Source: Fibrobacter sp. (lineage in GTDB: Bacteria; Fibrobacterota; Fibrobacteria; Fibrobacterales; Fibrobacteraceae). Taken from it: a stretch of 64,000 nt of DNA. Where the stretch lies: assembly GCA_024398875.1 (NCBI GenBank), contig JAKSIJ010000013.1, positions 1-64,000 of the forward strand, given 5' to 3'. The notes under the pieces were generated by a model, which searched no databases, had not been told where the DNA came from, and saw only the letters and a list, made by a program, of their open reading frames with translations. The position numbers and the translations under genes were made by a program. This document shows, in pieces, positions 1 through 64,000 of this stretch; positions within the stretch are counted from its first letter, which is position 1, and the number at the start of each line of letters is the position of its first letter.

Positions 1-79
1 TCCAACCCCTTGTATAAAAGAGCTATCTTTGGCGCAAACAACGTAACGCCCCTGTTTGGGCAAAATCAAAGGGATCAAA

Positions 80-952
80 ATGAAAAAATCATTGTTTGCG
101 ATTGGCTGCGCTGCCCTCATCAGTGCTTCCGCTGCTTTTGCAGAAGGTGGCATGTTCGAAGGCGCTCTTCCGGAAAACTGGAATGCCGACGTGGTTGCCA
201 GTGTCAAGTACAACTGGTACAACTTCAGCAACTGGCAGCAGGACGGAACCTCCAACTACAACTGGTTGGTCAGTTACCATGCCGACGTGCAGGGCAAGTG
301 GAAGGTGGCCAACTGGCGTAACCTCATCGACCTGGAACTGGGTCAGACATGGACCGACGGCCTCGGTAAGCGCAAGTCTTCCGACAAGATTTTCTGGGAA
401 TCCACGCTGGACTTCAACATGACGGAAATGCTGAAGCCTTACATCGGCAACCGCTTTGAAACTCAGTTCATGAGCGGCTACGCCTATAGCGAAGATGAAA
501 ACGGCGATGAAATCAAGACGCCCGTTTCCAGCTTCATGGACCCGGCCTACGAAACTCAGGTGGCTGGTCTTGCCTTCATTCCTAACGACATGTTCTCCCA
601 GCGCATCGGTTTTGCAAACCGCATGACCATCTCCGATGGCTACGGCTTCGCTGATGATCCGGATACAGAAGACAAGGTGGAAGGGTTCAAGGATGAGATG
701 GGCTTGGAAAGCATCACGGAGTTCAAGTACAATCTCTCCGACATCGTAGCTTTCAACACCCGCTTGTGGGCCTTCGTGAACTTCAAGGGTGTGGATGAGA
801 TTGACGGCAAGTGGGAAAACACCCTCTCCATCATCATCGCTCCGTTCATTACGCTTGAAACGGGCTTCGACATGGCTTACGACAAGGACTTGGACGAAGA
901 CGCGCAGTACGAGAGCCGGGTGCTCTTCGGCTTGATTTGGCGCTGGTTCTAA
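80..952 (+). CDS. Exported DUF3078-like outer-membrane protein
   Basis: A 290-residue protein beginning MKKSLFAIG with a typical signal peptide ending near AAFA. The mature part is rich in aromatic residues in alternating patterns and ends in Trp-Phe, as in outer-membrane beta-barrels. The Trp/Asn-rich N-terminal segment (NWYNFSNWQQDG) resembles the DUF3078 family of Bacteroidota/Fibrobacterota. An in-frame start exists 24 bases upstream, but the ATG at 80 puts the signal peptide at the N-terminus and is preferred. The end overlaps the convergent holA gene by 4 bases. The substrate or role is unknown. Confidence 0.75.
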   Translation: MKKSLFAIGCAALISASAAFAEGGMFEGALPENWNADVVASVKYNWYNFSNWQQDGTSNYNWLVSYHADVQGKWKVANWRNLIDLELGQTWTDGLGKRKSSDKIFWESTLDFNMTEMLKPYIGNRFETQFMSGYAYSEDENGDEIKTPVSSFMDPAYETQVAGLAFIPNDMFSQRIGFANRMTISDGYGFADDPDTEDKVEGFKDEMGLESITEFKYNLSDIVAFNTRLWAFVNFKGVDEIDGKWENTLSIIIAPFITLETGFDMAYDKDLDEDAQYESRVLFGLIWRWF

Positions 953-1923
953 TTCCTGATGACGAGGGCGGCGAGAGCAAGTTCCTGACTCATGCGAGTG
1001 CTGCACTTACCGCTCTTGATTTCGTAATCCAAATCAGCCAGGCGTCTAATGACGCGGCAAAGAATTGGCTTCGGCCAGCGGCGGACACATTCAGGTGCCC
1101 GCCCTTTTGTTACAAAGATGAAGGGGTTCTTGCCGATTTTGGAGGCGGCATCGTTGGGGGCGATACCTTGGACGAGAAGCGCCTGGAAGTTCAGCAGGTC
1201 TACGGCATAGCGGTAGAGGGAGCCCACAATCTGGATGGCGTTCACGCCGTTGTTCAGCATCTCGTTCAAATGCCGGGTGTATTCCTTGGCGTCTGCCATG
1301 CCGAAGGAATCGTTGATTTCAAAGGCAATCATTTCGCGCTGGGGCACCACCATGGTGCGGACCAGATCCAGCGTGATTTTTTTGCAGTCGGGCGCGAAGA
1401 GGAGCACTTTTTCCACTTCTTCGCAAACTAGCTTGGTGTCTGTTCCGAGGGCTTCTGCCAGGTATTGGCTGGCGGCCTGGTCGATGGCCTTGTTGAAGTG
1501 GGTGGGAATGACGGATGAAATCCATTCCGCCATCTTGTACTGCTTGGGCACCTCGAACTTCTCGATTTCGCAATTGATTTTCTTCAGCGTCTTGTAAAGT
1601 TCGCCGCGGGCGTCCAGCTTCTCGAATTCCAGCAGGAGCTTGCAACTGGGCCCGTGGGAGAGCCATTTGGCTAGGGCGGCGGTGTCGTCTGCCTTCATGG
1701 CTTCGGCCTTGCGGACAACGACGGCCTGCTCCGGAGAGAACATGGAGACACTGTCGCAGGCCTCGATGACGGTCGCCGCAATAGAGGGGATGTTGGTGTC
1801 CGTGGCAAACAGAATCTGCCGGGACATGGGGTCATCCTTCCGGTCGCCCAGGGCATCAGACAAGAACTTGTCTATGCGGATATCCTTGCTGAACTGGTCT
1901 TCACCAATGAGGATGACAATCAT
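949..1923 (-). CDS. holA: DNA polymerase III delta subunit (HolA)
   Basis: A 324-residue protein matching the delta subunit of the clamp loader, which opens the beta sliding clamp and loads it on DNA. It starts MIVILIGEDQF, shows the characteristic weakly conserved AAA+-like N-terminal domain without a working Walker A, and has the C-terminal collar-type helices (LNEMLNNGVNAIQIVGSLYR, then a lysine/arginine-rich end). The length is normal for HolA. It lies 3 bases downstream of greA on the same strand, so the two are probably co-transcribed. Confidence 0.85.
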   Translation of the reverse strand: MIVILIGEDQFSKDIRIDKFLSDALGDRKDDPMSRQILFATDTNIPSIAATVIEACDSVSMFSPEQAVVVRKAEAMKADDTAALAKWLSHGPSCKLLLEFEKLDARGELYKTLKKINCEIEKFEVPKQYKMAEWISSVIPTHFNKAIDQAASQYLAEALGTDTKLVCEEVEKVLLFAPDCKKITLDLVRTMVVPQREMIAFEINDSFGMADAKEYTRHLNEMLNNGVNAIQIVGSLYRYAVDLLNFQALLVQGIAPNDAASKIGKNPFIFVTKGRAPECVRRWPKPILCRVIRRLADLDYEIKSGKCSTRMSQELALAALVIRN

Positions 1924-1926
1924 AGA

Positions 1927-2394
1927 TTACTTGAAGTCGACGACTTCGAACTTGTTCACGCCCTTGGGGGTGGTCACTTCCACCTGTTCGCCCTTCTTCT
2001 TGCCCATGAGGGCTGCGCCAATGGGGCTCTTGAAACTGATTTTGCCTTCCAGGGCATTTGCCTCTTCTGGGGAAACCAGCATATAGGTCACGTTCTTCTT
2101 GGTCTTCAGGTTGGTGAGGGTGACGGTTGCGCCAAAGCGGATGGAATCGCAGTTCGGGTCGAAGGCGACGACCTCGGCTCGGGCCAATTGGTCTTGCAGT
2201 TTCGGCAGTTCGATGTTGTCGATGGAGGCGAGGCGTTCCTTGGCGGCATGGTATTCCGCGTTTTCACTCAAATCTCCCTGTGCGCGGGCATCAACCAATT
2301 CCTGCAACACGCGGGGGCGTTCTACATTTTTTAAATTTTCAAGGTCTTTGATGAGCTTGTCGTAGGCTTCTTGTGTAAACTTGATCTTATCCAT
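1927..2394 (-). CDS. greA: Transcription elongation factor GreA
   Basis: A 155-residue protein of exactly GreA size. The N-terminal coiled coil (about residues 1-75) carries the acidic tip motif GDLSENAEYHAAKE, which reaches into the RNA polymerase secondary channel and stimulates cleavage of backtracked RNA. The C-terminal half is the FKBP-like domain with the SPIGAALMGKKKGE motif. It is followed at 3 bases by holA. Identification rests on full-length family match by eye. Confidence 0.95.
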   Translation of the reverse strand: MDKIKFTQEAYDKLIKDLENLKNVERPRVLQELVDARAQGDLSENAEYHAAKERLASIDNIELPKLQDQLARAEVVAFDPNCDSIRFGATVTLTNLKTKKNVTYMLVSPEEANALEGKISFKSPIGAALMGKKKGEQVEVTTPKGVNKFEVVDFK

Positions 2395-2467
2395 GCTCTA
2401 CAAAGTAAAAATTTTAACCGGTCTTTGCGGATGAGTGTTCGCAAAAAACATCTTTTCAGGAGATGGT

Positions 2468-3685
2468 ATGTACAATTTGTTGGATAAGGGCGGAGTTTGC
2501 TCCCCCAAGGGTTTTACGGCTTCTGGTATTTGCGCTGGAATCAAGGCCAGCGGCAATGCGGACATGGCTCTCCTCAAGAGTGAAAAGGCTGCCCGCTGCT
2601 TTGCGGTGTTCACCACCAACAAGGTGAAGGCGGCTCCCGTTCTTTACGACAAGGCCGCTTTGGAACATGCCCATTTTGCAACAGCTGTTGTGGTGAACAG
2701 CGGTAACGCCAACGCTTGCACCGGCGAACAGGGCTACAAGGATGCCGAACGCATGGCCACCATGACGGAAGAGGCTCTGGGCCTTACTCCCAAGAGTGTT
2801 CTCGTTTGCAGTACGGGCGTGATTGGACACTTGATGCCCATGGATAAGATTGAGGCTGGCATCCCGAAACTGGTGGAGAAGCTTCACGCCGATGCTTCCG
2901 AGGAATTTGGCCGTGCAATCCTCACCACGGACCTGGCCCTCAAATCCCATGCGGTGGAAGTCCATACCGAGAAGGGCGTGGTGACCATCGGTGGCGCTTG
3001 CAAGGGAAGCGGCATGATTCACCCCAACATGGCGACCATGCTTGCCTTCATCACTACAGACATTGCGCTCCCCATCGACTTCTTTGCGGAATTCCGTGCA
3101 GACATTGCGGACTCCTTCAATGCCATCACGGTGGATGGCGATACCAGCACCAACGATACCTGCATTCTCTTGGCCAACGGCATGAGCGGTCTTCACTATG
3201 AGGATTTGAGCATCAGCGAACAGGGCGAATTCCGCGCGGCCTTGATGCTGGTGATGCAGTCTCTCGCCAAGGACATCGTCCGCGATGGCGAAGGTGCGAC
3301 CAAGCTCATCGAACTCCGCATCGAGAAGGCGGAAAGCCACGAGGAAGCCCTCCGCATGGCCCGCTTCATTGGCACGAGCAACTTGGCCAAGTGTGCCATG
3401 TTTGGCGAAGACCCCAACTGGGGCCGAATCCTCAGCAGTGCTGGCAGTAGCGGTTGCAACATGGTTGCCGAACATACGGATTTGTACTTCGGCGATGTGA
3501 AGGTGTTGGAAGGCGGTCGTCCCATTCAGCTTTCTGAAGACGAAGCTGTGGCTTTGAAGAATGTTGTTCGTCAGCGTGAGTACAAAGTAACGCTGGTGCT
3601 GAATATCGGTAACGCAAGCGCAAGTGCATTCACCTGCGACTTGAGCTACGGCTACGTGAAGATTAACGCCGAATACACGACGTAA
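2468..3685 (+). CDS. argJ: Glutamate N-acetyltransferase/amino-acid acetyltransferase (ArgJ)
   Basis: A bifunctional arginine-biosynthesis enzyme that moves the acetyl group from N-acetylornithine to glutamate. The precursor self-cleaves before the threonine of the HPNMATMLAF motif (Thr190 here), and this motif is intact. Other family signatures present are FTTNKVKAAPV, NSGNANACTG and GEDPNWGRI. The ATG at 2468 with a GGAG site just upstream is preferred over an in-frame GTG at 2435. No other arg genes are adjacent. 405 residues, normal length. Confidence 0.95.
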   Translation: MYNLLDKGGVCSPKGFTASGICAGIKASGNADMALLKSEKAARCFAVFTTNKVKAAPVLYDKAALEHAHFATAVVVNSGNANACTGEQGYKDAERMATMTEEALGLTPKSVLVCSTGVIGHLMPMDKIEAGIPKLVEKLHADASEEFGRAILTTDLALKSHAVEVHTEKGVVTIGGACKGSGMIHPNMATMLAFITTDIALPIDFFAEFRADIADSFNAITVDGDTSTNDTCILLANGMSGLHYEDLSISEQGEFRAALMLVMQSLAKDIVRDGEGATKLIELRIEKAESHEEALRMARFIGTSNLAKCAMFGEDPNWGRILSSAGSSGCNMVAEHTDLYFGDVKVLEGGRPIQLSEDEAVALKNVVRQREYKVTLVLNIGNASASAFTCDLSYGYVKINAEYTT

Positions 3686-3709
3686 TCTAGTTTCGACGTT
3701 ATTTTTGCG

Positions 3710-3757
3710 AAAAAGGCATACTATTGCAAGAAAAAAAGCAAAATAGTATGCCTTTTT
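3710..3757. terminator. Bidirectional hairpin after argJ
   Basis: A perfect 16-bp inverted repeat: AAAAAGGCATACTATT at 3710-3725 and its complement at 3742-3757, with a 16-nt loop. The A and T runs at its ends make it terminator-like in both directions. It starts 24 bases after the argJ stop. The same GGCATACTATT core recurs in the next structure. Confidence 0.8.
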
Positions 3758-3798
3758 TTATGTAGGTTGAAAATTTTTATTGTGCAAAAACGATGACG

Positions 3799-3926
3799 GG
3801 CATACTATTTAACCAAATAGTGGCGAATAGTACGTATTCCGATGCTGGTTTTCGTTAAATCATTTTGTATAAATTAACAAAAATACGTACTATTTTACAA
3901 GGAAACGAAAAATAGTATGCCTTTTT
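3799..3926. repeat. Nested inverted repeats between argJ and a lipoprotein gene
   Basis: The outer arms are GGCATACTATT at 3799-3809 and AATAGTATGCC at 3911-3921, followed by TTTTT. The inner arms are AATAGTACGTATT at 3826-3838 and AATACGTACTATT at 3882-3894. The outer arms copy the stem of the neighbouring hairpin at 3710-3757. The stretch is AT-rich and has no credible open frame. It may be a terminator duplicated around another element or a small non-autonomous repeat element. Confidence 0.6.
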
Positions 3927-3940
3927 GCTTTTTTTGACGA

Positions 3941-4858
3941 CTAATCTTTGATACAGCGGAGGCTGGCACCGAATTCCGGATTGAACTTCTGGAATGCAAC
4001 GTCGTTTTTGTCGTAGAAGAACACCAGAGTTTCGCCCTCGGCAGTCCAGAAGTAGGCTTTCTGGCCCGCTTCATCCAGCTTGCGCTCCTTCATGGGGACG
4101 TCACTTTTTGCGAAGTGGGCGCCGCCTGCTTTTGCGCCAAAGCCCAGGTCATCGGTGCCGTTGCCGTAGTTGTTGGTTCCCTTGAGAGGGTCCCAACCCA
4201 TTCCTGCCTTCAATTTCAGTGCGGGGTCCTTGCCAGCGAAGGCGATGAGTTCTTCCCATTCGGCCTTGGTGGGCATGTGGAATCCATCCAGACAAGCCTT
4301 CTTCGCGTTCTCGAAATCGTAGAGGCGGCCCCAGTGATTGCATTGGTAGCAGAGGGAGCCTGCCACAGTCGCAAAGTTCATGTTTTCTGCAGTCCAGAGC
4401 TGCTTACCGATGCGAATCCATTCGTAGGCGTAGCCATCGCGCGGGTCCTTGTAGCTTCCGTTTGTGGCCGGGTCGCCATTCTCGTCATAAACTTCGCCAA
4501 AGGCGGTCTGCTTGTTTTCCTGATAGGGCGCCTTGGAGGCGACTTTCCCGTTTTTATGATAGCGGACTACGTCGCCGGTGATGTAGCCATCGGTGTAGGG
4601 GATTTCCGCCTGCAGCGTTCCATCGTTGTAGTATTCCTTGCTCACGCCTTCCCGACGGTCGTTCACGTAGTTAGTTTCCCGCTTGAGCGTTCCGTTTTCG
4701 TAGAATTCCTTCTCCAAGCCTTCCTTCTTATCCTTTACATAAGTGGTTTGGAAACGGACGTTCCCGTTGGGGAATTTTTCTTCCCGAATGTCTTCGCAGG
4801 CGGTAAAGGCGAAAGCCACTGCCGCGATGACGCCAATTTGCAAGAGTTTTGTATTCAT
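3941..4858 (-). CDS. Lipoprotein: MORN-type repeats fused to a FISUMP domain
   Basis: A 305-residue lipoprotein: the signal peptide ends in a lipobox-like FTAC near residue 21. Residues about 25-135 hold four to five YwqK/MORN-like repeats (FPNGNVRFQTTY, ENGTLKRETNYV, NDGTLQAEIPYT, KNGKVASKAPYQ). Residues about 140-305 form a Fibrobacter major-paralogous (FISUMP) domain with the hallmarks WTAENMNF, GRLYDFENAKKACLDGFHMP and a final LRCIKD. The start MNTKLLQIG is preferred over one four codons upstream. It probably sits on the cell surface; the ligand is unknown. Confidence 0.8.
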   Translation of the reverse strand: MNTKLLQIGVIAAVAFAFTACEDIREEKFPNGNVRFQTTYVKDKKEGLEKEFYENGTLKRETNYVNDRREGVSKEYYNDGTLQAEIPYTDGYITGDVVRYHKNGKVASKAPYQENKQTAFGEVYDENGDPATNGSYKDPRDGYAYEWIRIGKQLWTAENMNFATVAGSLCYQCNHWGRLYDFENAKKACLDGFHMPTKAEWEELIAFAGKDPALKLKAGMGWDPLKGTNNYGNGTDDLGFGAKAGGAHFAKSDVPMKERKLDEAGQKAYFWTAEGETLVFFYDKNDVAFQKFNPEFGASLRCIKD

Positions 4859-4868
4859 AGTACTAGTC

Positions 4869-5207
4869 AATTTATAATTTAAAATTCAAAATTCAAAATT
4901 ATATCAAAGAAAAACTTACGAATTTTGTGGCGGAAACATCGCACATTTGCCTTTAACCAATTTATAATTCACAATTCAAAATTATGCCTCTCACGAAATA
5001 CCTCGCCTGAAACATCTCGTATTTCGTAATTAGTGCTTCGCACTCATTTTGACTTCGGCTCGGCAGTGTGCCTGCAAGCAGTCCCGTTGCCCTCGCCTCG
5101 ACAAAATTCAAAATTTAAAATTCAAAATTATATCCACAAAAGCTTTTTTTGGCAGAGACATTTACTCCTGAAACAATTATTAATTGTGCATTGTGAATTT
5201 TGAATTG
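4869..5207. repeat. AT-rich intergenic stretch with imperfect direct repeats
   Basis: About 340 bases without a gene. Four clusters are built from ATTCAAAATTATA-like words, at about 4869-4903, 4958-4985, 5102-5134 and 5174-5207, separated by unrelated sequence. The last cluster includes ATTAATTGTGCATTGTGAAT. This is simple-sequence-like DNA. No open frame or RNA gene is recognised. Confidence 0.6.
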
Positions 5208-5208
5208 T

Positions 5209-6321
5209 CTAAAATACGATTTTTCCAGCGGTGGCGAGGATGCCGATGATGTAGAGCATTCCGTCGTAGTAGCGCCAGAAGCGGAAGGGAACGGAAAGGG
5301 CTGCCAAATCCTTGACGAAGGGCTCGATTAATTTGTCATTAGAGGGGAGCACTTGGGTGGCGGCGGCATTCATGGCGATGACGCCAGGAGTTGCTGCACG
5401 ACCTTCTTTGGGGAAGGGCCCGCCATCGATGGCATAGTCTGCCAAATAGGGCCGGCGGCTTTCGAAGAAGTTGAGCCGTTTTTCACAAAGTGTTTTTTCC
5501 ACTTCATCACCGCGGAAGAGGGCGTAATCCAAACTCATGTTCATGGCCACACGCCAGGCATCGCCGCTAAAGCAGTGGCTTTCGGGGTACCAGGGCGTGG
5601 ATTTCGGCGTGCCGTCGTATTCGGAATATTCGGCGCAAAGCCCTGTCTCGGGGTGAATGGCCTGTTGCAGGTAGACGATGCTCTGCTTTGCCACTTCCTG
5701 CCAGAAGTCATCACCGGTTTCTTCTGCGAACAAACGATAGAAGGCGATGGTGTGGTAGCTGGGGTCCGTGTAGTCGTTTCCGAGAACGGGGGAGAACTTC
5801 ACCATTTTGCGCCCGACATCGAACATAGGGCCCACAACGCCATTGGCGGGCTTGTTCTTCATGTCGTCCAGCAGTTTCAGGGCGGCTTCGCGGTAGTCGA
5901 TGCGCCCGAACCGCTTGGCCGCGATGAGGAGCGCTGCCGCAAAATATTCCTCTCCATCGGGAGCAGCCCCTGGGTCCATCTTGGAGAAGTCCGTGGTGGA
6001 TACCTCCCATGCGAAGAAACCCTGGTGCGGGCCCTCGGCATTGTAGAGATACTTGCGGGTAAAGTTCCAGAGCTTCTGAAAAAGTTCCGGGCGGTCGGTG
6101 AGGGCGGCGATGAACATGCCGTAGCTCATGCCCTCGGAGCGGATGTCGTCGTGCCCGATGTCGATGATGTAGGCTAGATCTTTGCTAGCGTCAAAACAAA
6201 TGCGTTCATCGATGGGATCGCCCTCAAATAATTTGCTAAATGCGTTCTGCAGTAATTGGTCTGCAAAGTGGGGGCCGTAGCCCGCTTCCACAAACATGTC
6301 CCGTGGCTTAAAACGTTCCAT
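5209..6321 (-). CDS. GH8 reducing-end xylose-releasing exo-oligoxylanase-like enzyme
   Basis: A 370-residue glycoside hydrolase family 8 protein without a signal peptide, so probably cytoplasmic. The GH8 signature DIRSEGMSYGMF is present; Glu63 would be the general acid. PDGEEYFAAALL and the later aromatic-rich segments fit the (alpha/alpha)6 barrel. Lack of a signal peptide and its length fit the Rex type, which trims xylose from the reducing end of imported xylo-oligosaccharides. Other GH8 activities cannot be excluded. It stands as a single gene or heads a minus-strand group with the barrel gene upstream. Confidence 0.85.
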   Translation of the reverse strand: MERFKPRDMFVEAGYGPHFADQLLQNAFSKLFEGDPIDERICFDASKDLAYIIDIGHDDIRSEGMSYGMFIAALTDRPELFQKLWNFTRKYLYNAEGPHQGFFAWEVSTTDFSKMDPGAAPDGEEYFAAALLIAAKRFGRIDYREAALKLLDDMKNKPANGVVGPMFDVGRKMVKFSPVLGNDYTDPSYHTIAFYRLFAEETGDDFWQEVAKQSIVYLQQAIHPETGLCAEYSEYDGTPKSTPWYPESHCFSGDAWRVAMNMSLDYALFRGDEVEKTLCEKRLNFFESRRPYLADYAIDGGPFPKEGRAATPGVIAMNAAATQVLPSNDKLIEPFVKDLAALSVPFRFWRYYDGMLYIIGILATAGKIVF

Positions 6322-6351
6322 AAAAACCTCAAATCCCGGCTGTAAATATAA

Positions 6352-8403
6352 TCAGTTCCCGAAGGTCCATACGATTCCGTAGGCGAAGCGGAGGCCCTCG
6401 GGAGTGTAGCCCGATTCCGGCATATAGATGCTGTGGTTGAAGTTCTCGATGCGATTGTAAAGCTCGAAGGTGAGAATCTGCATGCGTGCTTCGAAGTCCA
6501 TCGCCAGGTAATGCTTCATAGGCTCTAGCTCAGCCTGCCCCAGTTCATTGATGGTGCAATCCATGCGGTTGCCGAACCATTGCCAATCCACTCTCACACT
6601 TACACCCAGGCGGTCCTTTACAAAACGGTTCTGCCAGTGGATGGAACCCTTGTAGTAGAGTTCCGGTGTGTCGATGAGTTTGGTGTCGCGGTCAAGAACC
6701 TGCCCACGCTCTAGATAGAACTTCCAGTTCCCCAGACGGAATCCCACTTGGAACATCCAGTCCAGCGTGGAACTCCAATCCAGGTTGGTCCATTGGAATG
6801 CCTTCTCGATGGCGTTGTCTGTGGAATCGGTGCCTTCGCCTTTGACCCAGCGCTGCTTCAGGAGGTTGCTGGCATGTTCCTTCCGGAGCTCGAGCCCGTA
6901 AAACACTTCGCGGCTCTGCCAGGTGATGTTGGCGGTTTTCCGGTCCCGTTCCTCGTATTTCAAATCCTCATTGGGGAAGCTCACGCGGCCTGCGTCCATG
7001 AATTTCAGCTGCGTCACATCGGGGAAGCGGTTGTCGTGGCGGATGCTTCCGTTCAAGCGGAAATGGAAGGGCAGCAGGAATGTTCCGTCGGCGGAATAGG
7101 CCTTGGCGTAATCCACCTCATCCAGGAGGGAACTGTTGCGCTGTAGGCCACCCTGCACGCGGAAGAGGAAAAATCCCAAGGTGTCCGAAAGTTCGCCGTA
7201 GCCCAGTTCCCGGTCTTCCAGATGCTCCACCTTGTAGTCCTTCAAATCTTCGTCGAGGAACTCCTCCGTGGTGTTCAAAAATTCGTACTGGAATTTAATG
7301 GCGGGGTTCAGTAGCGTGGCGTAGCGGATGATGGCATCGCCGAAAATAGTTTCGTAGGTGTAGGCGCGAGTGGTGTCGTAGTAGAGGGAGTCGGTGTGCT
7401 CAATTTCTAGAGTGTCAATCCAGGTCTTTGTACCCCGGAACAGGTGGGCGAGGGAATCCTCCTCAATTTCGTGGGTGCCGTAGTGGATGCTTGTCCCCAC
7501 GGTGAGTTTTTTGAGGGGGTAGAGCTCGATGCCTGCGCCATAAGTGCGGCCTTCGATGGAAACGTTATAGGGGCTGGTCTGGAAGGTGCGCTTTGCCAAA
7601 TCCAGTGTATCCAAAATGACTTTGTGCGTAGTGTTGTCGGCGTTCTCGATGCTGATGAAGTTCATCTTCAAAAATGCCTTGCCTACGCCAAAACGCCAGG
7701 TGAGCATGGGCTGGATGTGCATGGTGTTCACGGCGATGTTACGGCCTGCAAAGGGAATGCTGCTGGAATCACGGCCCATAGAGAAATAGGGGGAATGGGT
7801 AACGTTCTGGTATTCGTATTCCTTGGATTCCTTGTTGGAGCGGCTTTGAAGCCCGAAGTCAAAAGCTACGGAGTCGGTGATGATGCGCTTGAACTGCAGG
7901 TGAAGCGCGTTTCCGCTGAAGGCACCCCGTTCCCAGGCCAAATCCGTAATGGGCGTATCTACGGGAATGCCGTGCCGTTCCTCGGTCAAGATTCCGTTTT
8001 CGCCATTGAGGGTGAGGGTGGAGGGATCATACCCCAGGCGTGTGGTGTAGATGCCGGAAAGTTTCGTGGGGAATCTCTGGGTGAGGCTGCTCATGCCGAT
8101 GGCGTTAGGATTCAGCTGCGGGTTCCCGAGAATGGAGGTTCCCAGGACCCATTCCGCCTTCTGGCCAGAAACATCGTAGGTCCGCTCCATCATCTCCCGG
8201 ATGGGAATGCCAAAGCGGCCGGCGTCGTTCTCCCGAACTGCGGCATCGGGGCCGGATGGCGGGTCCCAGGCACTGTCCTGAGGTGCGGGCAATGTGTACT
8301 GTAGCGGCTCAGAGGGCTGTGCGAAACCCATGACGACCACCGCGAACAGAATCACAAAAAACAGGGAACGCATCTTAGAACCATTCTGCGCGGGATTTTT
8401 CAC
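6352..8403 (-). CDS. Large outer-membrane beta-barrel protein (TonB-receptor-like barrel)
   Basis: An exported protein of 673-683 residues with a signal peptide (MRSLFFVILFAVVVMGFAQ). The mature part consists of alternating aromatic/polar strands typical of a large barrel, with sequences such as GLQSRSNKESKEYEYQN and a final YGIVWTFGN. No recognisable plug domain is seen. Two starts compete: a GTG at 8403 with an AAGGA site, and an ATG at 8373 just behind the PHP gene stop with a weak site. Either gives the signal peptide. It overlaps or directly follows the PHP gene, so the two are likely one operon. Confidence 0.7.
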   Translation of the reverse strand: MKNPAQNGSKMRSLFFVILFAVVVMGFAQPSEPLQYTLPAPQDSAWDPPSGPDAAVRENDAGRFGIPIREMMERTYDVSGQKAEWVLGTSILGNPQLNPNAIGMSSLTQRFPTKLSGIYTTRLGYDPSTLTLNGENGILTEERHGIPVDTPITDLAWERGAFSGNALHLQFKRIITDSVAFDFGLQSRSNKESKEYEYQNVTHSPYFSMGRDSSSIPFAGRNIAVNTMHIQPMLTWRFGVGKAFLKMNFISIENADNTTHKVILDTLDLAKRTFQTSPYNVSIEGRTYGAGIELYPLKKLTVGTSIHYGTHEIEEDSLAHLFRGTKTWIDTLEIEHTDSLYYDTTRAYTYETIFGDAIIRYATLLNPAIKFQYEFLNTTEEFLDEDLKDYKVEHLEDRELGYGELSDTLGFFLFRVQGGLQRNSSLLDEVDYAKAYSADGTFLLPFHFRLNGSIRHDNRFPDVTQLKFMDAGRVSFPNEDLKYEERDRKTANITWQSREVFYGLELRKEHASNLLKQRWVKGEGTDSTDNAIEKAFQWTNLDWSSTLDWMFQVGFRLGNWKFYLERGQVLDRDTKLIDTPELYYKGSIHWQNRFVKDRLGVSVRVDWQWFGNRMDCTINELGQAELEPMKHYLAMDFEARMQILTFELYNRIENFNHSIYMPESGYTPEGLRFAYGIVWTFGN

Positions 8404-9241
8404 GGCGTTCCTTCAGAGCCTGCACCACTGTGTAAGGCATCTTCATGCAGCCGGGAGGGTAGGCGCCTGTTTCGGTATGGAAGTCGGAGCCGCCGGTGCC
8501 AATGATTCCAAACCGCTGAGCCATTTCCTTGTACTTGCGTCCTACGGCACCCTTCTGTGCCGGGCTGTAGGTTTCCATTCCCTGGATTCCCCATTCCACC
8601 ATGTTTTCGATGAACTCGTCGCTGAGTCCCGATTTGTAGGGGTGGGCGAGAACGGCAATTCCGCCGGCATTTTCAATGAGGCGCACCGTCTGCTGCGGGT
8701 TGAGCCCCTTCTTTTCTACAAAGGCGATGCAGCCGTCTCCCAGATATTTGGTGAAGGCTTCTGAAAAACTTCCGATGTATTCCTCGTCCACCAGGGACAT
8801 GGCGATGTGGGGTCGGCCGATGACTTTCCCCTTGCAGTAGGAATGGACTTTTTCGAAAGTGATGTCGATTCCCAGGGCGTTCAGCTTTTTGATGATGGCC
8901 TTCACGCGGGTGATGCGCTGCTTGGCGAAATCCTCCAGCTCCATGTTCAGGGCCAGGTTCGTAGGGTCGCAGAAGTACCCCAGAATGTGGATGTCCTTCC
9001 CTTGCCACACGGCGGAGATTTCAATGCCTGGAATGATTTCTAATCCAATCTCCTTGGCCGGTTCTTCCGCAATCTTGAAGGAATCCAGGTTGTCGTGGTC
9101 CGTGATGGAAATGCACCGCAGTCCTTTTCGCTTGCAGAGGGCGAGAAGTTCCTCTACGGAAAGCGCCCCGTCGGAGAGCTTGGTGTGCATGTGCAAATCC
9201 GCATAGCCACCGCTTTCTGTAATGATGGTGCCGCCCCGCAT
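8375..9241 (-). CDS. PHP-domain metal-dependent phosphoesterase
   Basis: A 288-residue PHP protein of the RNase AM / 3',5'-nucleotide-bisphosphatase-like group. The metal-binding motifs are present: DLHMHTKLSDG near the start, ITDHDNLDS, PGIEIS, GRPHIAMS, LAHPYKSG and GGSDFH. Such proteins hydrolyse phosphoesters of small nucleotides or trim 5' ends of RNA. The ATG at 9241 overlaps the stop of the upstream GT9-like gene as TGATG; a GTG one codon earlier is also possible. Translational coupling with that gene is likely. Confidence 0.85.
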   Translation of the reverse strand: MRGGTIITESGGYADLHMHTKLSDGALSVEELLALCKRKGLRCISITDHDNLDSFKIAEEPAKEIGLEIIPGIEISAVWQGKDIHILGYFCDPTNLALNMELEDFAKQRITRVKAIIKKLNALGIDITFEKVHSYCKGKVIGRPHIAMSLVDEEYIGSFSEAFTKYLGDGCIAFVEKKGLNPQQTVRLIENAGGIAVLAHPYKSGLSDEFIENMVEWGIQGMETYSPAQKGAVGRKYKEMAQRFGIIGTGGSDFHTETGAYPPGCMKMPYTVVQALKERREKSRAEWF

Positions 9242-9789
9242 CACTGCACCTCGTAGTAATCCGCAATGATTTTGGATTCGGAGGAACTGGAGCGCTGCAG
9301 GCTCAAATTCAGGTAGGGGTAGAGGGCTTCCACGCTAAAACCAATGCGGCATGGGGCACCGCTCTTTTTGCAAAGGTAGAGCCTCGGCAAGAAAACCTCG
9401 CCCAAGTAAATGCACACCTGGGGCGCAAATTCCAGAATCTTCTGCTCCAGATTTTGGAAAACAGGCTCGCCAAAGCGGCATTCCGTATCGCTGTAGTAGA
9501 GGGCGTGGCCTTTATAGTAGGAGACAAGCGCGTTCTGGGACTCGTGTGCGAAAAACAGCACATTTTGGAACCACTTCGCAGGCATGGCTCGCAAAAATTC
9601 CTTGGCGTGAGCTCCGTCTCTCGGCAAAAACACCAGTGTCTTGGGGTGCCCCTTCAGTGCGTCGGGGAAACTGAATGCTCCGGAGTCGTTGCCCGCCTTT
9701 TTCAGAAACCATTTGAACAGCGACTGCTCTTTGGCGAATCGCTTAAAAAAATAACGGAACCTATCTGTGAAATACGGCGACGGCTTCAA
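9241..9789 (-). CDS. Short GT9-like (heptosyltransferase-fold) protein
   Basis: A 182-residue protein. Its central part (KTLVFLPRDGAHAKEF, then PQVCIYLGEVFLPRLYLCKKSG and APCRIGFSVE) recalls the N-terminal Rossmann half of glycosyltransferase family 9. The C-terminal nucleotide-sugar half is missing, so it is probably not a working transferase alone. The start is uncertain: a TTG at 9789 with GGAG five bases before it is preferred over a TTG at 9837 that would overlap the divergent rnh start. Function unknown. Confidence 0.5.
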   Translation of the reverse strand: MKPSPYFTDRFRYFFKRFAKEQSLFKWFLKKAGNDSGAFSFPDALKGHPKTLVFLPRDGAHAKEFLRAMPAKWFQNVLFFAHESQNALVSYYKGHALYYSDTECRFGEPVFQNLEQKILEFAPQVCIYLGEVFLPRLYLCKKSGAPCRIGFSVEALYPYLNLSLQRSSSSESKIIADYYEVQ

Positions 9790-9830
9790 TGGGACTCCAA
9801 AAATTTCTACAAATATATAAATTTGCCGAT

Positions 9831-10649
9831 ATGCCAAAACAGAAGTTTTATGCCATTAAGAGCGCCGACGGCGGAAAAATCGTCACCACCTGGGACGAAT
9901 GCGAAAAACTGACTCACGGTGTCAAGGGAGTGCTTTTCAAATCCTTTAGCACGGAGGCGGAGGCCAAAGCGTGGATTGAAGGTGTATCGGCGCCAACTCC
10001 AAAGGGACTTCGAATTTATGTGGACGGTTCCTTCACGCCGACCTTCGACAAGGCCGGCTGGGCTTTTGTGGTGGTGGAGAATGATGTGGAAGTCGCCCGC
10101 CTTTCCGGCCATACGTCGTTTCCGGCAGAGAGTCGCAACATCGACGGCGAAGTCATGGCCAGCTATCAGGCCATGAAGTGGCTGGAAGAGCACGACAAGA
10201 CTGCTGTGATTTGTCACGACTACGAGGGCGTTGCCCGCTGGGCCAAAGGGGAGTGGCAGGCCAAAAGTTCCATCGCCAAGCAGTATGTGGCGGCCTCAAA
10301 GCCTTACGTGCATCGCGTCACTTTCGAGAAGGTGGCGGCACACACCGGCGTCAAGTGGAATGAACTTGTAGACAAATTAGCAAAGGACGCCATCGCCAAG
10401 GCAAAACAGCTGGCGGACGCAGACAAATTTACGGAATCCGCTAGTGCGGAGGAGTTGGAAACTGCAATTCAAGAGATTGCGGTAGAGAAAACTCAAACGA
10501 AAAAATCCGCCGCAAATAAAGGCAGTGCCAAGAAGAATGCTTCGGCCAACGCAACTGCATCGAAAGAGTTGCGCGCGGAAAAGAAACCGTCAAAAAAAGC
10601 GGCGAAAGACTTCACCGCTTCTGGAGATCTTTTTGCCGGGCTAGACTAG
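9831..10649 (+). CDS. rnhA: Ribonuclease H with N-terminal viroplasmin domain
   Basis: A 272-residue RNase HI that cuts RNA in RNA-DNA hybrids. Residues 1-50 form a caulimovirus viroplasmin (RNase H N-terminal) domain (KFYAIKSADGGKIVTTWDEC), which binds hybrids in eukaryotic RNase H1. Residues about 58-190 are the RNase H domain with acidic catalytic residues at Asp65 (YVDGSF), Glu107 (IDGEV), Asp130 (CHDYEG) and a late Asp. A lysine/alanine-rich low-complexity tail follows from about residue 205. The ATG at 9831 is chosen because it directly precedes the viroplasmin domain. Confidence 0.9.
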   Translation: MPKQKFYAIKSADGGKIVTTWDECEKLTHGVKGVLFKSFSTEAEAKAWIEGVSAPTPKGLRIYVDGSFTPTFDKAGWAFVVVENDVEVARLSGHTSFPAESRNIDGEVMASYQAMKWLEEHDKTAVICHDYEGVARWAKGEWQAKSSIAKQYVAASKPYVHRVTFEKVAAHTGVKWNELVDKLAKDAIAKAKQLADADKFTESASAEELETAIQEIAVEKTQTKKSAANKGSAKKNASANATASKELRAEKKPSKKAAKDFTASGDLFAGLD

Positions 10650-12733
10650 TGCACGCCGGCGCCGTCGGCAACATCGCAGGTCACGGCCTTGCCATTCACT
10701 TCAAGAGCGATAGCCGCAGAACCTTCGCCTGCATTGCAGAATACGCAGCCACCCTTCGCAGAGAGGGAAATCTTTTCAAAATCCTTCACCTTGAGTTCGC
10801 GCGGTTCGCTGGGGGCGATTCCCTTGAACAGGGCGCGGTCACCGGGTTTTGCGTCTTCGGGGACTGCCACCAGGCGGCACTTGTGAGTTGCTGCATCCAA
10901 ATCGCCAGCAAAGAGCATTCCCTGGCTCATGATGCCGCGGAGTGCACTTGGCTTGAGGTTTGCGAATAACAGAATTTTCCTGTCCTGCAGTTCTGCGGCT
11001 TCGTAGCTAGCCTTGAGTCCACTGCAAATGGTGCGGAGTTCGCCTTCGCCAGCATCCACCTTCAGCACGTAGAGGCTGTCGGCGTCGGGATGGTTTGCTA
11101 CTTCCTTGATTTGCGCCACACGCAAATCCATGGCGGCAGGCACGTCGGCTGCAGCAAGCGGTTTGTTCTGCTTGGGTTTCGGCTGCTGTTCCTGCTTCTT
11201 GACTTCTTCCTCGATGCGCGGGAAAAGCGGCTTGCCTTCGCCGAAGGCAACTCCCGCCTTCAAAACACCCCATGTGAGGTCGTCTGCGCTCTTGAAAGCA
11301 GCGCCCATCATGGTGAGGCCTTCTTCCGCCTTCTGCGGAATCACCGGCCACAGCAGGCAAAGGCTGAGGCGCACGGCCTCGGCAGAAATGTAGAGGACCG
11401 TTGCCAGCTCATCGCGGGCGGCAGGGTCTTTCGCCAGCTTCCACGGGGCCTTTACTTCCAGGTAGCGGTTGATGCTGCGGACAAGGCTCATGATGGTCTC
11501 GATGGACTGCGAGAGTCGGGCCTGCGGCAGGTCTGTGTGGATTTCCTCAATCACCTTCTTCGCAAGGGTGATAACCTCGGTTTCCGCTTCACCGATGGTG
11601 GAAGCCGCGGGCAGTTTTCCCTCAAAATTTGTGAGCACCAGACGGTGCACGCGGTTAAGCACGTTGCCCAAATCATTTGCGAGGTCGCTGTTGATGCGGC
11701 GCACAAAGGCGTCGTGCGTGAAGTTGGCGTCCTGGCCCACCACCATTTCGCGGGCGAGGAAGTAGCGGAACGCATCGTTGCCGTACTTTTCCATGTAGTC
11801 CATGGGGTTCACCACGTTGCCTGCGGACTTGCTCATCTTTTCGCCGCCGTTCACGAGCCACCAGCCGTGGGCCAAAATGTGGCTTGGGAGCGGAATGTCC
11901 AAAGCCATGAGCATGGTCGGCCAGTAAACGCTGTGGGTCGTCAAAATGTCTTTACCAATCAGGTGGTAGGTGGCGGGCCAAATCGGCGTGCCGTCGGCAA
12001 AAGTCTTCTTGAAGGCGGTGGAGGCGCTCACGTAGTTCAAAAGCGCGTCGAACCACACGTAGGTCACGTAATCCGGGTCGAAGGGCAGGGGAATGCCCCA
12101 GCTGAGGCGGGCCTTCGGGCGGCTGATGCAGAGGTCGTTCAGCGGCTGGCGCAAAAATCCGAGAATTTCGTTACGGCGATAGTCCGGCACAATCCAGTCC
12201 GGGTGCTCGTTCAGGTGGTCGATGAGTTTCTGCTGGTAGGCACTCATCTTGAAGAAGTAGTTCTTTTCCTTGAGCCATTCCACCGGGCGGTGGCTGATGG
12301 GGTCGCACTTGTTTTCGTCCAGTTCGTTGTCCGTGAAGAAGCGTTCTTCGCCCACGGAGTACCAGCCTTCGTATTCCTTCGAATAGATTTCGCCCTTGTC
12401 CCAGAGCTTTTGCAGGCATTCCTGCACGTAGGCCTTGTGTTCGGGGAAGGTGGTGCGGATGAAGAAATCGTTACCGATGCCCATCTTCTTCCAGAGGTCT
12501 TCAAAACGGTGGTAGTATTCGTCCACGTGTTCCTGCGGAGTGACTTCGCGCTTCGCGGCTGCGCGCTGCACCTTCTGGCCGTGTTCGTCGGTACCTGTCA
12601 AGAAGAACGTCTGGTAGCCGAGAATCTTGTGGAAGCGAGTCAAAATGTCCGCGAGGACGGTGGTGTAGGAATGCCCGATATGCGGGGCGTCATTCACGTA
12701 GTAAATCGGAGTGGTAACGTAAAAATTCTTCAT
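10646..12733 (-). CDS. metG: Methionyl-tRNA synthetase
   Basis: A 695-residue class I synthetase. The HIGH-type motif APHIGHS is near residue 15 and the KMSKS loop is at about residues 299-303. The connective segment (WYSVGEERFFTDNELDENKC) lacks the paired zinc-binding cysteines of the E. coli enzyme. After a Lys/Gln/Pro-rich linker, a C-terminal tRNA-binding (Trbp111-like) domain runs from about residue 530 (MDLRVAQIKEVANHPDADSL). An extra ~45-residue tail with CVFC follows. The start MKNFYVTTPIYY is preferred over a 39-codon upstream extension. It overlaps the convergent rnh end by 4 bases. Confidence 0.95.
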   Translation of the reverse strand: MKNFYVTTPIYYVNDAPHIGHSYTTVLADILTRFHKILGYQTFFLTGTDEHGQKVQRAAAKREVTPQEHVDEYYHRFEDLWKKMGIGNDFFIRTTFPEHKAYVQECLQKLWDKGEIYSKEYEGWYSVGEERFFTDNELDENKCDPISHRPVEWLKEKNYFFKMSAYQQKLIDHLNEHPDWIVPDYRRNEILGFLRQPLNDLCISRPKARLSWGIPLPFDPDYVTYVWFDALLNYVSASTAFKKTFADGTPIWPATYHLIGKDILTTHSVYWPTMLMALDIPLPSHILAHGWWLVNGGEKMSKSAGNVVNPMDYMEKYGNDAFRYFLAREMVVGQDANFTHDAFVRRINSDLANDLGNVLNRVHRLVLTNFEGKLPAASTIGEAETEVITLAKKVIEEIHTDLPQARLSQSIETIMSLVRSINRYLEVKAPWKLAKDPAARDELATVLYISAEAVRLSLCLLWPVIPQKAEEGLTMMGAAFKSADDLTWGVLKAGVAFGEGKPLFPRIEEEVKKQEQQPKPKQNKPLAAADVPAAMDLRVAQIKEVANHPDADSLYVLKVDAGEGELRTICSGLKASYEAAELQDRKILLFANLKPSALRGIMSQGMLFAGDLDAATHKCRLVAVPEDAKPGDRALFKGIAPSEPRELKVKDFEKISLSAKGGCVFCNAGEGSAAIALEVNGKAVTCDVADGAGVH

Positions 12734-12767
12734 ACGGCGCGCAAGATAGAAAAAATTGCAATATGTC

Positions 12768-13811
12768 TTACTGGTAATATCTGATTTGGTACTTGTATTT
12801 CTGGTATTCCTTGAATTCTTTTGTTTTAGGATCCTTCCTAGAATAGACACTTTCTATAACATTCCCGAAATCATCAGTGGTAATGCGGGTGACCGCATGT
12901 AAATTTCCTGCGTAGTCGTAGTATTCTTCACGAACTAGCTTTCCGTCTTCATATTTCAGGAATTTGGTGAATCCTCCAGATATGATTTTGGAAACTCGAC
13001 CGTCCTCGCCGTATTCGTATTGAGTATGTTCCTGAGTGTCGCTAATGTCGCTGGAATAAACCAGGTCCACAATTTTTCCGTCTTGATTTCGCTGGATGGA
13101 CTCGTAAGAATAAAGCTTTCCGTTGTAGGATACGCTTCTTTCCTTCACTTTCTTGCCGTCAGAATCATATGTGAAGGAAACCGCATCTTTCCCGTGGTAT
13201 TGACCTTCAATCTGGATGGAAGAAATGTTGTGTTGTTCGTTATAGATTCGTTCCAGCTTGTGGGCGAAGGGATAAATAACCCTCAGATCCTGTGTTTTGC
13301 CGGTTTCATCTACGAGAAAACTGATTTTATAGATCGCTGAGGATGTGTCCTGCCTGGTATAATACCAGCGGGTACCTCCGTCTTCTTTTTTCTGGGAGCT
13401 AGTGATGACGGAATAAATCTTTTTCGTATAAGCTTCCCTACGTAACAAACGTCCGTCGTCATCCAGTATACTCTTTCTGCTGATAAGTACTTTGCCCAGC
13501 GAATCCTTCACGTTCCACTCGGTTTCTACCTTGTCCTTGTTCCAGACCTTGAAAAAGGATGCTTTAAGATGTTCTGCACCGGCGGAATCGATATGAAATA
13601 GCTCTGCACTTAAATTTTCCACATCTCCCATGAGTGCGCGGTTTTCTTGGTCTTGAGGCTCTATGTAAGGCATGACTTTGCCTTGCTCATCAAGAATGCT
13701 GAAAAACGTAAATGCCTTGGCCACTTGTATGTTGGAACATCCGTACAACGAGAAAAGAAGGAAAGCTGTTAAAAGCTTTCCTGCTAAATTAAAAAATGGA
13801 TGATTGTTCAT
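12768..13811 (-). CDS. Lipoprotein with RHS/YD-like repeat strands
   Basis: A 347-residue lipoprotein with lipobox LYGC near residue 25. The C-terminal two thirds contain repeated strands of the form tyrosine-x-tyrosine/aspartate-glycine (FTYDSDGKKVKE, YEYGEDGRVSKI, LKYEDGKLVREE, TDDFGNVIES), like YD repeats of RHS-type shells but too few for a closed cage. It lies 11 bases after the upstream barrel gene on the same strand, suggesting one operon. No enzyme motif is seen and the role is unknown. Confidence 0.65.
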   Translation of the reverse strand: MNNHPFFNLAGKLLTAFLLFSLYGCSNIQVAKAFTFFSILDEQGKVMPYIEPQDQENRALMGDVENLSAELFHIDSAGAEHLKASFFKVWNKDKVETEWNVKDSLGKVLISRKSILDDDGRLLRREAYTKKIYSVITSSQKKEDGGTRWYYTRQDTSSAIYKISFLVDETGKTQDLRVIYPFAHKLERIYNEQHNISSIQIEGQYHGKDAVSFTYDSDGKKVKERSVSYNGKLYSYESIQRNQDGKIVDLVYSSDISDTQEHTQYEYGEDGRVSKIISGGFTKFLKYEDGKLVREEYYDYAGNLHAVTRITTDDFGNVIESVYSRKDPKTKEFKEYQKYKYQIRYYQ

Positions 13812-13822
13812 TTGTTTGTGTT

Positions 13823-15133
13823 TTAGAAACTGTTTGTATTAAAATTAATACCAATGTTGAAGAACAAAGCGGGAATGAACTGGATGGGAGAAATTGCAAG
13901 ACCCAGTTCAAATCGGCTGATTCCGGAGTCCACAAACAGGGAAGTCTTGGATTCAATGTACTTCATGCTTTCATTGACCGGAATTGTAATAGCTTCGCGA
14001 AAACCATAGGGTGTTTTGCTCTTCATATAGTATTCGCCAAACAGTTTAACTCCGTGAATCAGCTTGGTTTCTGCTTCTTCGGTATCGTCGTCAGAATAAC
14101 TCCAGCGGTTTTCCTTTTCTTTACCTGCTGTCGCCCAAACGTATGCTCCGTAGCCTGCGCCAAATCCAAGACAGGTGCCGCTTGTGGCGGAACAACGGAC
14201 TAATCCAAGAGATACTTCCCAGTTGACGCCCATTTCGAGGAGGCCTTCAATGATTGCGGAGGAGTCACGGAATGCCTTGCTGTCTTCCAGGTAGTTGTCT
14301 GTCAGGTAGCCGATATTAAGGCCGACTGTACCGATCAGCTCAATTTTTTTGTTGTGGGCAACTGTTCCCCAGGGCATTGCGGAGTACGCTTCCTGATCGT
14401 ATTCGAATTTTCCATTCTTGGCGGATTCGTTCAGGGACGGGTATTCTTCCTTGGTGACCACTTGACTCCAGGGTCTTGTAAATTCCTTGAATCCGTGGCC
14501 ATCGCGGACGAAATCTTTGATTTCATATCCGGAATGGACGATGATGGAGTCTTCCTGGAGAAGAGCGCTTTTTCTGGAAATGCTATGGAGAATTCCGTTG
14601 CCTCCCCAGATCAAGGCGGTGCCATCGTTTACAAACTGGAATCTCTTGCCTTTTCTCGGGTTGATATTGATGGACTCCAGAACTCCGTAACGAAATACAA
14701 AACTGAAGTTTCCTGCAATCTCTTCCACTTCATTCTTGATTTTCGTCAGGCTGTCATTTCCAAAGGCTTCGGTTCTCTGTCTTGCCTGCTTCTCGGATTC
14801 TGCCTTCACAATATCCATTAGGGGAGAATTGGTGAAAAATCCAGGAGAATAGACGTCCTTGTCAAAAAGATCGGAACATTCTTCCGTCCACTTTTCAAGA
14901 ATACCCTTTACCTCTGCAGTGTGGTTTTCGTCGAAATGGATAACAAGACTGTCATTTTGATAGTCTGCCTTAAGGTGCTGCTCGGGGGCATATTGGGGCA
15001 ATGCCAGGACGGTGAGTTTCTGGATACATTCGTTGGCGTGAACTTTCAAGTTCATGTTATCCTTCTGGTCTGCCCATGCTGCGGATGCCAGAAGGCTAGA
15101 GATTGCCATTATTTCAAGAGTTCTCTTGAGCAT
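13823..15133 (-). CDS. Exported two-part protein with C-terminal barrel-like region
   Basis: A 436-residue protein that starts MLKRTLEIMAISSLLASAAWADQ after a strong GGAGG site; an upstream extension is rejected. A signal peptide is followed by about 210 mixed residues, then a C-terminal half with beta-strand-like alternation (IGTVGLNIGYLTDNY, LGFGAGYGAYVW, HGVKLFGEYYMKS). It ends in Phe, as outer-membrane barrels do. It is the first gene of a pair with the YD-like lipoprotein. The family is not recognised. Confidence 0.6.
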   Translation of the reverse strand: MLKRTLEIMAISSLLASAAWADQKDNMNLKVHANECIQKLTVLALPQYAPEQHLKADYQNDSLVIHFDENHTAEVKGILEKWTEECSDLFDKDVYSPGFFTNSPLMDIVKAESEKQARQRTEAFGNDSLTKIKNEVEEIAGNFSFVFRYGVLESININPRKGKRFQFVNDGTALIWGGNGILHSISRKSALLQEDSIIVHSGYEIKDFVRDGHGFKEFTRPWSQVVTKEEYPSLNESAKNGKFEYDQEAYSAMPWGTVAHNKKIELIGTVGLNIGYLTDNYLEDSKAFRDSSAIIEGLLEMGVNWEVSLGLVRCSATSGTCLGFGAGYGAYVWATAGKEKENRWSYSDDDTEEAETKLIHGVKLFGEYYMKSKTPYGFREAITIPVNESMKYIESKTSLFVDSGISRFELGLAISPIQFIPALFFNIGINFNTNSF

Positions 15134-15228
15134 GCACTTTCCTCCTTTAAAGTGTGCTTTTTTCGGATGGGAAATATAACTTTTTCTAATATTCACCTCG
15201 ATAACACAAAAGTATTACTTTGTAATTT

Positions 15229-15519
15229 ATGCTGAAATTGTACTTGACCACCTGTCCGGATGACTTTGCCGGTGAATATGACGATATTGAGGAAATGTTT
15301 AAGCGGGGGCTTTCTCGTCTTATCCTTAAGAAGCGTCGCGGAACCGCCGATGACTATGAGCGCTGGCTGCTTTCCTTGCCTATGGAATATCGTGAACGGA
15401 TTTGGGTGTGGGGTACTCCCGATACGGCGGAACAGCTGGATGTCCGTGGCTGTGTGGCAGAAGCAGGTTCCTTCATGGGGGAGGTTCCCGAGTCCTGGAA
15501 ACGGAAGCGAGCCTTGTGA
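15229..15519 (+). pseudogene. Truncated thiamine-phosphate-synthase-like fragment
   Basis: A 96-residue frame starting MLKLYLTTCPDDF. Its pattern (a GLSRLILKKRRG strand, LPMEYRERIWVWGTP, then a GCVAEAG segment) resembles the first half of ThiE/TenI-fold proteins that make thiamine phosphate. The second half of the barrel, with the phosphate-binding glycines, is missing, and the frame ends at 15519 in sequence with no continuation in any frame. It is more likely a remnant than a functional enzyme. The family assignment is by resemblance only. Confidence 0.45.
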
Positions 15520-15861
15520 TCCTGTCTCTGGGGTTTGAGGCAGGGGCCAGATGGACTCATACCAGGACTCGTCATACAGGATTACCGAGTTCTACGAGCA
15601 CATACCCTACGAATCCGCACCAAAATTCCTGTAGATCCGCACCATTTTTGCACAAAAAGGCGCCCAAAGCACTTACTCCTAGGGCCCTTTCTTTGTATAT
15701 TTGGCGCAGACTGCAAGAGAATCGAAGTGGTGTCGTTCGGTGTGGACGGTATCTCCTGAGATGTCCGAACACGGGCTGGTGCCGCTGCACGTGATGGCTA
15801 CAAGATCAGAATCCACAGACTTCGATTCCGTGGTCAGGGATTTCCAGTTTGAGAGAAAGTG
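15520..15861. other. Intergenic stretch with decayed short frames
   Basis: About 340 bases between the ThiE-like fragment and a short frame. Only short, mutually interrupted frames are present, for example one ending DGIS before a stop near 15758. No complete gene, tRNA or known RNA is recognised. The codon-like composition suggests remnants of former coding DNA. Confidence 0.4.
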
Positions 15862-15945
15862 ATGCCTTCCTTCGAGAGGCACGTAGACCAGGCCGAACAC
15901 AACAGGGACCTGGCGAAGATGCTGAATTTGCTGAAAAAATACTAA
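15862..15945 (+). pseudogene. 27-codon coding remnant
   Basis: A 27-residue frame, MPSFERHVDQAEHNRDLAKM followed by LNLLKKY and a stop. It looks protein-like (amphipathic helix) and has a GAGA-type site upstream. It may be the end or start of a lost gene. It sits directly before the palindrome at 15950-15981. Too short to assign. Confidence 0.25.
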
Positions 15946-15949
15946 AAAA

Positions 15950-15981
15950 TGGTCTAACCCAACAAAAATTAGGTTAGACCA
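15950..15981. repeat. Perfect 10-bp inverted repeat
   Basis: TGGTCTAACC at 15950-15959 and GGTTAGACCA at 15972-15981, with a 12-nt AT-rich loop. There is no T run on either side, so it is a weak terminator candidate. It could be an operator. Confidence 0.5.
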
Positions 15982-16097
15982 AGTATCTAAGATACAGTTT
16001 TTAGGTAGGTAAATCTCAGTTTATAATAGGGTGTGTTTTTTAGATAGTTATATTAGGTCTACTATTTGAAAGAACATAGCCTTTCTTGTAAACGAAA

Positions 16098-16122
16098 AAG
16101 CCCCGCTTTGTAGGCGGGGCTT
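16098..16122 (-). terminator. GC-rich hairpin
   Basis: AAGCCCCGC at 16098-16106 pairs with GCGGGGCTT at 16114-16122. On the minus strand it is followed by a T run (CTTTTTCG), so it would stop leftward transcription, yet no minus-strand gene lies immediately to its right. On the plus strand it has no T run. Confidence 0.6.
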
Positions 16123-16152
16123 GAGTAGATTGTTCTCTTTTCAAAAAACAAA

Positions 16153-16235
16153 AAGTCAAATGTTTGTTTAAGAAAAGTCAATTCTTTTTTGTGTGAAAGT
16201 CAATTGTTTGTTAAGGGGTAAGTCAATTGTTTGTC
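16153..16235 (+). promoter_or_regulatory. Four-copy 22-bp-periodic repeat array upstream of fic
   Basis: Four copies of AAGTCAATTGTTTGTT-like sequence begin at 16153, 16175, 16197 and 16220, that is 22, 22 and 23 bases apart, about two helical turns. The second copy is the most diverged. Shorter CAATTGTT copies follow at 16267, 16364 and 16399, the last immediately before the fic start codon. The core CAATTG is palindromic. This is most easily read as a multi-site operator or iteron-like array controlling the Fic gene. Confidence 0.65.
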
Positions 16236-16407
16236 AAAAAATATTTGATTATTCCTTTGTGAAAAAGCAATTGTTTTTACAATATTTTACGTTTTTTACT
16301 TTGAGAAAATGCGCGAATTTGATGAAATTTTGACAATTTTACAATTTTAAGCCTTGCTTTATAGCAATTGTTTGCTATTTTCTTGAAAAAGAAATGGAGC
16401 AATTGTT

Positions 16408-17553
16408 ATGGATGATGTTGTAGAAGAACTGATGATGCCTGTGGTGAGTTTTGGCTCTCCCGTAACGACACTGCTTTTCAAGCTTGAACGTCTCCGGGGT
16501 ATCGCCCTGTCGGGCACTACCCCAAGGGTATGGTTCTTCCAGCTCCAGCGTAGTTTCCAGTTGCTGGAGGCTATAGGTTCTTCAAGGATCGAAGGAAACA
16601 ACACCACTGTTCTAGATTACGTTTCGAAAGAAAACTTGCCTCCTGAAATCAGGGAACGGGAAGGATTCGCTGAAATTGGCAACCTGGAAAAGGCCCTGCA
16701 GTTTATTGAAGAAAGCACCGCACCTATAGACGAACATTTTATTTGTGAGCTGCAGAAAATGGCCGTAGAAGGGCTTACGCAGGAAGGTGACCCAAATGCA
16801 GGTTGCTATCGCGGCATTCCCATTTCCATTTCTGGTTCTAGCCATGAGCCTCCCGCAGCAGACGATGTCCCCGCATTTATGCGGGAACTTGTAAAGTTCA
16901 TCAATAAGGAATGCGAACAGCAATACGACCTTTTGAAAGTTTCTGTTGTGCATCACCAGTTCGTATGGATCCACCCCTTCCGCAACGGAAACGGCAGAAC
17001 GGCAAGACTATTGACCTATGCCATGATTGTACGCCTTTTTGATGTTCGGCAGTCCAGGCTGTTTAATCCTACGGCGGTATTCTGCTCTGATCGCAACAAG
17101 TACTATGAGATGCTGAAGGTTGCAGACGCCAAGAACAATGAGGCTATGGTTCAGTGGTGTTTGTTCGTGTTAAAAGGACTTTTGGACGAATTGCAAAAGA
17201 CCGAGAAACTGACAGATGTCAATTATGTGAGAAAATCCATTTTGGAACCCATGTTGCAAGATTCCTTAGGCAAGGGTGTAATGGGGAAGGACATCTACTC
17301 GGCCTTGTTGGTGGCGCTAGAAAAACCCGTATTCCAAGCCTCAGACTTGGCTGGTGTTTGGCCTAATGCTTTCACCAGGTCTAGGTATATTCGTAGTATG
17401 CTGGATGCTGGTTTCATTGCGCCTGTAGCCGAAGGCACTAGGAAGTATTGCTTGAAATTCACGGGTGGTCCACTGATGGTAAGCCTTATCAACATGTTGT
17501 ACCAACAGGGGTTCTTACCGGAATCCATGCTGAAAAACGAAAAAAATAGATAA
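16408..17553 (+). CDS. Fic-domain protein (probable AMP-transferase) with C-terminal winged helix
   Basis: A 381-residue class II-type Fic protein. The active-site loop HPFRNGNGRTAR begins at His189; the usual Asp/Glu is Asn here. An N-terminal autoinhibitory motif SSRIEGN with Glu62 is present. Residues about 275-370 look like a winged-helix DNA-binding region (MGKDIYSALLVALEKPVFQASDL, interrupted here for brevity only in naming). Such proteins usually transfer AMP to target proteins and many repress their own gene. The repeat array upstream fits autoregulation. No separate antitoxin gene is adjacent. Confidence 0.85.
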   Translation: MDDVVEELMMPVVSFGSPVTTLLFKLERLRGIALSGTTPRVWFFQLQRSFQLLEAIGSSRIEGNNTTVLDYVSKENLPPEIREREGFAEIGNLEKALQFIEESTAPIDEHFICELQKMAVEGLTQEGDPNAGCYRGIPISISGSSHEPPAADDVPAFMRELVKFINKECEQQYDLLKVSVVHHQFVWIHPFRNGNGRTARLLTYAMIVRLFDVRQSRLFNPTAVFCSDRNKYYEMLKVADAKNNEAMVQWCLFVLKGLLDELQKTEKLTDVNYVRKSILEPMLQDSLGKGVMGKDIYSALLVALEKPVFQASDLAGVWPNAFTRSRYIRSMLDAGFIAPVAEGTRKYCLKFTGGPLMVSLINMLYQQGFLPESMLKNEKNR

Positions 17554-17588
17554 CTCGCAAAAAAATCTAGTTTTGCAACCGAATAGAC

Positions 17589-17696
17589 TTAGTTCTTGTA
17601 AAGTTCGCTCAGTTTTTCGCAAATTTCCGCTTGAATCGTTTCGGGAATGACACTAGTTTCCGGAATGTTATAAAAATCTAGAAAATCGCCTAACAA
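17589..17696 (-). pseudogene. 35-codon coding remnant
   Basis: A minus-strand frame, LLGDFLDFYNIPETSVIPET then IQAEICEKLSELYKN and stop. It is coding-like but lacks a credible start; only a TTG at 17696 is available. It lies 43 bases downstream of hicB. It may be the 3' end of a gene lost when the repeat/cassette region formed. Confidence 0.3.
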
Positions 17697-17739
17697 TATG
17701 GCTCAAATTGCGGTATGCACGGAAAGTATGCACAACATA

Positions 17740-18156
17740 TCATTTGAACGAGATTTCAAGTTTTTTCCCGATGTAGTTGGCAATTCGGTGTAGCATTTTG
17801 ACGGAAAGGTTTGCGGAAGGATCTTCAAGCCTTTGGTATGCCTGGGGCTGCATGCCCATTTCCTTTGCTGCGATACTTTGTGGCTTTGCTCCTCTGTATG
17901 CCGCGAGCGTTAACGCCACCGCCAATTCCGGGTCCACGTCGATAGAATACAGGCCTTTTGAATGGTTTGGTTTAGTTTTGCTTGCAGGAAGGGGCTCTCC
18001 GTCAAAAACGTTCCTTAAAGTCAATTCAAGAGCGTCTTTGGCCATCAGTAAGGCTTCTTCCAGGGAGTCTCCTTCTGAAAAACATCCTTCAATGTCTGGA
18101 AATTCCACGGAAAATCCGCCGTCTTTTTCTTTGGTAAGTTTAGCCGTATAATGCAT
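17740..18156 (-). CDS. hicB: HicB-type antitoxin with C-terminal helix-turn-helix, no HicA partner
   Basis: A 138-residue protein. Residues 1-55 are a HicB RNase-H-like fold (HYTAKLTKEKDGGFSVEFPD, GCFSEGDSLEEALLMAKDAL). Residues about 80-135 are a Cro/CI-like helix-turn-helix (GAKPQSIAAKEMGMQPQAYQ). HicB proteins neutralise the mRNA-cleaving HicA toxin and repress the operon, but no hicA is found on either side. The start codon lies 3 bases beyond repeat copy A, whose complementary strand supplies an AGGG-type ribosome site. It is the last intact gene of the repeat-separated series. Confidence 0.85.
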   Translation of the reverse strand: MHYTAKLTKEKDGGFSVEFPDIEGCFSEGDSLEEALLMAKDALELTLRNVFDGEPLPASKTKPNHSKGLYSIDVDPELAVALTLAAYRGAKPQSIAAKEMGMQPQAYQRLEDPSANLSVKMLHRIANYIGKKLEISFK

Positions 18157-18159
18157 GTT

Positions 18160-18195
18160 GTTTTCCCTGTGTTCAAAAAGAGCCCCTATAAGATA
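18160..18195 (+). repeat. Repeat copy A
   Basis: 36 nt, differing from copy B at three positions (8, 9 and 11). It ends 3 bases before the hicB start codon when read on the minus strand. Confidence 0.85.
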
Positions 18196-18228
18196 AAAGA
18201 CATAACCATAATTTAAGTTATGTCTTTT
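18195..18228. terminator. Bidirectional terminator abutting repeat A
   Basis: A perfect 12-bp inverted repeat, AAAAGACATAAC at 18195-18206 and GTTATGTCTTTT at 18217-18228, with T runs on both strands. It would stop transcription of the membrane-protein gene that ends at 18260. Its first base is the last base of repeat A. Confidence 0.75.
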
Positions 18229-18259
18229 TCAAAAAAACATATATCGTCACATAATTTAA

Positions 18260-18703
18260 TCACGGAGGAGGAATCGTATAAAAAGCAGGACATTTAGACG
18301 GATCTTTTGCCTCTTCACTCATAATTACAAATATAAATATCACAAAAGAAACCGGTATATTTACAATCGACATGACTAAAACAACATTCACCACATCAAA
18401 AGCAAACCAACAAAAAACACAAACACACAAAGAAAAAATAAAGTTGTAAGCGGAAGCTAATGGAGCGTAACTTGTCTTTTCAGACAAATATCCAAATACA
18501 TACCCATAAAACGGTACCAAGGAGAACACCCAAACCAAGAAATTATCGGTATAAAGAGGGCTTAAAATTCCGGTCCAGAAAAGAATAAACGGAACAACAA
18601 GACCAAGGACAACACCCTTGCGGTCTTCAATTTTAAGATTCAATGTCATTTTTCCGTTTCTCATACCATAAATATACATACAAAAAATGTCATAAGTTGT
18701 CAA
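18260..18703 (-). CDS. Small multi-pass membrane protein (cassette between repeats A and B)
   Basis: A 147-residue hydrophobic protein with about four membrane segments (VVLGLVVPFILFWTGILSPL, FLVWVFSLVPFYGYVFG, AYNFIFSLCVCVFCWFAFDV, VLVMSIVNIPVSFVIFIFVI). The proposed start is a TTG at 18703 that directly touches repeat B; the repeat gives GAGG five bases before it. A longer frame reading through the repeat is unlikely. ATG codons nine and more codons later are alternatives. Composition is AT-rich compared with the host genes. Function unknown; immunity or effector roles are only speculation. Confidence 0.6.
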   Translation of the reverse strand: MTTYDIFCMYIYGMRNGKMTLNLKIEDRKGVVLGLVVPFILFWTGILSPLYTDNFLVWVFSLVPFYGYVFGYLSEKTSYAPLASAYNFIFSLCVCVFCWFAFDVVNVVLVMSIVNIPVSFVIFIFVIMSEEAKDPSKCPAFYTIPPP

Positions 18704-18739
18704 GTTTTCCTCGGGTTCAAAAAGAGCCCCTATAAGATA
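18704..18739 (+). repeat. Repeat copy B
   Basis: 36 nt, identical to copy C. The minus strand reads into the membrane-protein gene; the plus side abuts the truncated frame at 18740. Confidence 0.9.
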
Positions 18740-18964
18740 AAGGGAAACATTCGTCAAAGACAAAAACTATTTGAATTTCTTGAATTACAGGATTCTTCAA
18801 AGGATGGAAATGGATTTCAAGAATTAACGGAACCTATTTTGAAAAGCCGCTTTTTCACCAAAGTCGGTAGAAAAGAATGTGTTGATTTCTTGATTGACAT
18901 AAAAAAATTAAAAAGCTCCCATAAATTCAGGGAGCTAATAGGATTCTTAAACACAAGGATATAA
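18740..18964 (+). pseudogene. 5'-truncated gene fragment X1
   Basis: An open frame of 74 codons that runs out of repeat B without a start codon and ends at 18964. Its tail (FLIDIKKLKSSHKFRELIGF) is homologous to fragment X2 at 19524-19628, with many synonymous differences, so both derive from a real gene. The DNA near 18914-18936 also forms a hairpin (AGCTCCC with GGGAGCT) followed on the minus strand by a T run. That hairpin would terminate the convergent 75-aa gene. Confidence 0.55.
18914..18936 (-). terminator. Terminator of the 75-aa gene, inside fragment X1
   Basis: AGCTCCC at 18914-18920 and GGGAGCT at 18930-18936, followed on the minus strand by TTTTTAATTTTTTT. The same structure is conserved in the second paralogous unit at about 19579-19600. 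Confidence 0.6.
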
Positions 18965-18980
18965 GTAATGACAGTTATTT

Positions 18981-19208
18981 CTAACCGCCACGTAATTTTT
19001 TCCAATAAGGGTTTTCCTTGTCAAACAATTCCTTTTCATCTTTAGTGAAATTTTTAGGATAATCACCGAAAATAAACAAAATTTTTTTCTTGTCAAAAGA
19101 CACGGCTTCAGATCCAAATTCATCCTCGAATTCAACCCACCAGATCTTATCCCCTTCATGCTTCTTATAAAACTCGAACTTTCTCGTCTCTTTGTCAACC
19201 GTAATCAT
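18981..19208 (-). CDS. 75-aa protein, paralogue 1 of a small charged family
   Basis: Starts MITVDKETRKFEFYKKHEGD and contains FDKKKILFIFGDYPKNFT and ELFDKENPYWKKLRGG. It is a close paralogue of the 77-aa protein at 19642-19875. It is highly charged with no signal or membrane segment. It has an AGAGG ribosome site and a consensus-like promoter (see 19226-19254) rather than a repeat upstream. A phage gene fragment lies divergently behind it. The FDKEN-PYW ending resembles small uncharacterised families; no function can be assigned. Confidence 0.75.
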   Translation of the reverse strand: MITVDKETRKFEFYKKHEGDKIWWVEFEDEFGSEAVSFDKKKILFIFGDYPKNFTKDEKELFDKENPYWKKLRGG

Positions 19209-19225
19209 ACTTAACCTCTCCCTCT

Positions 19226-19254
19226 AATATACCTCTTTTCCCAAGGAAATGCAA
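19226..19254 (-). promoter_or_regulatory. Promoter of the 75-aa gene
   Basis: On the minus strand, a -35 TTGCAT (complement of 19249-19254) and -10 TATATT (complement of 19226-19231), separated by 17 bases. It ends 17 bases before the start codon. Confidence 0.6.
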
Positions 19255-19258
19255 CCCC

Positions 19259-19491
19259 ATGGCAGATATCATCAACGCAACCATAGACGACAAACAGTTC
19301 GAAGTGTATGTCATGATGATGAAGGAGCGCTCCGAGAACCTGAAGCCGGTGCTCACCGCTGCCGGTAATCTTGCCGTGAAAAGCGTAAAACAAAACTTCC
19401 GCGAAGGTGGCCGCCCTGAACGCTGGATTCCATCCAACAAGCCGAAGGGTAAAACTCTCGTCGGAACGGGAGCACTCCAACGTGGAATACA
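19259..19491 (+). pseudogene. 3'-truncated phage virion-morphogenesis (Mu gpG-like) fragment
   Basis: 77 codons from MADIINATIDDKQFEVYVMM. The pattern LKPVLTAAGNLAVKSVKQNF, then GRPERWIPSNKPKG and LVGTGALQRGIQF, matches the N-terminal part of phage tail-completion/virion-morphogenesis proteins. The gene is cut exactly where repeat C begins at 19492; the frame reads 12 codons into the repeat and stops. The rest of the phage is absent, so this is a captured or leftover fragment. Confidence 0.65.
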
Positions 19492-19527
19492 GTTTTCCTC
19501 GGGTTCAAAAAGAGCCCCTATAAGATA
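19492..19527 (+). repeat. Repeat copy C
   Basis: 36 nt, identical to copy B 752 bases away. It is bounded on the left by a cut phage gene and on the right by truncated fragment X2. Confidence 0.9.
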
Positions 19528-19628
19528 GAAGAAAGCTAGAAAGTATTGACGTTCTTATAGATATAGAAAAATTAAAAGACTCCCCGAAATTCAGGGAGTT
19601 GCTCGGATTTTTTAACACAAAGAGGTAG
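19528..19628 (+). pseudogene. 5'-truncated gene fragment X2
   Basis: About 34 codons in frame, beginning inside the end of repeat C after an in-frame TAA, so no start exists. VLIDIEKLKDSPKFRELLGF then FNTKR and stop match fragment X1. It is cut at a different point of the gene than X1. It contains the ACTCCC/GGGAGT hairpin that, on the minus strand, serves as terminator for the 77-aa gene. Confidence 0.5.
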
Positions 19629-19641
19629 CTTATTTCAAGAA

Positions 19642-19875
19642 TTATTTCTCTTTACCAAATTTTTTTGCCCAATATGGATTTTCTTTGTCAAACAAATCTT
19701 TTTCCTCTTTGGTGAAATTCTTTGGATAGTCTCCAAACAAGAATAAAATTTTCTTCTTATCAAAAGAAACAGCATGGCATCCAACAATACCGAAATAGTC
19801 AAGATGCCAAATTTTATCCCCTTCATGCTTCTTATAAAACTCGAACTTTCTCGTTTCTTTGTCAACCGTAATCAT
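19642..19875 (-). CDS. 77-aa protein, paralogue 2 of a small charged family
   Basis: Starts MITVDKETRKFEFYKKHEGD like its paralogue at 18981-19208. It diverges in the middle (HLDYFGIVGCHAV) and ends ELFDKEN-type (DLFDKENPYWAKKFGKEK). The ATG lies 2 bases beyond repeat D, whose complement gives GAGG seven bases upstream. Unlike paralogue 1 it has no separate leader region, so the repeat appears to have replaced it. Function unknown. Confidence 0.75.
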   Translation of the reverse strand: MITVDKETRKFEFYKKHEGDKIWHLDYFGIVGCHAVSFDKKKILFLFGDYPKNFTKEEKDLFDKENPYWAKKFGKEK

Positions 19876-19877
19876 GC

Positions 19878-19913
19878 GTTTTCCTCGGGTTTAAAAAGAG
19901 CCCCTATAAGATG
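19878..19913 (+). repeat. Repeat copy D
   Basis: 36 nt, two differences from copy B (positions 15 and 36). It abuts the 77-aa gene start on the minus strand. Confidence 0.85.
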
Positions 19914-19977
19914 AAAAAATCAAAAATTCCGCAGTTGTGGAAAAAACTGAGGAACTTTTGAAATTTAGAAAAAGAGG

Positions 19978-20427
19978 CTATTTCATTCCTAATGGATATA
20001 CGCCTGAACGAGTAAGTATGTATTTGGCGTTTACATCTTCATTCAGTGTACTATAAACCCAAACAGGACAATCTAAGGATACGACTGGTGTTTTTTCGTT
20101 TTCAATAAGCTCTATTTTTAGCGTGTCTTTTATAGCGTAGACTCCGATTGATTTTACATTATCTTTTGAGCAAAGTAAGTACGAAGGAAATGTAAAACGA
20201 GCTTTCTTACCATCGCTACTAATAAAGACAGTGTCGATGCTAGCATGGTATTCAGTTTCTGCGCGATCTATAATACAGTTTGTTATTGAATCCAGCGATA
20301 GAGTTTGTTCATCGTAATTAAGGGATGTGTCATAGTGAAAAATCTCCCCTGAATATGATTCACTAGAATCATCTGAGCAAGCAACGAAAGAAAGGACAAA
20401 TATTAAAAAAGATAGAAAGATTTTCAT
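19978..20427 (-). CDS. Small lipoprotein (cassette between repeats D and E)
   Basis: A 149-residue protein with signal peptide MKIFLSFLIFVLSFVAC; the Cys at residue 17 is the likely lipidation site, followed by DDSSES. The rest looks like a beta-rich domain with paired cysteines (NCIIDRAETEYHASIDTVFI, LLCSKDN, LDCPVWVY). An AAGGAG site precedes the ATG. The start lies 34 bases from repeat E. It has the general form of Fibrobacter surface lipoproteins; no family is recognised. Confidence 0.65.
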   Translation of the reverse strand: MKIFLSFLIFVLSFVACSDDSSESYSGEIFHYDTSLNYDEQTLSLDSITNCIIDRAETEYHASIDTVFISSDGKKARFTFPSYLLCSKDNVKSIGVYAIKDTLKIELIENEKTPVVSLDCPVWVYSTLNEDVNAKYILTRSGVYPLGMK

Positions 20428-20461
20428 AAACTGCTCCTTTTATTTGCAGGGTGTACTATAG

Positions 20462-20497
20462 GTTTTCCTCGTGTTCAAAAATAGCCCCTATAAGACG
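20462..20497 (+). repeat. Repeat copy E (cas-proximal, most diverged of A-E)
   Basis: 36 nt with four differences from copy B (positions 11, 21, 35 and 36). It lies 58 bases from the cas2 stop. In ordinary arrays the end most distant from new insertions tends to decay, so the leader could be on the other side; this cannot be settled here. Confidence 0.8.
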
Positions 20498-20555
20498 TCC
20501 TTTGCCAATCTACCTTATTTTATGCGGTTTTGCAAGCGATTTGCCGTTGAAAAAA

Positions 20556-20867
20556 TCAGAAAAATTCGATGAAATCTTTACTTTTTGGCCAAATTTTGGG
20601 CGGCTTAGTGCTTCCAAAATGGCTGTAGATTTCGTTGAATTCCCTGTCTGCCATGCCGAACAGGCAGATTGTTGACCGGGGGCAAATCATCGTGGCGATT
20701 CTCGCCTTGTGCATGTTCCCGTTTTTGATGGTGGTGCAATACCTGGCGTACATGCCTCGCTGGATTTTTGAAAAGCCGTCTTTTTCGAATTCCGCTACGA
20801 AGTCAGACATGTTTTTACGACCGCTCCTGCAATGTCTTGGAAAGTCGAATACTGCTACTATCCACAT
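20556..20867 (-). CDS. cas2: CRISPR-associated protein Cas2
   Basis: A 103-residue protein. It starts MWIVAVFDFPRHC, with the conserved Asp8 after the first strand, then DGFSKIQRGMYARYC and TICLFGMADREFNEIY, which form the ferredoxin-like fold of Cas2. Cas2 dimers hold two Cas1 dimers together during spacer integration. The start overlaps the 3' end of cas1 by 10 bases; a longer frame beginning at 20945 would lie inside cas1 and is rejected. The sequence type fits type II systems. Confidence 0.85.
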   Translation of the reverse strand: MWIVAVFDFPRHCRSGRKNMSDFVAEFEKDGFSKIQRGMYARYCTTIKNGNMHKARIATMICPRSTICLFGMADREFNEIYSHFGSTKPPKIWPKSKDFIEFF

Positions 20868-21751
20868 ATAACTCTCGGATAGGTGTGCGCCTTGGTTTCG
20901 CCTGCGGAAAATTTTGCCACGGATGCGGCTGTGTAGGTGAGGCATGTTCCCAACTGGACCATTTGTTCTCCGAATGGAATTTCCGTGTAAAAAATTTCCA
21001 GGAAGGCGTGCTTGACATCTTTCGTCAGCTTGCGCTGTTTTTGCCCCATAAGTCGGATTACGACCTGGTCAACAAATGGTCGGTACGGTTCCATGATGTC
21101 GTCGGCCAGCGGAAAAGCGTCGTAGTAGTTGCGGTGGAATATTCCCAAGGCGGGGAGGAGTCCGCTTCCCATGAGGGCGCGTGCGGTTGCTGCCCGCAGT
21201 ATCGTGTAGCCATAGTTCAGAAAATTGTTTGGGTATTCTCCGAAACGGTCGCGGACGAATCCTTTACCCATGAGCTCTTTCCAGTAGATTTGTGCGGCGT
21301 GTCCTTCGCAGTTTGTCGTATCGCCGCTGCGGACGTTGTTTACATAGCGGTTTAGTTTGTTTGAGTTCTTGCCAAGTGATTCCAGCAGTTGCGACTGATT
21401 TCGAATTTTCGTTTCCACGACATTTTTCCACATCTGTTTTTTTGTGGGCTCGCTCGCCTCTAGTTGCAGGCGGAAGTATTTTTCTTGCTTGCAATTTGCG
21501 TCAAGGTTCATGAGCATGGAGGCCGGCATGTGCTTTTGGTCGCAAAAGACCACGGCCACATTGTTTTCGGCGAGTTCTCCCAGCAGCGGGATTGTCATGC
21601 TCACGGAATGGTTGTCCACGAGAATCATGGCGATGTCCTCGATGGCGCGGAAATGTTCATGCTCAGGATTGTCTTTGTAGGAGATGTTCATTTGCCCGTT
21701 TTTCAACGACAGTTGAACGGCGTTTTCGAAAATAAGGGTTTGCTTTGGCAT
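20858..21751 (-). CDS. cas1: CRISPR integrase Cas1 (type II-like)
   Basis: A 297-residue Cas1. The metal-binding catalytic residues are intact: Glu149 (NCEGHAAQIYW), His206 (GIFHRNYYDAF) and Glu221 (ADDIMEPYRPF). These closely match positions known from type II Cas1. NYGYTILRA is also typical. It has an AAGGAG site five bases before the ATG. No cas9, csn2 or cas4 lies upstream; the next gene is an acyl-CoA ligase. It is thus an intact adaptation pair without effector in the window. Confidence 0.95.
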   Translation of the reverse strand: MPKQTLIFENAVQLSLKNGQMNISYKDNPEHEHFRAIEDIAMILVDNHSVSMTIPLLGELAENNVAVVFCDQKHMPASMLMNLDANCKQEKYFRLQLEASEPTKKQMWKNVVETKIRNQSQLLESLGKNSNKLNRYVNNVRSGDTTNCEGHAAQIYWKELMGKGFVRDRFGEYPNNFLNYGYTILRAATARALMGSGLLPALGIFHRNYYDAFPLADDIMEPYRPFVDQVVIRLMGQKQRKLTKDVKHAFLEIFYTEIPFGEQMVQLGTCLTYTAASVAKFSAGETKAHTYPRVICG

Positions 21752-21904
21752 GGAGGCTCCTTGAACATGCTTTAAATACAGATTTCCTGTCTTCAGGCTC
21801 GGTGAAAATTTGAATTAAAAATCGATAAGATTTTAGGACTTATGACAGAAAATGCAAGTATAATTTTAATAAAGTGATGGAAAGTGCAGGTATAACTCTG
21901 CACT
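21752..21904. other. Intergenic region upstream of cas1
   Basis: 153 bases where cas9 would be expected in a type II operon. It is AT-rich, with the direct repeats TGCAAGTATAA (about 21853) and TGCAGGTATAA (about 21885). No anti-repeat matching the 36-nt repeat was seen, so no tracrRNA is proposed. It presumably holds the cas1 promoter. Confidence 0.45.
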
Positions 21905-21906
21905 TT
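21881..21906. repeat. Hairpin upstream of cas operon
   Basis: AAAGTGCAG at 21881-21889 and CTGCACTTT at 21898-21906 are perfectly complementary. It overlaps the stop of the small membrane peptide gene. It may end the acyl-CoA ligase transcript, although no long T run follows. Confidence 0.5.
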
Positions 21907-22003
21907 ACTTACGCGCGTGCTTCTTGCGCTTTTGCTTATATGCGACGGCGAACATCACGAGGATGCCCGCGAGCATCAAGAAAAATCCGTAAATCTTAAG
22001 CAA
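21905..22003 (-). CDS. 32-residue single-span membrane peptide
   Basis: A TTG start overlaps the stop region of the acyl-CoA ligase gene. The product has one hydrophobic segment (IYGFFLMLAGILVMFAVAY) and a strongly basic tail (KQKRKKHARK), so its C-terminus should stay in the cytoplasm. Coupled translation with the ligase is plausible. It is short and could be chance, but the hydrophobic-then-basic pattern is that of real small membrane proteins. Confidence 0.45.
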   Translation of the reverse strand: MLKIYGFFLMLAGILVMFAVAYKQKRKKHARK

Positions 22004-23663
22004 TGCCGTTTTGCTGGGCGATTAAGTCCGCAGCGCCGTACATCTTGCGGAGCTTCGGCTTTTCAATTTTGCCCGTCGGATTGCGAGGAACATCTGCGAA
22101 GATAATCTTACGCGGACGCTTGTAGCGGGGAAGATCCAGGCAGAACTCGTTGACTTGTTCTTCCGTGAGCGTCATCCCTTCCTTGACGGAGATGATGGCC
22201 GCGGCAATCTCACCGAGACGCGGGTCAGGGAGGCCGATTACGGCGACATCCTTGATGGCCGGGTTTGCGCGGAGGTAGTCTTCAATCTGAACGGGGTACA
22301 GATTTTCGCCGCCGGAAATAATGACATCCTTGGCACGGTCTACGAGATAGATGAATCCATCCCTTTCCTCGGCCATGTCGCCCGTGAGAAGCCATCCGTC
22401 GGGTTTGAGGATTTCTTCCGTCGCGGCCTTGTTGTGATAGTATTCCTTCATCACGCCCGGACCTCTTAACGCAAGTTCGCCGACTTCTCCCTTTGCAACT
22501 TCGGTCACACCATCCGATTCCACGATTTTCGCTTCCCAGCCAAATCCGGGCACTCCAATTGCGCCCACATGGTCTGTATTTTCAACGCCGAGGTGTACGG
22601 CGCCGGGGCCAGTGGACTCGGAGAGGCCGTAATTCGTATCGTAGTCGTGATGCGGGAAAATGGATTTCCACCGCTTGATGAGGGCCGGTGGAACCGGTTG
22701 TGCGCCGATGTGCATCAGGCGCCACTGTGCAAGCTGGTAATCGTCAAGCCGGACATCGCCGCGGTCGATTGCGTCGAGGATATCTTGCGCCCAAGGCACT
22801 AACAGCCAGACGATGGAGCATTTTTCTTCACTTACGCAGCGGATGACCCATTCCGGTTTCACACCCTTGAGTAGGACTGCCTTGCCCCCTACATAGAAAC
22901 TGCCAAACCAGTGCATCTTTGCTCCTGTGTGGTAAAGGGGCGGAATGCAGAGGAATACGTCATTCTTTGTTTGTCCGTGATGGGCTTGTTCCACGCGGCA
23001 ACTGTGAAGTAGCGCCTTGTGCTGGAGGACGATTGCTTTTGGGAAGCCTGTCGTTCCGGAGGAGAAATAAATCGCGGCGTCGTCGTCGGGCTTATGGTGA
23101 AATCCAGGTGCCATGGATGAGGCGTAATGCACCAACTTCCCGTAACTTTCTGCAAAACTGGGGCAGTCGTCGCCAACGTAGAGGCGAGCCTTGACGCGAG
23201 GAATCCGGTGCGCAATCTGTTCGACGCGGCCCGTGAATTCTGGTCCGAACACGAGTACGTCGGCATCGGCAAGCTCAAGGCAGTATTTGATTTCATCGGC
23301 AGTGTAGCGGAAGTTCAGGGGCACGGCGAGGCAACCGGCCTTCAGTGCGCCAAAGTATATGGGCAGCCATTCTAGGCAGTTCATCAATAGAATCGCAACC
23401 TTGTCCCCCCGTGTGAGTCCGCGGCTTAAGAGGAAGTTGGCGAAGCGGTTTGCCTTCTCGTTGAACTCTCCCCAGGTGATTTCACTGCGGAATTTTTCAA
23501 TGGGAGAACTTTCAATCAGCGAATATTCGCGCCAGGTCGTTTTGCGGGATTCCAGTTCCTGCGGGTTGATTTCAACGAGAGCGACGTCGTTTGGCCATTC
23601 GCTCGCATTGCGTTCCAAAATCTCGGTGATATTGTCAAAATTGTCCTGCGTCATTTTCGCCAT
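21996..23663 (-). CDS. AMP-dependent acyl-CoA synthetase/ligase
   Basis: A 555-residue ANL-superfamily enzyme that activates a carboxylic acid as acyl-AMP and transfers it to CoA. The ATP-binding loop YFSSGTTGFPK, the NYGLSESTGPG motif, LLTGDMAEERDGFIYLVDR and the C-terminal lysine motif NPTGKIEKPK are present. The substrate cannot be read; a medium- or long-chain fatty acid is likely. Start MAKMTQDN or the Met three codons later. It lies downstream of the symporter on the same strand with a hairpin between. Confidence 0.85.
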   Translation of the reverse strand: MAKMTQDNFDNITEILERNASEWPNDVALVEINPQELESRKTTWREYSLIESSPIEKFRSEITWGEFNEKANRFANFLLSRGLTRGDKVAILLMNCLEWLPIYFGALKAGCLAVPLNFRYTADEIKYCLELADADVLVFGPEFTGRVEQIAHRIPRVKARLYVGDDCPSFAESYGKLVHYASSMAPGFHHKPDDDAAIYFSSGTTGFPKAIVLQHKALLHSCRVEQAHHGQTKNDVFLCIPPLYHTGAKMHWFGSFYVGGKAVLLKGVKPEWVIRCVSEEKCSIVWLLVPWAQDILDAIDRGDVRLDDYQLAQWRLMHIGAQPVPPALIKRWKSIFPHHDYDTNYGLSESTGPGAVHLGVENTDHVGAIGVPGFGWEAKIVESDGVTEVAKGEVGELALRGPGVMKEYYHNKAATEEILKPDGWLLTGDMAEERDGFIYLVDRAKDVIISGGENLYPVQIEDYLRANPAIKDVAVIGLPDPRLGEIAAAIISVKEGMTLTEEQVNEFCLDLPRYKRPRKIIFADVPRNPTGKIEKPKLRKMYGAADLIAQQNGIA

Positions 23664-23713
23664 CCTCTGCTAGTTTCCATACATGTTAAAGTTTTGGTAT
23701 AAAATACAAAACA

Positions 23714-23753
23714 CTTCCCAGAACGTTTTTCCTGTGGGGAAAAACGAGGGAAG
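23714..23753 (-). terminator. Hairpin after the symporter gene
   Basis: Nested stems CTTCCC/GGGAAG (23714-23719, 23748-23753) and CGTTTTTCC/GGAAAAACG (23724-23732, 23738-23746). On the minus strand they are followed by a T-rich stretch. It lies between the symporter and the ligase, so these may be separate transcripts. Confidence 0.6.
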
Positions 23754-23808
23754 AATCTTGTATAATTAGAGGTTGGCTGTCGCACTACAGGTTCAATGCC
23801 TGCATTTC

Positions 23809-25338
23809 TCACTTTTTGTAGCAGGCAAAGACCGCGTCGATGCGTTCCTTTGCAAGCTTTGGTGTGAAGAGGCTCACCAGCGGCACGACCACGAAACCGC
23901 CCAGCATTGCGAGTGCCCCGCAGTTGATGGGGTTCATAATCCTGTTCCCCGAAAGCATGTTCACGACCGTGAGGCCGACACCCCAGGCGAAGCAAGCCCA
24001 GACGGATGCCTTCGTGACTCCCTTCCAGTAAAGGCCGAGCATGAACGGCGCAAGGAAGGCTCCTGCCAGCGCTCCCCAGGAAATTCCCATGAGCTGTGCG
24101 ATGAACTGTGGCGGATTGAGGGCGATCAGGAGCGAAATCACGATGAAGAAGACAATCAGTACGCGCATCACGACAACCTTGCGGTGCTCGATTTTTGCAG
24201 CCACCTCGTCATCGATGGAACCGGATTCCACTTCGCCTTCGACGGACTTCTTGTCGCGGTAAATGAGGTCAAGTGTCATGGTGGACGATGAGGTCAGCAC
24301 GAGGGATGCTAACGTGGACATCGAGGCCGAGAGAACCAGTAGCACGACAAGCGCGATTAGCGCATCGGGCAGTGAACTCAGCATGGAGGGAATGATTGTG
24401 TCGAAAGCGAGGCTGCCGTTTGGCTGTGTAGGCGGTGTGGGGAAGAGGCGGCCAAAACCGCCGAGGAAGTAGCAACCGCCAGCGACGATGATTGCAAAAA
24501 TTGTTGAAATCACTGTACCGCGGCGAATGGCGGACTTATCCGTGATGGAGTAGAACTTGCCGACCATCTGAGGCAGGCCCCAGGTTCCGAGCGAGGTTAG
24601 GATTACAACGCCGAGAAGGCCCCACGGATCGGGTCCAAACCATGTGGCAAATGCCCCGTTGATGTCCGGTGCCTTATCGGAGGGAATCACGGCTAGGCTT
24701 TGGACGGCTTCTGTCAGGCCACCTTTCAGGTTTAATACCGCGACGATGACCGCGACGATACCGAAAATCATGATGATGCCTTGGATGAAGTCGTTGATTG
24801 CTGTGGCCTTGTAACCGCCGAGAATCACATAGACTGCTGTGAGGATGGCCATCATTGCGGCGCAGTAGGCGTATGGAATATTGAAGCCCATTGCGAAAAG
24901 CTTGCCGAGCCCCATGTAGACTCCGGCGGTGTAGGGAATGAGGAAGACGAACGCTATGACGGATGCGACGACGCGGAGCCCTTCGGACCCGTATCTTGTG
25001 CCAAAGAAGTCAGGCATGGTGCGGCTCTGGATGTGTTGTGTCATGCACCGCGTGCGCCGTGCGAGCACGAGCCACGCAAAGAGCGAACCGATTACTGCGT
25101 TGCCGACGCCAATCCAGGCGGATGACAGACCGTACTTCCAGCCAAACTGTCCGGCGTATCCGACGAACACGACGGCGGAGAAGTAGCTGGTGCCGTAGGC
25201 GAAGGCCGTCAGCCACGGGCCCACGTTGCGGCCACCGAGTACAAAACCGTCAACTGAATGGGAGTGCCTGCGACTATAGATGCCTACTCCAACCATCACG
25301 GAGAGGAACAGAAGCGTCAGAATAATTTTAATCGTCAT
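23809..25338 (-). CDS. Sodium/solute symporter (SSS family)
   Basis: A 509-residue transporter with about 13 membrane segments. It begins MTIKIILTLLFLSVMVGVGI and shows SSS signatures such as GGRNVGPWLTAFAYGTSYFS, YVILGGYKATAINDFIQGII and GTWGLPQMVGKFYSI. It imports a small solute, for instance an amino acid, pantothenate or carboxylate, with Na+. The charged segment DKKSVEGEVESGSIDDEV is a cytoplasmic loop. Its start codon directly abuts the diverged repeat copy F. Confidence 0.85.
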   Translation of the reverse strand: MTIKIILTLLFLSVMVGVGIYSRRHSHSVDGFVLGGRNVGPWLTAFAYGTSYFSAVVFVGYAGQFGWKYGLSSAWIGVGNAVIGSLFAWLVLARRTRCMTQHIQSRTMPDFFGTRYGSEGLRVVASVIAFVFLIPYTAGVYMGLGKLFAMGFNIPYAYCAAMMAILTAVYVILGGYKATAINDFIQGIIMIFGIVAVIVAVLNLKGGLTEAVQSLAVIPSDKAPDINGAFATWFGPDPWGLLGVVILTSLGTWGLPQMVGKFYSITDKSAIRRGTVISTIFAIIVAGGCYFLGGFGRLFPTPPTQPNGSLAFDTIIPSMLSSLPDALIALVVLLVLSASMSTLASLVLTSSSTMTLDLIYRDKKSVEGEVESGSIDDEVAAKIEHRKVVVMRVLIVFFIVISLLIALNPPQFIAQLMGISWGALAGAFLAPFMLGLYWKGVTKASVWACFAWGVGLTVVNMLSGNRIMNPINCGALAMLGGFVVVPLVSLFTPKLAKERIDAVFACYKK

Positions 25339-25375
25339 GTTTTCGTATCCTTTCAGAAAGAGCGGCTATAAGATA
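25339..25375 (+). repeat. Diverged repeat copy F before the symporter start
   Basis: 37 nt beginning GTTTTC and ending GGCTATAAGATA. The last 24 bases match copy B at 21 positions; the middle differs and has one extra base. As with copies A, B and D, the minus-strand gene starts right beside it, and the complement provides an AAGGA site. It is either a sixth member of the family or a native promoter/leader that the family resembles. Confidence 0.5.
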
Positions 25376-25439
25376 AATAAATTTTATCGCCTTGCCTCCC
25401 TCCAAAAGAACACGCTATAGGATTTATCGGTTCCAAAAA

Positions 25440-25640
25440 TTAGCGGTTCCAGCCGGAATGGCCGTCGCCGTAGGAGACGGGCTGATAATCTTCGCCGTGG
25501 CTCCCTGTCGAGAATGCGCTCTTCACGCCGAGCCAACCCCGTCTTTTCTTCAGAGCCGCTTTTTTCGCGTCTTCTTTTGCGGTGCTGGAGCCCGTGTCTG
25601 CGGAACCGGTACTGGCGTTATTCTTAGAATTTTCGTCCAT
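25440..25640 (-). CDS. Small hydrophilic protein of unknown function
   Basis: 66 residues: an Asn/Ser/Thr/Lys-rich start (MDENSKNNASTGSADTG), then KKRRGWLGVKSAFSTGSHGE and a Tyr/Gly-rich end. No signal or membrane segment. An AAGGG lies somewhat far upstream. It is on the same strand as the symporter and 100 bases before it. It could be a real small gene or chance. Confidence 0.35.
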   Translation of the reverse strand: MDENSKNNASTGSADTGSSTAKEDAKKAALKKRRGWLGVKSAFSTGSHGEDYQPVSYGDGHSGWNR

Positions 25641-25864
25641 AAATCAATTGACCCTTGTAAGTCACTTATTGTGCCTTCCCCAAAATAGAAAATTTGCGTT
25701 CAAAATGGTCTTTTCTCTTTGATATTTGTAACTTGATGACTTCAGCTACTTTATTTATAGATCGCTTTCTGATGTGAAAATTTTGGCATCAGAGGCGATT
25801 TTTTTGTAATGGAGGCTAAAAATGGACTGTTTGCTAGAATGTAATGACAATGTAAATCAATGTG
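25641..25864. other. Intergenic region between divergent genes
   Basis: About 225 AT-rich bases between the small minus-strand frame and the relB promoter. A GATCGCTTTCTGATG to CATCAGAGGCGAT imperfect inverted repeat ending in TTTTTTT near 25760-25806 looks like a plus-strand terminator. Nothing else is recognised. Confidence 0.4.
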
Positions 25865-25893
25865 TTGCACTGTTAATACAAAAAATGTATATT
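25865..25893 (+). promoter_or_regulatory. Promoter of the relB/PIN pair
   Basis: TTGCAC at 25865-25870 and TATATT at 25888-25893 with a 17-base spacer, followed by a GGGGAGG ribosome site and the ATG at 25907. Confidence 0.65.
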
Positions 25894-25906
25894 GGGGAGG
25901 TGTAAA

Positions 25907-26209
25907 ATGGAGGCGATGATGGCTGCTTCAACAACAGTTACTTTCCGAGTGGATCCCGAAATCAAGAGGGGAGCTGAAGAGGTCTTTGATGCACTTGGGC
26001 TCAACCTTTCTGTTGGCATCAATATGTTTTTGCGCCAAGTGGTGCGCGACCAGAAATATCCCTGCGCTCTGGACTTGGATATTGCGGATTCTGCCAAGGA
26101 TACCTATTCTTCAGGATTTTGGAAACTTTTCGGGAGCGGTAAAAATTTGGACGTTAAGGAGCCTAGGGAATTAAAGCGCTCGCTGGATGCACGTCGGGAG
26201 GAACTATGA
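25907..26209 (+). CDS. RelB/DinJ-family antitoxin
   Basis: A 100-residue protein. The ribbon-helix-helix N-terminus STTVTFRVDPEIKRGAEEVF followed by LGLNLSVGINMFLRQVVRDQ is typical of RelB/DinJ. It would repress its own promoter and neutralise the next gene's toxin. The ATG at 25907 is preferred because of the GGGGAGG site; an upstream start is rejected. The stop overlaps the toxin start as ATGA. Confidence 0.9.
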   Translation: MEAMMAASTTVTFRVDPEIKRGAEEVFDALGLNLSVGINMFLRQVVRDQKYPCALDLDIADSAKDTYSSGFWKLFGSGKNLDVKEPRELKRSLDARREEL

Positions 26210-26604
26210 AGTACTTCCTGGATACAAACATCATCATCTACGCAGTGAAGGGGATGTTCCCGAACTTGAAAAAGCATTTTGCCATGGTTCCGTCCACTTC
26301 TATCGTTATACCCTCGGTAGTTTGTGCCGAGTTGGAGTATAGGGCGCGTCTCAGTCGAGATTATCACAAGACGAAGGCGATTTATTCCGCTTTTGTTCGG
26401 GAATTTCAGGTGGCAAATTTTGGGAAGGCGGAGGCTGAAGCCTATGGCAGGATTCGTTCCCAGCTGGAAAAGTCGGGAAAGCTCATCGGTCCCAATGACC
26501 TCATTATTGCTTCAACGGCTTTTGATGGAGGAATACTTGTCACGCACAATGTGAAGGAATTTAGCCGCGTGCCAGGCCTTGCTTTAGAAGATTGGACAGA
26601 ATAA
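26206..26604 (+). CDS. PIN-domain toxin (VapC-like RNase)
   Basis: A 132-residue PIN protein. The acidic metal-binding residues are Asp6 (FLDTNIIIYA), Glu42 (VVCAELEYRA) and Asp98 (GPNDLIIAS), with HNVKEFSRVPGL near the end. PIN toxins cleave RNA, often tRNA. It is translationally coupled to a RelB-type antitoxin rather than a VapB-type one. Confidence 0.9.
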   Translation: MKYFLDTNIIIYAVKGMFPNLKKHFAMVPSTSIVIPSVVCAELEYRARLSRDYHKTKAIYSAFVREFQVANFGKAEAEAYGRIRSQLEKSGKLIGPNDLIIASTAFDGGILVTHNVKEFSRVPGLALEDWTE

Positions 26605-26711
26605 GTACGCCATTGTAGAAATAGTTTGTGTTTCACAATTTTAGAAACGGGTTGACATTTTATTTTCGAAAAGGTATTTTGGTATTGAGATTTTATAAAA
26701 GGAGGAAATAT

Positions 26712-27560
26712 ATGAGTATAAAAAATTTGGGGATAGCACTCCTTGTTTTTGCTTTGTGGGGACTTGCAGCCTGTGGCGATGACAGTAGTTCTAGTCTTAA
26801 CAAAGAGACGGCTGATGAAAATCAGGAAAGTGACTCTGGAGACGATGTTGATGCGCCACCGGGCAACTTATTAGGAATGGCAAATTCTGCTGGCCCCTTG
26901 TGGAATATGCATGTTAATGCATATCAGGTTCAGGTCCCGGAGGCCGTTGAATGTAGTATGGCCAATGACGATGCCTCTCTTTGCTACGAAATCACTGGTG
27001 GTTGGTGGTTTGCATATGTTGGTGATGATGCTGATGGACAAACTATGTCTTTTTCACCAATTGATTACAATCCAAATGGAACTTACAAGTTGATCACTAC
27101 CGATGAATTCGATGGCTCCATCATTCCTGGTGGAAATCTCGATGAAGATAGAGGTCTCGTCGTTACCATGGCTGCGGGGGAAGGTAAAACATCTACTCCG
27201 GCCATTGCGGGTGTTGGATTCAATTGGACAAAAGATGGATTGCCCATTGATATTTCTGGTCACTCCGGTTTCTATATAAAATATTCTTGGACAGGTTCTT
27301 CTCCGCTTCAGATGGAACTTGGCTGGGATGACTCCGTATGTGGAACGAACTCCTGGTATGCTAAACTACCTGCAAAGCGGGAACCTGCCGTTCTTGAATT
27401 GCCCTGGGCAGAGTTCAAACAGGATGGTCAGGGGCAGACGATAGATGTTGCTCAAACTCAGGCTGTATCTTTGAAGATTCGTCTTAAGGTAGTTTCAGCT
27501 GCCGAAGTTAAGGGTGACTTGGCCATTGTTGAACTTGGTTGGTTGGAAAACGCTCCATAA
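26712..27560 (+). CDS. Lipoprotein with a CIA30/CBM11-like beta-sandwich
   Basis: A 282-residue lipoprotein: MSIKNLGIALLVFALWGLAA precedes Cys21 and a DDSSSS spacer. The body has ITGGWWFAYVGDDADG, VTMAAGEGKTSTPAIAGVGF and SGHSGFYIKYSWTGSS, a pattern seen in carbohydrate-binding jelly-roll domains of Fibrobacter cellulases. The GGAGG site sets the start at 26712. It may bind plant polysaccharide at the surface; enzyme residues are not seen. Confidence 0.65.
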   Translation: MSIKNLGIALLVFALWGLAACGDDSSSSLNKETADENQESDSGDDVDAPPGNLLGMANSAGPLWNMHVNAYQVQVPEAVECSMANDDASLCYEITGGWWFAYVGDDADGQTMSFSPIDYNPNGTYKLITTDEFDGSIIPGGNLDEDRGLVVTMAAGEGKTSTPAIAGVGFNWTKDGLPIDISGHSGFYIKYSWTGSSPLQMELGWDDSVCGTNSWYAKLPAKREPAVLELPWAEFKQDGQGQTIDVAQTQAVSLKIRLKVVSAAEVKGDLAIVELGWLENAP

Positions 27561-27663
27561 TGTAGAAAGACGGGTTATGAGTCCGCGGCTCAAACTGATT
27601 GATCTGTTTTTTCTACATTTTCGTCCGTAAATAGTATACGGGTCCGTCCCAAAGGAAATAAAA

Positions 27664-29106
27664 ATGCGTGATCAATTCGAAAGCCCGCTGATTCAGCGTT
27701 ATGCTTCTAAGGAAATGAGTTTCATCTTCAGCCCGCAGTACAAGTTCCAGACTTGGCGCAAGCTGTGGATCTTCTTGGCTGAATCCGAAATGGAACTTGG
27801 CCTGCCCATTACCCAGGAACAGGTGGACGAACTGAAGGCTCACGCTACCGACATCAACTTTGATGTTGCCGAAGCCGAAGAAAAGCGCCGCCGTCACGAC
27901 GTGATGAGCCACGTTTACGCTTACGGTGTTCAGTGCCCCAAGGCCAAGGGCATCATCCACCTGGGTGCAACTTCCGCTTTCGTTGGTGACAACACCGACC
28001 TCATCCAGATGCAGCAGGCTTTGATCATCGTCCGTAAGCGCCTCTGCCGCGTGATGGATAAGCTTTCCAAGTTCGCCATGGAATACAAGGACATGGCTCA
28101 GCTGGGTGCAACGCACTTCCAGGCTGCCCAGCTCACCACCGTTGGTAAGCGCGCCTGCCTCTGGCTCCAGGACCTCCTCATCGACTTGGAAGAAGTGAAC
28201 TTCCTTATCGAAGTGCTCCCGTTCCGCGGCGTGAAGGGCACCACCGGTACCCAGGCCTCCTTCATGGACCTGTTCAACGGCGACGAAGAAAAGATTATGA
28301 AGCTCGACCGCATGGTGACCGAGAAGGCTGGTTTCAAGCGCGTGCTCACCATCACCGGCCAGACCTACACCCGCAAGTGGGACAACCGCGTGAACCAGGT
28401 GCTCTCTTCCATCGCTCAGTCTTTGCACAAGTTCGCAACCGACATGCGCCTCATGCAGGGCAACAAGGAAGTGGAAGAACCGTTTGAAAAGACCCAGATT
28501 GGCTCCAGCGCCATGGCTTACAAGCGTAACCCGATGCGCAGTGAACGTATCTGCTCTCTGGCCCGCTTTGTCATGGCCCAGGTGAACAGCACCGCCATCA
28601 CTCAGGCTACCCAGTGGTTCGAACGTACTCTGGACGACTCCGCCAACAAGCGTCTCGCCATTCCTGAAGCATTCCTCGCTATGGATGCAATGCTCATCAT
28701 CGCTGAAAACGTGACCAACGGCCTCGTTGTTTACCCGAAGGTGATCGAAAAGCGCATCATGGCTGAACTTCCGTTCATGGCTACCGAAAACATCATCATG
28801 GAAGGCGTGAAGAATGGCGGCGACCGTCAGGAACTCCACGAAGAAATCCGCGTGATGAGCCAGGAAGCTGGCCGCGTCGTTAAGGAACAGGGTAAGGATA
28901 ACGACTTGCTCGAACGCGTCCTCAAGAACGAAAAGCTCCAGAAGCTGGGCATCACCGAAGAAAAGCTGAAGGAAATCCTCGACCTTCGCAAGTTCGTTGG
29001 CCGCGCTCCTGGCCAGGTCGTGAAGTTCGTGACCGAGGAAGTCCGCCCGGCTATCGAAGCAATCGCCGATTGGGATAATATTGACGCCGGCGAATTGAAA
29101 GTCTAG
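27664..29106 (+). CDS. purB: Adenylosuccinate lyase
   Basis: A 480-residue member of the fumarase/aspartase superfamily. It removes fumarate from SAICAR and adenylosuccinate in purine synthesis. The signature loop [20 protein letters not shown] is intact, and [11 protein letters not shown] and [10 protein letters not shown] provide the other active-site parts. The codon use is strongly biased, as in highly expressed genes. It is followed at 9 bases by a kinase gene. Confidence 0.95.
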
Positions 29107-29115
29107 CTTAAAGCT

Positions 29116-29967
29116 ATGGAAAATTTTGACCTTACTGGCTGGACCATGTTCAGCAACCGCCACAACTCGGAGAACTACATTAGTCCCGATGGAAAGTGGA
29201 TGCTGAAACTTGGGGTTAGCGACAGTGATGTGTCAAGGGAATTGTTGGAGCGGGAACAGGCAAAGAGCGCCAAGGTGGCGGCTTTAGGCATTCCTGTTCC
29301 GAAGATAGACCGTCTTGTCCAGGTGGGGAATCGCTGTGGCCTGATATACGAGTACATTCCCGACAAGGCTTCCATCTCCAAATGTGTGGGAACCCATCCA
29401 GAGCAGATGGAAGCTTGTATGCAGCTCTTTGCGGAAAAGTGCAAGCTGCTTCATGCCACTCAGTGTGATACAGCGGCGTTCCCCTCTGCAAGTCAAGTCT
29501 ATCGCAGCTATTTTTCCACAACCACCATTTTTGATGACATCGCCAAGGAAAAGGTGCAGACAATCCTGGATAATACGCCTAATGTCGCAACCTGCCTCCA
29601 TGGGGATTTGCAGACGGGGAACATGATTGTGAACGGGAAAGGAGCCTACTTCATCGATTTGGGTTCGTTCTCTTACGGCAGCCCTCTGTTTGATTTGGGT
29701 AACTTCTATCACTTTGCTTTTTATGCACCAGAGGCATACTTGAAAAAAGCCCACTACATGGATCGTTCGACCATGGCTAAGTGTTGGTCTATTTTTGCCA
29801 AGTATTATTTTGGGGCAGAGACGCCGGAGGCGTTGGAGTCGGTGAACCAGAAAGTGAAACCATATGCCTTGGTGCCCATTCTCTACTTTGAACACTGCCT
29901 TCGCGCGGCAGGGCGTGAAGCGAGCATGAAACCTGTTTTGGAACAAGTCCTGAACGACCTGGAGTAG
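29116..29967 (+). CDS. APH/choline-kinase-like phosphotransferase
   Basis: A 283-residue kinase-like protein. The catalytic loop CLHGDLQTGNMIVN and the metal-binding FIDLGSFSYGSPLFDLGNF are intact. It resembles an aminoglycoside-phosphotransferase-like paralogous family described from Fibrobacter succinogenes (family resemblance by memory). The substrate is unknown; a role in antibiotic resistance is not implied. It directly follows purB. Confidence 0.75.
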   Translation: MENFDLTGWTMFSNRHNSENYISPDGKWMLKLGVSDSDVSRELLEREQAKSAKVAALGIPVPKIDRLVQVGNRCGLIYEYIPDKASISKCVGTHPEQMEACMQLFAEKCKLLHATQCDTAAFPSASQVYRSYFSTTTIFDDIAKEKVQTILDNTPNVATCLHGDLQTGNMIVNGKGAYFIDLGSFSYGSPLFDLGNFYHFAFYAPEAYLKKAHYMDRSTMAKCWSIFAKYYFGAETPEALESVNQKVKPYALVPILYFEHCLRAAGREASMKPVLEQVLNDLE

Positions 29968-30023
29968 CTTCTGCTCACGGATTTTTATATATTGCACTTT
30001 GAAATTTGGTTTTAGAGGCAATT

Positions 30024-30311
30024 ATGCTTGAACAGAATGAAGTGATGAAATTGGCTAAGCTTTCCCGCCTGAGCATTTCCGAAGAGGAAGTGCCGGCAGT
30101 GAAGGAACACTTGGATAAGATGCTGAACCATCTGGATGCCCTGAAGGCTCTGGATCTTTCCCATGTGGAGCCTATGACTGCAGTGGAGAATGGTTCTACC
30201 ATCCTTCGCGAAGACGTTCCGGTTCAGGGCTTGTCTCTGGAACAGGCTTTTGCCAACGCCCCGGCCACGGAGAATGACCATTTCGCCATTCCCAAGGTCA
30301 TTGGCGGCTAG
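30024..30311 (+). CDS. gatC: Asp/Glu-tRNA amidotransferase subunit C
   Basis: A 95-residue GatC: EVMKLAKLSRLSISEEEVPA, MLNHLDALKALD, then VEPMTAVENGSTILREDVP. GatC stabilises the GatA subunit in the complex that converts mischarged Glu-tRNA(Gln) or Asp-tRNA(Asn). gatA and gatB are not adjacent. The ATG at 30024 is preferred over 30006 because the conserved part starts there. Confidence 0.9.
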   Translation: MLEQNEVMKLAKLSRLSISEEEVPAVKEHLDKMLNHLDALKALDLSHVEPMTAVENGSTILREDVPVQGLSLEQAFANAPATENDHFAIPKVIGG

Positions 30312-30386
30312 TTTCAGGTAGGCCGCGCAGGCTAGTCTTGAAACTTGGCAAATTTCTTTTATTCGCTTTAAATTCTTAGGTTTGAT

Positions 30387-31091
30387 TTGGCAGTTCATTG
30401 TATTGTACCTGCTCGTTTAGGTTCGTCTAGGTTTCCGGGGAAGCCTCTCGTTTCCCTGTGCGGGAAGCCCATGATTGTGCGGACCTTGGAACGCGCCCTT
30501 CTGGCGGATTGCTTCGAACGTATCGTCTGCGCTACGGATTCGGAGAAAATTGCGGAAGAGGTGTCTCGGGCGGGTTTCGAATTTATCTTGACGGGGCCTG
30601 CAGCTACGGGCTCCGACCGGGTGGCGGAAGCCGCTCGCGCTCTAGATTTGGACTTGGTGGTAAACCTCCAGGGGGATGAGCCTCTGGTGGAGCCGAGCCT
30701 TCTTGCCCAGGTGGCGGAGGCTCTTTCCGAAACTCCGGAGTACTGGGTCACGGTGGCTTGCCCTCTAGACCCAAAAGAAGCAACCCTCAAAACAGTGGTG
30801 AAGGTGAGGGTGGAAGATGGTTTTGCGGTAGATTTCACTCGGGATGTCCCTCCCGAAGAAGCCTCCCGCTGGTACCAGCATCAGGGCATCTATGCCTATT
30901 CGCGTGCCGCTCGCGACGAATTTGCATCCCTTCCGCAAAACGAAGTCGAGCTTTCTAGATCCTTGGAACAGATGCGCATCATGGGGAAGCGTCCCATCCG
31001 CATTGTTCAAAGTCCATACCCCTCCATATCGGTGGATGTTCCTTCCGATGCAGAGGCTGTGGAAGCGAGGATCCGCTGTGAACGCCGCTGA
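30387..31091 (+). CDS. kdsB: 3-deoxy-manno-octulosonate cytidylyltransferase
   Basis: A 234-residue CMP-KDO synthetase, which activates KDO for lipid A-core synthesis. The nucleotide-binding start CIVPARLGSSRFPGKPL and the motifs ATDSEKIAEE, TGSDRVAEAA, NLQGDEPLVEP and YQHQGIYAYSR are all present. The only suitable start is a TTG at 30387 behind a TTAGG site. It overlaps the comEA-like gene by 14 bases. It shows that the cell makes a KDO-containing outer membrane. Confidence 0.95.
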   Translation: MAVHCIVPARLGSSRFPGKPLVSLCGKPMIVRTLERALLADCFERIVCATDSEKIAEEVSRAGFEFILTGPAATGSDRVAEAARALDLDLVVNLQGDEPLVEPSLLAQVAEALSETPEYWVTVACPLDPKEATLKTVVKVRVEDGFAVDFTRDVPPEEASRWYQHQGIYAYSRAARDEFASLPQNEVELSRSLEQMRIMGKRPIRIVQSPYPSISVDVPSDAEAVEARIRCERR

Positions 31092-31548
31092 ACGTAGTCT
31101 TTTTCACATTGCTGTCGCACTTTTTGCCGTAGGGCTAGTGGTTCGCTATCTGCCCTGGGGGATTCCCTCAATCGATACTTTTGAAGTGGGGGCGGCACCT
31201 GAAGTTGCGACATCGGCGCCCGCGGTTGTGGCAACTGCGTCCGACCTTCCTCAAATTACAGATAAATTAACTGACGAGGCCGAACAAGAGAAAAAGTCCA
31301 CGTCCACCCACAAAAAGTCAAAAAAACGCAAAACTCATAAAAAAATCGTCCGTTTGCCCATCCATATCAACCAGGCATCTCTGGATGAACTTTGTGCCCT
31401 GAAGGGGGTGGGTCCCAAGATGGCGGAGAAGATAATTGCCGTCCGGAAGGCCTCTGGACCCTTCAAAAATGCGTCAGATTTGCAAAAAGTGCCCGGAATT
31501 GGAAAGAAAAAAGCAGAAACCATGCTCCAGGGCATAATTTTTGATTAG
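31078..31548 (+). CDS. ComEA-like helix-hairpin-helix protein
   Basis: A 156-residue protein from a GTG inside the kdsB end. Residues about 8-30 form a membrane segment (LFHIAVALFAVGLVVRYLPW), followed by a Lys/Thr/Ala-rich spacer. A double helix-hairpin-helix domain closes the protein (INQASLDELCALKGVGPKMA, VPGIGKKKAETMLQ). Such proteins bind double-stranded DNA outside the membrane during uptake. Its position before pilM-like genes fits a type IV pilus/DNA-uptake link. Confidence 0.8.
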   Translation: MNAAERSLFHIAVALFAVGLVVRYLPWGIPSIDTFEVGAAPEVATSAPAVVATASDLPQITDKLTDEAEQEKKSTSTHKKSKKRKTHKKIVRLPIHINQASLDELCALKGVGPKMAEKIIAVRKASGPFKNASDLQKVPGIGKKKAETMLQGIIFD

Positions 31549-31584
31549 TTTTAGGGGGAACATTTTTCATAAGTCGTTGAGTAT

Positions 31585-32502
31585 ATGAGTGATACGAAAC
31601 AATTCCTCGGTATAGAAGTGGGTGCCGCTTCCTTGAAAGTGGCTCTCTTGGACCCCGCTGAAAAGCGGATTGTTAAGACCGCCGTTCTGGAAACAGAAAG
31701 CAGCCCCCTTGACGATGTCTACACTTTCGAAACGGTCCTCCAGGGCTGGATAGACGAAAATCAGCTCACCGTTGATGGCGTCGCCCTCTCCGTTCCCGCT
31801 TTCCGCTCCGTCATTCGGCAGATCTTCGTGCCGGCAGAGGCGGTCAAGACTATAGATGAGTACCTCGATTGGTATCTAGGACTCATTACCAACGCCGAAC
31901 CCGGCTCCTATATCTTGGATTACAAGGTTTTGAGTGGCGATGCCACTGTTGGTCAGACCGTACTGCTTATCGCGGTCCGCAAGGAATGGGTGGATGGCCT
32001 GCGCAAGGGTTTCCGTTCCAAGAGTCTTCTCCCGAAGGCCATGGAAGTGGACGTGCTCTCCATTCTCAACTTGATGGACTTTACTTCTCAGGCCACCGAT
32101 AAGATGGAGTGCGTCATTAAGGCGGATTTCTCTGGCGTGACCATGATGTGGCTCACCAAGGATAACTTGAAGGCTCTCCGCTGCGTCTCCACGCTTTCTT
32201 TGGCGGGAAAGTCTGCCGAAGAGGCCTATCCGCTCCTGGTGGATGAAATTTACAACCAGTTCCTGTTGGCTCAGGAAGAAGACCTTTCCTTCAACGTTCA
32301 CAGCGTGAACCTTTGCGGCGAAATGGCTACTGCTCCTGTGTTTGTGGAAGCCTTGGGTGCAAAGTTTGCTGATAACGAATTCGTTTTGATGGATGAGTTC
32401 CCCAACCTTAGACTGCCAGTGGTGGCCGAAGATTCTGTTGCTGTGCCGTGTAGTACTGCTGCTATCGGGGCTGCCCTCAGCCTGATGGAGGAAGGTGTAT
32501 GA
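31585..32502 (+). CDS. PilM-like type IV pilus assembly ATPase-fold protein
   Basis: A 305-residue protein with an actin-like (ASKHA) pattern: FLGIEVGAASLKVALLD at the start, YILDYKVLSGD in the middle and CSTAAIGAALSLME at the end. PilM/GspL-type proteins form the cytoplasmic ring of the pilus alignment complex. The following gene, overlapping by 4 bases, is PilN-like, which supports the call. pilO, pilP and pilQ do not follow. Confidence 0.65.
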   Translation: MSDTKQFLGIEVGAASLKVALLDPAEKRIVKTAVLETESSPLDDVYTFETVLQGWIDENQLTVDGVALSVPAFRSVIRQIFVPAEAVKTIDEYLDWYLGLITNAEPGSYILDYKVLSGDATVGQTVLLIAVRKEWVDGLRKGFRSKSLLPKAMEVDVLSILNLMDFTSQATDKMECVIKADFSGVTMMWLTKDNLKALRCVSTLSLAGKSAEEAYPLLVDEIYNQFLLAQEEDLSFNVHSVNLCGEMATAPVFVEALGAKFADNEFVLMDEFPNLRLPVVAEDSVAVPCSTAAIGAALSLMEEGV

Positions 32503-33482
32503 TTCGCTTGAATTTGATTGATGCTGCAGAACGCGTATCCACAATGGACACTGTCCGTCCGGTGCATACCTCGGATGTGGTTGGTAAGATAAAGAAGTCT
32601 GGCCGTTTGTCCAATATCATAATCGCTGCTGCTGTGGTGGTTCTTGGTTTCAGCGGCTATCTCAGCCTTTGTGGTGTTCCGGGCCCGCTTCAGGGAGTGC
32701 TTCCGGAAGCTTATCTGGATCTCTTGGGTGCCGAAGACCCGACTCTTACCGCTACTCGGACTTCTACTGCCAGTGTGAACGCCGCTGCCGCTGCAAGAGC
32801 CCGCCTCAAGGCTCGCGATGCCATGTCCATGAAGCAGATTGTGGACGAGGTAAAGCCGCAGGCTCTTTATGCCAAGCGCGGTTCCTATGATGCCTACCTC
32901 CCCATGGAGAAGGTCTCTTACCAGAAGTCTGCATTGAACCAGTTCTTCCAGTTCCTCACTACGGCAACGCCGGATGATGTGGGCTTCTCGGACTGCATTT
33001 TCCAGGCTCCCAACTACTTCTACATTCGTGGTGTGGCTGCCAAGCCTACGTCTCAGCGTAGTTTGCTGGAACGCATCAAGGCTGTTAGCACGAACTTCAA
33101 GACTCCGGCTATTCCGGAAAATGCTCCGGCAACGGACATCACCGCCTTTGGTCTCTTCAACGTGAACAACCCCAACATGGCTTCCGTGACGACGTTCGTT
33201 CCGGCTGCTGAAGTTGCTAATGAAGTAAAGGCTTTGAAGGAACTTGCCAAGGCTAACAAGGTCTCTTTGAAGGGCTTGGATAAGCCTGCTGTGGAAAACT
33301 TCGGCGTGTACAAGCGCTATACCTATCAGGTTTCTACGGTGGTTGAATTCCCGGACATGCAGAACTTCGTGGCTGCTCTCGCTAACTCTCCGGTCCGCTT
33401 CGGTATCGAGAAGACGACGATGAAGCTTGCCAAGAGGGATGTGGGTGCTACCCTCAGCTTCGTCCTGTACGCCGCTCCTTAA
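32499..33482 (+). CDS. PilN-like inner-membrane pilus assembly protein
   Basis: A 327-residue protein starting MIRLNLIDAAERV, the short motif by which PilN binds PilM. A single membrane segment lies at about residues 38-60 (LSNIIIAAAVVVLGFSGYLS). The periplasmic part has an Ala-rich coiled coil and two ferredoxin-like repeats, so it may combine PilN and PilO roles. It overlaps the pilM-like gene as ATGA. Confidence 0.6.
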   Translation: MIRLNLIDAAERVSTMDTVRPVHTSDVVGKIKKSGRLSNIIIAAAVVVLGFSGYLSLCGVPGPLQGVLPEAYLDLLGAEDPTLTATRTSTASVNAAAAARARLKARDAMSMKQIVDEVKPQALYAKRGSYDAYLPMEKVSYQKSALNQFFQFLTTATPDDVGFSDCIFQAPNYFYIRGVAAKPTSQRSLLERIKAVSTNFKTPAIPENAPATDITAFGLFNVNNPNMASVTTFVPAAEVANEVKALKELAKANKVSLKGLDKPAVENFGVYKRYTYQVSTVVEFPDMQNFVAALANSPVRFGIEKTTMKLAKRDVGATLSFVLYAAP

Positions 33483-33485
33483 TCT

Positions 33486-34040
33486 ATGCCGATTCGCATT
33501 ACTGGTGGCGCCTTTCGCGGGCGGCAGGTTCCGTCGCCCTCTACCAGTAAGACGCGCCCCACGGGTTCCAGAACTCGTGAGGCTCTCTTCAATATTCTTC
33601 AAACCGTAGATGGCTTCCGCGTGCTGGACCTTTTTGCAGGTACCGGCATCATGGGCATTGAGGCCATAAGCCGTGGGGCGGCGAACGTTACCGCGGTGGA
33701 GTACGCCCACTCTCAGGCACGTTTGGTGCTGGATGCTTACAAGGCATTGAACCTTCAATCGAAACTTACTTTGTTAGAAAACAACGCTCTGACGCTTTCC
33801 CGTGAAAGTTTGTGTGCGAATGGAGGCTTCGACTTGATTTATGCAGACCCTCCCTTCAAGGATATGGATTATCCGGATTTGCGCTCCTTTTTGGAGTGGC
33901 TGAATCCTGGTGGTGTGGCGGTGTTTGAGGCTCCGAGCCGTAATCTGCCGCAGTGGGCGAAGGAAGACGAGGCCTTGGATAAGGTGCGTATCCGCAAATA
34001 CGGGGAATCTTCTCTGCTCATCTACCGCAAGGATTTGTAA
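33486..34040 (+). CDS. rsmD: 16S rRNA guanine-966 N2-methyltransferase
   Basis: A 184-residue methyltransferase. ITGGAFRGRQVPSPSTSKTR and PTGSRTREALFNIL are RsmD signatures; LDLFAGTGIMGIEAISRGA binds SAM; DLIYADPPFKDMDY is the NPPY-type catalytic motif. It is followed 3 bases later by coaD, the common rsmD-coaD order of bacteria. Confidence 0.95.
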   Translation: MPIRITGGAFRGRQVPSPSTSKTRPTGSRTREALFNILQTVDGFRVLDLFAGTGIMGIEAISRGAANVTAVEYAHSQARLVLDAYKALNLQSKLTLLENNALTLSRESLCANGGFDLIYADPPFKDMDYPDLRSFLEWLNPGGVAVFEAPSRNLPQWAKEDEALDKVRIRKYGESSLLIYRKDL

Positions 34041-34043
34041 ATT

Positions 34044-34664
34044 GTGGCTATGAAATCCATGAAGAAAAACATGAGGGCTTTGACTGCGCGAGCTGCCGTT
34101 TTCGCGGGTTCCTTTGATCCCTTTACCTTGGGCCACCTGGATATCGTGGCTCGCGGGTCCAAACTTTTTGATAAGGTTTGGGTTGTTGTGTCGCAGAATT
34201 CAGAAAAGAAGAATTGCTTTGATAGTCTGGTTCGCGCCCGCCTGGTGAAGGCCGCTGTGGAAAAACTTCCTAATGTAGAGGTTGCCATTCATGAGGGTCT
34301 TACGGTGGATTTCATGAAGGCAGTTGGCGTAAACTTTCTGCTGCGGGGAATCCGCAGTGCTGCAGATTTGGATATGGAGCAGTCTCTCGCCTGGAACAAC
34401 AAGATGCTTTTTGAGGGCGCGGAGACAGTTTGCCTCCTCAGTGCGCCGGAGCATTTGGCCATCAGTAGCACCGCTGTCCGGGAAATTCTTGCCAGCAGCA
34501 AAAAGACGACCGCTGGCCAACCCATTTTAAACAAGCGCTCCGCGAAAGCGGGCCTCGCGGACAAACGTCTTGCGGATGAACTTTCTGTGGATAAACTCCT
34601 CGCAAAATTCGTGCCGGCGGAAATGATTGCCCTTTTGAAAAAAGAATTCGGGAAACGCAAATGA
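34044..34664 (+). CDS. coaD: Phosphopantetheine adenylyltransferase with C-terminal insertion
   Basis: The penultimate enzyme of CoA synthesis. The N-terminal motif FAGSFDPFTLGHLDIVARG is complete, as are LLRGIRSAADLDMEQSLAWN and LAISSTAVREI. The protein has 206 residues against about 160 usually. The extra ~35 residues lie between STAVREI and FVPAEMIALL and are Lys/Ala-rich (NKRSAKAGLADKRLADELSV). The start may be GTG at 34044 or ATG at 34050 or 34062. Confidence 0.9.
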   Translation: MAMKSMKKNMRALTARAAVFAGSFDPFTLGHLDIVARGSKLFDKVWVVVSQNSEKKNCFDSLVRARLVKAAVEKLPNVEVAIHEGLTVDFMKAVGVNFLLRGIRSAADLDMEQSLAWNNKMLFEGAETVCLLSAPEHLAISSTAVREILASSKKTTAGQPILNKRSAKAGLADKRLADELSVDKLLAKFVPAEMIALLKKEFGKRK

Positions 34665-35617
34665 AGCCCTTCAAGTACTTGCCTCAGGTTGTCCGGGTGC
34701 TTTTGATTGCCAATGCGGCCGTGTTTGCGATTGCGTTTTTCCTGGGCTCCATGCTGGGGTTGCATGTGAACCTGACGCGTGAGGCGGGCTATGCCAATAT
34801 CGCCGAGTACATCACTTACTACGGGGCGTTTTTCCCGACGGAGCCTTGGGCGGTGTGGCGCTATGTCACCTACATGTTCATCCATATCGATTTTATGCAT
34901 TTCTTCTTCAATATGCTGATGCTCTGGATGTTCGGCGACGAGATTGCGGCTTGGATGGGGAAAAAGCATTTTGCGGGGCTTTATTTCTTCTGCGGAATTT
35001 TTGCGGCCCTGTTCAGCGTGGGCATGTGCGTGCTAGGCCTCACCAATAATCCGATTATCGGCGCGTCTGGTGCCTTGATGGGCGTGTTTGTGGCTTACTA
35101 CAAGTTTTTCCCGGAACGCCGCATTCTCATGTTCTTCTTTATCCCCATGAAGATTAAGCACGCCATGTGGGTGATGATTGCGCTGGATGTGATGTTTGCG
35201 AATACGGGGGATGCCATTGCTCATTTTGCCCATTTGGGCGGCGTGGTGGCTGGGTTCATTTACATGGCGCTCTACAACAATGTGTTCACGCGGAACTCTC
35301 GCCAAAATTGGCGCTTTTCGCCGCTCGGAAAACTCTTCCGCTTATTCTCGGCTCATCCGGAACGGTACGAGAATGGTTCGGGCGCGGAAAGTGGCCGCGC
35401 GGGTTCCAACTCGGGTGCGGGAGCCTCGGGCGCGGACGAAGGCGAAAGTCAGCCAGAAGTTTTGGAAGGCGAAGTCTTCTACGTGGACGAGCAGAAGCGC
35501 ATGGATGAAATTTTGAAGAAGGTGGCCCGGGAAGGGCTTCAGTCTTTGACGGAAACGGAAAGACAATTTTTGCTGAAGGCCGGTGAACGGGTGCGTCGCC
35601 GGCGTGGAGGATTCTAG
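34661..35617 (+). CDS. Rhomboid-family intramembrane serine protease
   Basis: A 318-residue protein with six membrane segments. The catalytic serine is in GASGALMG (Ser136) and the histidine is in the later helix (His191, HLGGVVAGF); HIDFMHFFFNML is the typical second-helix motif. The cytoplasmic tail of about 100 residues is Gly/Ser/Ala/Glu-rich and ends in a charged helix. It overlaps coaD as ATGA. Substrates are unknown. Confidence 0.9.
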   Translation: MKPFKYLPQVVRVLLIANAAVFAIAFFLGSMLGLHVNLTREAGYANIAEYITYYGAFFPTEPWAVWRYVTYMFIHIDFMHFFFNMLMLWMFGDEIAAWMGKKHFAGLYFFCGIFAALFSVGMCVLGLTNNPIIGASGALMGVFVAYYKFFPERRILMFFFIPMKIKHAMWVMIALDVMFANTGDAIAHFAHLGGVVAGFIYMALYNNVFTRNSRQNWRFSPLGKLFRLFSAHPERYENGSGAESGRAGSNSGAGASGADEGESQPEVLEGEVFYVDEQKRMDEILKKVAREGLQSLTETERQFLLKAGERVRRRRGGF

Positions 35618-35618
35618 T

Positions 35619-36578
35619 TTGAAAAAAGTGCTTGGCATGGGCGCAGCCCTGGTGGATATTCTGGCGAATGTCAGTGACGAATGGATTAAGGCCCAGGGTG
35701 TGGAAAAGGGCGGCATGAATGCCGTGGATTGGCCGCAGATGAATCGCTTTTTGATGGGGCTTCAGAACCCCATGCGCGTTCCTGGCGGTTCTACCTGCAA
35801 TACCATGGTGGGGCTTTCTCGCTTGGGTGGCCGCGCCTGCTTCATCAGCAAGGTGGGCGATGACGATTTGGGCCGTTTGTTTAAGCAGCATTTGCAAAAC
35901 AATGGCGTGGAATCCAAGATGGGACATTCTACGGCGCCTACGGGTTGCGTGTTCTCTGCAGTGACGCCCGATGCCGAACGCTCCATGTGGACGTTCCTGG
36001 GGGCCTCCGATTTTCTTGCCTCTAAGGACTTTGTGCCCTCGCTTTTTGATGATGTGAGCCTCCTTTATGCGGAGGGCTACCGCGCTTTTAACGGGGATTG
36101 CTTTAAGACCTCCTTCACGCTGGCTCGTTCCCTCGGTGTGGAGACTGCGCTTGATTTCAGTTCCTTCAACGTGGTGAACATTTGCCGCGAAACCATTGAT
36201 GATTTGCTGGACAAGAAGATGATTGACATCATCATCGCCAACGAAGACGAAGCCTTTGCCTACGCGGGCGTGAAGGAAGAGGCGGCGCTGGATGTGCTTG
36301 CCAAGAAGGCGAAAATCGCGGTGGTGAAGATTGGGAAAAAGGGTGCTTTGATTGCCCAGGACGGAAAAGTGACCCATGTGGAAGCCAAGATGGTGAAGGC
36401 TGTGGATACGACGGGCGCTGGCGACCTCTGGGCATCGGGATTCCTCTATGGATATTTGAACGGCTGGGATATGGAACGGACTGGCAACTTGGCGAGCCTC
36501 GTTGCAAGCGAGGTGGTGCAGGTCATGGGCGCGCAGATTCCAGATGCAGGCTGGGCGCGCATCAAGGCTGCCATGTAG
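35619..36578 (+). CDS. PfkB-family sugar/nucleoside kinase
   Basis: A 319-residue kinase. The PfkB signature DTTGAGDLWASGFLYGYLNG is intact, and VPGGSTCNTMVGLSRLGG is the N-terminal substrate motif seen in adenosine-kinase-like members. A TTG at 35619 with a GGAGG site is preferred over an earlier GTG inside the rhomboid gene. Substrate unknown (ribokinase/adenosine kinase type). Confidence 0.85.
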   Translation: MKKVLGMGAALVDILANVSDEWIKAQGVEKGGMNAVDWPQMNRFLMGLQNPMRVPGGSTCNTMVGLSRLGGRACFISKVGDDDLGRLFKQHLQNNGVESKMGHSTAPTGCVFSAVTPDAERSMWTFLGASDFLASKDFVPSLFDDVSLLYAEGYRAFNGDCFKTSFTLARSLGVETALDFSSFNVVNICRETIDDLLDKKMIDIIIANEDEAFAYAGVKEEAALDVLAKKAKIAVVKIGKKGALIAQDGKVTHVEAKMVKAVDTTGAGDLWASGFLYGYLNGWDMERTGNLASLVASEVVQVMGAQIPDAGWARIKAAM

Positions 36579-36586
36579 GAGAAGTG

Positions 36587-37078
36587 ATGAAAAAGATTTT
36601 GATGCTGATTTTGATGGTGGCTGTGGTGGGTTTTGCCGCCGATGCGACTGCTGCGAAGACTGCGGCAAATACCGCGCCGGCGACTGCAATTGCCGCGCCG
36701 GTTGCTGCGGATTCTGTGGCGAATAATGCAGCGGATAGCATTGCCGCTCCCAGCGAAACGGATAACTTGAAAGCGGAAATCGCACTTCGGGATAGCCTCA
36801 TGGCGGAGCAGGGAAACTCCTGTAAGGTGGAGAAGGATTCCCTTCGCCAAACCATTGAATCCGAACAGGCAAAAAGCGCCAACTGGGAAAAGAGTTACAA
36901 TACTTTGAAGCAGGAAAACGATGTCTGCACGAAGGCGCTGGGCGTTTCCATCGATATTTCTGAAAAGAACAAGCAAAAGGCAGAAGACGAGAAGAAAAAC
37001 GCATCCATGATGACTTCTACATCATTCATTGGCGGAATCGCTATTGGAATGCTCTTGTTCTGGCTCATTTTTGATTAG
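36587..37078 (+). CDS. Exported Ala-rich coiled-coil protein with C-terminal anchor
   Basis: A 163-residue protein: signal peptide (KKILMLILMVAVVGFAADA), an Ala/Thr/Asp-rich low-complexity region, a coiled coil (LKAEIALRDSLMAEQG through ENDVCTKALG), a Lys/Glu-rich segment, and a final membrane helix (FIGGIAIGMLLFWLIF). Function unknown. Confidence 0.55.
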   Translation: MKKILMLILMVAVVGFAADATAAKTAANTAPATAIAAPVAADSVANNAADSIAAPSETDNLKAEIALRDSLMAEQGNSCKVEKDSLRQTIESEQAKSANWEKSYNTLKQENDVCTKALGVSIDISEKNKQKAEDEKKNASMMTSTSFIGGIAIGMLLFWLIFD

Positions 37079-37085
37079 GGTTGAC

Positions 37086-38666
37086 ATGCGGTCGTCGGGG
37101 TTTCGGGCATCAAGAATCGTGACGCTGGCGGGTGTTGCACTGCTGGCCGTTACCTCTGGCGTTTTTGCTGCAGTTGCCCAAATGGGAACGGTTTTGGCGC
37201 CGATTTCTCGCGTAGAACTGCAAACCGCAGAAATTTCAGCTTATATGCCTGCGCAAAAACTGCTTTTCGTGGTGGGTGGCGAGAAGGTAATGGAAATTCT
37301 GGATTTGAACCATCCGGAAAAACCGCAAAAGTTGGAGCCGCAGCAAATTGCGGGGCAGGGGAGTAGCGTTTCTGTCTCGGGAGATTTGCTTGCGGTGAGT
37401 TCCTTGGCGGATGAAAACAGCGATACGGGATTTGTGGAAATATTTCGGGTTGCGCCGGGTGCAGCAACCTCGGGCCCGGCAACATCGGGTGCAGCAACCT
37501 CGGGCCCGGAGACTGCGCGGCTTCAAAAGCTGGCGGAGTTCCGCCCCTGCCATCAGCCGGACATGATAACTTTCACGCCCGATGGCAAAAAACTTCTGGT
37601 CGCCTGCGAAGGTAGCCCTCGGAAGGATTTTTCTGCGGATCCTCCTGGCGGAATTGCCATCATTACATTGCCCGCGACAGTCAAGGTCCTCGGCTTCGAG
37701 GGCTTGGATTCTACCGCACTGAAAACCGCAGGCGTTCGCCGCGTGGGAACGGCTCCCTACCTCAAAACTCTGGAGCCTGAATACATCACAGTCTCGGAAG
37801 ATTCTAAAACCGCCTGGGTGAGTCTTCAGGAAAATAACGCCATCGCAAAAGTGGACCTTGTGGCGGAGCGCATCGCAAACGTTTTCCCGCTGGGAACGGT
37901 AGATCATTTGCAGTCGGGCTTCGGGCTGGATGTGAGGAGCGATGGAAAAATTGACATCGTGAATGTTCCAGCTCGCGGTCTTCGGCAGCCTGACGGAATC
38001 GCTGCATGGACTGCGGGCGGAAAGAACTTCATTTTTACGGCGAACGAGGGCGCTCCCGTCAATGATTACAAGCAGTGGACGGACGAAACCTCCGTGCACA
38101 TGCTGCAGGAAGCGGGAAAGCTGGATCCGAAATTTTTTGACGAAAAAGTGCTGGCGCAGTTGCGGGATTTGACCGTGAGCCGCATCGATGAATGCCCAGA
38201 GGTAAAAGGCGGGAAATGCCCATACGTCACGGGTTTCGGAACCCGCTCCCTCAGTATTTTTGATGGCGAAAGCGGCAAGCTGCTGTGGGACTCCGGAGAT
38301 CAGCTGGAAAGGATGTTTGCAAAAGTCGCTCCCGAGTACTTCAACTGGAATGCAAAAAAGAAGAAAAAAGTCAAGATGGATGCCCGCAGTGCAGACAAGG
38401 GCTGCGAACCGGAGAACGTCACTCTTGGAAAGGTGGGCGATAAGCGTTATGCCTTCCTCGGACTAGAACGCATGAGTGGTGTTGCCGTGTTTGATGTTAC
38501 AGACATAAACAGCCCCAAACTTGTGGACTATTATCTTGACGTAAAAGACCGCGGGCCCGAGGGATTGCTGTTTGTTCCAGCTGCGGAGAGCCCGATTCCT
38601 GGCCAGTCGCTTTTAATCGTGGGCTACGAATACAGCAAAAGCCTTGTGATTTACAAGGTGAAGTAA
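37086..38666 (+). CDS. Exported choice-of-anchor-I / beta-propeller protein
   Basis: A 526-residue exported protein: signal peptide ending near GVFAAVA, then beta-propeller repeats (DMITFTPDGKKLLVACEG, EYITVSEDSKTAWVSLQENN, LRQPDGIAAWTAGGKNFIFT) and PEGLLFVPAAESPIPGQSLL near the end. This matches the choice-of-anchor-I / alkaline-phosphatase-associated propeller family. A short tandem duplication encodes GAATSGP-type repeats around residue 130. An upstream in-frame start is rejected because it lies before the signal peptide. Confidence 0.75.
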   Translation: MRSSGFRASRIVTLAGVALLAVTSGVFAAVAQMGTVLAPISRVELQTAEISAYMPAQKLLFVVGGEKVMEILDLNHPEKPQKLEPQQIAGQGSSVSVSGDLLAVSSLADENSDTGFVEIFRVAPGAATSGPATSGAATSGPETARLQKLAEFRPCHQPDMITFTPDGKKLLVACEGSPRKDFSADPPGGIAIITLPATVKVLGFEGLDSTALKTAGVRRVGTAPYLKTLEPEYITVSEDSKTAWVSLQENNAIAKVDLVAERIANVFPLGTVDHLQSGFGLDVRSDGKIDIVNVPARGLRQPDGIAAWTAGGKNFIFTANEGAPVNDYKQWTDETSVHMLQEAGKLDPKFFDEKVLAQLRDLTVSRIDECPEVKGGKCPYVTGFGTRSLSIFDGESGKLLWDSGDQLERMFAKVAPEYFNWNAKKKKKVKMDARSADKGCEPENVTLGKVGDKRYAFLGLERMSGVAVFDVTDINSPKLVDYYLDVKDRGPEGLLFVPAAESPIPGQSLLIVGYEYSKSLVIYKVK

Positions 38667-39051
38667 GCGATAAACGTCGAAAAGACGAACGCTGAAAAAG
38701 ACGAACGCTGAAAACGGCGAGGACTGCGCGGATTATTTTGCGACCGATTTCTATTTTTACGCAGAATTTGATGTAAATGCAAAAACCTCAGCCGAACCCA
38801 ATGGCTAAAAGGCGCGGCCAAGGTTTTATTGCTCACCGCTAAAAACCTTACAGTTTCTAGCGATGGGTTATCTTAAACAAAATTTTGGAAAGATCTTCAC
38901 GAAAGTCCTGCGCAGGATTCCTGCGAGATAATTCGTTGCGAAATCATTCGTTGCGAAACATTTCGCAATGAGATTGAATTATTTTCCGCAAGTTTTTTTG
39001 CAGGGAGTTTTCGCAGAAGATGCTGTTTTAGCGGCTTCACACCGCTAGGTT
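38667..39051. other. Intergenic region between convergent genes, with short repeats
   Basis: 385 bases without a gene. AAAGACGAACGCTGA occurs twice (38681-38695, 38697-38711). ATTCGTTGCGAAA occurs at 38931-38943 and 38946-38958; the second forms a TTGCGAAA/TTTCGCAA hairpin. A short AGCGG/CCGCT stem (39030-39034, 39042-39046) lies just after the recA stop and is a weak terminator candidate. Confidence 0.5.
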
Positions 39052-40152
39052 TCAGCCTTCCACCTCGGCACCGACGGAATCGTCTGCTTCGACGGCATCA
39101 TTTTCGCCCAGCTTGAAGAGTTCCACGTCCTTCATGCTTTCGCGAATCTTCTGCTCGATTTCGGCACAGAGTTCCGGATTGTCCTTCAGGAAGAGGCGGG
39201 TGTTTTCACGGCCCTGGCCAATGCGTTCGTTGTTGTAACTGAACCAGGAACCGCTCTTCTGGATGATATCCAGTTCAGTAGCCAAATCCAGGATGGATGC
39301 TTCACGAGAAATGCCGCAACCATAGAGGATGTCGAATTCGCACTGGGTGAAGGGGGCTGCAACCTTGTTCTTCACCACCTTCACGCGGGTACGGTTTCCG
39401 ATGACCTCTTCGCCTTCCTTGATGGCGGCGATGCGGCGGATATCGATGCGCTGCGTGGCGTAGAACTTCAGGGCGTTACCGCCAGTTGTAGTTTCGGGGT
39501 TGCCGAACATCACGCCAATCTTCATGCGGAGCTGGTTGATGAACAGCATGCAGGTGTTGGACTTGGAGAGAATGCCGGTGAGCTTGCGGAGGGCCTGGCT
39601 CATGAGGCGAGCCTGAAGGCCCACGTGATTGTCTCCCATTTCGCCGTTGATTTCGGCCTGGGGAACTAGTGCTGCCACGGAGTCAATGACGATGATGTCG
39701 ATGGCGCCAGAGCGGACCAGAGTTTCCGCAATATCAAGAGCCTGTTCGCCAGTATCGGGCTGGGAAACCAGGAGGGATTCAATATCTACACCCAGTTTGC
39801 GGGCATAGACAGCGTCGAAGGCGTGTTCCGCATCGATGAATGCTGCCACACCGCCAAGCTTCTGGGCTTCGGCAATAGCGTGCAGGGTGAGTGTCGTCTT
39901 ACCGGAGGATTCGGGACCGTAGATTTCAATAATGCGGCCGCGGGGGAAGCCTCCCACGCCGAGGGCCATATCCAGCTGGATGCAGCCGGTAGGGATCACC
40001 GGAATTTCTTCGACGGGCTGACTACCCAGAGCCATGATAGAACCTTTACCATAATTCTTCTCGATTTGGGCGATTGCGGCCTCGACGGCCTTGGCCTTTT
40101 CACTGGAAAGGTTGCCAGTTGGATTGGCTGGGGTTGTATTCTTCTTTACCAT
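39052..40152 (-). CDS. recA: Recombinase RecA
   Basis: A 366-residue RecA, the ATPase of homologous recombination and SOS induction. Walker A (GPESSGKTT), [28 protein letters not shown] and the DNA-binding loop regions [20 protein letters not shown] are intact. MVKKNTTP at 40152 has a GGAG site and is preferred over starts four and more codons upstream. It follows cinA closely, a common order. Confidence 0.97.
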
Positions 40153-40191
40153 TTTGGACTCCATTTTTTGTTTACTTGTTAAATATAACAA

Positions 40192-40737
40192 TTAGTGTTC
40201 GTTTGTGCAAGTGCTTTTTTGGTTATTTATCAAAAAAGTTAGCCTGCTCATAGCACTATAGACGCTTTTTTCCCGGATTTCTTGCCTATCCCCATCAAAT
40301 TTTTCGCAAAAAACTTCATTTTGCAAACAATTGGCGACAGCTATCCACACTGTACCCACAGGTTTGCCCGGTTCGGCGCCGGTTGGCCCTGCGATTCCAG
40401 AGGTGGCGATGGCCCATTGGCAGTGGAATCTTTCAAGGGCACCCTTGGCCATGGCGGCAACAGTTTCCCCGTTCACGGCTCCGTTTTGGGAGAGGTGCTC
40501 GGCAGAAACGCCCAGAAGTTCGGTTTTTACCTGGTTCTGGTAGGCGACCACGGCACCCGCGAACATGGCGGAAGACCCGGGTTCGTTCACGATGGAGCTT
40601 GCGATGAGGCCGCCAGTGCAGGATTCTGCAGTGGCGAGCATTTCGCCGCGCTCGATGAGGGCGACCTTGATGGCTTCTGCCAGGGGGTGGATGCGTGCGT
40701 TGAAATCTTGTTCCATTGTCTTAACCATTACACCCAT
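40192..40737 (-). CDS. cinA: CinA C-terminal-type nicotinamide-nucleotide amidase
   Basis: A 181-residue stand-alone CinA/PncC domain. ATAESCTGGLIASSIVNEPG contains the catalytic serine, and TSGIAGPTGAEPGKPVGTVW is the second signature. The enzyme deamidates nicotinamide mononucleotide. The N-terminal MoCF domain of full CinA is absent. The start is uncertain among three Met codons within eight residues. It lies directly upstream of recA. Confidence 0.9.
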   Translation of the reverse strand: MGVMVKTMEQDFNARIHPLAEAIKVALIERGEMLATAESCTGGLIASSIVNEPGSSAMFAGAVVAYQNQVKTELLGVSAEHLSQNGAVNGETVAAMAKGALERFHCQWAIATSGIAGPTGAEPGKPVGTVWIAVANCLQNEVFCEKFDGDRQEIREKSVYSAMSRLTFLINNQKSTCTNEH

Positions 40738-40916
40738 AATTTAGAAATAAATTATGTCAAAAAGTGTCACAAATAAACAAAGCCCAAAATAAATTTTCGG
40801 ACGCCATAAATATAGTTCAAAAAGTGATTGAAGATGTCGTGCTGTTGGAGGCCGTTTGAAAAATAAGCTTATGTATATTTTTGTATATTTTAAATGTTCT
40901 AAATGAGGAAAATCCT

Positions 40917-41825
40917 ATGAAAAAGATTGTCATGGTTTCTGTTACTGCCACCCTTATTGCTTGTAGCTCCGATAATTCTGTTGGAGGTAATGGCGAAATT
41001 TATCCTGTTGACGAATTTGGAAATGCTGTAGCCTGTGTGGTAGAATTGGAGGGGTTGAATGCGGAGGCTAATGGAACCATTGTGACTTGTAGCAATGGTC
41101 ATTGGATTCCCTATGTTGACCCTAACCAAAATAATCCTGGACCAGAGAATGGTAATGGAAATGGTCAACCCGAAAATCCAAATATAGGCCCCAATCAGCC
41201 TTTTTATGATGATCCCCAGTCCTCACAATCTGAGAATCCCTGGAATGACAATCCTGTTGTCAGTTCATCCAGCGACAGTCCTGTTCCATCAAATCAGTTT
41301 ACGGACAGTGACGGTCACACCTATCAAACTAAGGTCTATGGAGCCCAAACATGGATGATTGAGAATTTGAAGCGTAACACTAGTGAAAGCTATTGCTATG
41401 ACAATAATCCGAGCAATTGCGAGACCTATGGTCGCTTGTATTCGTGGAATGCTGCACAAAATGCCTGCCCTCCGGGTTGGCACTTGCCCTCTAATGTGGA
41501 ATGGGAAACCTTATTCCAAACAGTAGGTGCGGTACATAGGTATCAGGATCGATGGGAAGATGCGGCCTCCATATTGAAGTCCCGCACGGGCTGGGACAGC
41601 GGAAATGGTGAAGATCGAGTAGGTTTCAATATTAAACCTGCGGGCACCTATGATCCTGAGTCTGGTGTTTCGGCATCAATGGGCTGGATTACGGGCTTCT
41701 GGGATACCGGATACGATGAAAGTTCGGAAAAGGGATTTTTATGGAAAGTTGGCGGAGATTTTCACATTGAACGCATAGATGATCATCCGTATTATGGATA
41801 CAGCGTTCGCTGTGTAAAAAATTGA
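40917..41825 (+). CDS. FISUMP-domain lipoprotein
   Basis: A 302-residue lipoprotein: MKKIVMVSVTATLIACSSDN has a Cys at residue 16. An Asn/Pro/Gly-rich spacer and a Ser-rich linker follow. The C-terminal FISUMP domain starts at about residue 125 (DGHTYQTKVYGAQTWMIENL, then GRLYSWNAAQNACPPGWHLP) and ends SVRCVKN. This domain is a hallmark of Fibrobacter surface proteins. A GAGG site precedes the ATG at 40917. Confidence 0.85.
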   Translation: MKKIVMVSVTATLIACSSDNSVGGNGEIYPVDEFGNAVACVVELEGLNAEANGTIVTCSNGHWIPYVDPNQNNPGPENGNGNGQPENPNIGPNQPFYDDPQSSQSENPWNDNPVVSSSSDSPVPSNQFTDSDGHTYQTKVYGAQTWMIENLKRNTSESYCYDNNPSNCETYGRLYSWNAAQNACPPGWHLPSNVEWETLFQTVGAVHRYQDRWEDAASILKSRTGWDSGNGEDRVGFNIKPAGTYDPESGVSASMGWITGFWDTGYDESSEKGFLWKVGGDFHIERIDDHPYYGYSVRCVKN

Positions 41826-41894
41826 TTTTTGAAAGATTTCGCCTGTTCTTCGCCATGGCGTCCAACTCCATCCCATTTTTCTATATTTAAGTTG

Positions 41895-42950
41895 ATGTCT
41901 CGTAGCATCTTCAAATGGGCCCTGTTGAGCCTGGTTTTTTGTGTTTCCCTCCTTTTTGGGGCGGAACCTTCGGATTCTACCCCGAGTGGAGTTCCCGCGG
42001 TGGCACAAACAGATTCCGTGTCTATGGTTGCTGATTCCACTGTAATTCCGGGTGGCAGCGTACTACTGAAGGGCAAAACGGGCATCGAATCCATTGACAC
42101 ATTGCCGGTGAATGAGTGGGACATCAAGACGAACCGCAACTCGCTCCCGCTCACCATGCTTTTCAGCCTCTTCCCGGGTGGTGGACAGTATTATACGGAG
42201 CATTACGTCCGTGGCGGGTTCATTACGGCTATTGAGGGTTTTCTCGTTTATGAGGTCTATTACAACAAGTCTTTCCAGCGGGATCGTGTGCTGGAACAGG
42301 CCAAGGATTTTCAGGATTCTGTTGCATTCTATACCAAGGTCTTGGCACATATTTCAAGGGACAGTATCGCCTATTACCAGGATATCCGCAACGACTTCGT
42401 GAATCGTGTTCGCGAAAAGAGCGACAAGAAGAAGGAGCAGGAGGATTTGCGCATTGCGGAAAATTCCTGGCTCTTTGGTGTTCACCTTTACAGCATGTTT
42501 GACGCCTTTGGCATCTGGTACAATAACAACTACCGCAGCACTGAACTCCGCAGCATGAAGATGGCGCTGCTGCTTGCCCTCATTCCGGGGTTCGGACAAA
42601 TGTATAATGGCGAATTTGGAAAGGCGGGACTATTGTACATGGGATTCTTGGGTGCCTCCACCAGCGTGTGGACTTCACAGAGGATGGTGAACTACTATGT
42701 GGGGCGCAAGCATGTGATGGAGGCGGAAGATGCTACGTCAGAGGATTATGAACGTGTGGCGGAACGGGTGACTTATTACCGCAAAAATCGAAACCAGTAT
42801 ATTTGGGGCATGGCGCTGATGTATCTGTATTCCATCGGAGATGCGGTGGTGGATGCCATGCTTAGTGATTTTGACAATCCTGTACATCTGGCGGTGCTTC
42901 CCACCATGTCTTCTGGCGGGGCCCAGGCCATGATTTCTCTTGATTTCTAG
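41895..42950 (+). CDS. DUF5683-like membrane protein
   Basis: A 351-residue protein with signal peptide and two copies of the motif PGGGQYYTEHYVRGG / PGFGQMYNGEFGKAGLLYMG. These Gly-Gln-x-Tyr pairs mark DUF5683/TM2-like small membrane units. Between them lies a charged helix (DKKKEQEDLRIAENSW). The start MSRSIFKW is chosen for the signal peptide; 22 upstream codons are less likely. Function unknown. It overlaps the convergent phosphatase gene by 4 bases. Confidence 0.65.
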   Translation: MSRSIFKWALLSLVFCVSLLFGAEPSDSTPSGVPAVAQTDSVSMVADSTVIPGGSVLLKGKTGIESIDTLPVNEWDIKTNRNSLPLTMLFSLFPGGGQYYTEHYVRGGFITAIEGFLVYEVYYNKSFQRDRVLEQAKDFQDSVAFYTKVLAHISRDSIAYYQDIRNDFVNRVREKSDKKKEQEDLRIAENSWLFGVHLYSMFDAFGIWYNNNYRSTELRSMKMALLLALIPGFGQMYNGEFGKAGLLYMGFLGASTSVWTSQRMVNYYVGRKHVMEAEDATSEDYERVAERVTYYRKNRNQYIWGMALMYLYSIGDAVVDAMLSDFDNPVHLAVLPTMSSGGAQAMISLDF

Positions 42951-43570
42951 AGCTTTCCCATGTTGAGGGGAGGCATTTGAATGCCGTCATACAGCTTTTC
43001 GAATGTCCCCTTGTAGTGGCCCGCGGCATCGCGCGTGAAGCTGAAGCAGGTCACCATGGTGTAGCTGAACCTGCCCTCTACGAAGTCTTCGTCGGGTAGG
43101 CCGCAGGCGGCATGCTGCAAAGCGGCAATGACTCCGGCGTGGGTCACCCAGAGGAATTCGCCTTCGTCGGGCAGGGTATCCAGAAATTCCGTCACGCGTT
43201 TGTCCACCTCGTGGAAGGATTCTCCCTCGGGGAACTTGAAACCCCGCAGGTCCTTAATCCAGGCGGCCATTTCATCGCGGGGAGCTTCCGTCAATTTTTT
43301 GCCTTCCCAGCGTCCGAAATTCATTTCCAGCAGGGCATCTCGCGGTTCGGGCGGGAGGCAGAGGGCGGCACCTACCTTGTCCGCCAATTTCTTGCAGCGG
43401 AGAAGCGGACTGCAGTAAAGTCGTGATGGCTTTGCACCTAGAGTCATGAAGACTTTCAGCATGTCGTCGCTTTCTTGCTCAAAGCTGGGGGACACGTCAA
43501 AATCCAGCCTGCCGTAGCAGACGTCTTTCGGGTTGTAGGGTCGCGTATGTCGAATGGTCCAGAGTTTCAC
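42947..43570 (-). CDS. Histidine phosphatase (CobC-like)
   Basis: A 207-residue phosphoglycerate-mutase-fold phosphatase. The catalytic histidine lies in the start motif LWTIRHTRPYNPK. CSPLLRCKKLAD, LLEMNFGRWEGKKL and VTHAGVIAALQHAACG follow the family. CYGRLDF resembles alpha-ribazole phosphatase of cobalamin synthesis, but no cob genes are near, so the substrate is open. Confidence 0.8.
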   Translation of the reverse strand: MKLWTIRHTRPYNPKDVCYGRLDFDVSPSFEQESDDMLKVFMTLGAKPSRLYCSPLLRCKKLADKVGAALCLPPEPRDALLEMNFGRWEGKKLTEAPRDEMAAWIKDLRGFKFPEGESFHEVDKRVTEFLDTLPDEGEFLWVTHAGVIAALQHAACGLPDEDFVEGRFSYTMVTCFSFTRDAAGHYKGTFEKLYDGIQMPPLNMGKL

Positions 43571-43606
43571 ACAGGGAAAGATAAAAAATTACAGTCCAGC
43601 ATCGCA

Positions 43607-43634
43607 ATTCATAATTCATAATTCATAATTCATA
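43607..43634. repeat. ATTCATA microsatellite
   Basis: Four perfect tandem 7-base units (ATTCATA) just before the metal permease gene. A length-variable promoter spacer is possible. Confidence 0.7.
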
Positions 43635-43659
43635 ATTATAAATTTCTAATTTATATCCC

Positions 43660-44466
43660 ATGCTAGAAATGTTGTCCATGGATTTTATGCAGAATGCCTT
43701 GGTGGCGGCCCTGATGGTTGCTGTCGCCTGCGGTGTCATGGGCACGTTTGTGGTGGTGAACCGCTTGATGGCTTTGTCGGGCGGCATTGCCCACGCCTCT
43801 TTCGGAGGCGTTGGCCTCGCATGTTTTTTTGGATTTTCCCCAATGCTCGGTTCTCTTGGCTTTGCCATGCTCTGTGCCATGATTATGGGTGTCCTCACTT
43901 GGCAGAATCGCAAGCAGGCGGATACGACTATCGGTGTGATTTGGGCGGCTGGCATGGCTTTGGGCGTGATTCTTACGGACTTGACGCCCGGCTATGGCGG
44001 AGACATGATGAGTTTTTTGTTTGGGAGCCTCCTCACGGTGCCTACGGATTTGCTTTACTGGATGGCGGCACTCCTGGTGCTTATTCTCGGGACGGTTGTC
44101 TTCAATTTCCGGAAATTCTTGGCGGTTTCCTTCGATCCTGAGTTCGCCCGCGTTCGGGGGATTCCTGTAATGGCCTACTATATGCTGCTCATTGCCCTCA
44201 TCGCTTTGACGGTGGTGATTGCGGTGCAGGCGGTGGGCATGATTCTCGTGATTGCGCTTTTGACAATTCCTGCTTACATTGCGGAAAGCTACTCCAAGAA
44301 TCTGGTCCAGATGATGCTCATTGCGGTGGGTATTTCCCTTGTGCTTGTGCTTGCTGGGCTGTTTTTAGCCTGCGAATTGAATTTTGTGGTGGGACCCACC
44401 ATTATCGCCTGCGGTGTTCTGCTCTACGTGCTGAATTTTGCCGTGAAGAAGCTGTTGAAGAAGTAA
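43660..44466 (+). CDS. Metal ABC transporter permease (ZnuB/MntB-like)
   Basis: A 268-residue protein with about eight membrane helices: LVAALMVAVACGVMGTFVVV, LMALSGGIAHASFGGVGLAC, TIGVIWAAGMALGVILTDL and AVGMILVIALLTIPAYIA are family signatures. It would carry Zn or Mn with a separate ATPase and binding protein, neither of which is adjacent. A MEML-type start is taken; the Met at codon 7 is an alternative. Confidence 0.85.
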   Translation: MLEMLSMDFMQNALVAALMVAVACGVMGTFVVVNRLMALSGGIAHASFGGVGLACFFGFSPMLGSLGFAMLCAMIMGVLTWQNRKQADTTIGVIWAAGMALGVILTDLTPGYGGDMMSFLFGSLLTVPTDLLYWMAALLVLILGTVVFNFRKFLAVSFDPEFARVRGIPVMAYYMLLIALIALTVVIAVQAVGMILVIALLTIPAYIAESYSKNLVQMMLIAVGISLVLVLAGLFLACELNFVVGPTIIACGVLLYVLNFAVKKLLKK

Positions 44467-44478
44467 GCCGTGTTCCAC

Positions 44479-45600
44479 ATGAAAAAACTTTCGCTGTTTT
44501 TCCTGCTTCTCTTGCTTCAATGCTCGCTGTTTGCGTCCTTGTCGCTTGCCGCAGTCCGTCAGTCATTTCATAACATGGAAGTGGTGACGGAGTATTCCGC
44601 CTTGTTGCAAGAAAAAAATGCCCGGAACGATTCCCTCTTGCCGGCGTTGGATGGCGACAAGGCTTTCGCAGAAGTACTTCGCCTGAATCCGAACTTCTGG
44701 AGCCTGGGCGGCGCTTTGGACAATGAGGCTTCGCTGGTGACAAAACTCAATGCGAAAATCATTTTTGTGGATGGTACTCGTGAGGAGCCTTTCTGCGAAC
44801 TGGACAAGGGGACTGCAAGCGATGCTGGCGCTTGGAACGTCCGCATTGGCGTGGACTTCGTTTCTGGCGGTTCCAATACGGTCCACATTCACGTGCAGCA
44901 GTGCTTGGATTACGTCCGCGATGAGTTGGGATATGCCATTAAAAAGGGTGACAAGGTGGTGATTGTGCCCCCGAAAAAAGTGCTGGATAAAATCAAGAAG
45001 AGTGAAATTCCCGATGCCATTGACTTAGATTTGCAGCAGAAGCTCTTGAAGGCCCATGAGGCGGTGGAACTAGATGGCAAGTGCCCCAAGGATATCGAAG
45101 CCTACATCATTTTGATGAATGTTTACGAACAAGTTAAAGATTTGAAGATGGACTATGTGGTCATCAATGATCAGCTGAATAAGCAACGGAATGGGGGCTC
45201 TCGGGTTCAGTCCTGCGCCTTTAGTCGCGAATGGAATAAGCGCTATCAAGAAAGCTCATCCTTTGAATGCGATATCGATAATGACCGCTGCCTCTACCGT
45301 CAGGAAAACGATGGTGATTCGGAATGGCAAATCAATTATGACGAAGACCGCTTTGAATACATCAACAAGAAGTTTCTCTTCTTCAATCGCGGGCCCAAGA
45401 GCATCCACAAGGGCGGAACTATGCTAGACCTCCGTCTCATCCGTCTCTCCACAACCCTCTATTTGGAAGCCTACATCAACCTGAAGGGCGAGCCTGTTAC
45501 CTTGGGCCTGGTCGTCGTTCCTGGCGATAAAACGCTGGAGGATTACGAGGATGAGGATGAATACGAGGAAGAGACCGAGGACGAAGCGCTGGAACGCTAA
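44479..45600 (+). CDS. Exported protein with acidic tail, unknown family
   Basis: A 373-residue protein with a strong signal peptide (MKKLSLFFLLLLLQCSLFAS). The middle part includes VRIGVDFVSGGSNTVHIHVQ and repeated cysteines. The C-terminus is very acidic (DYEDEDEYEEETEDEALER). It follows the metal permease by 12 bases, so it may be co-transcribed. The acidic tail could bind cations, which would fit the neighbour, but this is only an inference. Confidence 0.55.
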   Translation: MKKLSLFFLLLLLQCSLFASLSLAAVRQSFHNMEVVTEYSALLQEKNARNDSLLPALDGDKAFAEVLRLNPNFWSLGGALDNEASLVTKLNAKIIFVDGTREEPFCELDKGTASDAGAWNVRIGVDFVSGGSNTVHIHVQQCLDYVRDELGYAIKKGDKVVIVPPKKVLDKIKKSEIPDAIDLDLQQKLLKAHEAVELDGKCPKDIEAYIILMNVYEQVKDLKMDYVVINDQLNKQRNGGSRVQSCAFSREWNKRYQESSSFECDIDNDRCLYRQENDGDSEWQINYDEDRFEYINKKFLFFNRGPKSIHKGGTMLDLRLIRLSTTLYLEAYINLKGEPVTLGLVVVPGDKTLEDYEDEDEYEEETEDEALER

Positions 45601-45683
45601 AATACGGCGTTCAATAGCAGTGTCACGCCCCGAAATTTTTCACTTAAATTATATTTACTAGGAATTTTGATGGGAGTTTGTCA

Positions 45684-48272
45684 ATGGGTAACCGCTTACT
45701 GGGTATTGCTGTATTGGTGTGTGCTGTTTCTGTGCTTTGGGCAAAACGGGTTGATGTAGATGCTGGCAGTGTTAGTGATTTGATGGAAAAATGTGCTAAT
45801 GCCCAGGCGGGGGATACCATTTGGGTCCCTGCTGGGGATTACAATGTAGGCAGTGTAGAAACTCCCATTGATTCCGGCCGCGGCGGTAAGGGCTGGGATC
45901 GAGGACTTCTTTGGATGGGGCTAAACAACGGAACTGCAGAACATCCTATTGTGTTGGTTGGAGAAGATCCTGCAGATCCCCCCGTCATCCACGGAAATGG
46001 CATTTCGGGCAATTACCATAATCAGGTCATCCATATTAATAACGATTATGTCATCCTCAAAAATTTGAAACTCCATTCAGCAGTTCGGGCCATCACCATT
46101 GATCATGGCTCTCATGTGACTGTAGAGGATTGCGAACTTTATCACACGGGTCAGGAAGTTGTTCACATTCGCGATAGTAGCTCCTATGTACTCTTTAACC
46201 GCAATAATATTCATGATGGTGGTAATACCAAGGGCACCTACGGCGAGGGAATGTATATCGGCACGGATAAGGATGCCTGGGGTGTGGATGGCGAATCTGA
46301 TGCTTTGTGGGGTAGCCAAGCCAAATCTAACAAGTCTAGCGGAAATCTTTCCTACTATGATTGGCGTGTGAATCATACGAATGTAACCTGCAATGTGATT
46401 CATGGTGTTTCCGCTGAAGACATCGATATCAAGGAAGGTTCCTCCGATGCCTATATCACTAAGAACATGTTCGCTGGGGACAGTATCCAGCTGAAACCGA
46501 ATGGCGAAGATTATGATAATTCTTTTATTGAGGTAAAGGGAATCCGCAATACCATAGTGGGGAACTTCCTCTATACCGCCAACAACAAAAAGATTACTCG
46601 CTACATTGAGGAAGTGTATCGTGGAGGGAGTTCTAGTAACGTACCGGATGATCTTACGGTGGACAATTATCCCGCAAATGCGTTCCAGTGGTGCGATAAC
46701 AGCGGTACGGACAAGAACCAGTGCGATGCTGGCGATAACATGTTCATTGATTACATTGGCGAGGTCCGCAATCTTTGTGCCGAGACTTTTGTGATTCCAG
46801 GTAAATCCATTACTTATTCTGGTGTTTATAAGGATGCACCTTCTATTCCTTGGGCGGGAAGTTCCGTGGTTTTAAGGGTGGAAGCGGAAGATATGGATTA
46901 TACCAAGACAGGTAACTGTACTGGTTGCTCTGATGCTAGCGTAAAGGCATCCTCTGCGACATCTGGCGGAAAATATCTTGCAACGGCAGATGCAATCCTC
47001 AATTTCACAGTAGATGCTCCTGCGGCAGGGAAGTATAATCTCAGTCTTCATTATGCCTACACCAATTCCGACCAGACAAAATACAAGAATAAGGAATTTT
47101 ATGTGAATGGAATTCAAATGAACGAAATCCATTTTGCAAGCACGGGCGGAACGGCTCTTACTTTTGCTGATGAAGTGGTTGGGGTTTGGTTGAATAAAGG
47201 TACAAATACCCTAGAAATTCAGCGTGGATGGGGTGCCATTGATTTGGATTACGTCGAGTTTGTAGGGGTGGATAATCCGAATCCTGTCGGTTCTAGTTCT
47301 AGCACTGCTGTTTCCAGTTCTAGTGCGGTGCAATCAAGTTCTTCTCAAGGAGAAAGTTCAAGTTCGTCTGTGTTGAGTTCTTCAAGTGGCGTGGAAAGTT
47401 CTTCGTCTGTAGTCTCGTCGAGTTCTAGCGTGGTTGCATCAAGTTCGTCGCAAACGAATTCCTCTAGTTCGAGCCTAGCAACGTCAAGTTCCTCCATAAC
47501 GATGACGACGGCTCGCTATGAGGCGGAAAATGCAAATTATGGCGACGCCATGAAGATTGCTCGCGAGGAGGCGAGTGGAGGCTATTATATCTTCACTCAA
47601 AAATATGACATTGCGTTTATGGTGGACGTTCCCGTTGCTGGAAACTACGATATGTTGGTGCGTTTCAGTAACTCTTCTGCAGGTGACAAAAAGCAGGAAA
47701 TCAAGGTGAATGAAGCATCTATGGGTCAATTTGATTTCCCTGTAACGATTCCGGGAGATAAGGGTTATTCCGCATCCAAGTTTGAATCGAAGATTATTCC
47801 TGTGGATTTAAATAAAGGCTCGAATAAAATTGAGATTGTTCACAGTTGGGGCTATGTGGATATTGATTTCATCGAGATCTCTGTCCCAAATGTCGGTTCT
47901 TCAAGTTCTGCGATGTCTTCTTCTGGTAGCGAAGAAAGTTCTTCGTCTGGAGTCTCGTCGAGTTCTAGCGTGGTTGCATCAAGTTCATCTTCTGTGGTCT
48001 CGTCCAGTTCTGTCCAGTCTTCGAGTTCCTTTGCCGATTATTCCTCTTCCAGCATGGCAGAGGAAGGAATCGTTCCTCAAATTGCGGAGAGGTTTGATGT
48101 TGTTTCTGTTCTGGGAACAAAACTCCGTCTAAAAGTGCCTGCTTTGGGCTCTTTCAGAGTGATGGTGTTTGATTTGAATGGAAATAAAGTGAATAAACTT
48201 TCTAGTGGCCGCTATATTGTGCATGTGTCGGCTCGTGGCTATAGCAAGTTTACGTCGGTTGTGATTAAGTAA
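45684..48272 (+). CDS. Secreted beta-helix polysaccharide lyase-like protein with two CBM35-like domains
   Basis: An 862-residue exported protein. Residues about 20-395 form a right-handed parallel beta-helix of the pectate-lyase type (YVILKNLKLHSAVRAITIDH, GTYGEGMYIGTDKDAW). A CBM35-like domain follows (RVEAEDMDYTKTGNC to IDLDYVEFVG). Then come a Ser-rich linker, a second CBM35-like domain, another Ser linker, and a C-terminal type IX-secretion-like tail (FRVMVFDLNGNKVNKLSSGR). It is paralogous to the next gene. Substrate probably pectin-like. Confidence 0.75.
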   Translation: MGNRLLGIAVLVCAVSVLWAKRVDVDAGSVSDLMEKCANAQAGDTIWVPAGDYNVGSVETPIDSGRGGKGWDRGLLWMGLNNGTAEHPIVLVGEDPADPPVIHGNGISGNYHNQVIHINNDYVILKNLKLHSAVRAITIDHGSHVTVEDCELYHTGQEVVHIRDSSSYVLFNRNNIHDGGNTKGTYGEGMYIGTDKDAWGVDGESDALWGSQAKSNKSSGNLSYYDWRVNHTNVTCNVIHGVSAEDIDIKEGSSDAYITKNMFAGDSIQLKPNGEDYDNSFIEVKGIRNTIVGNFLYTANNKKITRYIEEVYRGGSSSNVPDDLTVDNYPANAFQWCDNSGTDKNQCDAGDNMFIDYIGEVRNLCAETFVIPGKSITYSGVYKDAPSIPWAGSSVVLRVEAEDMDYTKTGNCTGCSDASVKASSATSGGKYLATADAILNFTVDAPAAGKYNLSLHYAYTNSDQTKYKNKEFYVNGIQMNEIHFASTGGTALTFADEVVGVWLNKGTNTLEIQRGWGAIDLDYVEFVGVDNPNPVGSSSSTAVSSSSAVQSSSSQGESSSSSVLSSSSGVESSSSVVSSSSSVVASSSSQTNSSSSSLATSSSSITMTTARYEAENANYGDAMKIAREEASGGYYIFTQKYDIAFMVDVPVAGNYDMLVRFSNSSAGDKKQEIKVNEASMGQFDFPVTIPGDKGYSASKFESKIIPVDLNKGSNKIEIVHSWGYVDIDFIEISVPNVGSSSSAMSSSGSEESSSSGVSSSSSVVASSSSSVVSSSSVQSSSSFADYSSSSMAEEGIVPQIAERFDVVSVLGTKLRLKVPALGSFRVMVFDLNGNKVNKLSSGRYIVHVSARGYSKFTSVVIK

Positions 48273-48285
48273 AGAGGAAAAGACA

Positions 48286-50550
48286 ATGAAAAAACAATGG
48301 ATGTGCTTATTGCTTTGCGCGGGGCTAGTCACTTTCGCCTCGGCAAGGAAATTTGAGGTTGAACAGAATAATGCTGTCGACTTGGCTACGGTAGTAAAGG
48401 ATGCTGTGGCTGGCGATACGATTCTCGTTCCACCGGGAACTTACAATCTGACGACAGACATTTGTAAATCTGTAGGTGATTCTTTCAAGGGAAGTGGTCG
48501 CGATCAAGGTTGCCTCTGGGTGGGGAATAGCGGAACATCTACAAATCCCATTATGATTGTGGGTATGGATGCGTCTAATCCTCCGAATATTGTGGGCCCA
48601 GGTGTCAGTGGCAATTATTACTACACCGCCCACATTACAGGTGACTATGTGATTCTCAAGAATCTCAAACTGAGTTCTGGCAGCAAGGTCTTGATTATCG
48701 ATGCTGCTGAGGGTGTAACCGTGGAGGATTGCGAAATCACTAATTCTGGAACGGAAATCCTCCATGTGCGCGATGCCAGTAAGAATGTGGTCATCAATCG
48801 TAACTTCATTCATGGTTCTGGCCTTGTAACGGGTAAATATGGCGAAGGCGTTTACATTGGCACTTACTCTGGAAGCTGGCGCTCCAAAAATTCCAGCGAA
48901 AGTGCTTACTGGGGCTCCGATGCTAATGGCTATGACTGGCGTGTAACGGGAACGACTGTTTCTTGTAACGTCATCAAGGCCACTACGGCAGAACCCATTG
49001 ATGTGAAGGAAGGTGTCCCGGGCGTTACTATTACGGGAAACATGTTTGTGGCAGATTGGCTTGCGACTGAAAGTGACGCTCCCAGTTATGATGACGCTTA
49101 TATTGACATGAAGGGCGTGAATGCGGTGGTTACTGAGAACTACATGTATGACGCCAAAGATGCTAGCCTTCCATTCTACAATCCGAAATTCAAGTACTTT
49201 GTGGAAGAAGTGTCCAAAAATGGAAATAATGTGACTGCCTGGGGAAATGCTCAGGGTAAGGCTGTAGAACCGGATGCATACGCCCAGACGGGTTGGTGTG
49301 ACAATAGTGCAAACGATAACAATCAGTGCTTTGAAAAAGATAACCATGTTGTGAAGGAAATCATAGATGTTCGTAATGATTGCCCAGAAGCATTCCCTAT
49401 TCCAGGGGGTTCCGCGATTACATATAGCGATGTAGATTTCGCTGCCGCGGATGAGATTCGTCTTACCCCTGGCGGCAGTTCCAGTTCCAGCACTCCGGGT
49501 AGTTCCTCCAGTAATTCTGGCGGCACAACTAAGACCACCTATTATGAGGCGGAAAGCGCCGAACATGGAACGGCTGAAGTGAAATCTCACGCTGACGCTC
49601 ATGGCGGTTCTTATGTATTTGTGAAGGATCAGAATGTGACCTTTACGGTAAACGTTCCTACGGCCGGTTCCTATGACGTCGTGGTTCGCTTCAGCAACAC
49701 GGCATCCAATGCCAAGACACAGACTATTCAGGTGAATGGTTCGAAACTGATGGACAAGGAATTCCCGGTGACCTTGGAAGGAAATGTAGGTGGAGCCAAT
49801 GCCAAGTTTGAGGAAGTGACCATTCCGATGAATTTGAACGCAGGTTCCAATACGATTGCCTTCATAAAGAGCTGGGGTTATGTGGACTTGGATTGTATCG
49901 CAATTACTACGATAGAATCTCCCACTCCCACCAAGACCACGCGTTACGAGGCTGAATCTGCAAGCCATGGAACTGCAGAAGTGAAAACGCATAAGGATGC
50001 AAGCAACGGCTCCTACGTGTTCGTCAAGGATCAGGATGTGGTATTCAATGTCAATGTGGCTACAGCCGGAACCTACGATGTTCTGGTTCGCTTCAGCAAT
50101 ACGGCTTCCAATGCCAAGACCCAGACCATTCAGGTGAATGGAACAAAGGTCATGGATAAGGAATTCCCGGTGACGTTGGAAGGTAACGTGGGTGGTGCCA
50201 ACGCCAAGTTCGAGGATATGGTCCTTTCCTTGTCTTTGAAGGCAGGTTCCAACACTATCGGATTTATCAAGAGTTGGGGCTATGTGGACTTGGATTACAT
50301 TGAGATTACGGAAGGAACTGCGGCAATTTTTGCCAAGCGTGCTCCTATGAATTTCCGTGCGACACTCCAAGGACGTTCGCTCCAGATTCAGAGTACTACG
50401 GTAGGAGCCCCCTATGCCGTGATGGATATGCAGGGTAGGGTGGTCAAGTCCGGTTCTATCGGTGCCGCTTCCATGGTTTTGCCCATGCCTGCTAGTGGAA
50501 ATTACCTGGTGCGTGTAGGCTCCCAAATTCAGCGAATTTCCGTAAAATAA
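48286..50550 (+). CDS. Secreted beta-helix polysaccharide lyase-like protein with tandem CBM35-like repeats
   Basis: A 754-residue paralogue of the preceding gene, 13 bases behind it. The domain order is signal peptide, beta-helix (about residues 25-385; YVILKNLKLSSGSKVLIIDA, GKYGEGVYIGTYSG), short Ser/Gly linker, two consecutive nearly identical CBM35-like domains (YEAESAEHGTAEVKSHADAH; YEAESASHGTAEVKTHKDAS) and a secretion tail ending VRVGSQIQRISVK. The twin modules suggest a recent internal duplication and stronger binding. Likely acts on plant cell wall. Confidence 0.75.
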   Translation: MKKQWMCLLLCAGLVTFASARKFEVEQNNAVDLATVVKDAVAGDTILVPPGTYNLTTDICKSVGDSFKGSGRDQGCLWVGNSGTSTNPIMIVGMDASNPPNIVGPGVSGNYYYTAHITGDYVILKNLKLSSGSKVLIIDAAEGVTVEDCEITNSGTEILHVRDASKNVVINRNFIHGSGLVTGKYGEGVYIGTYSGSWRSKNSSESAYWGSDANGYDWRVTGTTVSCNVIKATTAEPIDVKEGVPGVTITGNMFVADWLATESDAPSYDDAYIDMKGVNAVVTENYMYDAKDASLPFYNPKFKYFVEEVSKNGNNVTAWGNAQGKAVEPDAYAQTGWCDNSANDNNQCFEKDNHVVKEIIDVRNDCPEAFPIPGGSAITYSDVDFAAADEIRLTPGGSSSSSTPGSSSSNSGGTTKTTYYEAESAEHGTAEVKSHADAHGGSYVFVKDQNVTFTVNVPTAGSYDVVVRFSNTASNAKTQTIQVNGSKLMDKEFPVTLEGNVGGANAKFEEVTIPMNLNAGSNTIAFIKSWGYVDLDCIAITTIESPTPTKTTRYEAESASHGTAEVKTHKDASNGSYVFVKDQDVVFNVNVATAGTYDVLVRFSNTASNAKTQTIQVNGTKVMDKEFPVTLEGNVGGANAKFEDMVLSLSLKAGSNTIGFIKSWGYVDLDYIEITEGTAAIFAKRAPMNFRATLQGRSLQIQSTTVGAPYAVMDMQGRVVKSGSIGAASMVLPMPASGNYLVRVGSQIQRISVK

Positions 50551-51603
<1,053 letters not shown>

Positions 51604-51634
51604 TTAGTTCGTTCACAGAGAACTCTTACCTTTG

Positions 51635-51662
51635 AAAAGACTCGGCTTGTGCCGAGTCTTTT
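51635..51662. terminator. Bidirectional terminator after mdh
   Basis: AAAAGACTCGGC at 51635-51646 and GCCGAGTCTTTT at 51651-51662 with a TTGT loop; it can serve mdh and the convergent arginase-like gene. Confidence 0.9.
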
Positions 51663-51712
51663 CGTATTAATGGTCGTTTTTTTGTGCTGGGTGGCTGAAA
51701 CCGACCGCGGTT

Positions 51713-52546
51713 TTAGCTGCTCAGCGCCTTTAGGATGTTGAGGCTCGCTTTCTCGTTGAGGGCGTCTGCTGCGGCAGCCTCAGTAAAATCCATGTCCCGA
51801 CCGCGCTCTCCGCAGATGTCAACGCCGAGAATTGGGGTTGTATTGCAAAGCGCTTGAAGGCAGTCGCACAGCATTTGAAGGCTCATGCTTCCCTGGTCCC
51901 AGTTGGTGGCTGCATCTTCTTTGCGCAGGACATCTTTGTCGATGGAGATGTACAGCGGGCAGTCTTGGGCAAGCAATTTTTTTATTCGTATTGCTAATTT
52001 TTCGGCGACTTGATTGCCGGCGACGAAGGGATCGCTCGCAATGTCTTTTCCCACGATGTAGCCTTCCCGGATTTCGCTTTCGGCAATGAATTCGACGCGG
52101 TCTTCAAATTTTGAGAATTCGGCGGTCTCGTCACCCTTCAATTCATTTATTAATTTGTCTGCAATTCCGACGACAATCACCTTTTGCACAAAATTGTTTT
52201 TCTCCAGAACTTCTTTTACCCAGCCCCCGCAACTGAGAATTCCCTCAAATCGAGGAGGCTGCATATCGGGATGATGGTCGAAAATGAGGAGATTGAAGGG
52301 CTCCTGAATTTTATCCGTCCAGAGTTTGCTCATGTAATGGTAGTTGCCGGAATCGAAGAAATGGATGCCATTGACGGAGACCCCGGCGATTTTTGCTTGA
52401 ATAGCGGCAAGCGCCTCGTCGTCGCAGTAGCAGTCCGTGCTACTAATATCTCTGCAGTCAATGCTGCGAGATGTGGCGGCTCTGAGATAGGGCTGCCCGT
52501 CATGTACGCCTGTAAAGCTGCAAAGTGTGATATCTTTTGGATTCAT
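51713..52546 (-). CDS. Arginase/agmatinase-fold ureohydrolase
   Basis: A 277-residue protein with the dinuclear manganese motifs of the arginase superfamily: FDHHPDMQPP and SIDKDVLRKEDAATNW (the expected DxD pattern reads DKD). ILGVDICGERG stands in for the usual ExxP region. The first half is divergent, so the substrate is uncertain (arginine, agmatine or formiminoglutamate). Confidence 0.75.
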   Translation of the reverse strand: MNPKDITLCSFTGVHDGQPYLRAATSRSIDCRDISSTDCYCDDEALAAIQAKIAGVSVNGIHFFDSGNYHYMSKLWTDKIQEPFNLLIFDHHPDMQPPRFEGILSCGGWVKEVLEKNNFVQKVIVVGIADKLINELKGDETAEFSKFEDRVEFIAESEIREGYIVGKDIASDPFVAGNQVAEKLAIRIKKLLAQDCPLYISIDKDVLRKEDAATNWDQGSMSLQMLCDCLQALCNTTPILGVDICGERGRDMDFTEAAAADALNEKASLNILKALSS

Positions 52547-52623
52547 GGCAATCTTTCGCTTGAAAATAGTATTTCTGCTGCAACCAACTCTGTTGCCCGC
52601 AAACTAAAAACTACATTTATCCT

Positions 52624-54177
52624 ATGATTCTTGTAAAATCACGATTTTTGGCTTTTGCGCTTGCGGGGCTAGCCTTTGCCCTGTTTGCGACTCCGGTTTT
52701 GGCGGCTTCCCCCATCATTTCGCCGGAGCATACCCGCAATTTGCGGCTTCTGGAAACAGCCCCCCTTCTGTTTGAATACCATCATCAGACTACGGGAGAT
52801 TCCCGCCAGTTCTTTGCGTATCCTCGCCGGGATACCACCTTCCGCAAAAACTTTACAACTACAGAGCGGAACGCCCTCCTGTATTTTGACAATGTGAATG
52901 GTGCGGGTATTTCTGGCCATGGTTTTGCACCGGGCGATTCCGTCCCTCGCATTGCTATCGCCACAAGCATTGTGGGCGGCATGGATTACCGCGGCGGTGA
53001 GGCTTTAGGCGACACCATTTGGCCGGGCATTGATGGCGGCATCTATCTTCGCGGTTTTGCGGATTCCGTGGACTTTGTTTTGGATGCCCGCATTTATGAT
53101 GAGGGCCATTCTGCCGAAACACCTCGTTCTTGGGACCGTGAATTTTTGGAGGTCCAGAAGGAAGAAAATAATTCCGGCGTGGAATATACCAGTTACGCTC
53201 GCTATCGCACGCACTTTGCGTTCAACTATGATTGGCTTCGCGTGGATTTTGGCCACGATGTGATGCATTGGGGTCCGGGTTACTACAACAATCTCACCCT
53301 GAACCAGTTTGCGCTCCCGTACAATATGTTGAGCATGGACATGTTCTTTGGCCCGCTGCATGTGCTTGCCTTTTATGGAGACTTGCGCGTTTACAACAAC
53401 AGCATGAGCATGAAGAACAAGGGTGCGGATAGAAACATCTTTGGCCATCGCTACGAACTGGCGGTGGGTAACGCAACTTTTGGCATTAGCGAATTGCAGG
53501 TCCAGTATGACGAATTGAAACCTTGGCTTTTTGTGCCCACGGTTCCTTTGTTCATGGAGAAGGGTAACTATGCGGAGAATGCCAATAACGGTGCTTTGGC
53601 TTTTGATTTCAACTATCGCCTGTTTAATGCTGCTCGTATTTATACGGAATTTTTCCTGGATGACATGGAATCTCCGGTGAGTCTTGTGAAGAATGACAAC
53701 ATCGAAGCCAAATGGGCATGGATGGCTGGTTTGCAGGCTGGGCATGACTTCTACTTCAAGGCGCACAAGCTAGAAGCAGGAACCATTGCGGAATATGCTC
53801 GCGTGGAGCCTTACGTGTATGGTCATTTTGAAAAGAACACGGCGCAAATGGCGCACCTAGGTTATCCCATTGGTAACCCCAATGGCCCCAATAGTCAGGT
53901 AGTGGATTGGACGGTGTATGCGCGATTTGATAAGCATATCTTTGCTGCGGTTCGCAATTCCTGGTTGTGGAAGGGAACGGATTACGGTAGTGCTGTGAAC
54001 GACACCACGCCACTTCATGATCATATGAAGATTGGAAAGAAGTTCCTTGATGGGGCGAAAATGCAGTACTCTCTGACGCCGGCGCTGAGCTATGAAGGCC
54101 AGTTTGTGAGCTTCATGGGAGAGGTAACCTTCTTTGACGACAAGAAGGTTTATTTACGCGCTGGATTCAAGTGGTAG
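52624..54177 (+). CDS. Wzi-like outer-membrane capsule-assembly protein
   Basis: A 517-residue exported protein with a signal peptide ending near VLAA. The body is a barrel of aromatic strands. The motif VMHWGPGYYNNLTLNQFALP, followed by GPLHVLAFYGDLRVYN, matches the capsule-assembly Wzi family. It ends RAGFKW, fitting a last beta-strand. No capsule genes adjoin it. Confidence 0.7.
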   Translation: MILVKSRFLAFALAGLAFALFATPVLAASPIISPEHTRNLRLLETAPLLFEYHHQTTGDSRQFFAYPRRDTTFRKNFTTTERNALLYFDNVNGAGISGHGFAPGDSVPRIAIATSIVGGMDYRGGEALGDTIWPGIDGGIYLRGFADSVDFVLDARIYDEGHSAETPRSWDREFLEVQKEENNSGVEYTSYARYRTHFAFNYDWLRVDFGHDVMHWGPGYYNNLTLNQFALPYNMLSMDMFFGPLHVLAFYGDLRVYNNSMSMKNKGADRNIFGHRYELAVGNATFGISELQVQYDELKPWLFVPTVPLFMEKGNYAENANNGALAFDFNYRLFNAARIYTEFFLDDMESPVSLVKNDNIEAKWAWMAGLQAGHDFYFKAHKLEAGTIAEYARVEPYVYGHFEKNTAQMAHLGYPIGNPNGPNSQVVDWTVYARFDKHIFAAVRNSWLWKGTDYGSAVNDTTPLHDHMKIGKKFLDGAKMQYSLTPALSYEGQFVSFMGEVTFFDDKKVYLRAGFKW

Positions 54178-54197
54178 AATCTGCGAGGATTTAGTTT

Positions 54198-55538
54198 ATG
54201 ATGAAGAAACCGGAATTGCTTGCCCCCGCTGGGGATTTGACTCGCATGAAGTACGCCTTTGCCTATGGCGCAGATGCCGTATATGCAGGGCAACCCGCCT
54301 TCAGTCTTCGCTCCCGCGAAAACGGCTTCAAGAATCTGGATGATTTGGCCGAAGGTATTGCCTATGCCCACCAGCGTGGAAAGAAGTTTTATCTCACCAG
54401 CAATGTGATTCCCCGCAATGTGAAGGTGGAGGCTTTCCAGAAAGCACTGCTTTCTGCAATCGAGCTTAAACCGGACGCTTTGATTGTAGCAGACCCAGGC
54501 TTTGTAGGTTGGCTTCGGAAGGAACGGCCCGAGGTGGAAATACATCTTTCCGTGCAGGCCAATACAACGAACTATCTGGCGGCGCGCTTCTGGCATGATT
54601 TGGGCGTGCGTCGCATTATCCTCAGTCGTGAACTTCGTTTGTCTGAAATATTACAGATAAAGGAAGAAATCCCAGGGCTTGAATTGGAAGTCTTTGTTCA
54701 TGGCGCAGTCTGCATGGCAATGTCTGGCCGCTGCATGCTTAGTAACTGGGTGACCCACCGCGATGCAAACCAGGGCGCCTGCGATAACAGCTGCCGCATG
54801 CCGTACCGCCTGTACGCCAACGAGGGCCCTCAGTGCGAAAACTATCGTGAGCACGAGGGCAGTTTCAGTCTGCAGCGGACGGACCGCCCTGAACTTCCAC
54901 CGGTGGCCCTGGATGAAGATACCTGGGGCACCTACTTTATGAGTAGCCGTGACCTCTGTGCGCTGGATGTGATTCCCGAACTGGTTCAGGGCGGGCTGGA
55001 CTCCTTCAAGATAGAGGGCCGCACCCGTTCCGTGTACTATCTGAGCCAGGTGGTGCGAGCCTACCGCATGGCTATAGACGCTTGTGCCGCAGCACTTGAG
55101 GCAGGGAAGGCACCTTCGCCGGAGTTGGTTCCTGCGGAATCTCGCCGAGCCATCTCTTTCGTGGATGGCAGAGGCTTTATGCCGGGATTTCTCCGCGGGC
55201 CCCTTCCGCAGAATTATGAATCCACTCATGTGGCTGCAGAAGCCGGCTGTGTGGCAGCCCAGGTTCTGGATGTTGACACGGCCTCCATTCCAGGTAAATG
55301 TATCGCACGTGTCAACGTGAAGAATCCCTTCACCATGGACGATGCTTTGGAGTGGATGAATCCTGAAGGAATGGGACCTTGTATGGTGGAATCTTTGGTG
55401 GATTTCCGCGGCGCTGAAGTGGACCGCTTGAACCCGGGCACCGAGGGAAAACTGATTCTGCCGGCGTCGGCCCTCAAAAATTCGGAAAACCCGAAATTTG
55501 GCTTTATTTTGAAGAAAACGGCAACTAAGACGGCGTAA
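54198..55538 (+). CDS. trhP: U32-family peptidase-like protein (TrhP/YegQ type)
   Basis: A 446-residue protein. It starts ELLAPAGDLTRMKYAFAYGA; the U32 signature is EVFVHGAVCMAMSGRCMLSN followed by NQGACDNSCRMPY, with the cysteines that may bind an iron-sulfur cluster. YegQ/TrhP proteins take part in prephenate-dependent hydroxylation of uridine 34 in tRNA. Symbol given with moderate confidence, since other U32 subfamilies exist. Confidence 0.8.
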   Translation: MMKKPELLAPAGDLTRMKYAFAYGADAVYAGQPAFSLRSRENGFKNLDDLAEGIAYAHQRGKKFYLTSNVIPRNVKVEAFQKALLSAIELKPDALIVADPGFVGWLRKERPEVEIHLSVQANTTNYLAARFWHDLGVRRIILSRELRLSEILQIKEEIPGLELEVFVHGAVCMAMSGRCMLSNWVTHRDANQGACDNSCRMPYRLYANEGPQCENYREHEGSFSLQRTDRPELPPVALDEDTWGTYFMSSRDLCALDVIPELVQGGLDSFKIEGRTRSVYYLSQVVRAYRMAIDACAAALEAGKAPSPELVPAESRRAISFVDGRGFMPGFLRGPLPQNYESTHVAAEAGCVAAQVLDVDTASIPGKCIARVNVKNPFTMDDALEWMNPEGMGPCMVESLVDFRGAEVDRLNPGTEGKLILPASALKNSENPKFGFILKKTATKTA

Positions 55539-55555
55539 TTACATAAATTTTTGCC

Positions 55556-55972
55556 ATGGCTGTTGATGAAGAAACCAAACGGAAAGATGCTCTGGAATTG
55601 TTCCAGGTGGATACGGAAGCTATCCTTCCATTCTTTCAAAGCCATATAGCGGAATTGCGGCAATTCATTAAAGAGCGTGAGGGTGAAAATCTTTCCCTTC
55701 TAGTGCTTCTAAAGCAGTTTATCCGCGTTTATCGCTTGCCTTTCAATATGCAGCGCTATATGGAAGTGCAGCGCCAGTATATTCAGGAAAAATTGGAGAG
55801 CGAAAACCTGGACAGGCAGCAGGCGGTGAGCCACTGGATTCAGGAAAATGCGAGCCACCACCGCGACCGCATGATTCAGCTCCAGTGCCTCTATTTGGAA
55901 AAAATTAAGGACAAATTAATTCCCGAAGTCCAGGCTCTTTTGCTAGAATCTACAGAAGCTTCTGCCTCTTGA
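55556..55972 (+). CDS. Helical protein of unknown function
   Basis: A 138-residue, entirely helical-looking, hydrophilic protein (MAVDEETKRKDALELFQVDT, LVLLKQFIRVYRLPFNMQRY). No signal or motif. It lies 17 bases after the U32 gene and may be co-transcribed. Family not recognised. Confidence 0.55.
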   Translation: MAVDEETKRKDALELFQVDTEAILPFFQSHIAELRQFIKEREGENLSLLVLLKQFIRVYRLPFNMQRYMEVQRQYIQEKLESENLDRQQAVSHWIQENASHHRDRMIQLQCLYLEKIKDKLIPEVQALLLESTEASAS

Positions 55973-56111
55973 TTTAGGGGCGGAATACTCCCGAAAATGG
56001 AATGTTTTGCCAAAGCCTCAAAAAGGGCGTTTTTGCGCAGATTCCGATTCGTTTTTTATTCTTGAATTTGCTATCTTGAAAAGGGTTAGTTTTGAGTAAG
56101 AGGAGGCCCTT

Positions 56112-56804
56112 TTGAATAACTCTCTTCCTATTGTGCAAATGGTGATTCAGTCAGATATCATGACCATCATCGTCCTTTGCATTTTGGCCGTCATGTCTCT
56201 CGGTTCCTGGGGCATTATCATCGTGAAGTTCTTCGTCTATCGCAGGAACAAACGGGCCAATGCAGTCTTCTTCAAAAAGTTCAGCACGGTGACGCAATTC
56301 GTGCAGCTGCAGGAACTTTGCGAAAAGGCGGAAGACAGTGCTCTTCGCCGCCTCACTGCGGAAGTCTTGAAGGAAGCCTCCAAGTTCAGTAACTTCGTGA
56401 GTTACGATTCCATTCAGCACCGTGCCTCTCTCTTGGAAGACACCATTCAGCGCTCCATCGAAGGCCTTCGCCTTACGGAAGACCGCTACCTGAGTTTCCT
56501 TGCCACCAGTTCTAACCTTTCTCCCTTCTTCGGTTTGTTCGGTACGGTATGGGGCATCATGATTGCCTTCTACCAGATTGGTCAGCATGGTTCTGCGGAC
56601 TTGAGCGTTGTGGCTCCGGGTATCGCTATGGCTTTGATTACTACGGTGGCAGGCCTTGTGGTGGCTATTCCTGCATCTGCCGGCTATAACTACTTTACGG
56701 GTTGCAACGGTCAGAACGAAATCTCCTACTACAATTTTGGCTCCCAGGTATTGAGTCTCTTCAAACGTGGCGACCTCTTGGCTCTTGAAGAAGTTGCCGG
56801 TTAG
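56112..56804 (+). CDS. tolQ: TolQ/ExbB-type proton channel protein
   Basis: A 230-residue MotA/TolQ/ExbB protein with three membrane helices (IVLCILAVMSLGSWGIIIVK, LSPFFGLFGTVWGIMIAFY, VVAPGIAMALITTVAGLVVA). It starts at a TTG behind GAGGAGG. It begins the tol-pal operon, which uses the proton gradient to keep the outer membrane tied to the cell during division. Confidence 0.9.
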   Translation: MNNSLPIVQMVIQSDIMTIIVLCILAVMSLGSWGIIIVKFFVYRRNKRANAVFFKKFSTVTQFVQLQELCEKAEDSALRRLTAEVLKEASKFSNFVSYDSIQHRASLLEDTIQRSIEGLRLTEDRYLSFLATSSNLSPFFGLFGTVWGIMIAFYQIGQHGSADLSVVAPGIAMALITTVAGLVVAIPASAGYNYFTGCNGQNEISYYNFGSQVLSLFKRGDLLALEEVAG

Positions 56805-56812
56805 GAGGCTAC

Positions 56813-57220
56813 GTGAAGCGCAGTCGCGGTAAAGAACTCAAGCAGGAGATGAACCTGACGAACATGATTGATATCGTGTTCTCCATCCTGATTGTGTTCA
56901 TCATTTCTGCACCTCTCATGAGCCAGGGCGTGAAGGTGGATTTGCCTAAGGCCGAAGCTCCCACCATGGAGCAAGAAAAGCTGCTGAAGGTTTCTATTAC
57001 GAAGGAAGAGGCTATCTACATCGCCGACATGCAGGTGGATTTCGATAGTTTCAACAATGTGTTTCAATCCCTCTGGAATGGGGAGATGGCGGTGGTCATC
57101 AACTCTGACGAAGATGTGCATTACGGCCTTGTGATGAAGGTGGTGACGCAGGTGCAGCAGTTGGGTGTCACTAAGCTTGGCTTCCTCACCATGAACCCGA
57201 AAGAAACTCCAGGTCGATGA
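56813..57220 (+). CDS. tolR: TolR/ExbD-type protein
   Basis: A 135-residue protein with one N-terminal membrane helix containing the proton-path aspartate (MNLTNMIDIVFSILIVFIIS) and a small periplasmic domain. It lies 8 bases after tolQ and overlaps the next gene as ATGA. Confidence 0.9.
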   Translation: MKRSRGKELKQEMNLTNMIDIVFSILIVFIISAPLMSQGVKVDLPKAEAPTMEQEKLLKVSITKEEAIYIADMQVDFDSFNNVFQSLWNGEMAVVINSDEDVHYGLVMKVVTQVQQLGVTKLGFLTMNPKETPGR

Positions 57221-57945
57221 AAAAAGAACAGGACAGAATTCAATATTTCGCTTCAGACGTGGATTCCACGCTTTTGAAGATTATCGTCTGTGCGGTAGTC
57301 TTCCATTTGGCGATTGTTGGTGCCTGTATCGGATTCCATTACGTGAAGATTCAGAAGGAGCCAGAGAAGATTCCCGTGTTTGAACTGGTGCAGATGGCGC
57401 CTCCGGCACCTACGCCCAAGCCCCCTGCTCCGCCCAAGACGCAGCCCCCGAAACCAAAGCCGAAGCCAAAGCCCAAGGTGAACAAGAAGTTGCCGCCGGC
57501 CATTAAGCCGGAGCCGAAGGAAAAGCCCGAGGAAGTGGTGGAGGATCAGCCGCCACCAGAGCCAGAGCAGAAGGAACCCGTGGATGACTTCCCGGTAGAT
57601 GACATGGATTTGCCTGTGGCTGTGGAAGCTCCCAGCTTGGATCCCGTGGGCTCAGTGGACATGGACCCGCTGATGCAGGTCTACCTGGAACAGTTGAAGA
57701 AGATTATCATGAGCAACTTCCGCCCGCCTAAGGATTTGAAGGTGGGGCGTGATGCGAAGACCACGGTGCAGTTTACGGTGGACCGTTTTGGCGGCATTAC
57801 CGCGGTGATTCTTAAGCGCTCTTCCGGGAATAAGGCTTGGGACCACTTGTCTGTCCGCGCCATTCAGATTTCCAAGGTGCCGGAGCTTCCGCCAAATTAC
57901 CGCGCTCCTAGCCTGGTGTTGAATTTCAATTTTACTCCGAACTGA
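57217..57945 (+). CDS. tolA: TolA/TonB-like energy transducer
   Basis: A 242-residue protein: membrane helix at about 20-42 (LLKIIVCAVVFHLAIVGACI), a long Pro/Lys/Glu-rich spacer, and a C-terminal TonB/TolA domain (TTVQFTVDRFGGITAVILKR, LSVRAIQISKVPELPPNYRA). Its place between tolR and tolB supports the TolA role, although the C-terminal domain is of TonB type. Confidence 0.8.
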   Translation: MKKEQDRIQYFASDVDSTLLKIIVCAVVFHLAIVGACIGFHYVKIQKEPEKIPVFELVQMAPPAPTPKPPAPPKTQPPKPKPKPKPKVNKKLPPAIKPEPKEKPEEVVEDQPPPEPEQKEPVDDFPVDDMDLPVAVEAPSLDPVGSVDMDPLMQVYLEQLKKIIMSNFRPPKDLKVGRDAKTTVQFTVDRFGGITAVILKRSSGNKAWDHLSVRAIQISKVPELPPNYRAPSLVLNFNFTPN

Positions 57946-57958
57946 TTGTAGGAATGAT

Positions 57959-59248
57959 ATGAAAAGATTTTTGATGATTTTGATTGCCTTGATGATGGCT
58001 CCTGCGACGGTGCTTGCCGCCATCGATACCATCGCTGTGGATGTGGGCATCTCCGTGTTTAAGACCACGCCTATCGGTGTGATTCCCTTTGCGGAGTCGG
58101 CAGGGATTGATTGGATGGAGGAGCGTCCTCACCAGATTGTGACCCGCGATGCGAACCTTTCTGGCCGCTTTGATGTGGTGGCTTCTGACAAGTTCAACTT
58201 GGCGTTGTTCAGCCGTAGCCGTGCTGAATACTACATCACGGGTAAGGTACAGCCCCAGAGTGATGGAAAGCTGAAGGTGGAGTGTGGTCTCTACGTTTCC
58301 AAGACAAAGAATCTCCTCTTTGGAGAAAGCTATACCATTGCCCAGAAGGATTTGCGCCGTGCCGTTCACGCATTCTTTGATAAGGTCGTCTACCGCGTTT
58401 TTGGTGAGCGTGGCGTGGCTTCTACAAAGCTCGCGTATGTTTCCAAGATGGAAGGCGTGAAGCAGGTTGTGGTTTCTGATTATGATGGCTTCCACCGCTC
58501 TCAGATTACGCGTGATACAACCATCAGTATGATGCCTGTGTGGACTAAAGGCAATAAGGGTCTTGTGTATGTGAACTTCAAGACGAATCGCCCGCGGCTT
58601 TATACCAAGGCTTTTGGCGGCTCCGAGAAGCCTCTGTTCCCGCAGTTCGACCAAACTTACAGCCCCGCTGTGAATCCTGTGACGGGAGAACTGCTGTTCT
58701 CTTCTTCCAAGGATGGAAAGACGGATTTGTATTTGGGAAATCTGGAAAACAACAAGGCCCGCAAGTTTGCCTATTTGAAGAGCAATCAGACCAGCCCTGC
58801 CTGGAGCCCTTATGCTACGGAAGTTTTGTTCACTAGCGACCGCGGTGGTGGTCCTCAGATTTTTGTCATGGGCAAGGATGGCAGCGACATGCGCCGCGTG
58901 ACGTTCATGGGGCGCTATAACGAGCGTGCCAGTTGGTCCCCTAAGGGCGACCGCATTGCCTATACTTCCATGGATAACGGGAAGATGAACATCTATACCT
59001 GCGCACTGGATGGCTCGGATATCGTGCAGCTCACCAGTAACGCTGGCAGTAACGAACATCCCACCTGGTCTCCCGATGGAATGCTCATTGCTTTCGCCAG
59101 CAACCGCAGCGGAACCTATCAGATTTACGTGATGCGTTTTGATGGCAGTAACGTCACCCGCATCACCCAAGGCGGCGAGAACACTTCTCCCACTTGGTCT
59201 TGGTTTTATGAAGAAGACAAACCTCAACCCAAAGAAGGTAAAAAATGA
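57959..59248 (+). CDS. tolB: Tol-Pal system beta-propeller TolB
   Basis: A 429-residue periplasmic protein with signal peptide ending VLAA. The N-terminal domain (about 25-170) is followed by a six-bladed propeller with repeated SPDG/SPKGD motifs (ASWSPKGDRIAYTSMDNGKM, HPTWSPDGMLIAFASNRSGT). It binds Pal. It overlaps pal as ATGA. Confidence 0.93.
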   Translation: MKRFLMILIALMMAPATVLAAIDTIAVDVGISVFKTTPIGVIPFAESAGIDWMEERPHQIVTRDANLSGRFDVVASDKFNLALFSRSRAEYYITGKVQPQSDGKLKVECGLYVSKTKNLLFGESYTIAQKDLRRAVHAFFDKVVYRVFGERGVASTKLAYVSKMEGVKQVVVSDYDGFHRSQITRDTTISMMPVWTKGNKGLVYVNFKTNRPRLYTKAFGGSEKPLFPQFDQTYSPAVNPVTGELLFSSSKDGKTDLYLGNLENNKARKFAYLKSNQTSPAWSPYATEVLFTSDRGGGPQIFVMGKDGSDMRRVTFMGRYNERASWSPKGDRIAYTSMDNGKMNIYTCALDGSDIVQLTSNAGSNEHPTWSPDGMLIAFASNRSGTYQIYVMRFDGSNVTRITQGGENTSPTWSWFYEEDKPQPKEGKK

Positions 59249-59826
59249 AAAACCTTGTTAAACTCGCTTTGATTTCTAGCGCAGCTTGCTTGATGCTTGT
59301 AGCTTGCGCTAAGAAGAATCAGCCCCAGACGGATCCGACTGCAGAAGCTGGTGCCGCTGCTACTGAAGCTGTGGATGCAAATGCCGCAGAGTCTCAGGTG
59401 AATGCAGATTCTCTGGCTGCAGAACAGGCCCGCTTGGACGCAGAACGCCTGGAAGCCGAACGCGCCCGCTTGGAAGCACTCATCAACCAGATTATGAGTG
59501 AAGATGTGTACTTCGACTTCGACCGTTCCGAACTTACCGAAAAGGCTAAGGAACTCTTGGCTCAGGTAGGCGAGCTCCTTATCAAGGAACAGCGCTTCAC
59601 CATCACCATTGAAGGCCATACGGATGCTCGCGGTACTGAAGATTACAACTTTACTTTGGGTGCAAAGCGCGCCATGAAGGTGAAGGAATTCCTCAGTGCA
59701 TACGGCATTGAAGATGCTCGCATGGAATCCGTCAGTTATGGTAAGGAAGCTCCGAAGGTGGAAGGTTCCACAGAAGAAGCCTACTCTCAGAACCGTCGCG
59801 CAAACTTCCGCGTAAACATCAAGTAG
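59245..59826 (+). CDS. pal: Peptidoglycan-associated lipoprotein Pal
   Basis: A 193-residue lipoprotein with lipobox MLVAC at residues 17-21, an Ala/Glu-rich helix, and a C-terminal OmpA-like domain (EDVYFDFDRSELTEKAKELL, IEGHTDARGTEDYNFTLGAK, NRRANFRV) that grips peptidoglycan. Strong codon bias suggests high expression. Confidence 0.95.
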   Translation: MKNLVKLALISSAACLMLVACAKKNQPQTDPTAEAGAAATEAVDANAAESQVNADSLAAEQARLDAERLEAERARLEALINQIMSEDVYFDFDRSELTEKAKELLAQVGELLIKEQRFTITIEGHTDARGTEDYNFTLGAKRAMKVKEFLSAYGIEDARMESVSYGKEAPKVEGSTEEAYSQNRRANFRVNIK

Positions 59827-59841
59827 TTTGAGGTTTTGAAT

Positions 59842-60954
59842 ATGAAACGATTGGTGCTTGGCATGATTGCCGCATCTATTGCTCTTACGGGCTGCTCCAA
59901 GATAACCATGCTCCGCACGGAAGAAATGAAGGCGGTAGGCACGGATGTCCAGGTGGCGGTTTTGAGCAATTTGGATACGACAGTGCAGATTCTGAGTGCC
60001 CAGAACGATTCCCTTCGCGCAGAGGTGGATTCCCTGAAAGCACAACAGGCGGCTGCAGCTTTGGTGCAGAAGCGTTTGATGGCCGAAGTGACCATGCTTT
60101 CTCGCCGTATGGGAGATGAATCGGAGCGCAATGATTCCCGTCAAGAGGAAATCATCTACCGCTTGGATATGCTTCTGGGTAAGTCCGACAAGATTTTGGC
60201 AAAGAAGGTGGTGGTGAGCGGTGCCGCCGCTCCTGTTCCGATGGATAGCATTGAACGGGAAGCGGAAAAGTTGGTGGAGGCGGAAGCCCTCTTCAATACG
60301 GCACGTTCCGACTATCATCGTGGCGAATACAAGCTGGCTTATTCTGGATTCAAGCAGGTTTACGAACAAATGAAGACTGGCGAACTGGCAGAGAATTCTC
60401 TCTACTGGATGGCCCTTTGCTTGATTGACGCAAATCAGCTGGATAAGGCGAAGAAGGTTTTTGCCGCATTGGCAGATGCTTTCCCGGAAGGTCAGAAGAC
60501 TTGTACCACCATGTTCAAGCTTGCTGCTATCTATAGCGCAGAATGTGACATCGATATGCAGAAGGCTTATCTGCAGAAAATCTTGAATAGCAAGACCTGC
60601 TCTGCCTCTGGAGAGTTTGAACAGGCTGCAGAAATCCTTCAGGAAATTTTGGAGAAGGAAGAGAAGAAGGCTGCCGGCGAACCGGTTGATGCCTGCGTCT
60701 CGACGGTGGTTGGTCCTGCGGATTCTGCGGTTTCGGGCGCGGCTCCTGCCAGCGAGTCTGCTGCTCAGCCTGCACCGGTTCCTGCTGCTACTTCGACTGA
60801 GGCAAATTCTACGCCTGCAGCGACTACGGCTCCTGCCGTTACTGCTCCGGCTGCTGAGGCTGCCCCGGCGGCACCTGCGGCAACGGAAGCCAAACCTGCA
60901 GCAAACTCTGCGCCTGCAACTGAGGCTGCTCCAGCAACCGCTCCTGCAAAATAA
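59842..60954 (+). CDS. cpoB: CpoB/YbgF-like tol-pal coordinator lipoprotein
   Basis: A 370-residue lipoprotein (lipobox LTGC). A coiled coil at about 30-105 (NDSLRAEVDSLKAQQAAAAL) is followed by TPR repeats at about 140-265 (AEALFNTARSDYHRGEYKLA, FKQVYEQMKTGELAENSLYW). The last ~100 residues are Ala/Pro-rich low complexity. Position after pal and the domain order match CpoB, which links peptidoglycan synthesis to outer-membrane constriction. Confidence 0.85.
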   Translation: MKRLVLGMIAASIALTGCSKITMLRTEEMKAVGTDVQVAVLSNLDTTVQILSAQNDSLRAEVDSLKAQQAAAALVQKRLMAEVTMLSRRMGDESERNDSRQEEIIYRLDMLLGKSDKILAKKVVVSGAAAPVPMDSIEREAEKLVEAEALFNTARSDYHRGEYKLAYSGFKQVYEQMKTGELAENSLYWMALCLIDANQLDKAKKVFAALADAFPEGQKTCTTMFKLAAIYSAECDIDMQKAYLQKILNSKTCSASGEFEQAAEILQEILEKEEKKAAGEPVDACVSTVVGPADSAVSGAAPASESAAQPAPVPAATSTEANSTPAATTAPAVTAPAAEAAPAAPAATEAKPAANSAPATEAAPATAPAK

Positions 60955-60979
60955 AACAGCATTCTTTGGGTATAAAATG

Positions 60980-61005
60980 AATGCCGCCTCCGGGCGGCAT
61001 TTTCT
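60980..61005. terminator. Terminator of the tol-pal operon
   Basis: AATGCCGCC at 60980-60988 pairs with GGCGGCATT at 60993-61001, followed by TTTCT. It may also serve the convergent ybjQ-like gene. Confidence 0.8.
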
Positions 61006-61028
61006 GTATGAAGCGGGAGGTGAACAGA

Positions 61029-61340
61029 TTATTTGAACTTTACTGCAGTTCCATAGACGGTGACTTCTGCTGCTGCGGCCATGATTTCGGAAGTGACGAA
61101 ACGTACTCCGATAATAGCATCCGCGCCCATCATCACAGCTTCTCCCATCATGCGTTCTGTAGCAATGCGCCTTGCGTCATTTAAAAGTTCGGTGTATCCC
61201 TTCAGTTCTCCGCCGATAATCGTCTTGAGTCCAGCAAATATATCACGGACAACGTTTTTTGATACAACGACGCTTCCTTTTACCAACTGCAGAGTTTCCA
61301 ACTCTTTCCCGGAAATAAAGTCTGTAGTAACGAGAATCAT
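61029..61340 (-). CDS. YbjQ/UPF0145 family protein
   Basis: A 103-residue protein of full family length: GSVVVSKNVVRDIFAGLKTI, GGELKGYTELLNDARRIATE and MMGADAIIGVRFVTSE are typical. The family forms pentamers; its role is not settled (a heavy-metal-binding fold has been proposed). Confidence 0.9.
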   Translation of the reverse strand: MILVTTDFISGKELETLQLVKGSVVVSKNVVRDIFAGLKTIIGGELKGYTELLNDARRIATERMMGEAVMMGADAIIGVRFVTSEIMAAAAEVTVYGTAVKFK

Positions 61341-61852
61341 GAATTGCTCCTAGATGAATTTGTTCCTAATATACTTTATTGGCGCGTCTTCCATCAACCT
61401 CAAAATTCGTTTTTATAAATGCGTAAATATGGAATTAATTTGTTTGTTGTAAAAATGTTGAGAATAAGCATTTTGTAGTATTTTAACTCTTTATTTGTCA
61501 ATGAGTTACGCTGTTTTCGAACTTGAAAAATGCTGTTTTTAGGCTAAAATCGCCATTTTTCGGGGAATTTTGAATCTTCCACCCCTTCATTTTTTGTCAA
61601 GGGATTGTTCAAAATTTTTCTGTGGATAAAATGTGAAAACCATAGGGAGAATAGTTGATTTCACCTGTGGGTAAAGGGGGCTTTTTCGGGAAAAAAAAGG
61701 ACAGAAAATGGGTATATAGGAAAAGTGGCTTTTTTTGCTCTAAAAAAGGGCCTAGAAATTATTTGTTGAAAAATGGATTTTTTCCTCTTTTCCTTTAATT
61801 AGTTTTGAAACCCCTAAATGTTTTTTTTTGTCTTTATTGTTTTTGGCGGATT
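61341..61852. other. AT-rich oriC-like region upstream of dnaA
   Basis: About 510 bases without a gene, with long A and T runs. A perfect DnaA box, TGTGGATAA (complement TTATCCACA), lies at 61621-61629, and a one-mismatch box, TGTGGGTAA, at 61666-61674 in the same orientation. The stretch 61700-61852 is very AT-rich and could be the unwinding element. It may be the replication origin or at least the dnaA autoregulatory region. Confidence 0.6.
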
Positions 61853-63337
61853 GTGGTTAATACGGTTTCTTTATTAGATGATGTTGCTTCTCCTTGGGAG
61901 TCGGTGCTCCAGGTTATTCGCTCGGAATGTGGCGAATGGAGCCTGACGATTCTGGATGCCATTGGTTACGAAGGCTTTTTTGATGGCTATGCTTGTTTGA
62001 CGGCTCCGGATAAGTTCCGTGAGACATGGCTGAATAGTCATTATGGTGAATTATTGCGCAAGACCTTTGCTCAAGTTCTTGGGTCTGCATTTAAGGATTA
62101 TCGCGTTCGTTTGTTGATGGTCTCGGAACCTGCTCCCGAAATGAAGTTGGGAGCGGCGAGCATTCCTCAGGTTGTGATTCAGGCGGCAAAGCAGGCCGCT
62201 GCAACATCCGGGGCAGCCAAGAAGAATCCAGTTTTTGAGAATCGCTTGTATTCACGGTATACTTTTGAAAATTTTGTGGAAGGCTCTTGCAATTCTACGG
62301 CACTCCGCGCTTGCGAAACGGTGGTGGAAAACCCTGGCGATATGGCTATGAATCCTTTGCTGGTTTATGGAGCTTCTGGGCTTGGAAAAACACATTTGTT
62401 GCAGGCTATTGCCGCAAAATTGCAGGCTACCAAGAAGCATTTGAAGGTGGTGTACTGCCAGGCGTATGAATTTTTGCGCGCCCATGTGGCCATTGCGGAA
62501 AATGCCAAGCGAGGTGCATACGATAAGGCCAAAGAACTGACGGCATTTTTCCATGAGCGCTTTGAGGAATGCGATGTGCTCCTCATCGATGATGTGCAAC
62601 TGCTGGAGAAGGGAATCAAAACCCAGAAGCGTTTGGCTTATCTCATTCGTAAACTTCGTAGTCTCGGAAAGCAGGTTGTGCTTTCTTGCGATAGACATCC
62701 CAGCGCCTTCAAAAAACTTGCCGAAGGCGAGCAACTCCCGAAGAGTTCTTCCATTCCGCGGTTGACGGAAAATCTGCTAACGCCACTGGAAAGCTGTGTG
62801 GCGGTGGGCCTGGATGAACCGGATTTGAATACGCGCATGGGCGTTGTGCAAATGAAGTCTGAGAAGATTCCTTTTGTGGAGAAGGATAGGGAAGAGATTT
62901 GCCGCTACCTCTCTATGGCTCCCCGTAGCAATGTTCGCTTGCTGGAAGGCTTGCTGAGCCAAATCCGTGCGGTGTATTCCTTGGGAGGAACGGAACTGAC
63001 GCTTCTTTCTGTAAAGCAGATCGTGGGTGTGCAGCATGGGGAGGAAGATGCCCCGCTGACTTTGAAGAGCATTGCCGAGGCTGTGGCGGCGCACTTTAAT
63101 GTGGATTTGCTGGTGCTTTCTTCAAAGCGTCAGGATGCGGGCGCTAGTCTTCCGCGCAAGATTGCCATGCTCCTTTGTCGCGAAATGACAACGGAATCCC
63201 TTCAGAAGGTGGGGGCGATGTTCAATCGTGATTATGCCACGGTTATTGCCTCAATCCGTTCGCTGGGTAAGCAAATGGATAAGGATGCGGTTTTGGCGCG
63301 CCGGGTAAGCGATATCAGATATATGTTAGAAGGTTAA
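61853..63337 (+). CDS. dnaA: Chromosomal replication initiator DnaA
   Basis: A 494-residue DnaA. Residues about 1-90 form domain I. The AAA+ domain has FENFVEGSCNSTALRACETV, Walker A (YGASGLGKTHLLQAIAAKLQ) and Walker B (CDVLLIDDVQLLEKG). The C-terminal domain IV has the DNA-binding helix region ASLPRKIAMLLCREMTTESL and FNRDYATVIASIR, where the classic motif is slightly diverged. A GTG at 61853 is preferred over an in-frame TTG at 61805, which would add a hydrophobic, unlikely leader. dnaN does not follow. Confidence 0.9.
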   Translation: MVNTVSLLDDVASPWESVLQVIRSECGEWSLTILDAIGYEGFFDGYACLTAPDKFRETWLNSHYGELLRKTFAQVLGSAFKDYRVRLLMVSEPAPEMKLGAASIPQVVIQAAKQAAATSGAAKKNPVFENRLYSRYTFENFVEGSCNSTALRACETVVENPGDMAMNPLLVYGASGLGKTHLLQAIAAKLQATKKHLKVVYCQAYEFLRAHVAIAENAKRGAYDKAKELTAFFHERFEECDVLLIDDVQLLEKGIKTQKRLAYLIRKLRSLGKQVVLSCDRHPSAFKKLAEGEQLPKSSSIPRLTENLLTPLESCVAVGLDEPDLNTRMGVVQMKSEKIPFVEKDREEICRYLSMAPRSNVRLLEGLLSQIRAVYSLGGTELTLLSVKQIVGVQHGEEDAPLTLKSIAEAVAAHFNVDLLVLSSKRQDAGASLPRKIAMLLCREMTTESLQKVGAMFNRDYATVIASIRSLGKQMDKDAVLARRVSDIRYMLEG

Positions 63338-63350
63338 GAGCTTCTGTTTG

Positions 63351-63998
63351 TTATGCACGCGGGTGGGTCTTCTTGAAGGCCTGCCGCAAGCGCTCTGCAT
63401 TTACGTGGGTGTAAATCTGGGTGGTGGAAATGCTGGAGTGGCCAAGCATCTCTTTCACGCTCATGATTTCCGCTCCATTTTCCAGCAAATGGGTCGCAAA
63501 ACTGTGGCGAAGTACGTGGGGGCTCGCTTTCCCTTCCCATCCAATGTCCCGCAGCAAGTCGTGAATGTCGTTCCGGAGCGTGCGCACGCTGTAAGGCTTA
63601 CCGTCTTCAGCTAGGAACACGTATCCCAGCGGCGTAATGGGGTGCCCCGCCTCTGTCTGCTGAATTTTGAACAAATTAAGCTGTTCAATCAAAGCGTCTG
63701 TGATGGGGACAATCCGTTCCTTGTTCCCCTTACCGATGACCTGCACCAGTTTTTCCTTTTCCCGAATCTGGTTCCAGTGGAGGCTCTGGCATTCCGAGAT
63801 ACGGAGGCCCGAACCGTAGATGAGTTCCAGGAGAGTTCGTGCCCGCACTTGCTGCAGGTTCGCCTCGCTTTCGTCGCCCAATTTTTCCGAGATTTTTTCC
63901 GTCGCCAAATCCTTCTGGCCAAGGAAGGCCACCAGCCGCTTGGGGTGCTTGGGCATGGGAATGCCGTCCGCCGGATTTTTCTGCAGGATGTTGGACCG
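63351..63998 (-). CDS. xerD: XerC/XerD-type tyrosine recombinase, cut by window edge
   Basis: The C-terminal 215 residues of a tyrosine recombinase; the frame stays open to the edge at 64000. Catalytic residues visible are Arg (GSGLRISECQ), Lys (GKGNKERIVP), His-x-x-Arg (HVLRHSFATHLL), His (GHSSISTTQIYTHV) and the tyrosine nucleophile in IYTHV. Xer proteins resolve chromosome dimers at dif. Choice between xerC and xerD is not certain. It is convergent with dnaA. Confidence 0.85.
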   Translation of the reverse strand, partial: RSNILQKNPADGIPMPKHPKRLVAFLGQKDLATEKISEKLGDESEANLQQVRARTLLELIYGSGLRISECQSLHWNQIREKEKLVQVIGKGNKERIVPITDALIEQLNLFKIQQTEAGHPITPLGYVFLAEDGKPYSVRTLRNDIHDLLRDIGWEGKASPHVLRHSFATHLLENGAEIMSVKEMLGHSSISTTQIYTHVNAERLRQAFKKTHPRA

Positions 63999-64000
63999 CA

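Follow-up and report, generated by a model that had tools for sequence, protein, structure and literature searches.

The window, by which we mean the whole stretch of 64,000 nucleotides of Fibrobacter sp. DNA that was analyzed, contains a gene for a Fic protein that is preceded by an array of short direct repeats and by three further sites (Table 1). Four AAGTCAATTGTTTGT-type copies begin where the original prediction had placed them, at spacings of 22, 22, and 23 bp. Two measures of repetition agree with this: the TRF row for 16151 to 16234 (period 22, 3.8 copies) scores 80, the top of the 31 rows for the window, and the self-match of 16131 to 16260 over lags of 5 to 59 is at its maximum at 23 and 22. 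None of 383 other AT-rich 130-bp stretches of the window beats the array's self-match at lags 20 to 25. The exact core [GT]CAATTGTT is found five times in the 64-kb window (16200, 16223, 16267, 16364, and 16399), always on the plus strand and within the stretch that runs from the array to the Fic start codon, with none on the minus strand and none elsewhere in the window; the array copies at 16153 and 16175 carry one core mismatch each. Further half-copies had been proposed up to the start codon. Repeats do extend that far, but they are three full cores (GCAATTGTT at 16267, 16364, and 16399), and they lie partly out of the 22-bp register, with distances of 44 bp (16223 to 16267), 97 bp (16267 to 16364), and 35 bp (16364 to 16399). 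Allowing two or fewer mismatches, AAGTCAATTGTTTGT occurs at 10 places in the 2.78-Mb genome, 4 of them in this array. A motif built from the seven window sites gives six matches and three pairs at 21 to 23 bp within 300 bp upstream of the gene; dinucleotide shuffles reached six matches in 2 of 500 cases and any pair in 0 of 500, in a test that is partly circular since the same sites were used for training.

Table 1. Coordinates of the Fic gene, its motifs, and the repeats in front of it
Feature	Position	Strand	Basis or remark
Array copy 1, AAGTCAAATGTTTGTTTA	16153..16170	+	sequence
Array copy 2, AAGTCAATTCTTTTTTGT	16175..16192	+	sequence
Array copy 3, AAGTCAATTGTTTGTTAA	16197..16214	+	sequence
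Array copy 4, AAGTCAATTGTTTGTCAA	16220..16237	+	sequence
Further site AAGCAATTGTTTT	16265..16277	+	44 bp past copy 4
Promoter-proximal site TAGCAATTGTTTG	16362..16374	+	within dyad TAGCAATTGTTTGCTA
Site GAGCAATTGTTAT	16397..16409	+	overlaps Fic start codon
Fic gene, 381 aa, CccR-like class II Fic with C-terminal winged helix	16408..17553	+	
Inhibitory-helix motif of class II Fic, codons 58-64, SSRIEGN region (SRIEGN, Glu62)	16579..16599	+	
Fic motif HPFRNGNGR, codons 189-197	16972..16998	+	
Winged helix, codons 271-349	17218..17454	+	model pLDDT, fold match to 7xux
Putative recognition helix, codons 321-334, includes TRSRYIRSML	17368-17409	+	

The surroundings of the gene include a HicB-like antitoxin gene (17740-18156, minus strand) and a type II-like cas1 gene (20858-21751, minus strand). 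Elsewhere in the window, 7-bp AT-rich intergenic tandem repeats (AATTTAA, CAAAATT, and AATTCAT) lie at 4869-5208 and 43606-43641 and are unlike the 22-bp array. A consensus promoter scan before the window gene returned nothing useful and no convincing sigma-70 promoter.

The window protein has a Pfam Fic match at 7.1e-19, and its closest solved protein is 7xux_A, that is, CccR, at 2.1e-86 over residues 13 to 372, followed by a runner-up at 2.8e-12. AlphaFold2, given five sequences, modeled the window protein with a mean pLDDT of 74.5, and the closest PDB fold to this model is 7xux (TM 0.84). Over residues 271 to 350, where the ten-residue pLDDT means are 89 to 94, the model shows a winged-helix arrangement of helices with two strands, which bears out the C-terminal domain that had been read from the sequence. 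The inhibitory motif SRIEGN, with Glu62, is invariant in the four aligned full-length members and positionally equivalent to S59ARIEG of CccR. Other Fic proteins usually have Asp or Glu where HPFRNGNGR has Asn, and this Asn had been singled out as unusual. That suggestion did not hold up: the Asn is invariant across the aligned full-length relatives and is likewise present in CccR (HPFGNGNGR), described in the excerpted text of PMC9755527 as an active AMPylator. Since the residue is common to CccR and to all aligned full-length members, it is a trait of the subfamily and not a sign of odd chemistry or of lost or changed activity. Judging by CccR alone, the enzymatic role of the window protein would be AMPylation of some target.

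Three characterized proteins offer points of comparison. CccR (YPK_0951, PDB 7XUX) of Yersinia pseudotuberculosis is presented in the excerpted text of PMC9755527 as a class II Fic protein that represses its own promoter via a C-terminal HTH, protects a pair of inverted AGATAATCAT boxes separated by 26 bp, AMPylates FtsZ in Escherichia coli, and is a T6SS effector. The window protein resembles it in full-length homology, fold, class II inhibitory motif, HPFxNGNGR motif, C-terminal HTH, and single-gene organization. Unlike the inverted AGATAATCAT boxes of CccR, the sites of the window and its Fibrobacter relatives are direct GCAAWT/GTCAAT repeats at 22 to 23 bp, several per promoter, and an AGAT pair occurs in neither the window nor the Fibrobacter relatives. 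A further difference is that three Fibrobacter relatives are catalytically dead by motif loss, and whereas CccR is a T6SS effector, no VipB sheath gene was found across the eight genomes in which the family occurs. CbFic2 (CBU_0822, PDB 8CIL) of Coxiella burnetii also joins a Fic domain to a C-terminal HTH; DNA of at least 20 bp induces its dimerization, a switch in activity has been proposed, and its specific binding sequence is named as a matter for further studies (PMC10628234, discussion, as excerpted). However, its similarity to the window protein is low (5.6e-6), and an operator array is not described for it in the excerpted text of PMC10628234. SoFic (SO_4266, PDB 3EQX) of Shewanella oneidensis has the same order of Fic core and winged helix, and the window protein matches the PADLOC SoFic model at 3.2e-44 but falls far from the SoFic equivalogs of NCBIfam NF046030 (50.1 against a cutoff of 550 bits). 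According to the excerpted text of PMC10628234, DNA binding by SoFic is not demonstrated, and the discussion of PMC9755527, as excerpted, holds HTH-containing Fic proteins to be widespread.

Of the 111 genomes of the taxonomic family that were searched with profiles, 8 carry a member (E up to 1e-6); for the phylum the figure is 8 of 167 (E up to 1e-40). The eight carriers are G000 (the window), G090, G003, G094, G074, G015, G012, and G007, with identities to the window protein of 99% in G090, 86% in G003, 81% in G094, and 47% in G074, which belongs to another genus; the record titled 'Fibrobacter sp. isolate Horse_feces19' contains a 99%-identical gene with a near-identical upstream region. 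The proteins of G015, G012, and G007 have intact frames of 283 to 292 residues and retain the winged helix; HPFxxGNGR, the inhibitory motif, the SSHEPP stretch, and the CSDRxKYYE stretch are all missing from them. Their recognition-helix region is 56 to 67% identical to that of the window protein and their Fic core 30 to 39%. These three Fic-derived proteins, which lack the catalytic motif and have the winged helix and 22-bp triplets, lie at L042:1805-2656, L043:2033-2881, and L044:1920-2798. The gene next to the dead Fic gene in G015 and G012 is one that we take, by eye, to be secA. In G094 (L074 3220-4200) the protein is N-terminally shortened, so that the inhibitory region is gone while the Fic motif and winged helix are kept, and in the G003 orthologue (L041:1583-2692) an in-frame loss has removed GLTQEGD from between MAV and PNAG. 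In G009 (L045 2805-3052), five sites stand before a deletion scar, where all that is left of the Fic protein is its final residues. A match to PF05943 (VipB) was found in none of the eight carrier genomes, three of which are under 90% complete, and because of this absence type VI delivery of the Fibrobacter Fic proteins, as for CccR, is unlikely.

When the region upstream of orthologues was compared, full-length Fibrobacter members that keep the gene were found to keep the repeats, and loss was not seen. In G003, which has a different upstream neighbor, two copies of AAAAGTCAATTGTT follow each other at a 23-bp interval, and GCAATTGTTTGC lies roughly as far from the ATG as the promoter-proximal site TAGCAATTGTTTG does in the window. 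In G074, fifteen sites were scored in 460 bp with a motif that includes G074's own sites, at spacings of 22, 22, 22, 53, 22, 22, 22, 35, 57, 22, 22, 52, 21, and 22 bp. The distant Fibrobacter relatives have triplets in a single orientation, with steps of 22 to 23 bp and about 52 bp between triplets: sites lie at -152, -130, and -107 and at -55, -33, and -11 in G015; at -171, -149, and -127 and at -74, -52, and -30 in G007; and at -148 and -126 and at -52, -30, and -8 in G012. G015 and G007 each have a site between TTGACT and TATATT, themselves 17 bp apart, and the truncated frame of G094 is preceded by three sites at intervals of 23 and 22 bp.

We compared these counts with those of shuffled sequences. 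Motifs trained on other clades yielded 9, 6, 5, and 6 sites in G074, G015, G012, and G007, with 5, 4, 3, and 4 pairs at 21 to 23 bp, respectively, and 0 of 400 shuffles matched either the site or the pair counts. The other-clade motif gave three sites and no pair in G000 and two sites and no pair in G003, site counts reached by 32 and 36 of 400 shuffles, respectively; these low values arise because the distal copies are GTCAAT and not GCAAT. With the motif from the window only, no shuffle of 500 reached the sites or pairs of G003 and G074. This motif was weak in G015, G007, and G094 (sites reached by 25, 39, and 24 of 500 shuffles) and found no sites in G012, P. multocida, or P. damselae.

CccR-like genes were also found outside Fibrobacter, in the phage-like contigs L123, L124, L125, L131, L132, L134, and L135 and on a P. 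multocida plasmid that carries a phage tail gene. In E. coli TUM9757 (L128 1-8831) the CccR-like Fic gene comes last after capsid, protease, portal, and terminase genes in a prophage-like element, and the phage-gene settings of the E. coli, L124, and L125 members suggest that they are phage or satellite cargo. Annotated phage and plasmid records held no further close Fibrobacter-type member, and scans of IMG/VR in which the window, L125, or L123 protein was the single query gave nothing new. Direct repeats at 21 to 23 bp precede several of these genes as well: TGCAAAT at -107, -86, -21, and +1 in L123; AGAT at -36 and -14 in L124; and repeats at -38 and -15 in L125 and at -138 and -115 and at -5 and +17 in P. 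multocida. In E. coli, AGATAAT at -36 and AGGTAAT at -14 were noted by eye, with one mismatch. No site pair was found in P. damselae, where the gene is split over two frames.

The half-site in these regions goes with the sequence of the putative recognition helix. The alignments give this helix as SRxIR for L123 as well as for the Fibrobacter proteins, and as TYQI for P. multocida, L124, and L125. Counting pairs at 21 to 23 bp on both strands from -220 to +25, we found GCAA pairs only among the SR rows (7 of 10, namely G074, G015, G012, G007, L123, L134, and L135, against 0 of 6 TY rows) and AGAT pairs only among the TY rows (3 of 6, against 0 of 10 SR rows). In G000, G003, and G094, which lack a strict GCAA pair, the pairs are other core variants or lie farther upstream. 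Among the first four TY-type regions, three have an AGAT pair at 21 to 23 bp, which 0 of 2,000 joint shuffles reach; the motif for this test was taken from the CccR paper and the spacing from the window. When spacings from 8 bp up were scanned in the four regions, at least two pairs occurred only in windows of about 20 to 25 bp. Two SR members obtained after the rule was noted fit it: L134 (SRIIR) has TGCAAAT at 23 and 22 bp, and L135 (SRRLR, 32% identical) has GCGCAAGTTT-type words twice per strand, 22 bp apart. Obtained alongside them were L131 and L132, where AGAT occurs singly and never as a pair; these two add nothing to the rule and bring the TY total to three of six. From sequence comparison, then, SRxIR appears to pair with GCAA and TYQI with AGAT. 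In the tree, L123 and L134 stand beside the TY clade with support of 99/99, so the SR/GCAA state is common to both sides of the split; the switch to TY/AGAT may be a single evolutionary change, in which case the match of helix and half-site rests on one event. The position of L135, on a very long branch, is unsure.

We also searched for the spaced pattern across genomes. A genome-wide regulon of the CAATTGTT doublet was rejected: across the 111 family genomes the doublet and its reversed pattern occur at 8 places each. Six of the eight doublet places precede a family gene (G000, G003, G090, and three in G074), and the other two (G027 and G127) have no Fic gene within the 3-kb loci. A triple TGCAAWW pattern occurs at 15 places against 2 for the reversed control, with 9 of the 15 before family genes (two being overlapping minus-strand matches) and 1 before the G009 Fic remnant; the window has no such match because its array is GTCAAT. 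The five triple places (21- to 23-bp steps) without a known family member are G062:C11:8528, G062:C36:30422, G030:C1:263916, G020:C11:49459, and G001:C17:376, of which those in G030 and G020 have nearly the same sequence.

We consider it likely that these repeats serve as the Fic gene's own operator and that the gene represses itself, with the winged helix of its product reading the operator. The comparison thus favors the original prediction of a single-gene, self-regulated system. We favor the Fic protein as the binder because CccR represses itself, the sites follow the gene across neighborhoods, and the half-site follows the helix. The winged helix would contact half-sites of the GCAAWT/GTCAAT type, and direct repeats two helix turns apart would place neighboring protomers on nearly the same DNA face, so that cooperative binding along one face is predicted from the spacing only. 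As the sites nearest the gene cover the promoter region and the start codon, their occupancy would repress transcription, and binding, cooperativity, and repression would together form a single-gene negative feedback. Several observations weigh against such a self-operator. The published boxes of CccR are inverted and 26 bp apart while those here are direct repeats, and the last three sites of the window are spaced 44, 97, and 35 bp. The other-clade motif gives no pair in G000 or G003, L131 and L132 have none either, E. coli has one only if a mismatch is allowed, and the CAATTGTT doublet is no more frequent than its reversed control. On the same side are the promoter scan, which found no convincing sigma-70 promoter ahead of the window gene, and the tree, by which helix and half-site may have changed together just once.

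A more far-reaching possibility, which we regard as doubtful, is that the array doubles as operator and allosteric scaffold, with proteins bound every 22 bp held inactive or deAMPylating and the DNA serving as the antitoxin. CbFic2 dimerizes and changes activity on DNA of at least 20 bp (PMC10628234, as excerpted), and the spacing here is 21 to 23 bp; relatives without the catalytic motif are also without the inhibitory region. However, the authors of the CccR study held regulation and toxicity to be independent (PMC9755527, as excerpted), and the dead relatives retain the array though they have no enzyme to silence. Because the 22-bp repeat fits a CbFic2-type dimer on DNA of at least 20 bp, we tentatively extend this idea to a ruler-like array that would silence a toxic Fic protein while repressing its gene and that, after catalytic loss in three Fibrobacter lineages, would serve a pure Fic-derived repressor with the same operator geometry. 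Control of the Fic gene from outside, by another regulator or a nucleoid protein on the array, is quite unlikely. CAATTG-rich AT DNA might suit several binders, but the sites accompany the Fic gene despite different neighbors in relatives, and the half-site varies with the Fic protein's own recognition helix. Such sites are also absent upstream of 38 other Fic genes, taken from the same searches with all rows bearing the family signature removed: seven motifs found a 21- to 23-bp pair in none of them and at most two sites, G003's count of two being equaled by 1 of the 38. That the array is a neutral AT-rich intergenic tandem repeat without function is very improbable, since, although short AT-rich tandem repeats such as the 7-bp units also occur elsewhere in the window, shuffles fail to reproduce the array, and cores, spacing, and orientation are conserved among relatives where the intervening sequence is not.

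For the self-operator that we favor, autoregulation by CccR is the part already known, and the direct-repeat array and the predicted dead-enzyme Fic repressors appear to be new: in search listings of open-licence PMC papers, neither a Fic protein with direct-repeat arrays nor a Fic-derived dead-enzyme repressor is described. Among the HTH-Fic proteins compared, an operator is mapped only for CccR. The locus and its relatives supply a predicted natural ligand, with half-site, orientation, two-turn spacing, and a covarying recognition helix. With it, how DNA binding controls a Fic enzyme can be tested directly on a single protein and a single fragment. Relatives that retain the operator although catalytically dead would represent a step from enzyme to repressor.

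Follow-up and report, generated by a model that had tools for sequence, protein, structure and literature searches.

A Cas1-Cas2-linked repeat array in Fibrobacter that appears to store captured genes instead of RNA guides

Inspection of a 64,000-nucleotide stretch of Fibrobacter sp. DNA (the first 64,000 positions of contig JAKSIJ010000013.1; hereafter the window) reveals genes that are cut exactly at the edges of a short repeated sequence, and raises the question of what kind of array these repeats form and how the DNA between them arrived. The repeat, GTTTTCCTCGGGTTCAAAAAGAGCCCCTATAAGAT and variants of it, is 35 nt long and is present in five copies between positions 18160 and 20496 (0.00 expected by chance), all in one orientation and separated by 351–753 nt. 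Positions 18160–20555 thus comprise five repeats, four inserts of 351–753 bp and a conserved leader of about 60 nt, with type II Cas1-Cas2 before the leader and no Cas9. The features, in order of position, are as follows.

17740–18156, minus strand: HicB-like antitoxin/HTH gene (PF15919, 1e-10; phrog_497), its ATG 3 nt beyond the distal repeat
18160–18194, plus strand: repeat 5, leader-distal, 3 mismatches
18195–18703: insert 4, 509 bp, with a membrane-protein ORF at 18260–18679 (minus strand)
18704–18738, plus strand: repeat 4
18739–19491: insert 3, 753 bp, with X1 at 18740–18964 (plus), an intact DUF7675 gene at 18981–19208 (minus) and a 5′ fragment of a Phage_tail_S gene at 19259–19491 (plus)
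19492–19526, plus strand: repeat 3
19527–19877: insert 2, 351 bp, with the MuF C-terminal fragment X2 at 19527–19628 (plus) and an intact DUF7675 gene at 19642–19875 (minus)
19878–19912, plus strand: repeat 2
19913–20461: insert 1, 549 bp, with a lipoprotein-like ORF of 149 aa at 19978–20427 (minus)
20462–20496, plus strand: repeat 1, leader-proximal, 35 nt
20497–20555, minus strand: leader, about 60 nt, pointing into the array and conserved before the first repeat in most arrays
20556–20867, minus strand: cas2 (PF09827, 5e-5, at the cut-off; TIGR01573, 26.3 bits with a cut-off of 24.5), found at the same position in other loci
20858–21751, minus strand: cas1, type II, 297 aa (PF01867, 1.4e-30; TIGR03639, 294 bits with a cut-off of 120)

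The start of cas2 is inferred, the methionine opposite 20867 being residue 27 of the longest ORF. Pfam and PHROG searches gave no match for the lipoprotein-like ORF of insert 1. The small membrane-protein ORF of insert 4 has DNA similarity (73% over 184 bp) to an insert in genome G036 (L109:5762–6202), and by eye there are membrane proteins like that at 18260–18679 in inserts of L057, L095 and L112. Whether the HicB-like gene is simply flanking DNA or an older captured insert that lacks its far repeat is undecided; a gene for a Fic-domain protein (16408–17553) adjoins the array flank.

The earlier note on this DNA reported three gene fragments that end at repeats, and this is borne out. X1 is open from 18740, at the edge of the repeat at 18704–18738, and runs for 74 codons to a stop at 18962–18964; the phage gene beginning at 19259 runs for 78 codons and then into the repeat at 19492; and X2 is open from 19527 to 19628. 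The same note held X1 and X2 to be homologous, with about 74 and 34 codons remaining, and of this the homology, the different cut points and the 74 codons stand, while X2 has 33 codons and a stop. Both are C-terminal remnants of a MuF-like minor head protein from a phage (503 codons when uncut), X1 corresponding to approximately residues 424–503 and X2 to approximately residues 477–502 of the prophage protein, and the third fragment is residues 1–77 of Phage_tail_S, cut after 77–78 of 167 codons. Next to each X fragment lies an intact DUF7675 gene, a pairing that the earlier note had missed; in insert 2 this gene starts 2 nt from the repeat.

Uncut relatives, for which the note had proposed a search, lie in a Mu-like prophage (L199; G000:C12) of the same genome (G000; 99.3% complete, 90 contigs) and extend beyond the array junctions. 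The prophage genes are ordered portal (PF06074), MuF-like protein (503 aa, PF04233), DUF7675 (77 aa, antisense) and Phage_tail_S (167 aa, PF05069). The insert at 18739–19491 is 100% identical to the prophage over the first approximately 240 nt from the repeat edge, the prophage running on past the junction with unrelated sequence, and identity falls to about 60–80% through DUF7675 and the MuF C-terminus; to judge from these identities, the insert probably came from a phage that shared the backbone of this prophage but had another toxin/immunity module. In a second array of the genome (L013, contig C23) the same region has other cut points, with the tail gene cut after about 30 codons, as against 78 in the window.

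Genes cut at repeats, and the occurrence of the repeat at many chromosomal places, would also be expected if the 35-nt sequence were a small mobile element, transposable or promoter-like, that had landed again and again in existing genes. We regard this as highly improbable. The sequences flanking a repeat do not add up to a single uncut gene, and at 19492–19526 the 5′ end of the tail gene faces the 3′ end of the MuF gene, which are not neighbors in that order in the prophage; moreover, copies within an array all have one orientation and lie behind a leader. The earlier note's argument against repeats that merely evolved in place as promoters likewise gains support, from syntenic arrays with approximately 93% identical flanks but different inserts (e.g. 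L084/L085/L102 and L073/L075/L076/L091/L111) and from the lack of any match to the repeat in 2.9 million viral contigs. The array Cas1 was not found in viral contigs either.

A pattern search of 61 Fibrobacter genomes identified 227 copies of the repeat in 49 of them, and 70 array segments from 25 genomes provided a set of 87 inserts ranging in length from 56 to 1017 nt (median 440). Several of these match phage or prophage DNA. One insert in L099 matches an IMG/VR contig (L123) over 310 of 310 bp at 100% identity, and one in L109 matches both L203 and an IMG/VR contig (L125) over 1017 of 1017 bp at 99.0% identity, each match ending exactly at the repeat; an L099 insert also matches L206 over 330 of 330 bp (97.9%), up to the repeat edge and no further. 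A comparison of the window array with INPHARED phages gave only two weak Streptococcus phage matches, and an Rfam search gave nothing. Given that the Cas1 is of type II descent, the array could be imagined as an ordinary CRISPR array in decay, in which intervening repeats have been lost such that short spacers now seem long. We give this almost no credence, because the 310- and 1017-bp inserts are contiguous phage sequence at 99–100% identity rather than strings of 30-bp spacers, none of the 87 inserts is a gap of ordinary spacer size (20–50 nt), and the Cas9-linked arrays of the genus keep periods of 65–78 nt.

The phage locus encoding MuF, DUF7675 and the tail protein is the source of 15 inserts in eight genomes, which appear to be independent captures. 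Eleven are in forward and four in reverse orientation, the flank on the start side varies from 2 to 283 nt, and the neighboring genes are truncated, while DUF7675 is intact in all 15. The note's view that pieces of DNA were inserted between repeats is upheld by these observations, in that uncut homologues pass the junctions and a single source is present with many ends and in both orientations. Its idea that the pieces are random needs refinement: the cut points are indeed not fixed, yet the invariable survival of DUF7675 makes retention look selective. Its suggestion that a PAM-like pattern might flank the breakpoints found no support, since neither the 15 nor the 13 junctions compared display one; in this small sample of 28 no base is favored, and microhomology does not exceed chance (matches to the end bases of the repeat are at 24–26%, the chance level). 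Five short inserts (211–272 bp) reach the tail-gene start region and contain neither DUF7675 nor a clear gene (L090:4200–4420, L091:3947–4218, L092:4752–5238, L094:3641–3866).

Variable ends and both orientations also argue against fixed cassettes, and thus bear on whether the arrays are integron-like, with preformed cassettes that carry their own recombination site and are shuffled by a tyrosine recombinase. The units are gene-sized and mostly contain one gene each, the sites are repeated, the leader has promoter-like elements, and there is a modest forward bias of insert genes (47 forward and 25 reverse, p = 0.013, among the 72 inserts with an ATG-initiated ORF of at least 45 aa), all of which an integron would share. 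It is nonetheless very unlikely that these are integrons: no integrase scores above the TIGR02249 cut-off in any of the 61 genomes (Xer-like partial matches are present, as they are in 14 of 14 control genomes), the same phage stretch is found with different ends and in both orientations, the source phages do not contain the repeat, and the repeat has no attC-like architecture (as judged by eye, without an attC model).

The recurrent capture of DUF7675 directs attention to what this gene does. In 66 of 70 IMG/VR viral loci (list count) its neighbor, in either orientation, is a protein that matches the MuF C-terminus over its own last ~170 residues. The MuF C-terminal domain adjoining DUF7675 has an invariant cysteine and histidine (Cys33 and His107), and its structural model is confident (pLDDT 90) but yields only weak matches to papain-like (Josephin) proteins (E 0.007). 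Temperate phages have been described whose MuF polymorphic toxins adjoin a small ORF presumed to confer immunity (Jamet et al. 2017, PMC5576092), and with this arrangement in mind DUF7675 is most likely the immunity gene of the MuF toxin, although neutralization of the toxin is inferred from gene neighborhood alone. The other inserts encode small membrane proteins, lipoproteins and ORFs of unknown nature, many without an identified source or function; as Pfam and PHROG scans of 46 other insert proteins gave only few and scattered matches, we make no general claim on cargo function.

The contents of syntenic arrays differ. Two genomes, G031 and G048, in which the surroundings of cas1 are 98.6–99.4% identical, have the arrangements leader-R-[881]-R and leader-R-[363]-R-[881]-R respectively, where R is the repeat and the numbers are insert lengths. 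The leader-proximal repeats are identical, the insert start is the same, and the difference is exactly one insert and one repeat; this could reflect either a gain at the leader end or a loss, the direction not being shown. No source for the 363-bp insert was found in the 61 genomes. Adjacent repeats within arrays are identical in 20.5% of pairs, compared with 2.1% when the pair comes from different arrays of a genome (p = 8e-8), a pattern that local copying of repeats would produce. Two kinds of apparent insert were rejected: segments of 1.7 kb containing HipA that seemed to be recurrent inserts lie between arrays, upstream of another leader, and were left out of the insert count, and a 7-kb gap in G014 and G004 consists of host genes between two sites. 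The HipA-type segment is 95–97% identical across species and lies just upstream of a second leader-repeat (L060:9140–10857, L082:6517–8235, L095:7475–9189, L089 and L106), as an island shared by several arrays.

The enzyme best placed to have built these arrays is the one encoded beside them, and there are several relevant features. First, the window Cas1 is the sole Cas1 of its genome, and in an alignment of eight array-linked homologues residues E149, H206 and E221, which we take to be the catalytic positions of type II Cas1, are invariant. Second, the order cas1-cas2-leader-repeats is found in 11 loci of the genus, and the distance from the end of cas1 to the first repeat is a constant 364–365 nt wherever cas2 and the locus are intact. 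Third, no match to Cas9 (TIGR01865) was found in the eight Cas1-bearing genomes G000, G021, G036, G048, G057, G022, G031 and G007; where Fibrobacter does have Cas9, it sits with a different Cas1 (about 44% identical) and ordinary arrays. Fourth, the array-linked Cas1s, of which that of G022 is the same as the Cas1 in a record of an uncultured Fibrobacter, form one clade (support 99/98), distinct from the Cas1 that accompanies Cas9 within the genus, and among the matches listed from a collection of 84,980 species almost all other close relatives have Cas9, classical arrays or both. Finally, in 48 of the 70 array segments the first repeat is immediately preceded by the leader, many of the remaining segments being cut by contig ends, and the same leader precedes most arrays without an adjacent cas1. 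Promoter elements resembling TTGCGA-17-TATATT and pointing into the array are present in 40 of 46 leader copies. A sigma-70 scan of the window array region gave no excess of predictions (10, compared with 6.7 in shuffles, sd 2.5), and the leader was not among them, so promoter activity of the leader is inferred, with this conservation as its only support.

Cas1 or cas2 is broken in G031 (L061, G031:C162) and in G007 (L062 and L063), which weighs against Cas1-Cas2 as the builder of the arrays; as an insert of G031 is 100% identical to phage DNA, the breakage may be a recent loss or an assembly error. A repeated element of about 80 bp, AGCGTTCAAGCCGAATGC...GGACGCCAAAGGCGTC, interrupts the G007 cas2 twice (L062:10523 and 10834) and is also present at the end of cas2 in G021 (L053:8035); it looks like a small mobile element.

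The main difficulty with assigning the arrays to Cas1-Cas2 is that most repeat-bearing genomes, nearly complete ones included, have no detectable array-type Cas1. It is clearly present in only 11 of the 49, and undetected in about three quarters; G059 and G060, both 99% complete, have 8–10 repeats without it. This Cas1 may therefore be lost often, be supplied transiently, or not be the sole agent. Draft assemblies may break at repeats; arrays are nevertheless present in genomes of 10–30 contigs. These absences, and the common occurrence of arrays far from cas1, are what would be expected if some other enzyme (an unrecognized recombinase, or phage or host repair) built the arrays and the type II Cas1-Cas2 were a bystander left from a degenerate CRISPR-Cas locus. 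We think this unlikely, though it deserves to be kept in mind. The leader, the repeat duplication, the single repeat orientation and the changing leader-proximal end are traits of CRISPR adaptation, the Cas1 active-site residues are maintained without exception, and repeat number tracks the presence of Cas1, with a median of 8 repeats per genome with this Cas1 and 2 without (p = 5e-5). The monophyly of the Cas9-less Cas1s also counts against it, as does their sister relationship to the Cas1 of a second Cas9-less locus with gene-sized gaps.

This sister Cas1 (support 97/98, on a long branch) is that of Alloprevotella RGIG4970 (L224 = L315), where Cas1-Cas2 has no Cas9 nearby and a repeat of about 36 nt, GGTTTGAAATTATAGAATAAGCATTATGATTAAAAC, occurs at steps of 593 and 2288 nt (L224:8001–9880). 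The evidence for this second case is limited to two good repeats and a weak third in the single array of that genome, and the close relatives of this Cas1 within Alloprevotella do have Cas9.

We consider it likely that Cas1-Cas2 inserts DNA of gene length into leader-repeat arrays, and that phage immunity genes captured in this way are then kept, the integrase activity and the immunity function both being inferences. For the insertion step, the array architecture, the clean junctions and the difference of one insert and one repeat at the leader end are direct observations. As proposed, Cas1-Cas2 (the identity of the enzyme being inferred) would insert linear DNA of about 0.2–1 kb where the leader meets the repeat; neither the orientation of the DNA nor the sequence at its ends would be fixed, and the 35-bp repeat would be duplicated. 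Transcription from the leader, together with a Shine-Dalgarno-like GAGG at the end of the repeat, could then express inserts in the forward orientation, and selection would keep those with a useful intact gene, of which DUF7675 of phage MuF polymorphic toxins is the clearest putative class. On this view the array would be a store of immunity genes taken from phages. Known Cas1-Cas2 measures DNA of about 30 bp, and we know of no mechanism by which it could handle long DNA; with Cas9-linked and Cas9-less forms in one genus, the length ruler of Cas1-Cas2 becomes a testable question. With somewhat less assurance, we favor the broader interpretation that a Cas9-less lineage of Cas1-Cas2 has turned into a gene-capture machine in at least two phyla, pasting gene-length phage DNA into arrays and providing heritable immunity through expressed captured proteins (a protein memory) rather than through guide RNAs, much as an integron might, but with the CRISPR adaptation enzyme.

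CRISPR adaptation is thought to store addresses of about 30 bp that guide a nuclease. If the proposal is true, this would be a second form of acquired bacterial memory, in which a bacterium captures and retains an immunity gene belonging to the phage itself. There would then also be a natural enzyme able to put DNA of gene length into a defined site of 35 bp, and a link between CRISPR arrays and integrons, which have been thought unrelated. A search of the literature, which did not extend to bioRxiv or to most subscription journals, gave no account of Cas1-linked arrays with inserts of gene length, and novelty is therefore not proven.

The system can be compared with four that are known. With casposons and solo Cas1 it shares, by inference, a Cas1-family integrase that acts on DNA longer than a spacer, but it appears to have no terminal inverted repeats or PolB and does have leader-repeat arrays and Cas2. 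The captured locus resembles the MuF polymorphic toxin-immunity systems (Jamet et al. 2017, PMC5576092) in consisting of MuF with a variable C-terminal domain and a small ORF; unlike in the phages, DUF7675 has been excised from the phage into a host array, and the toxin is left only as a truncated tail. As in a chromosomal integron or superintegron, single-gene units lie between site repeats behind a promoter-like leader, and gene content at the same site varies between strains, whereas the Fibrobacter arrays have no IntI, contain a 35-nt CRISPR-like repeat rather than attC, have Cas1-Cas2 in place of a tyrosine recombinase, and consist of units with variable ends, in both orientations, that are cut directly from phage DNA. 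Finally, type II-C CRISPR-Cas has in common with these arrays a Cas1 above the TIGR03639 cut-off, Cas2, a leader before the first repeat, a repeat of one length and orientation, repeat duplication and phage-derived inserts. It differs in that the Fibrobacter arrays have no adjacent Cas9 (and none genome-wide in the eight Cas1-bearing genomes), their inserts are 10–30 times the length of a spacer, they keep intact genes, many of them lie in trans, and no PAM was found. The layout thus departs from type II CRISPR-Cas in two defining features (Cas9 and spacer length) and from integrons in another two (IntI and a cassette-borne site), while it conforms in those of leader, repeat and Cas1-Cas2.
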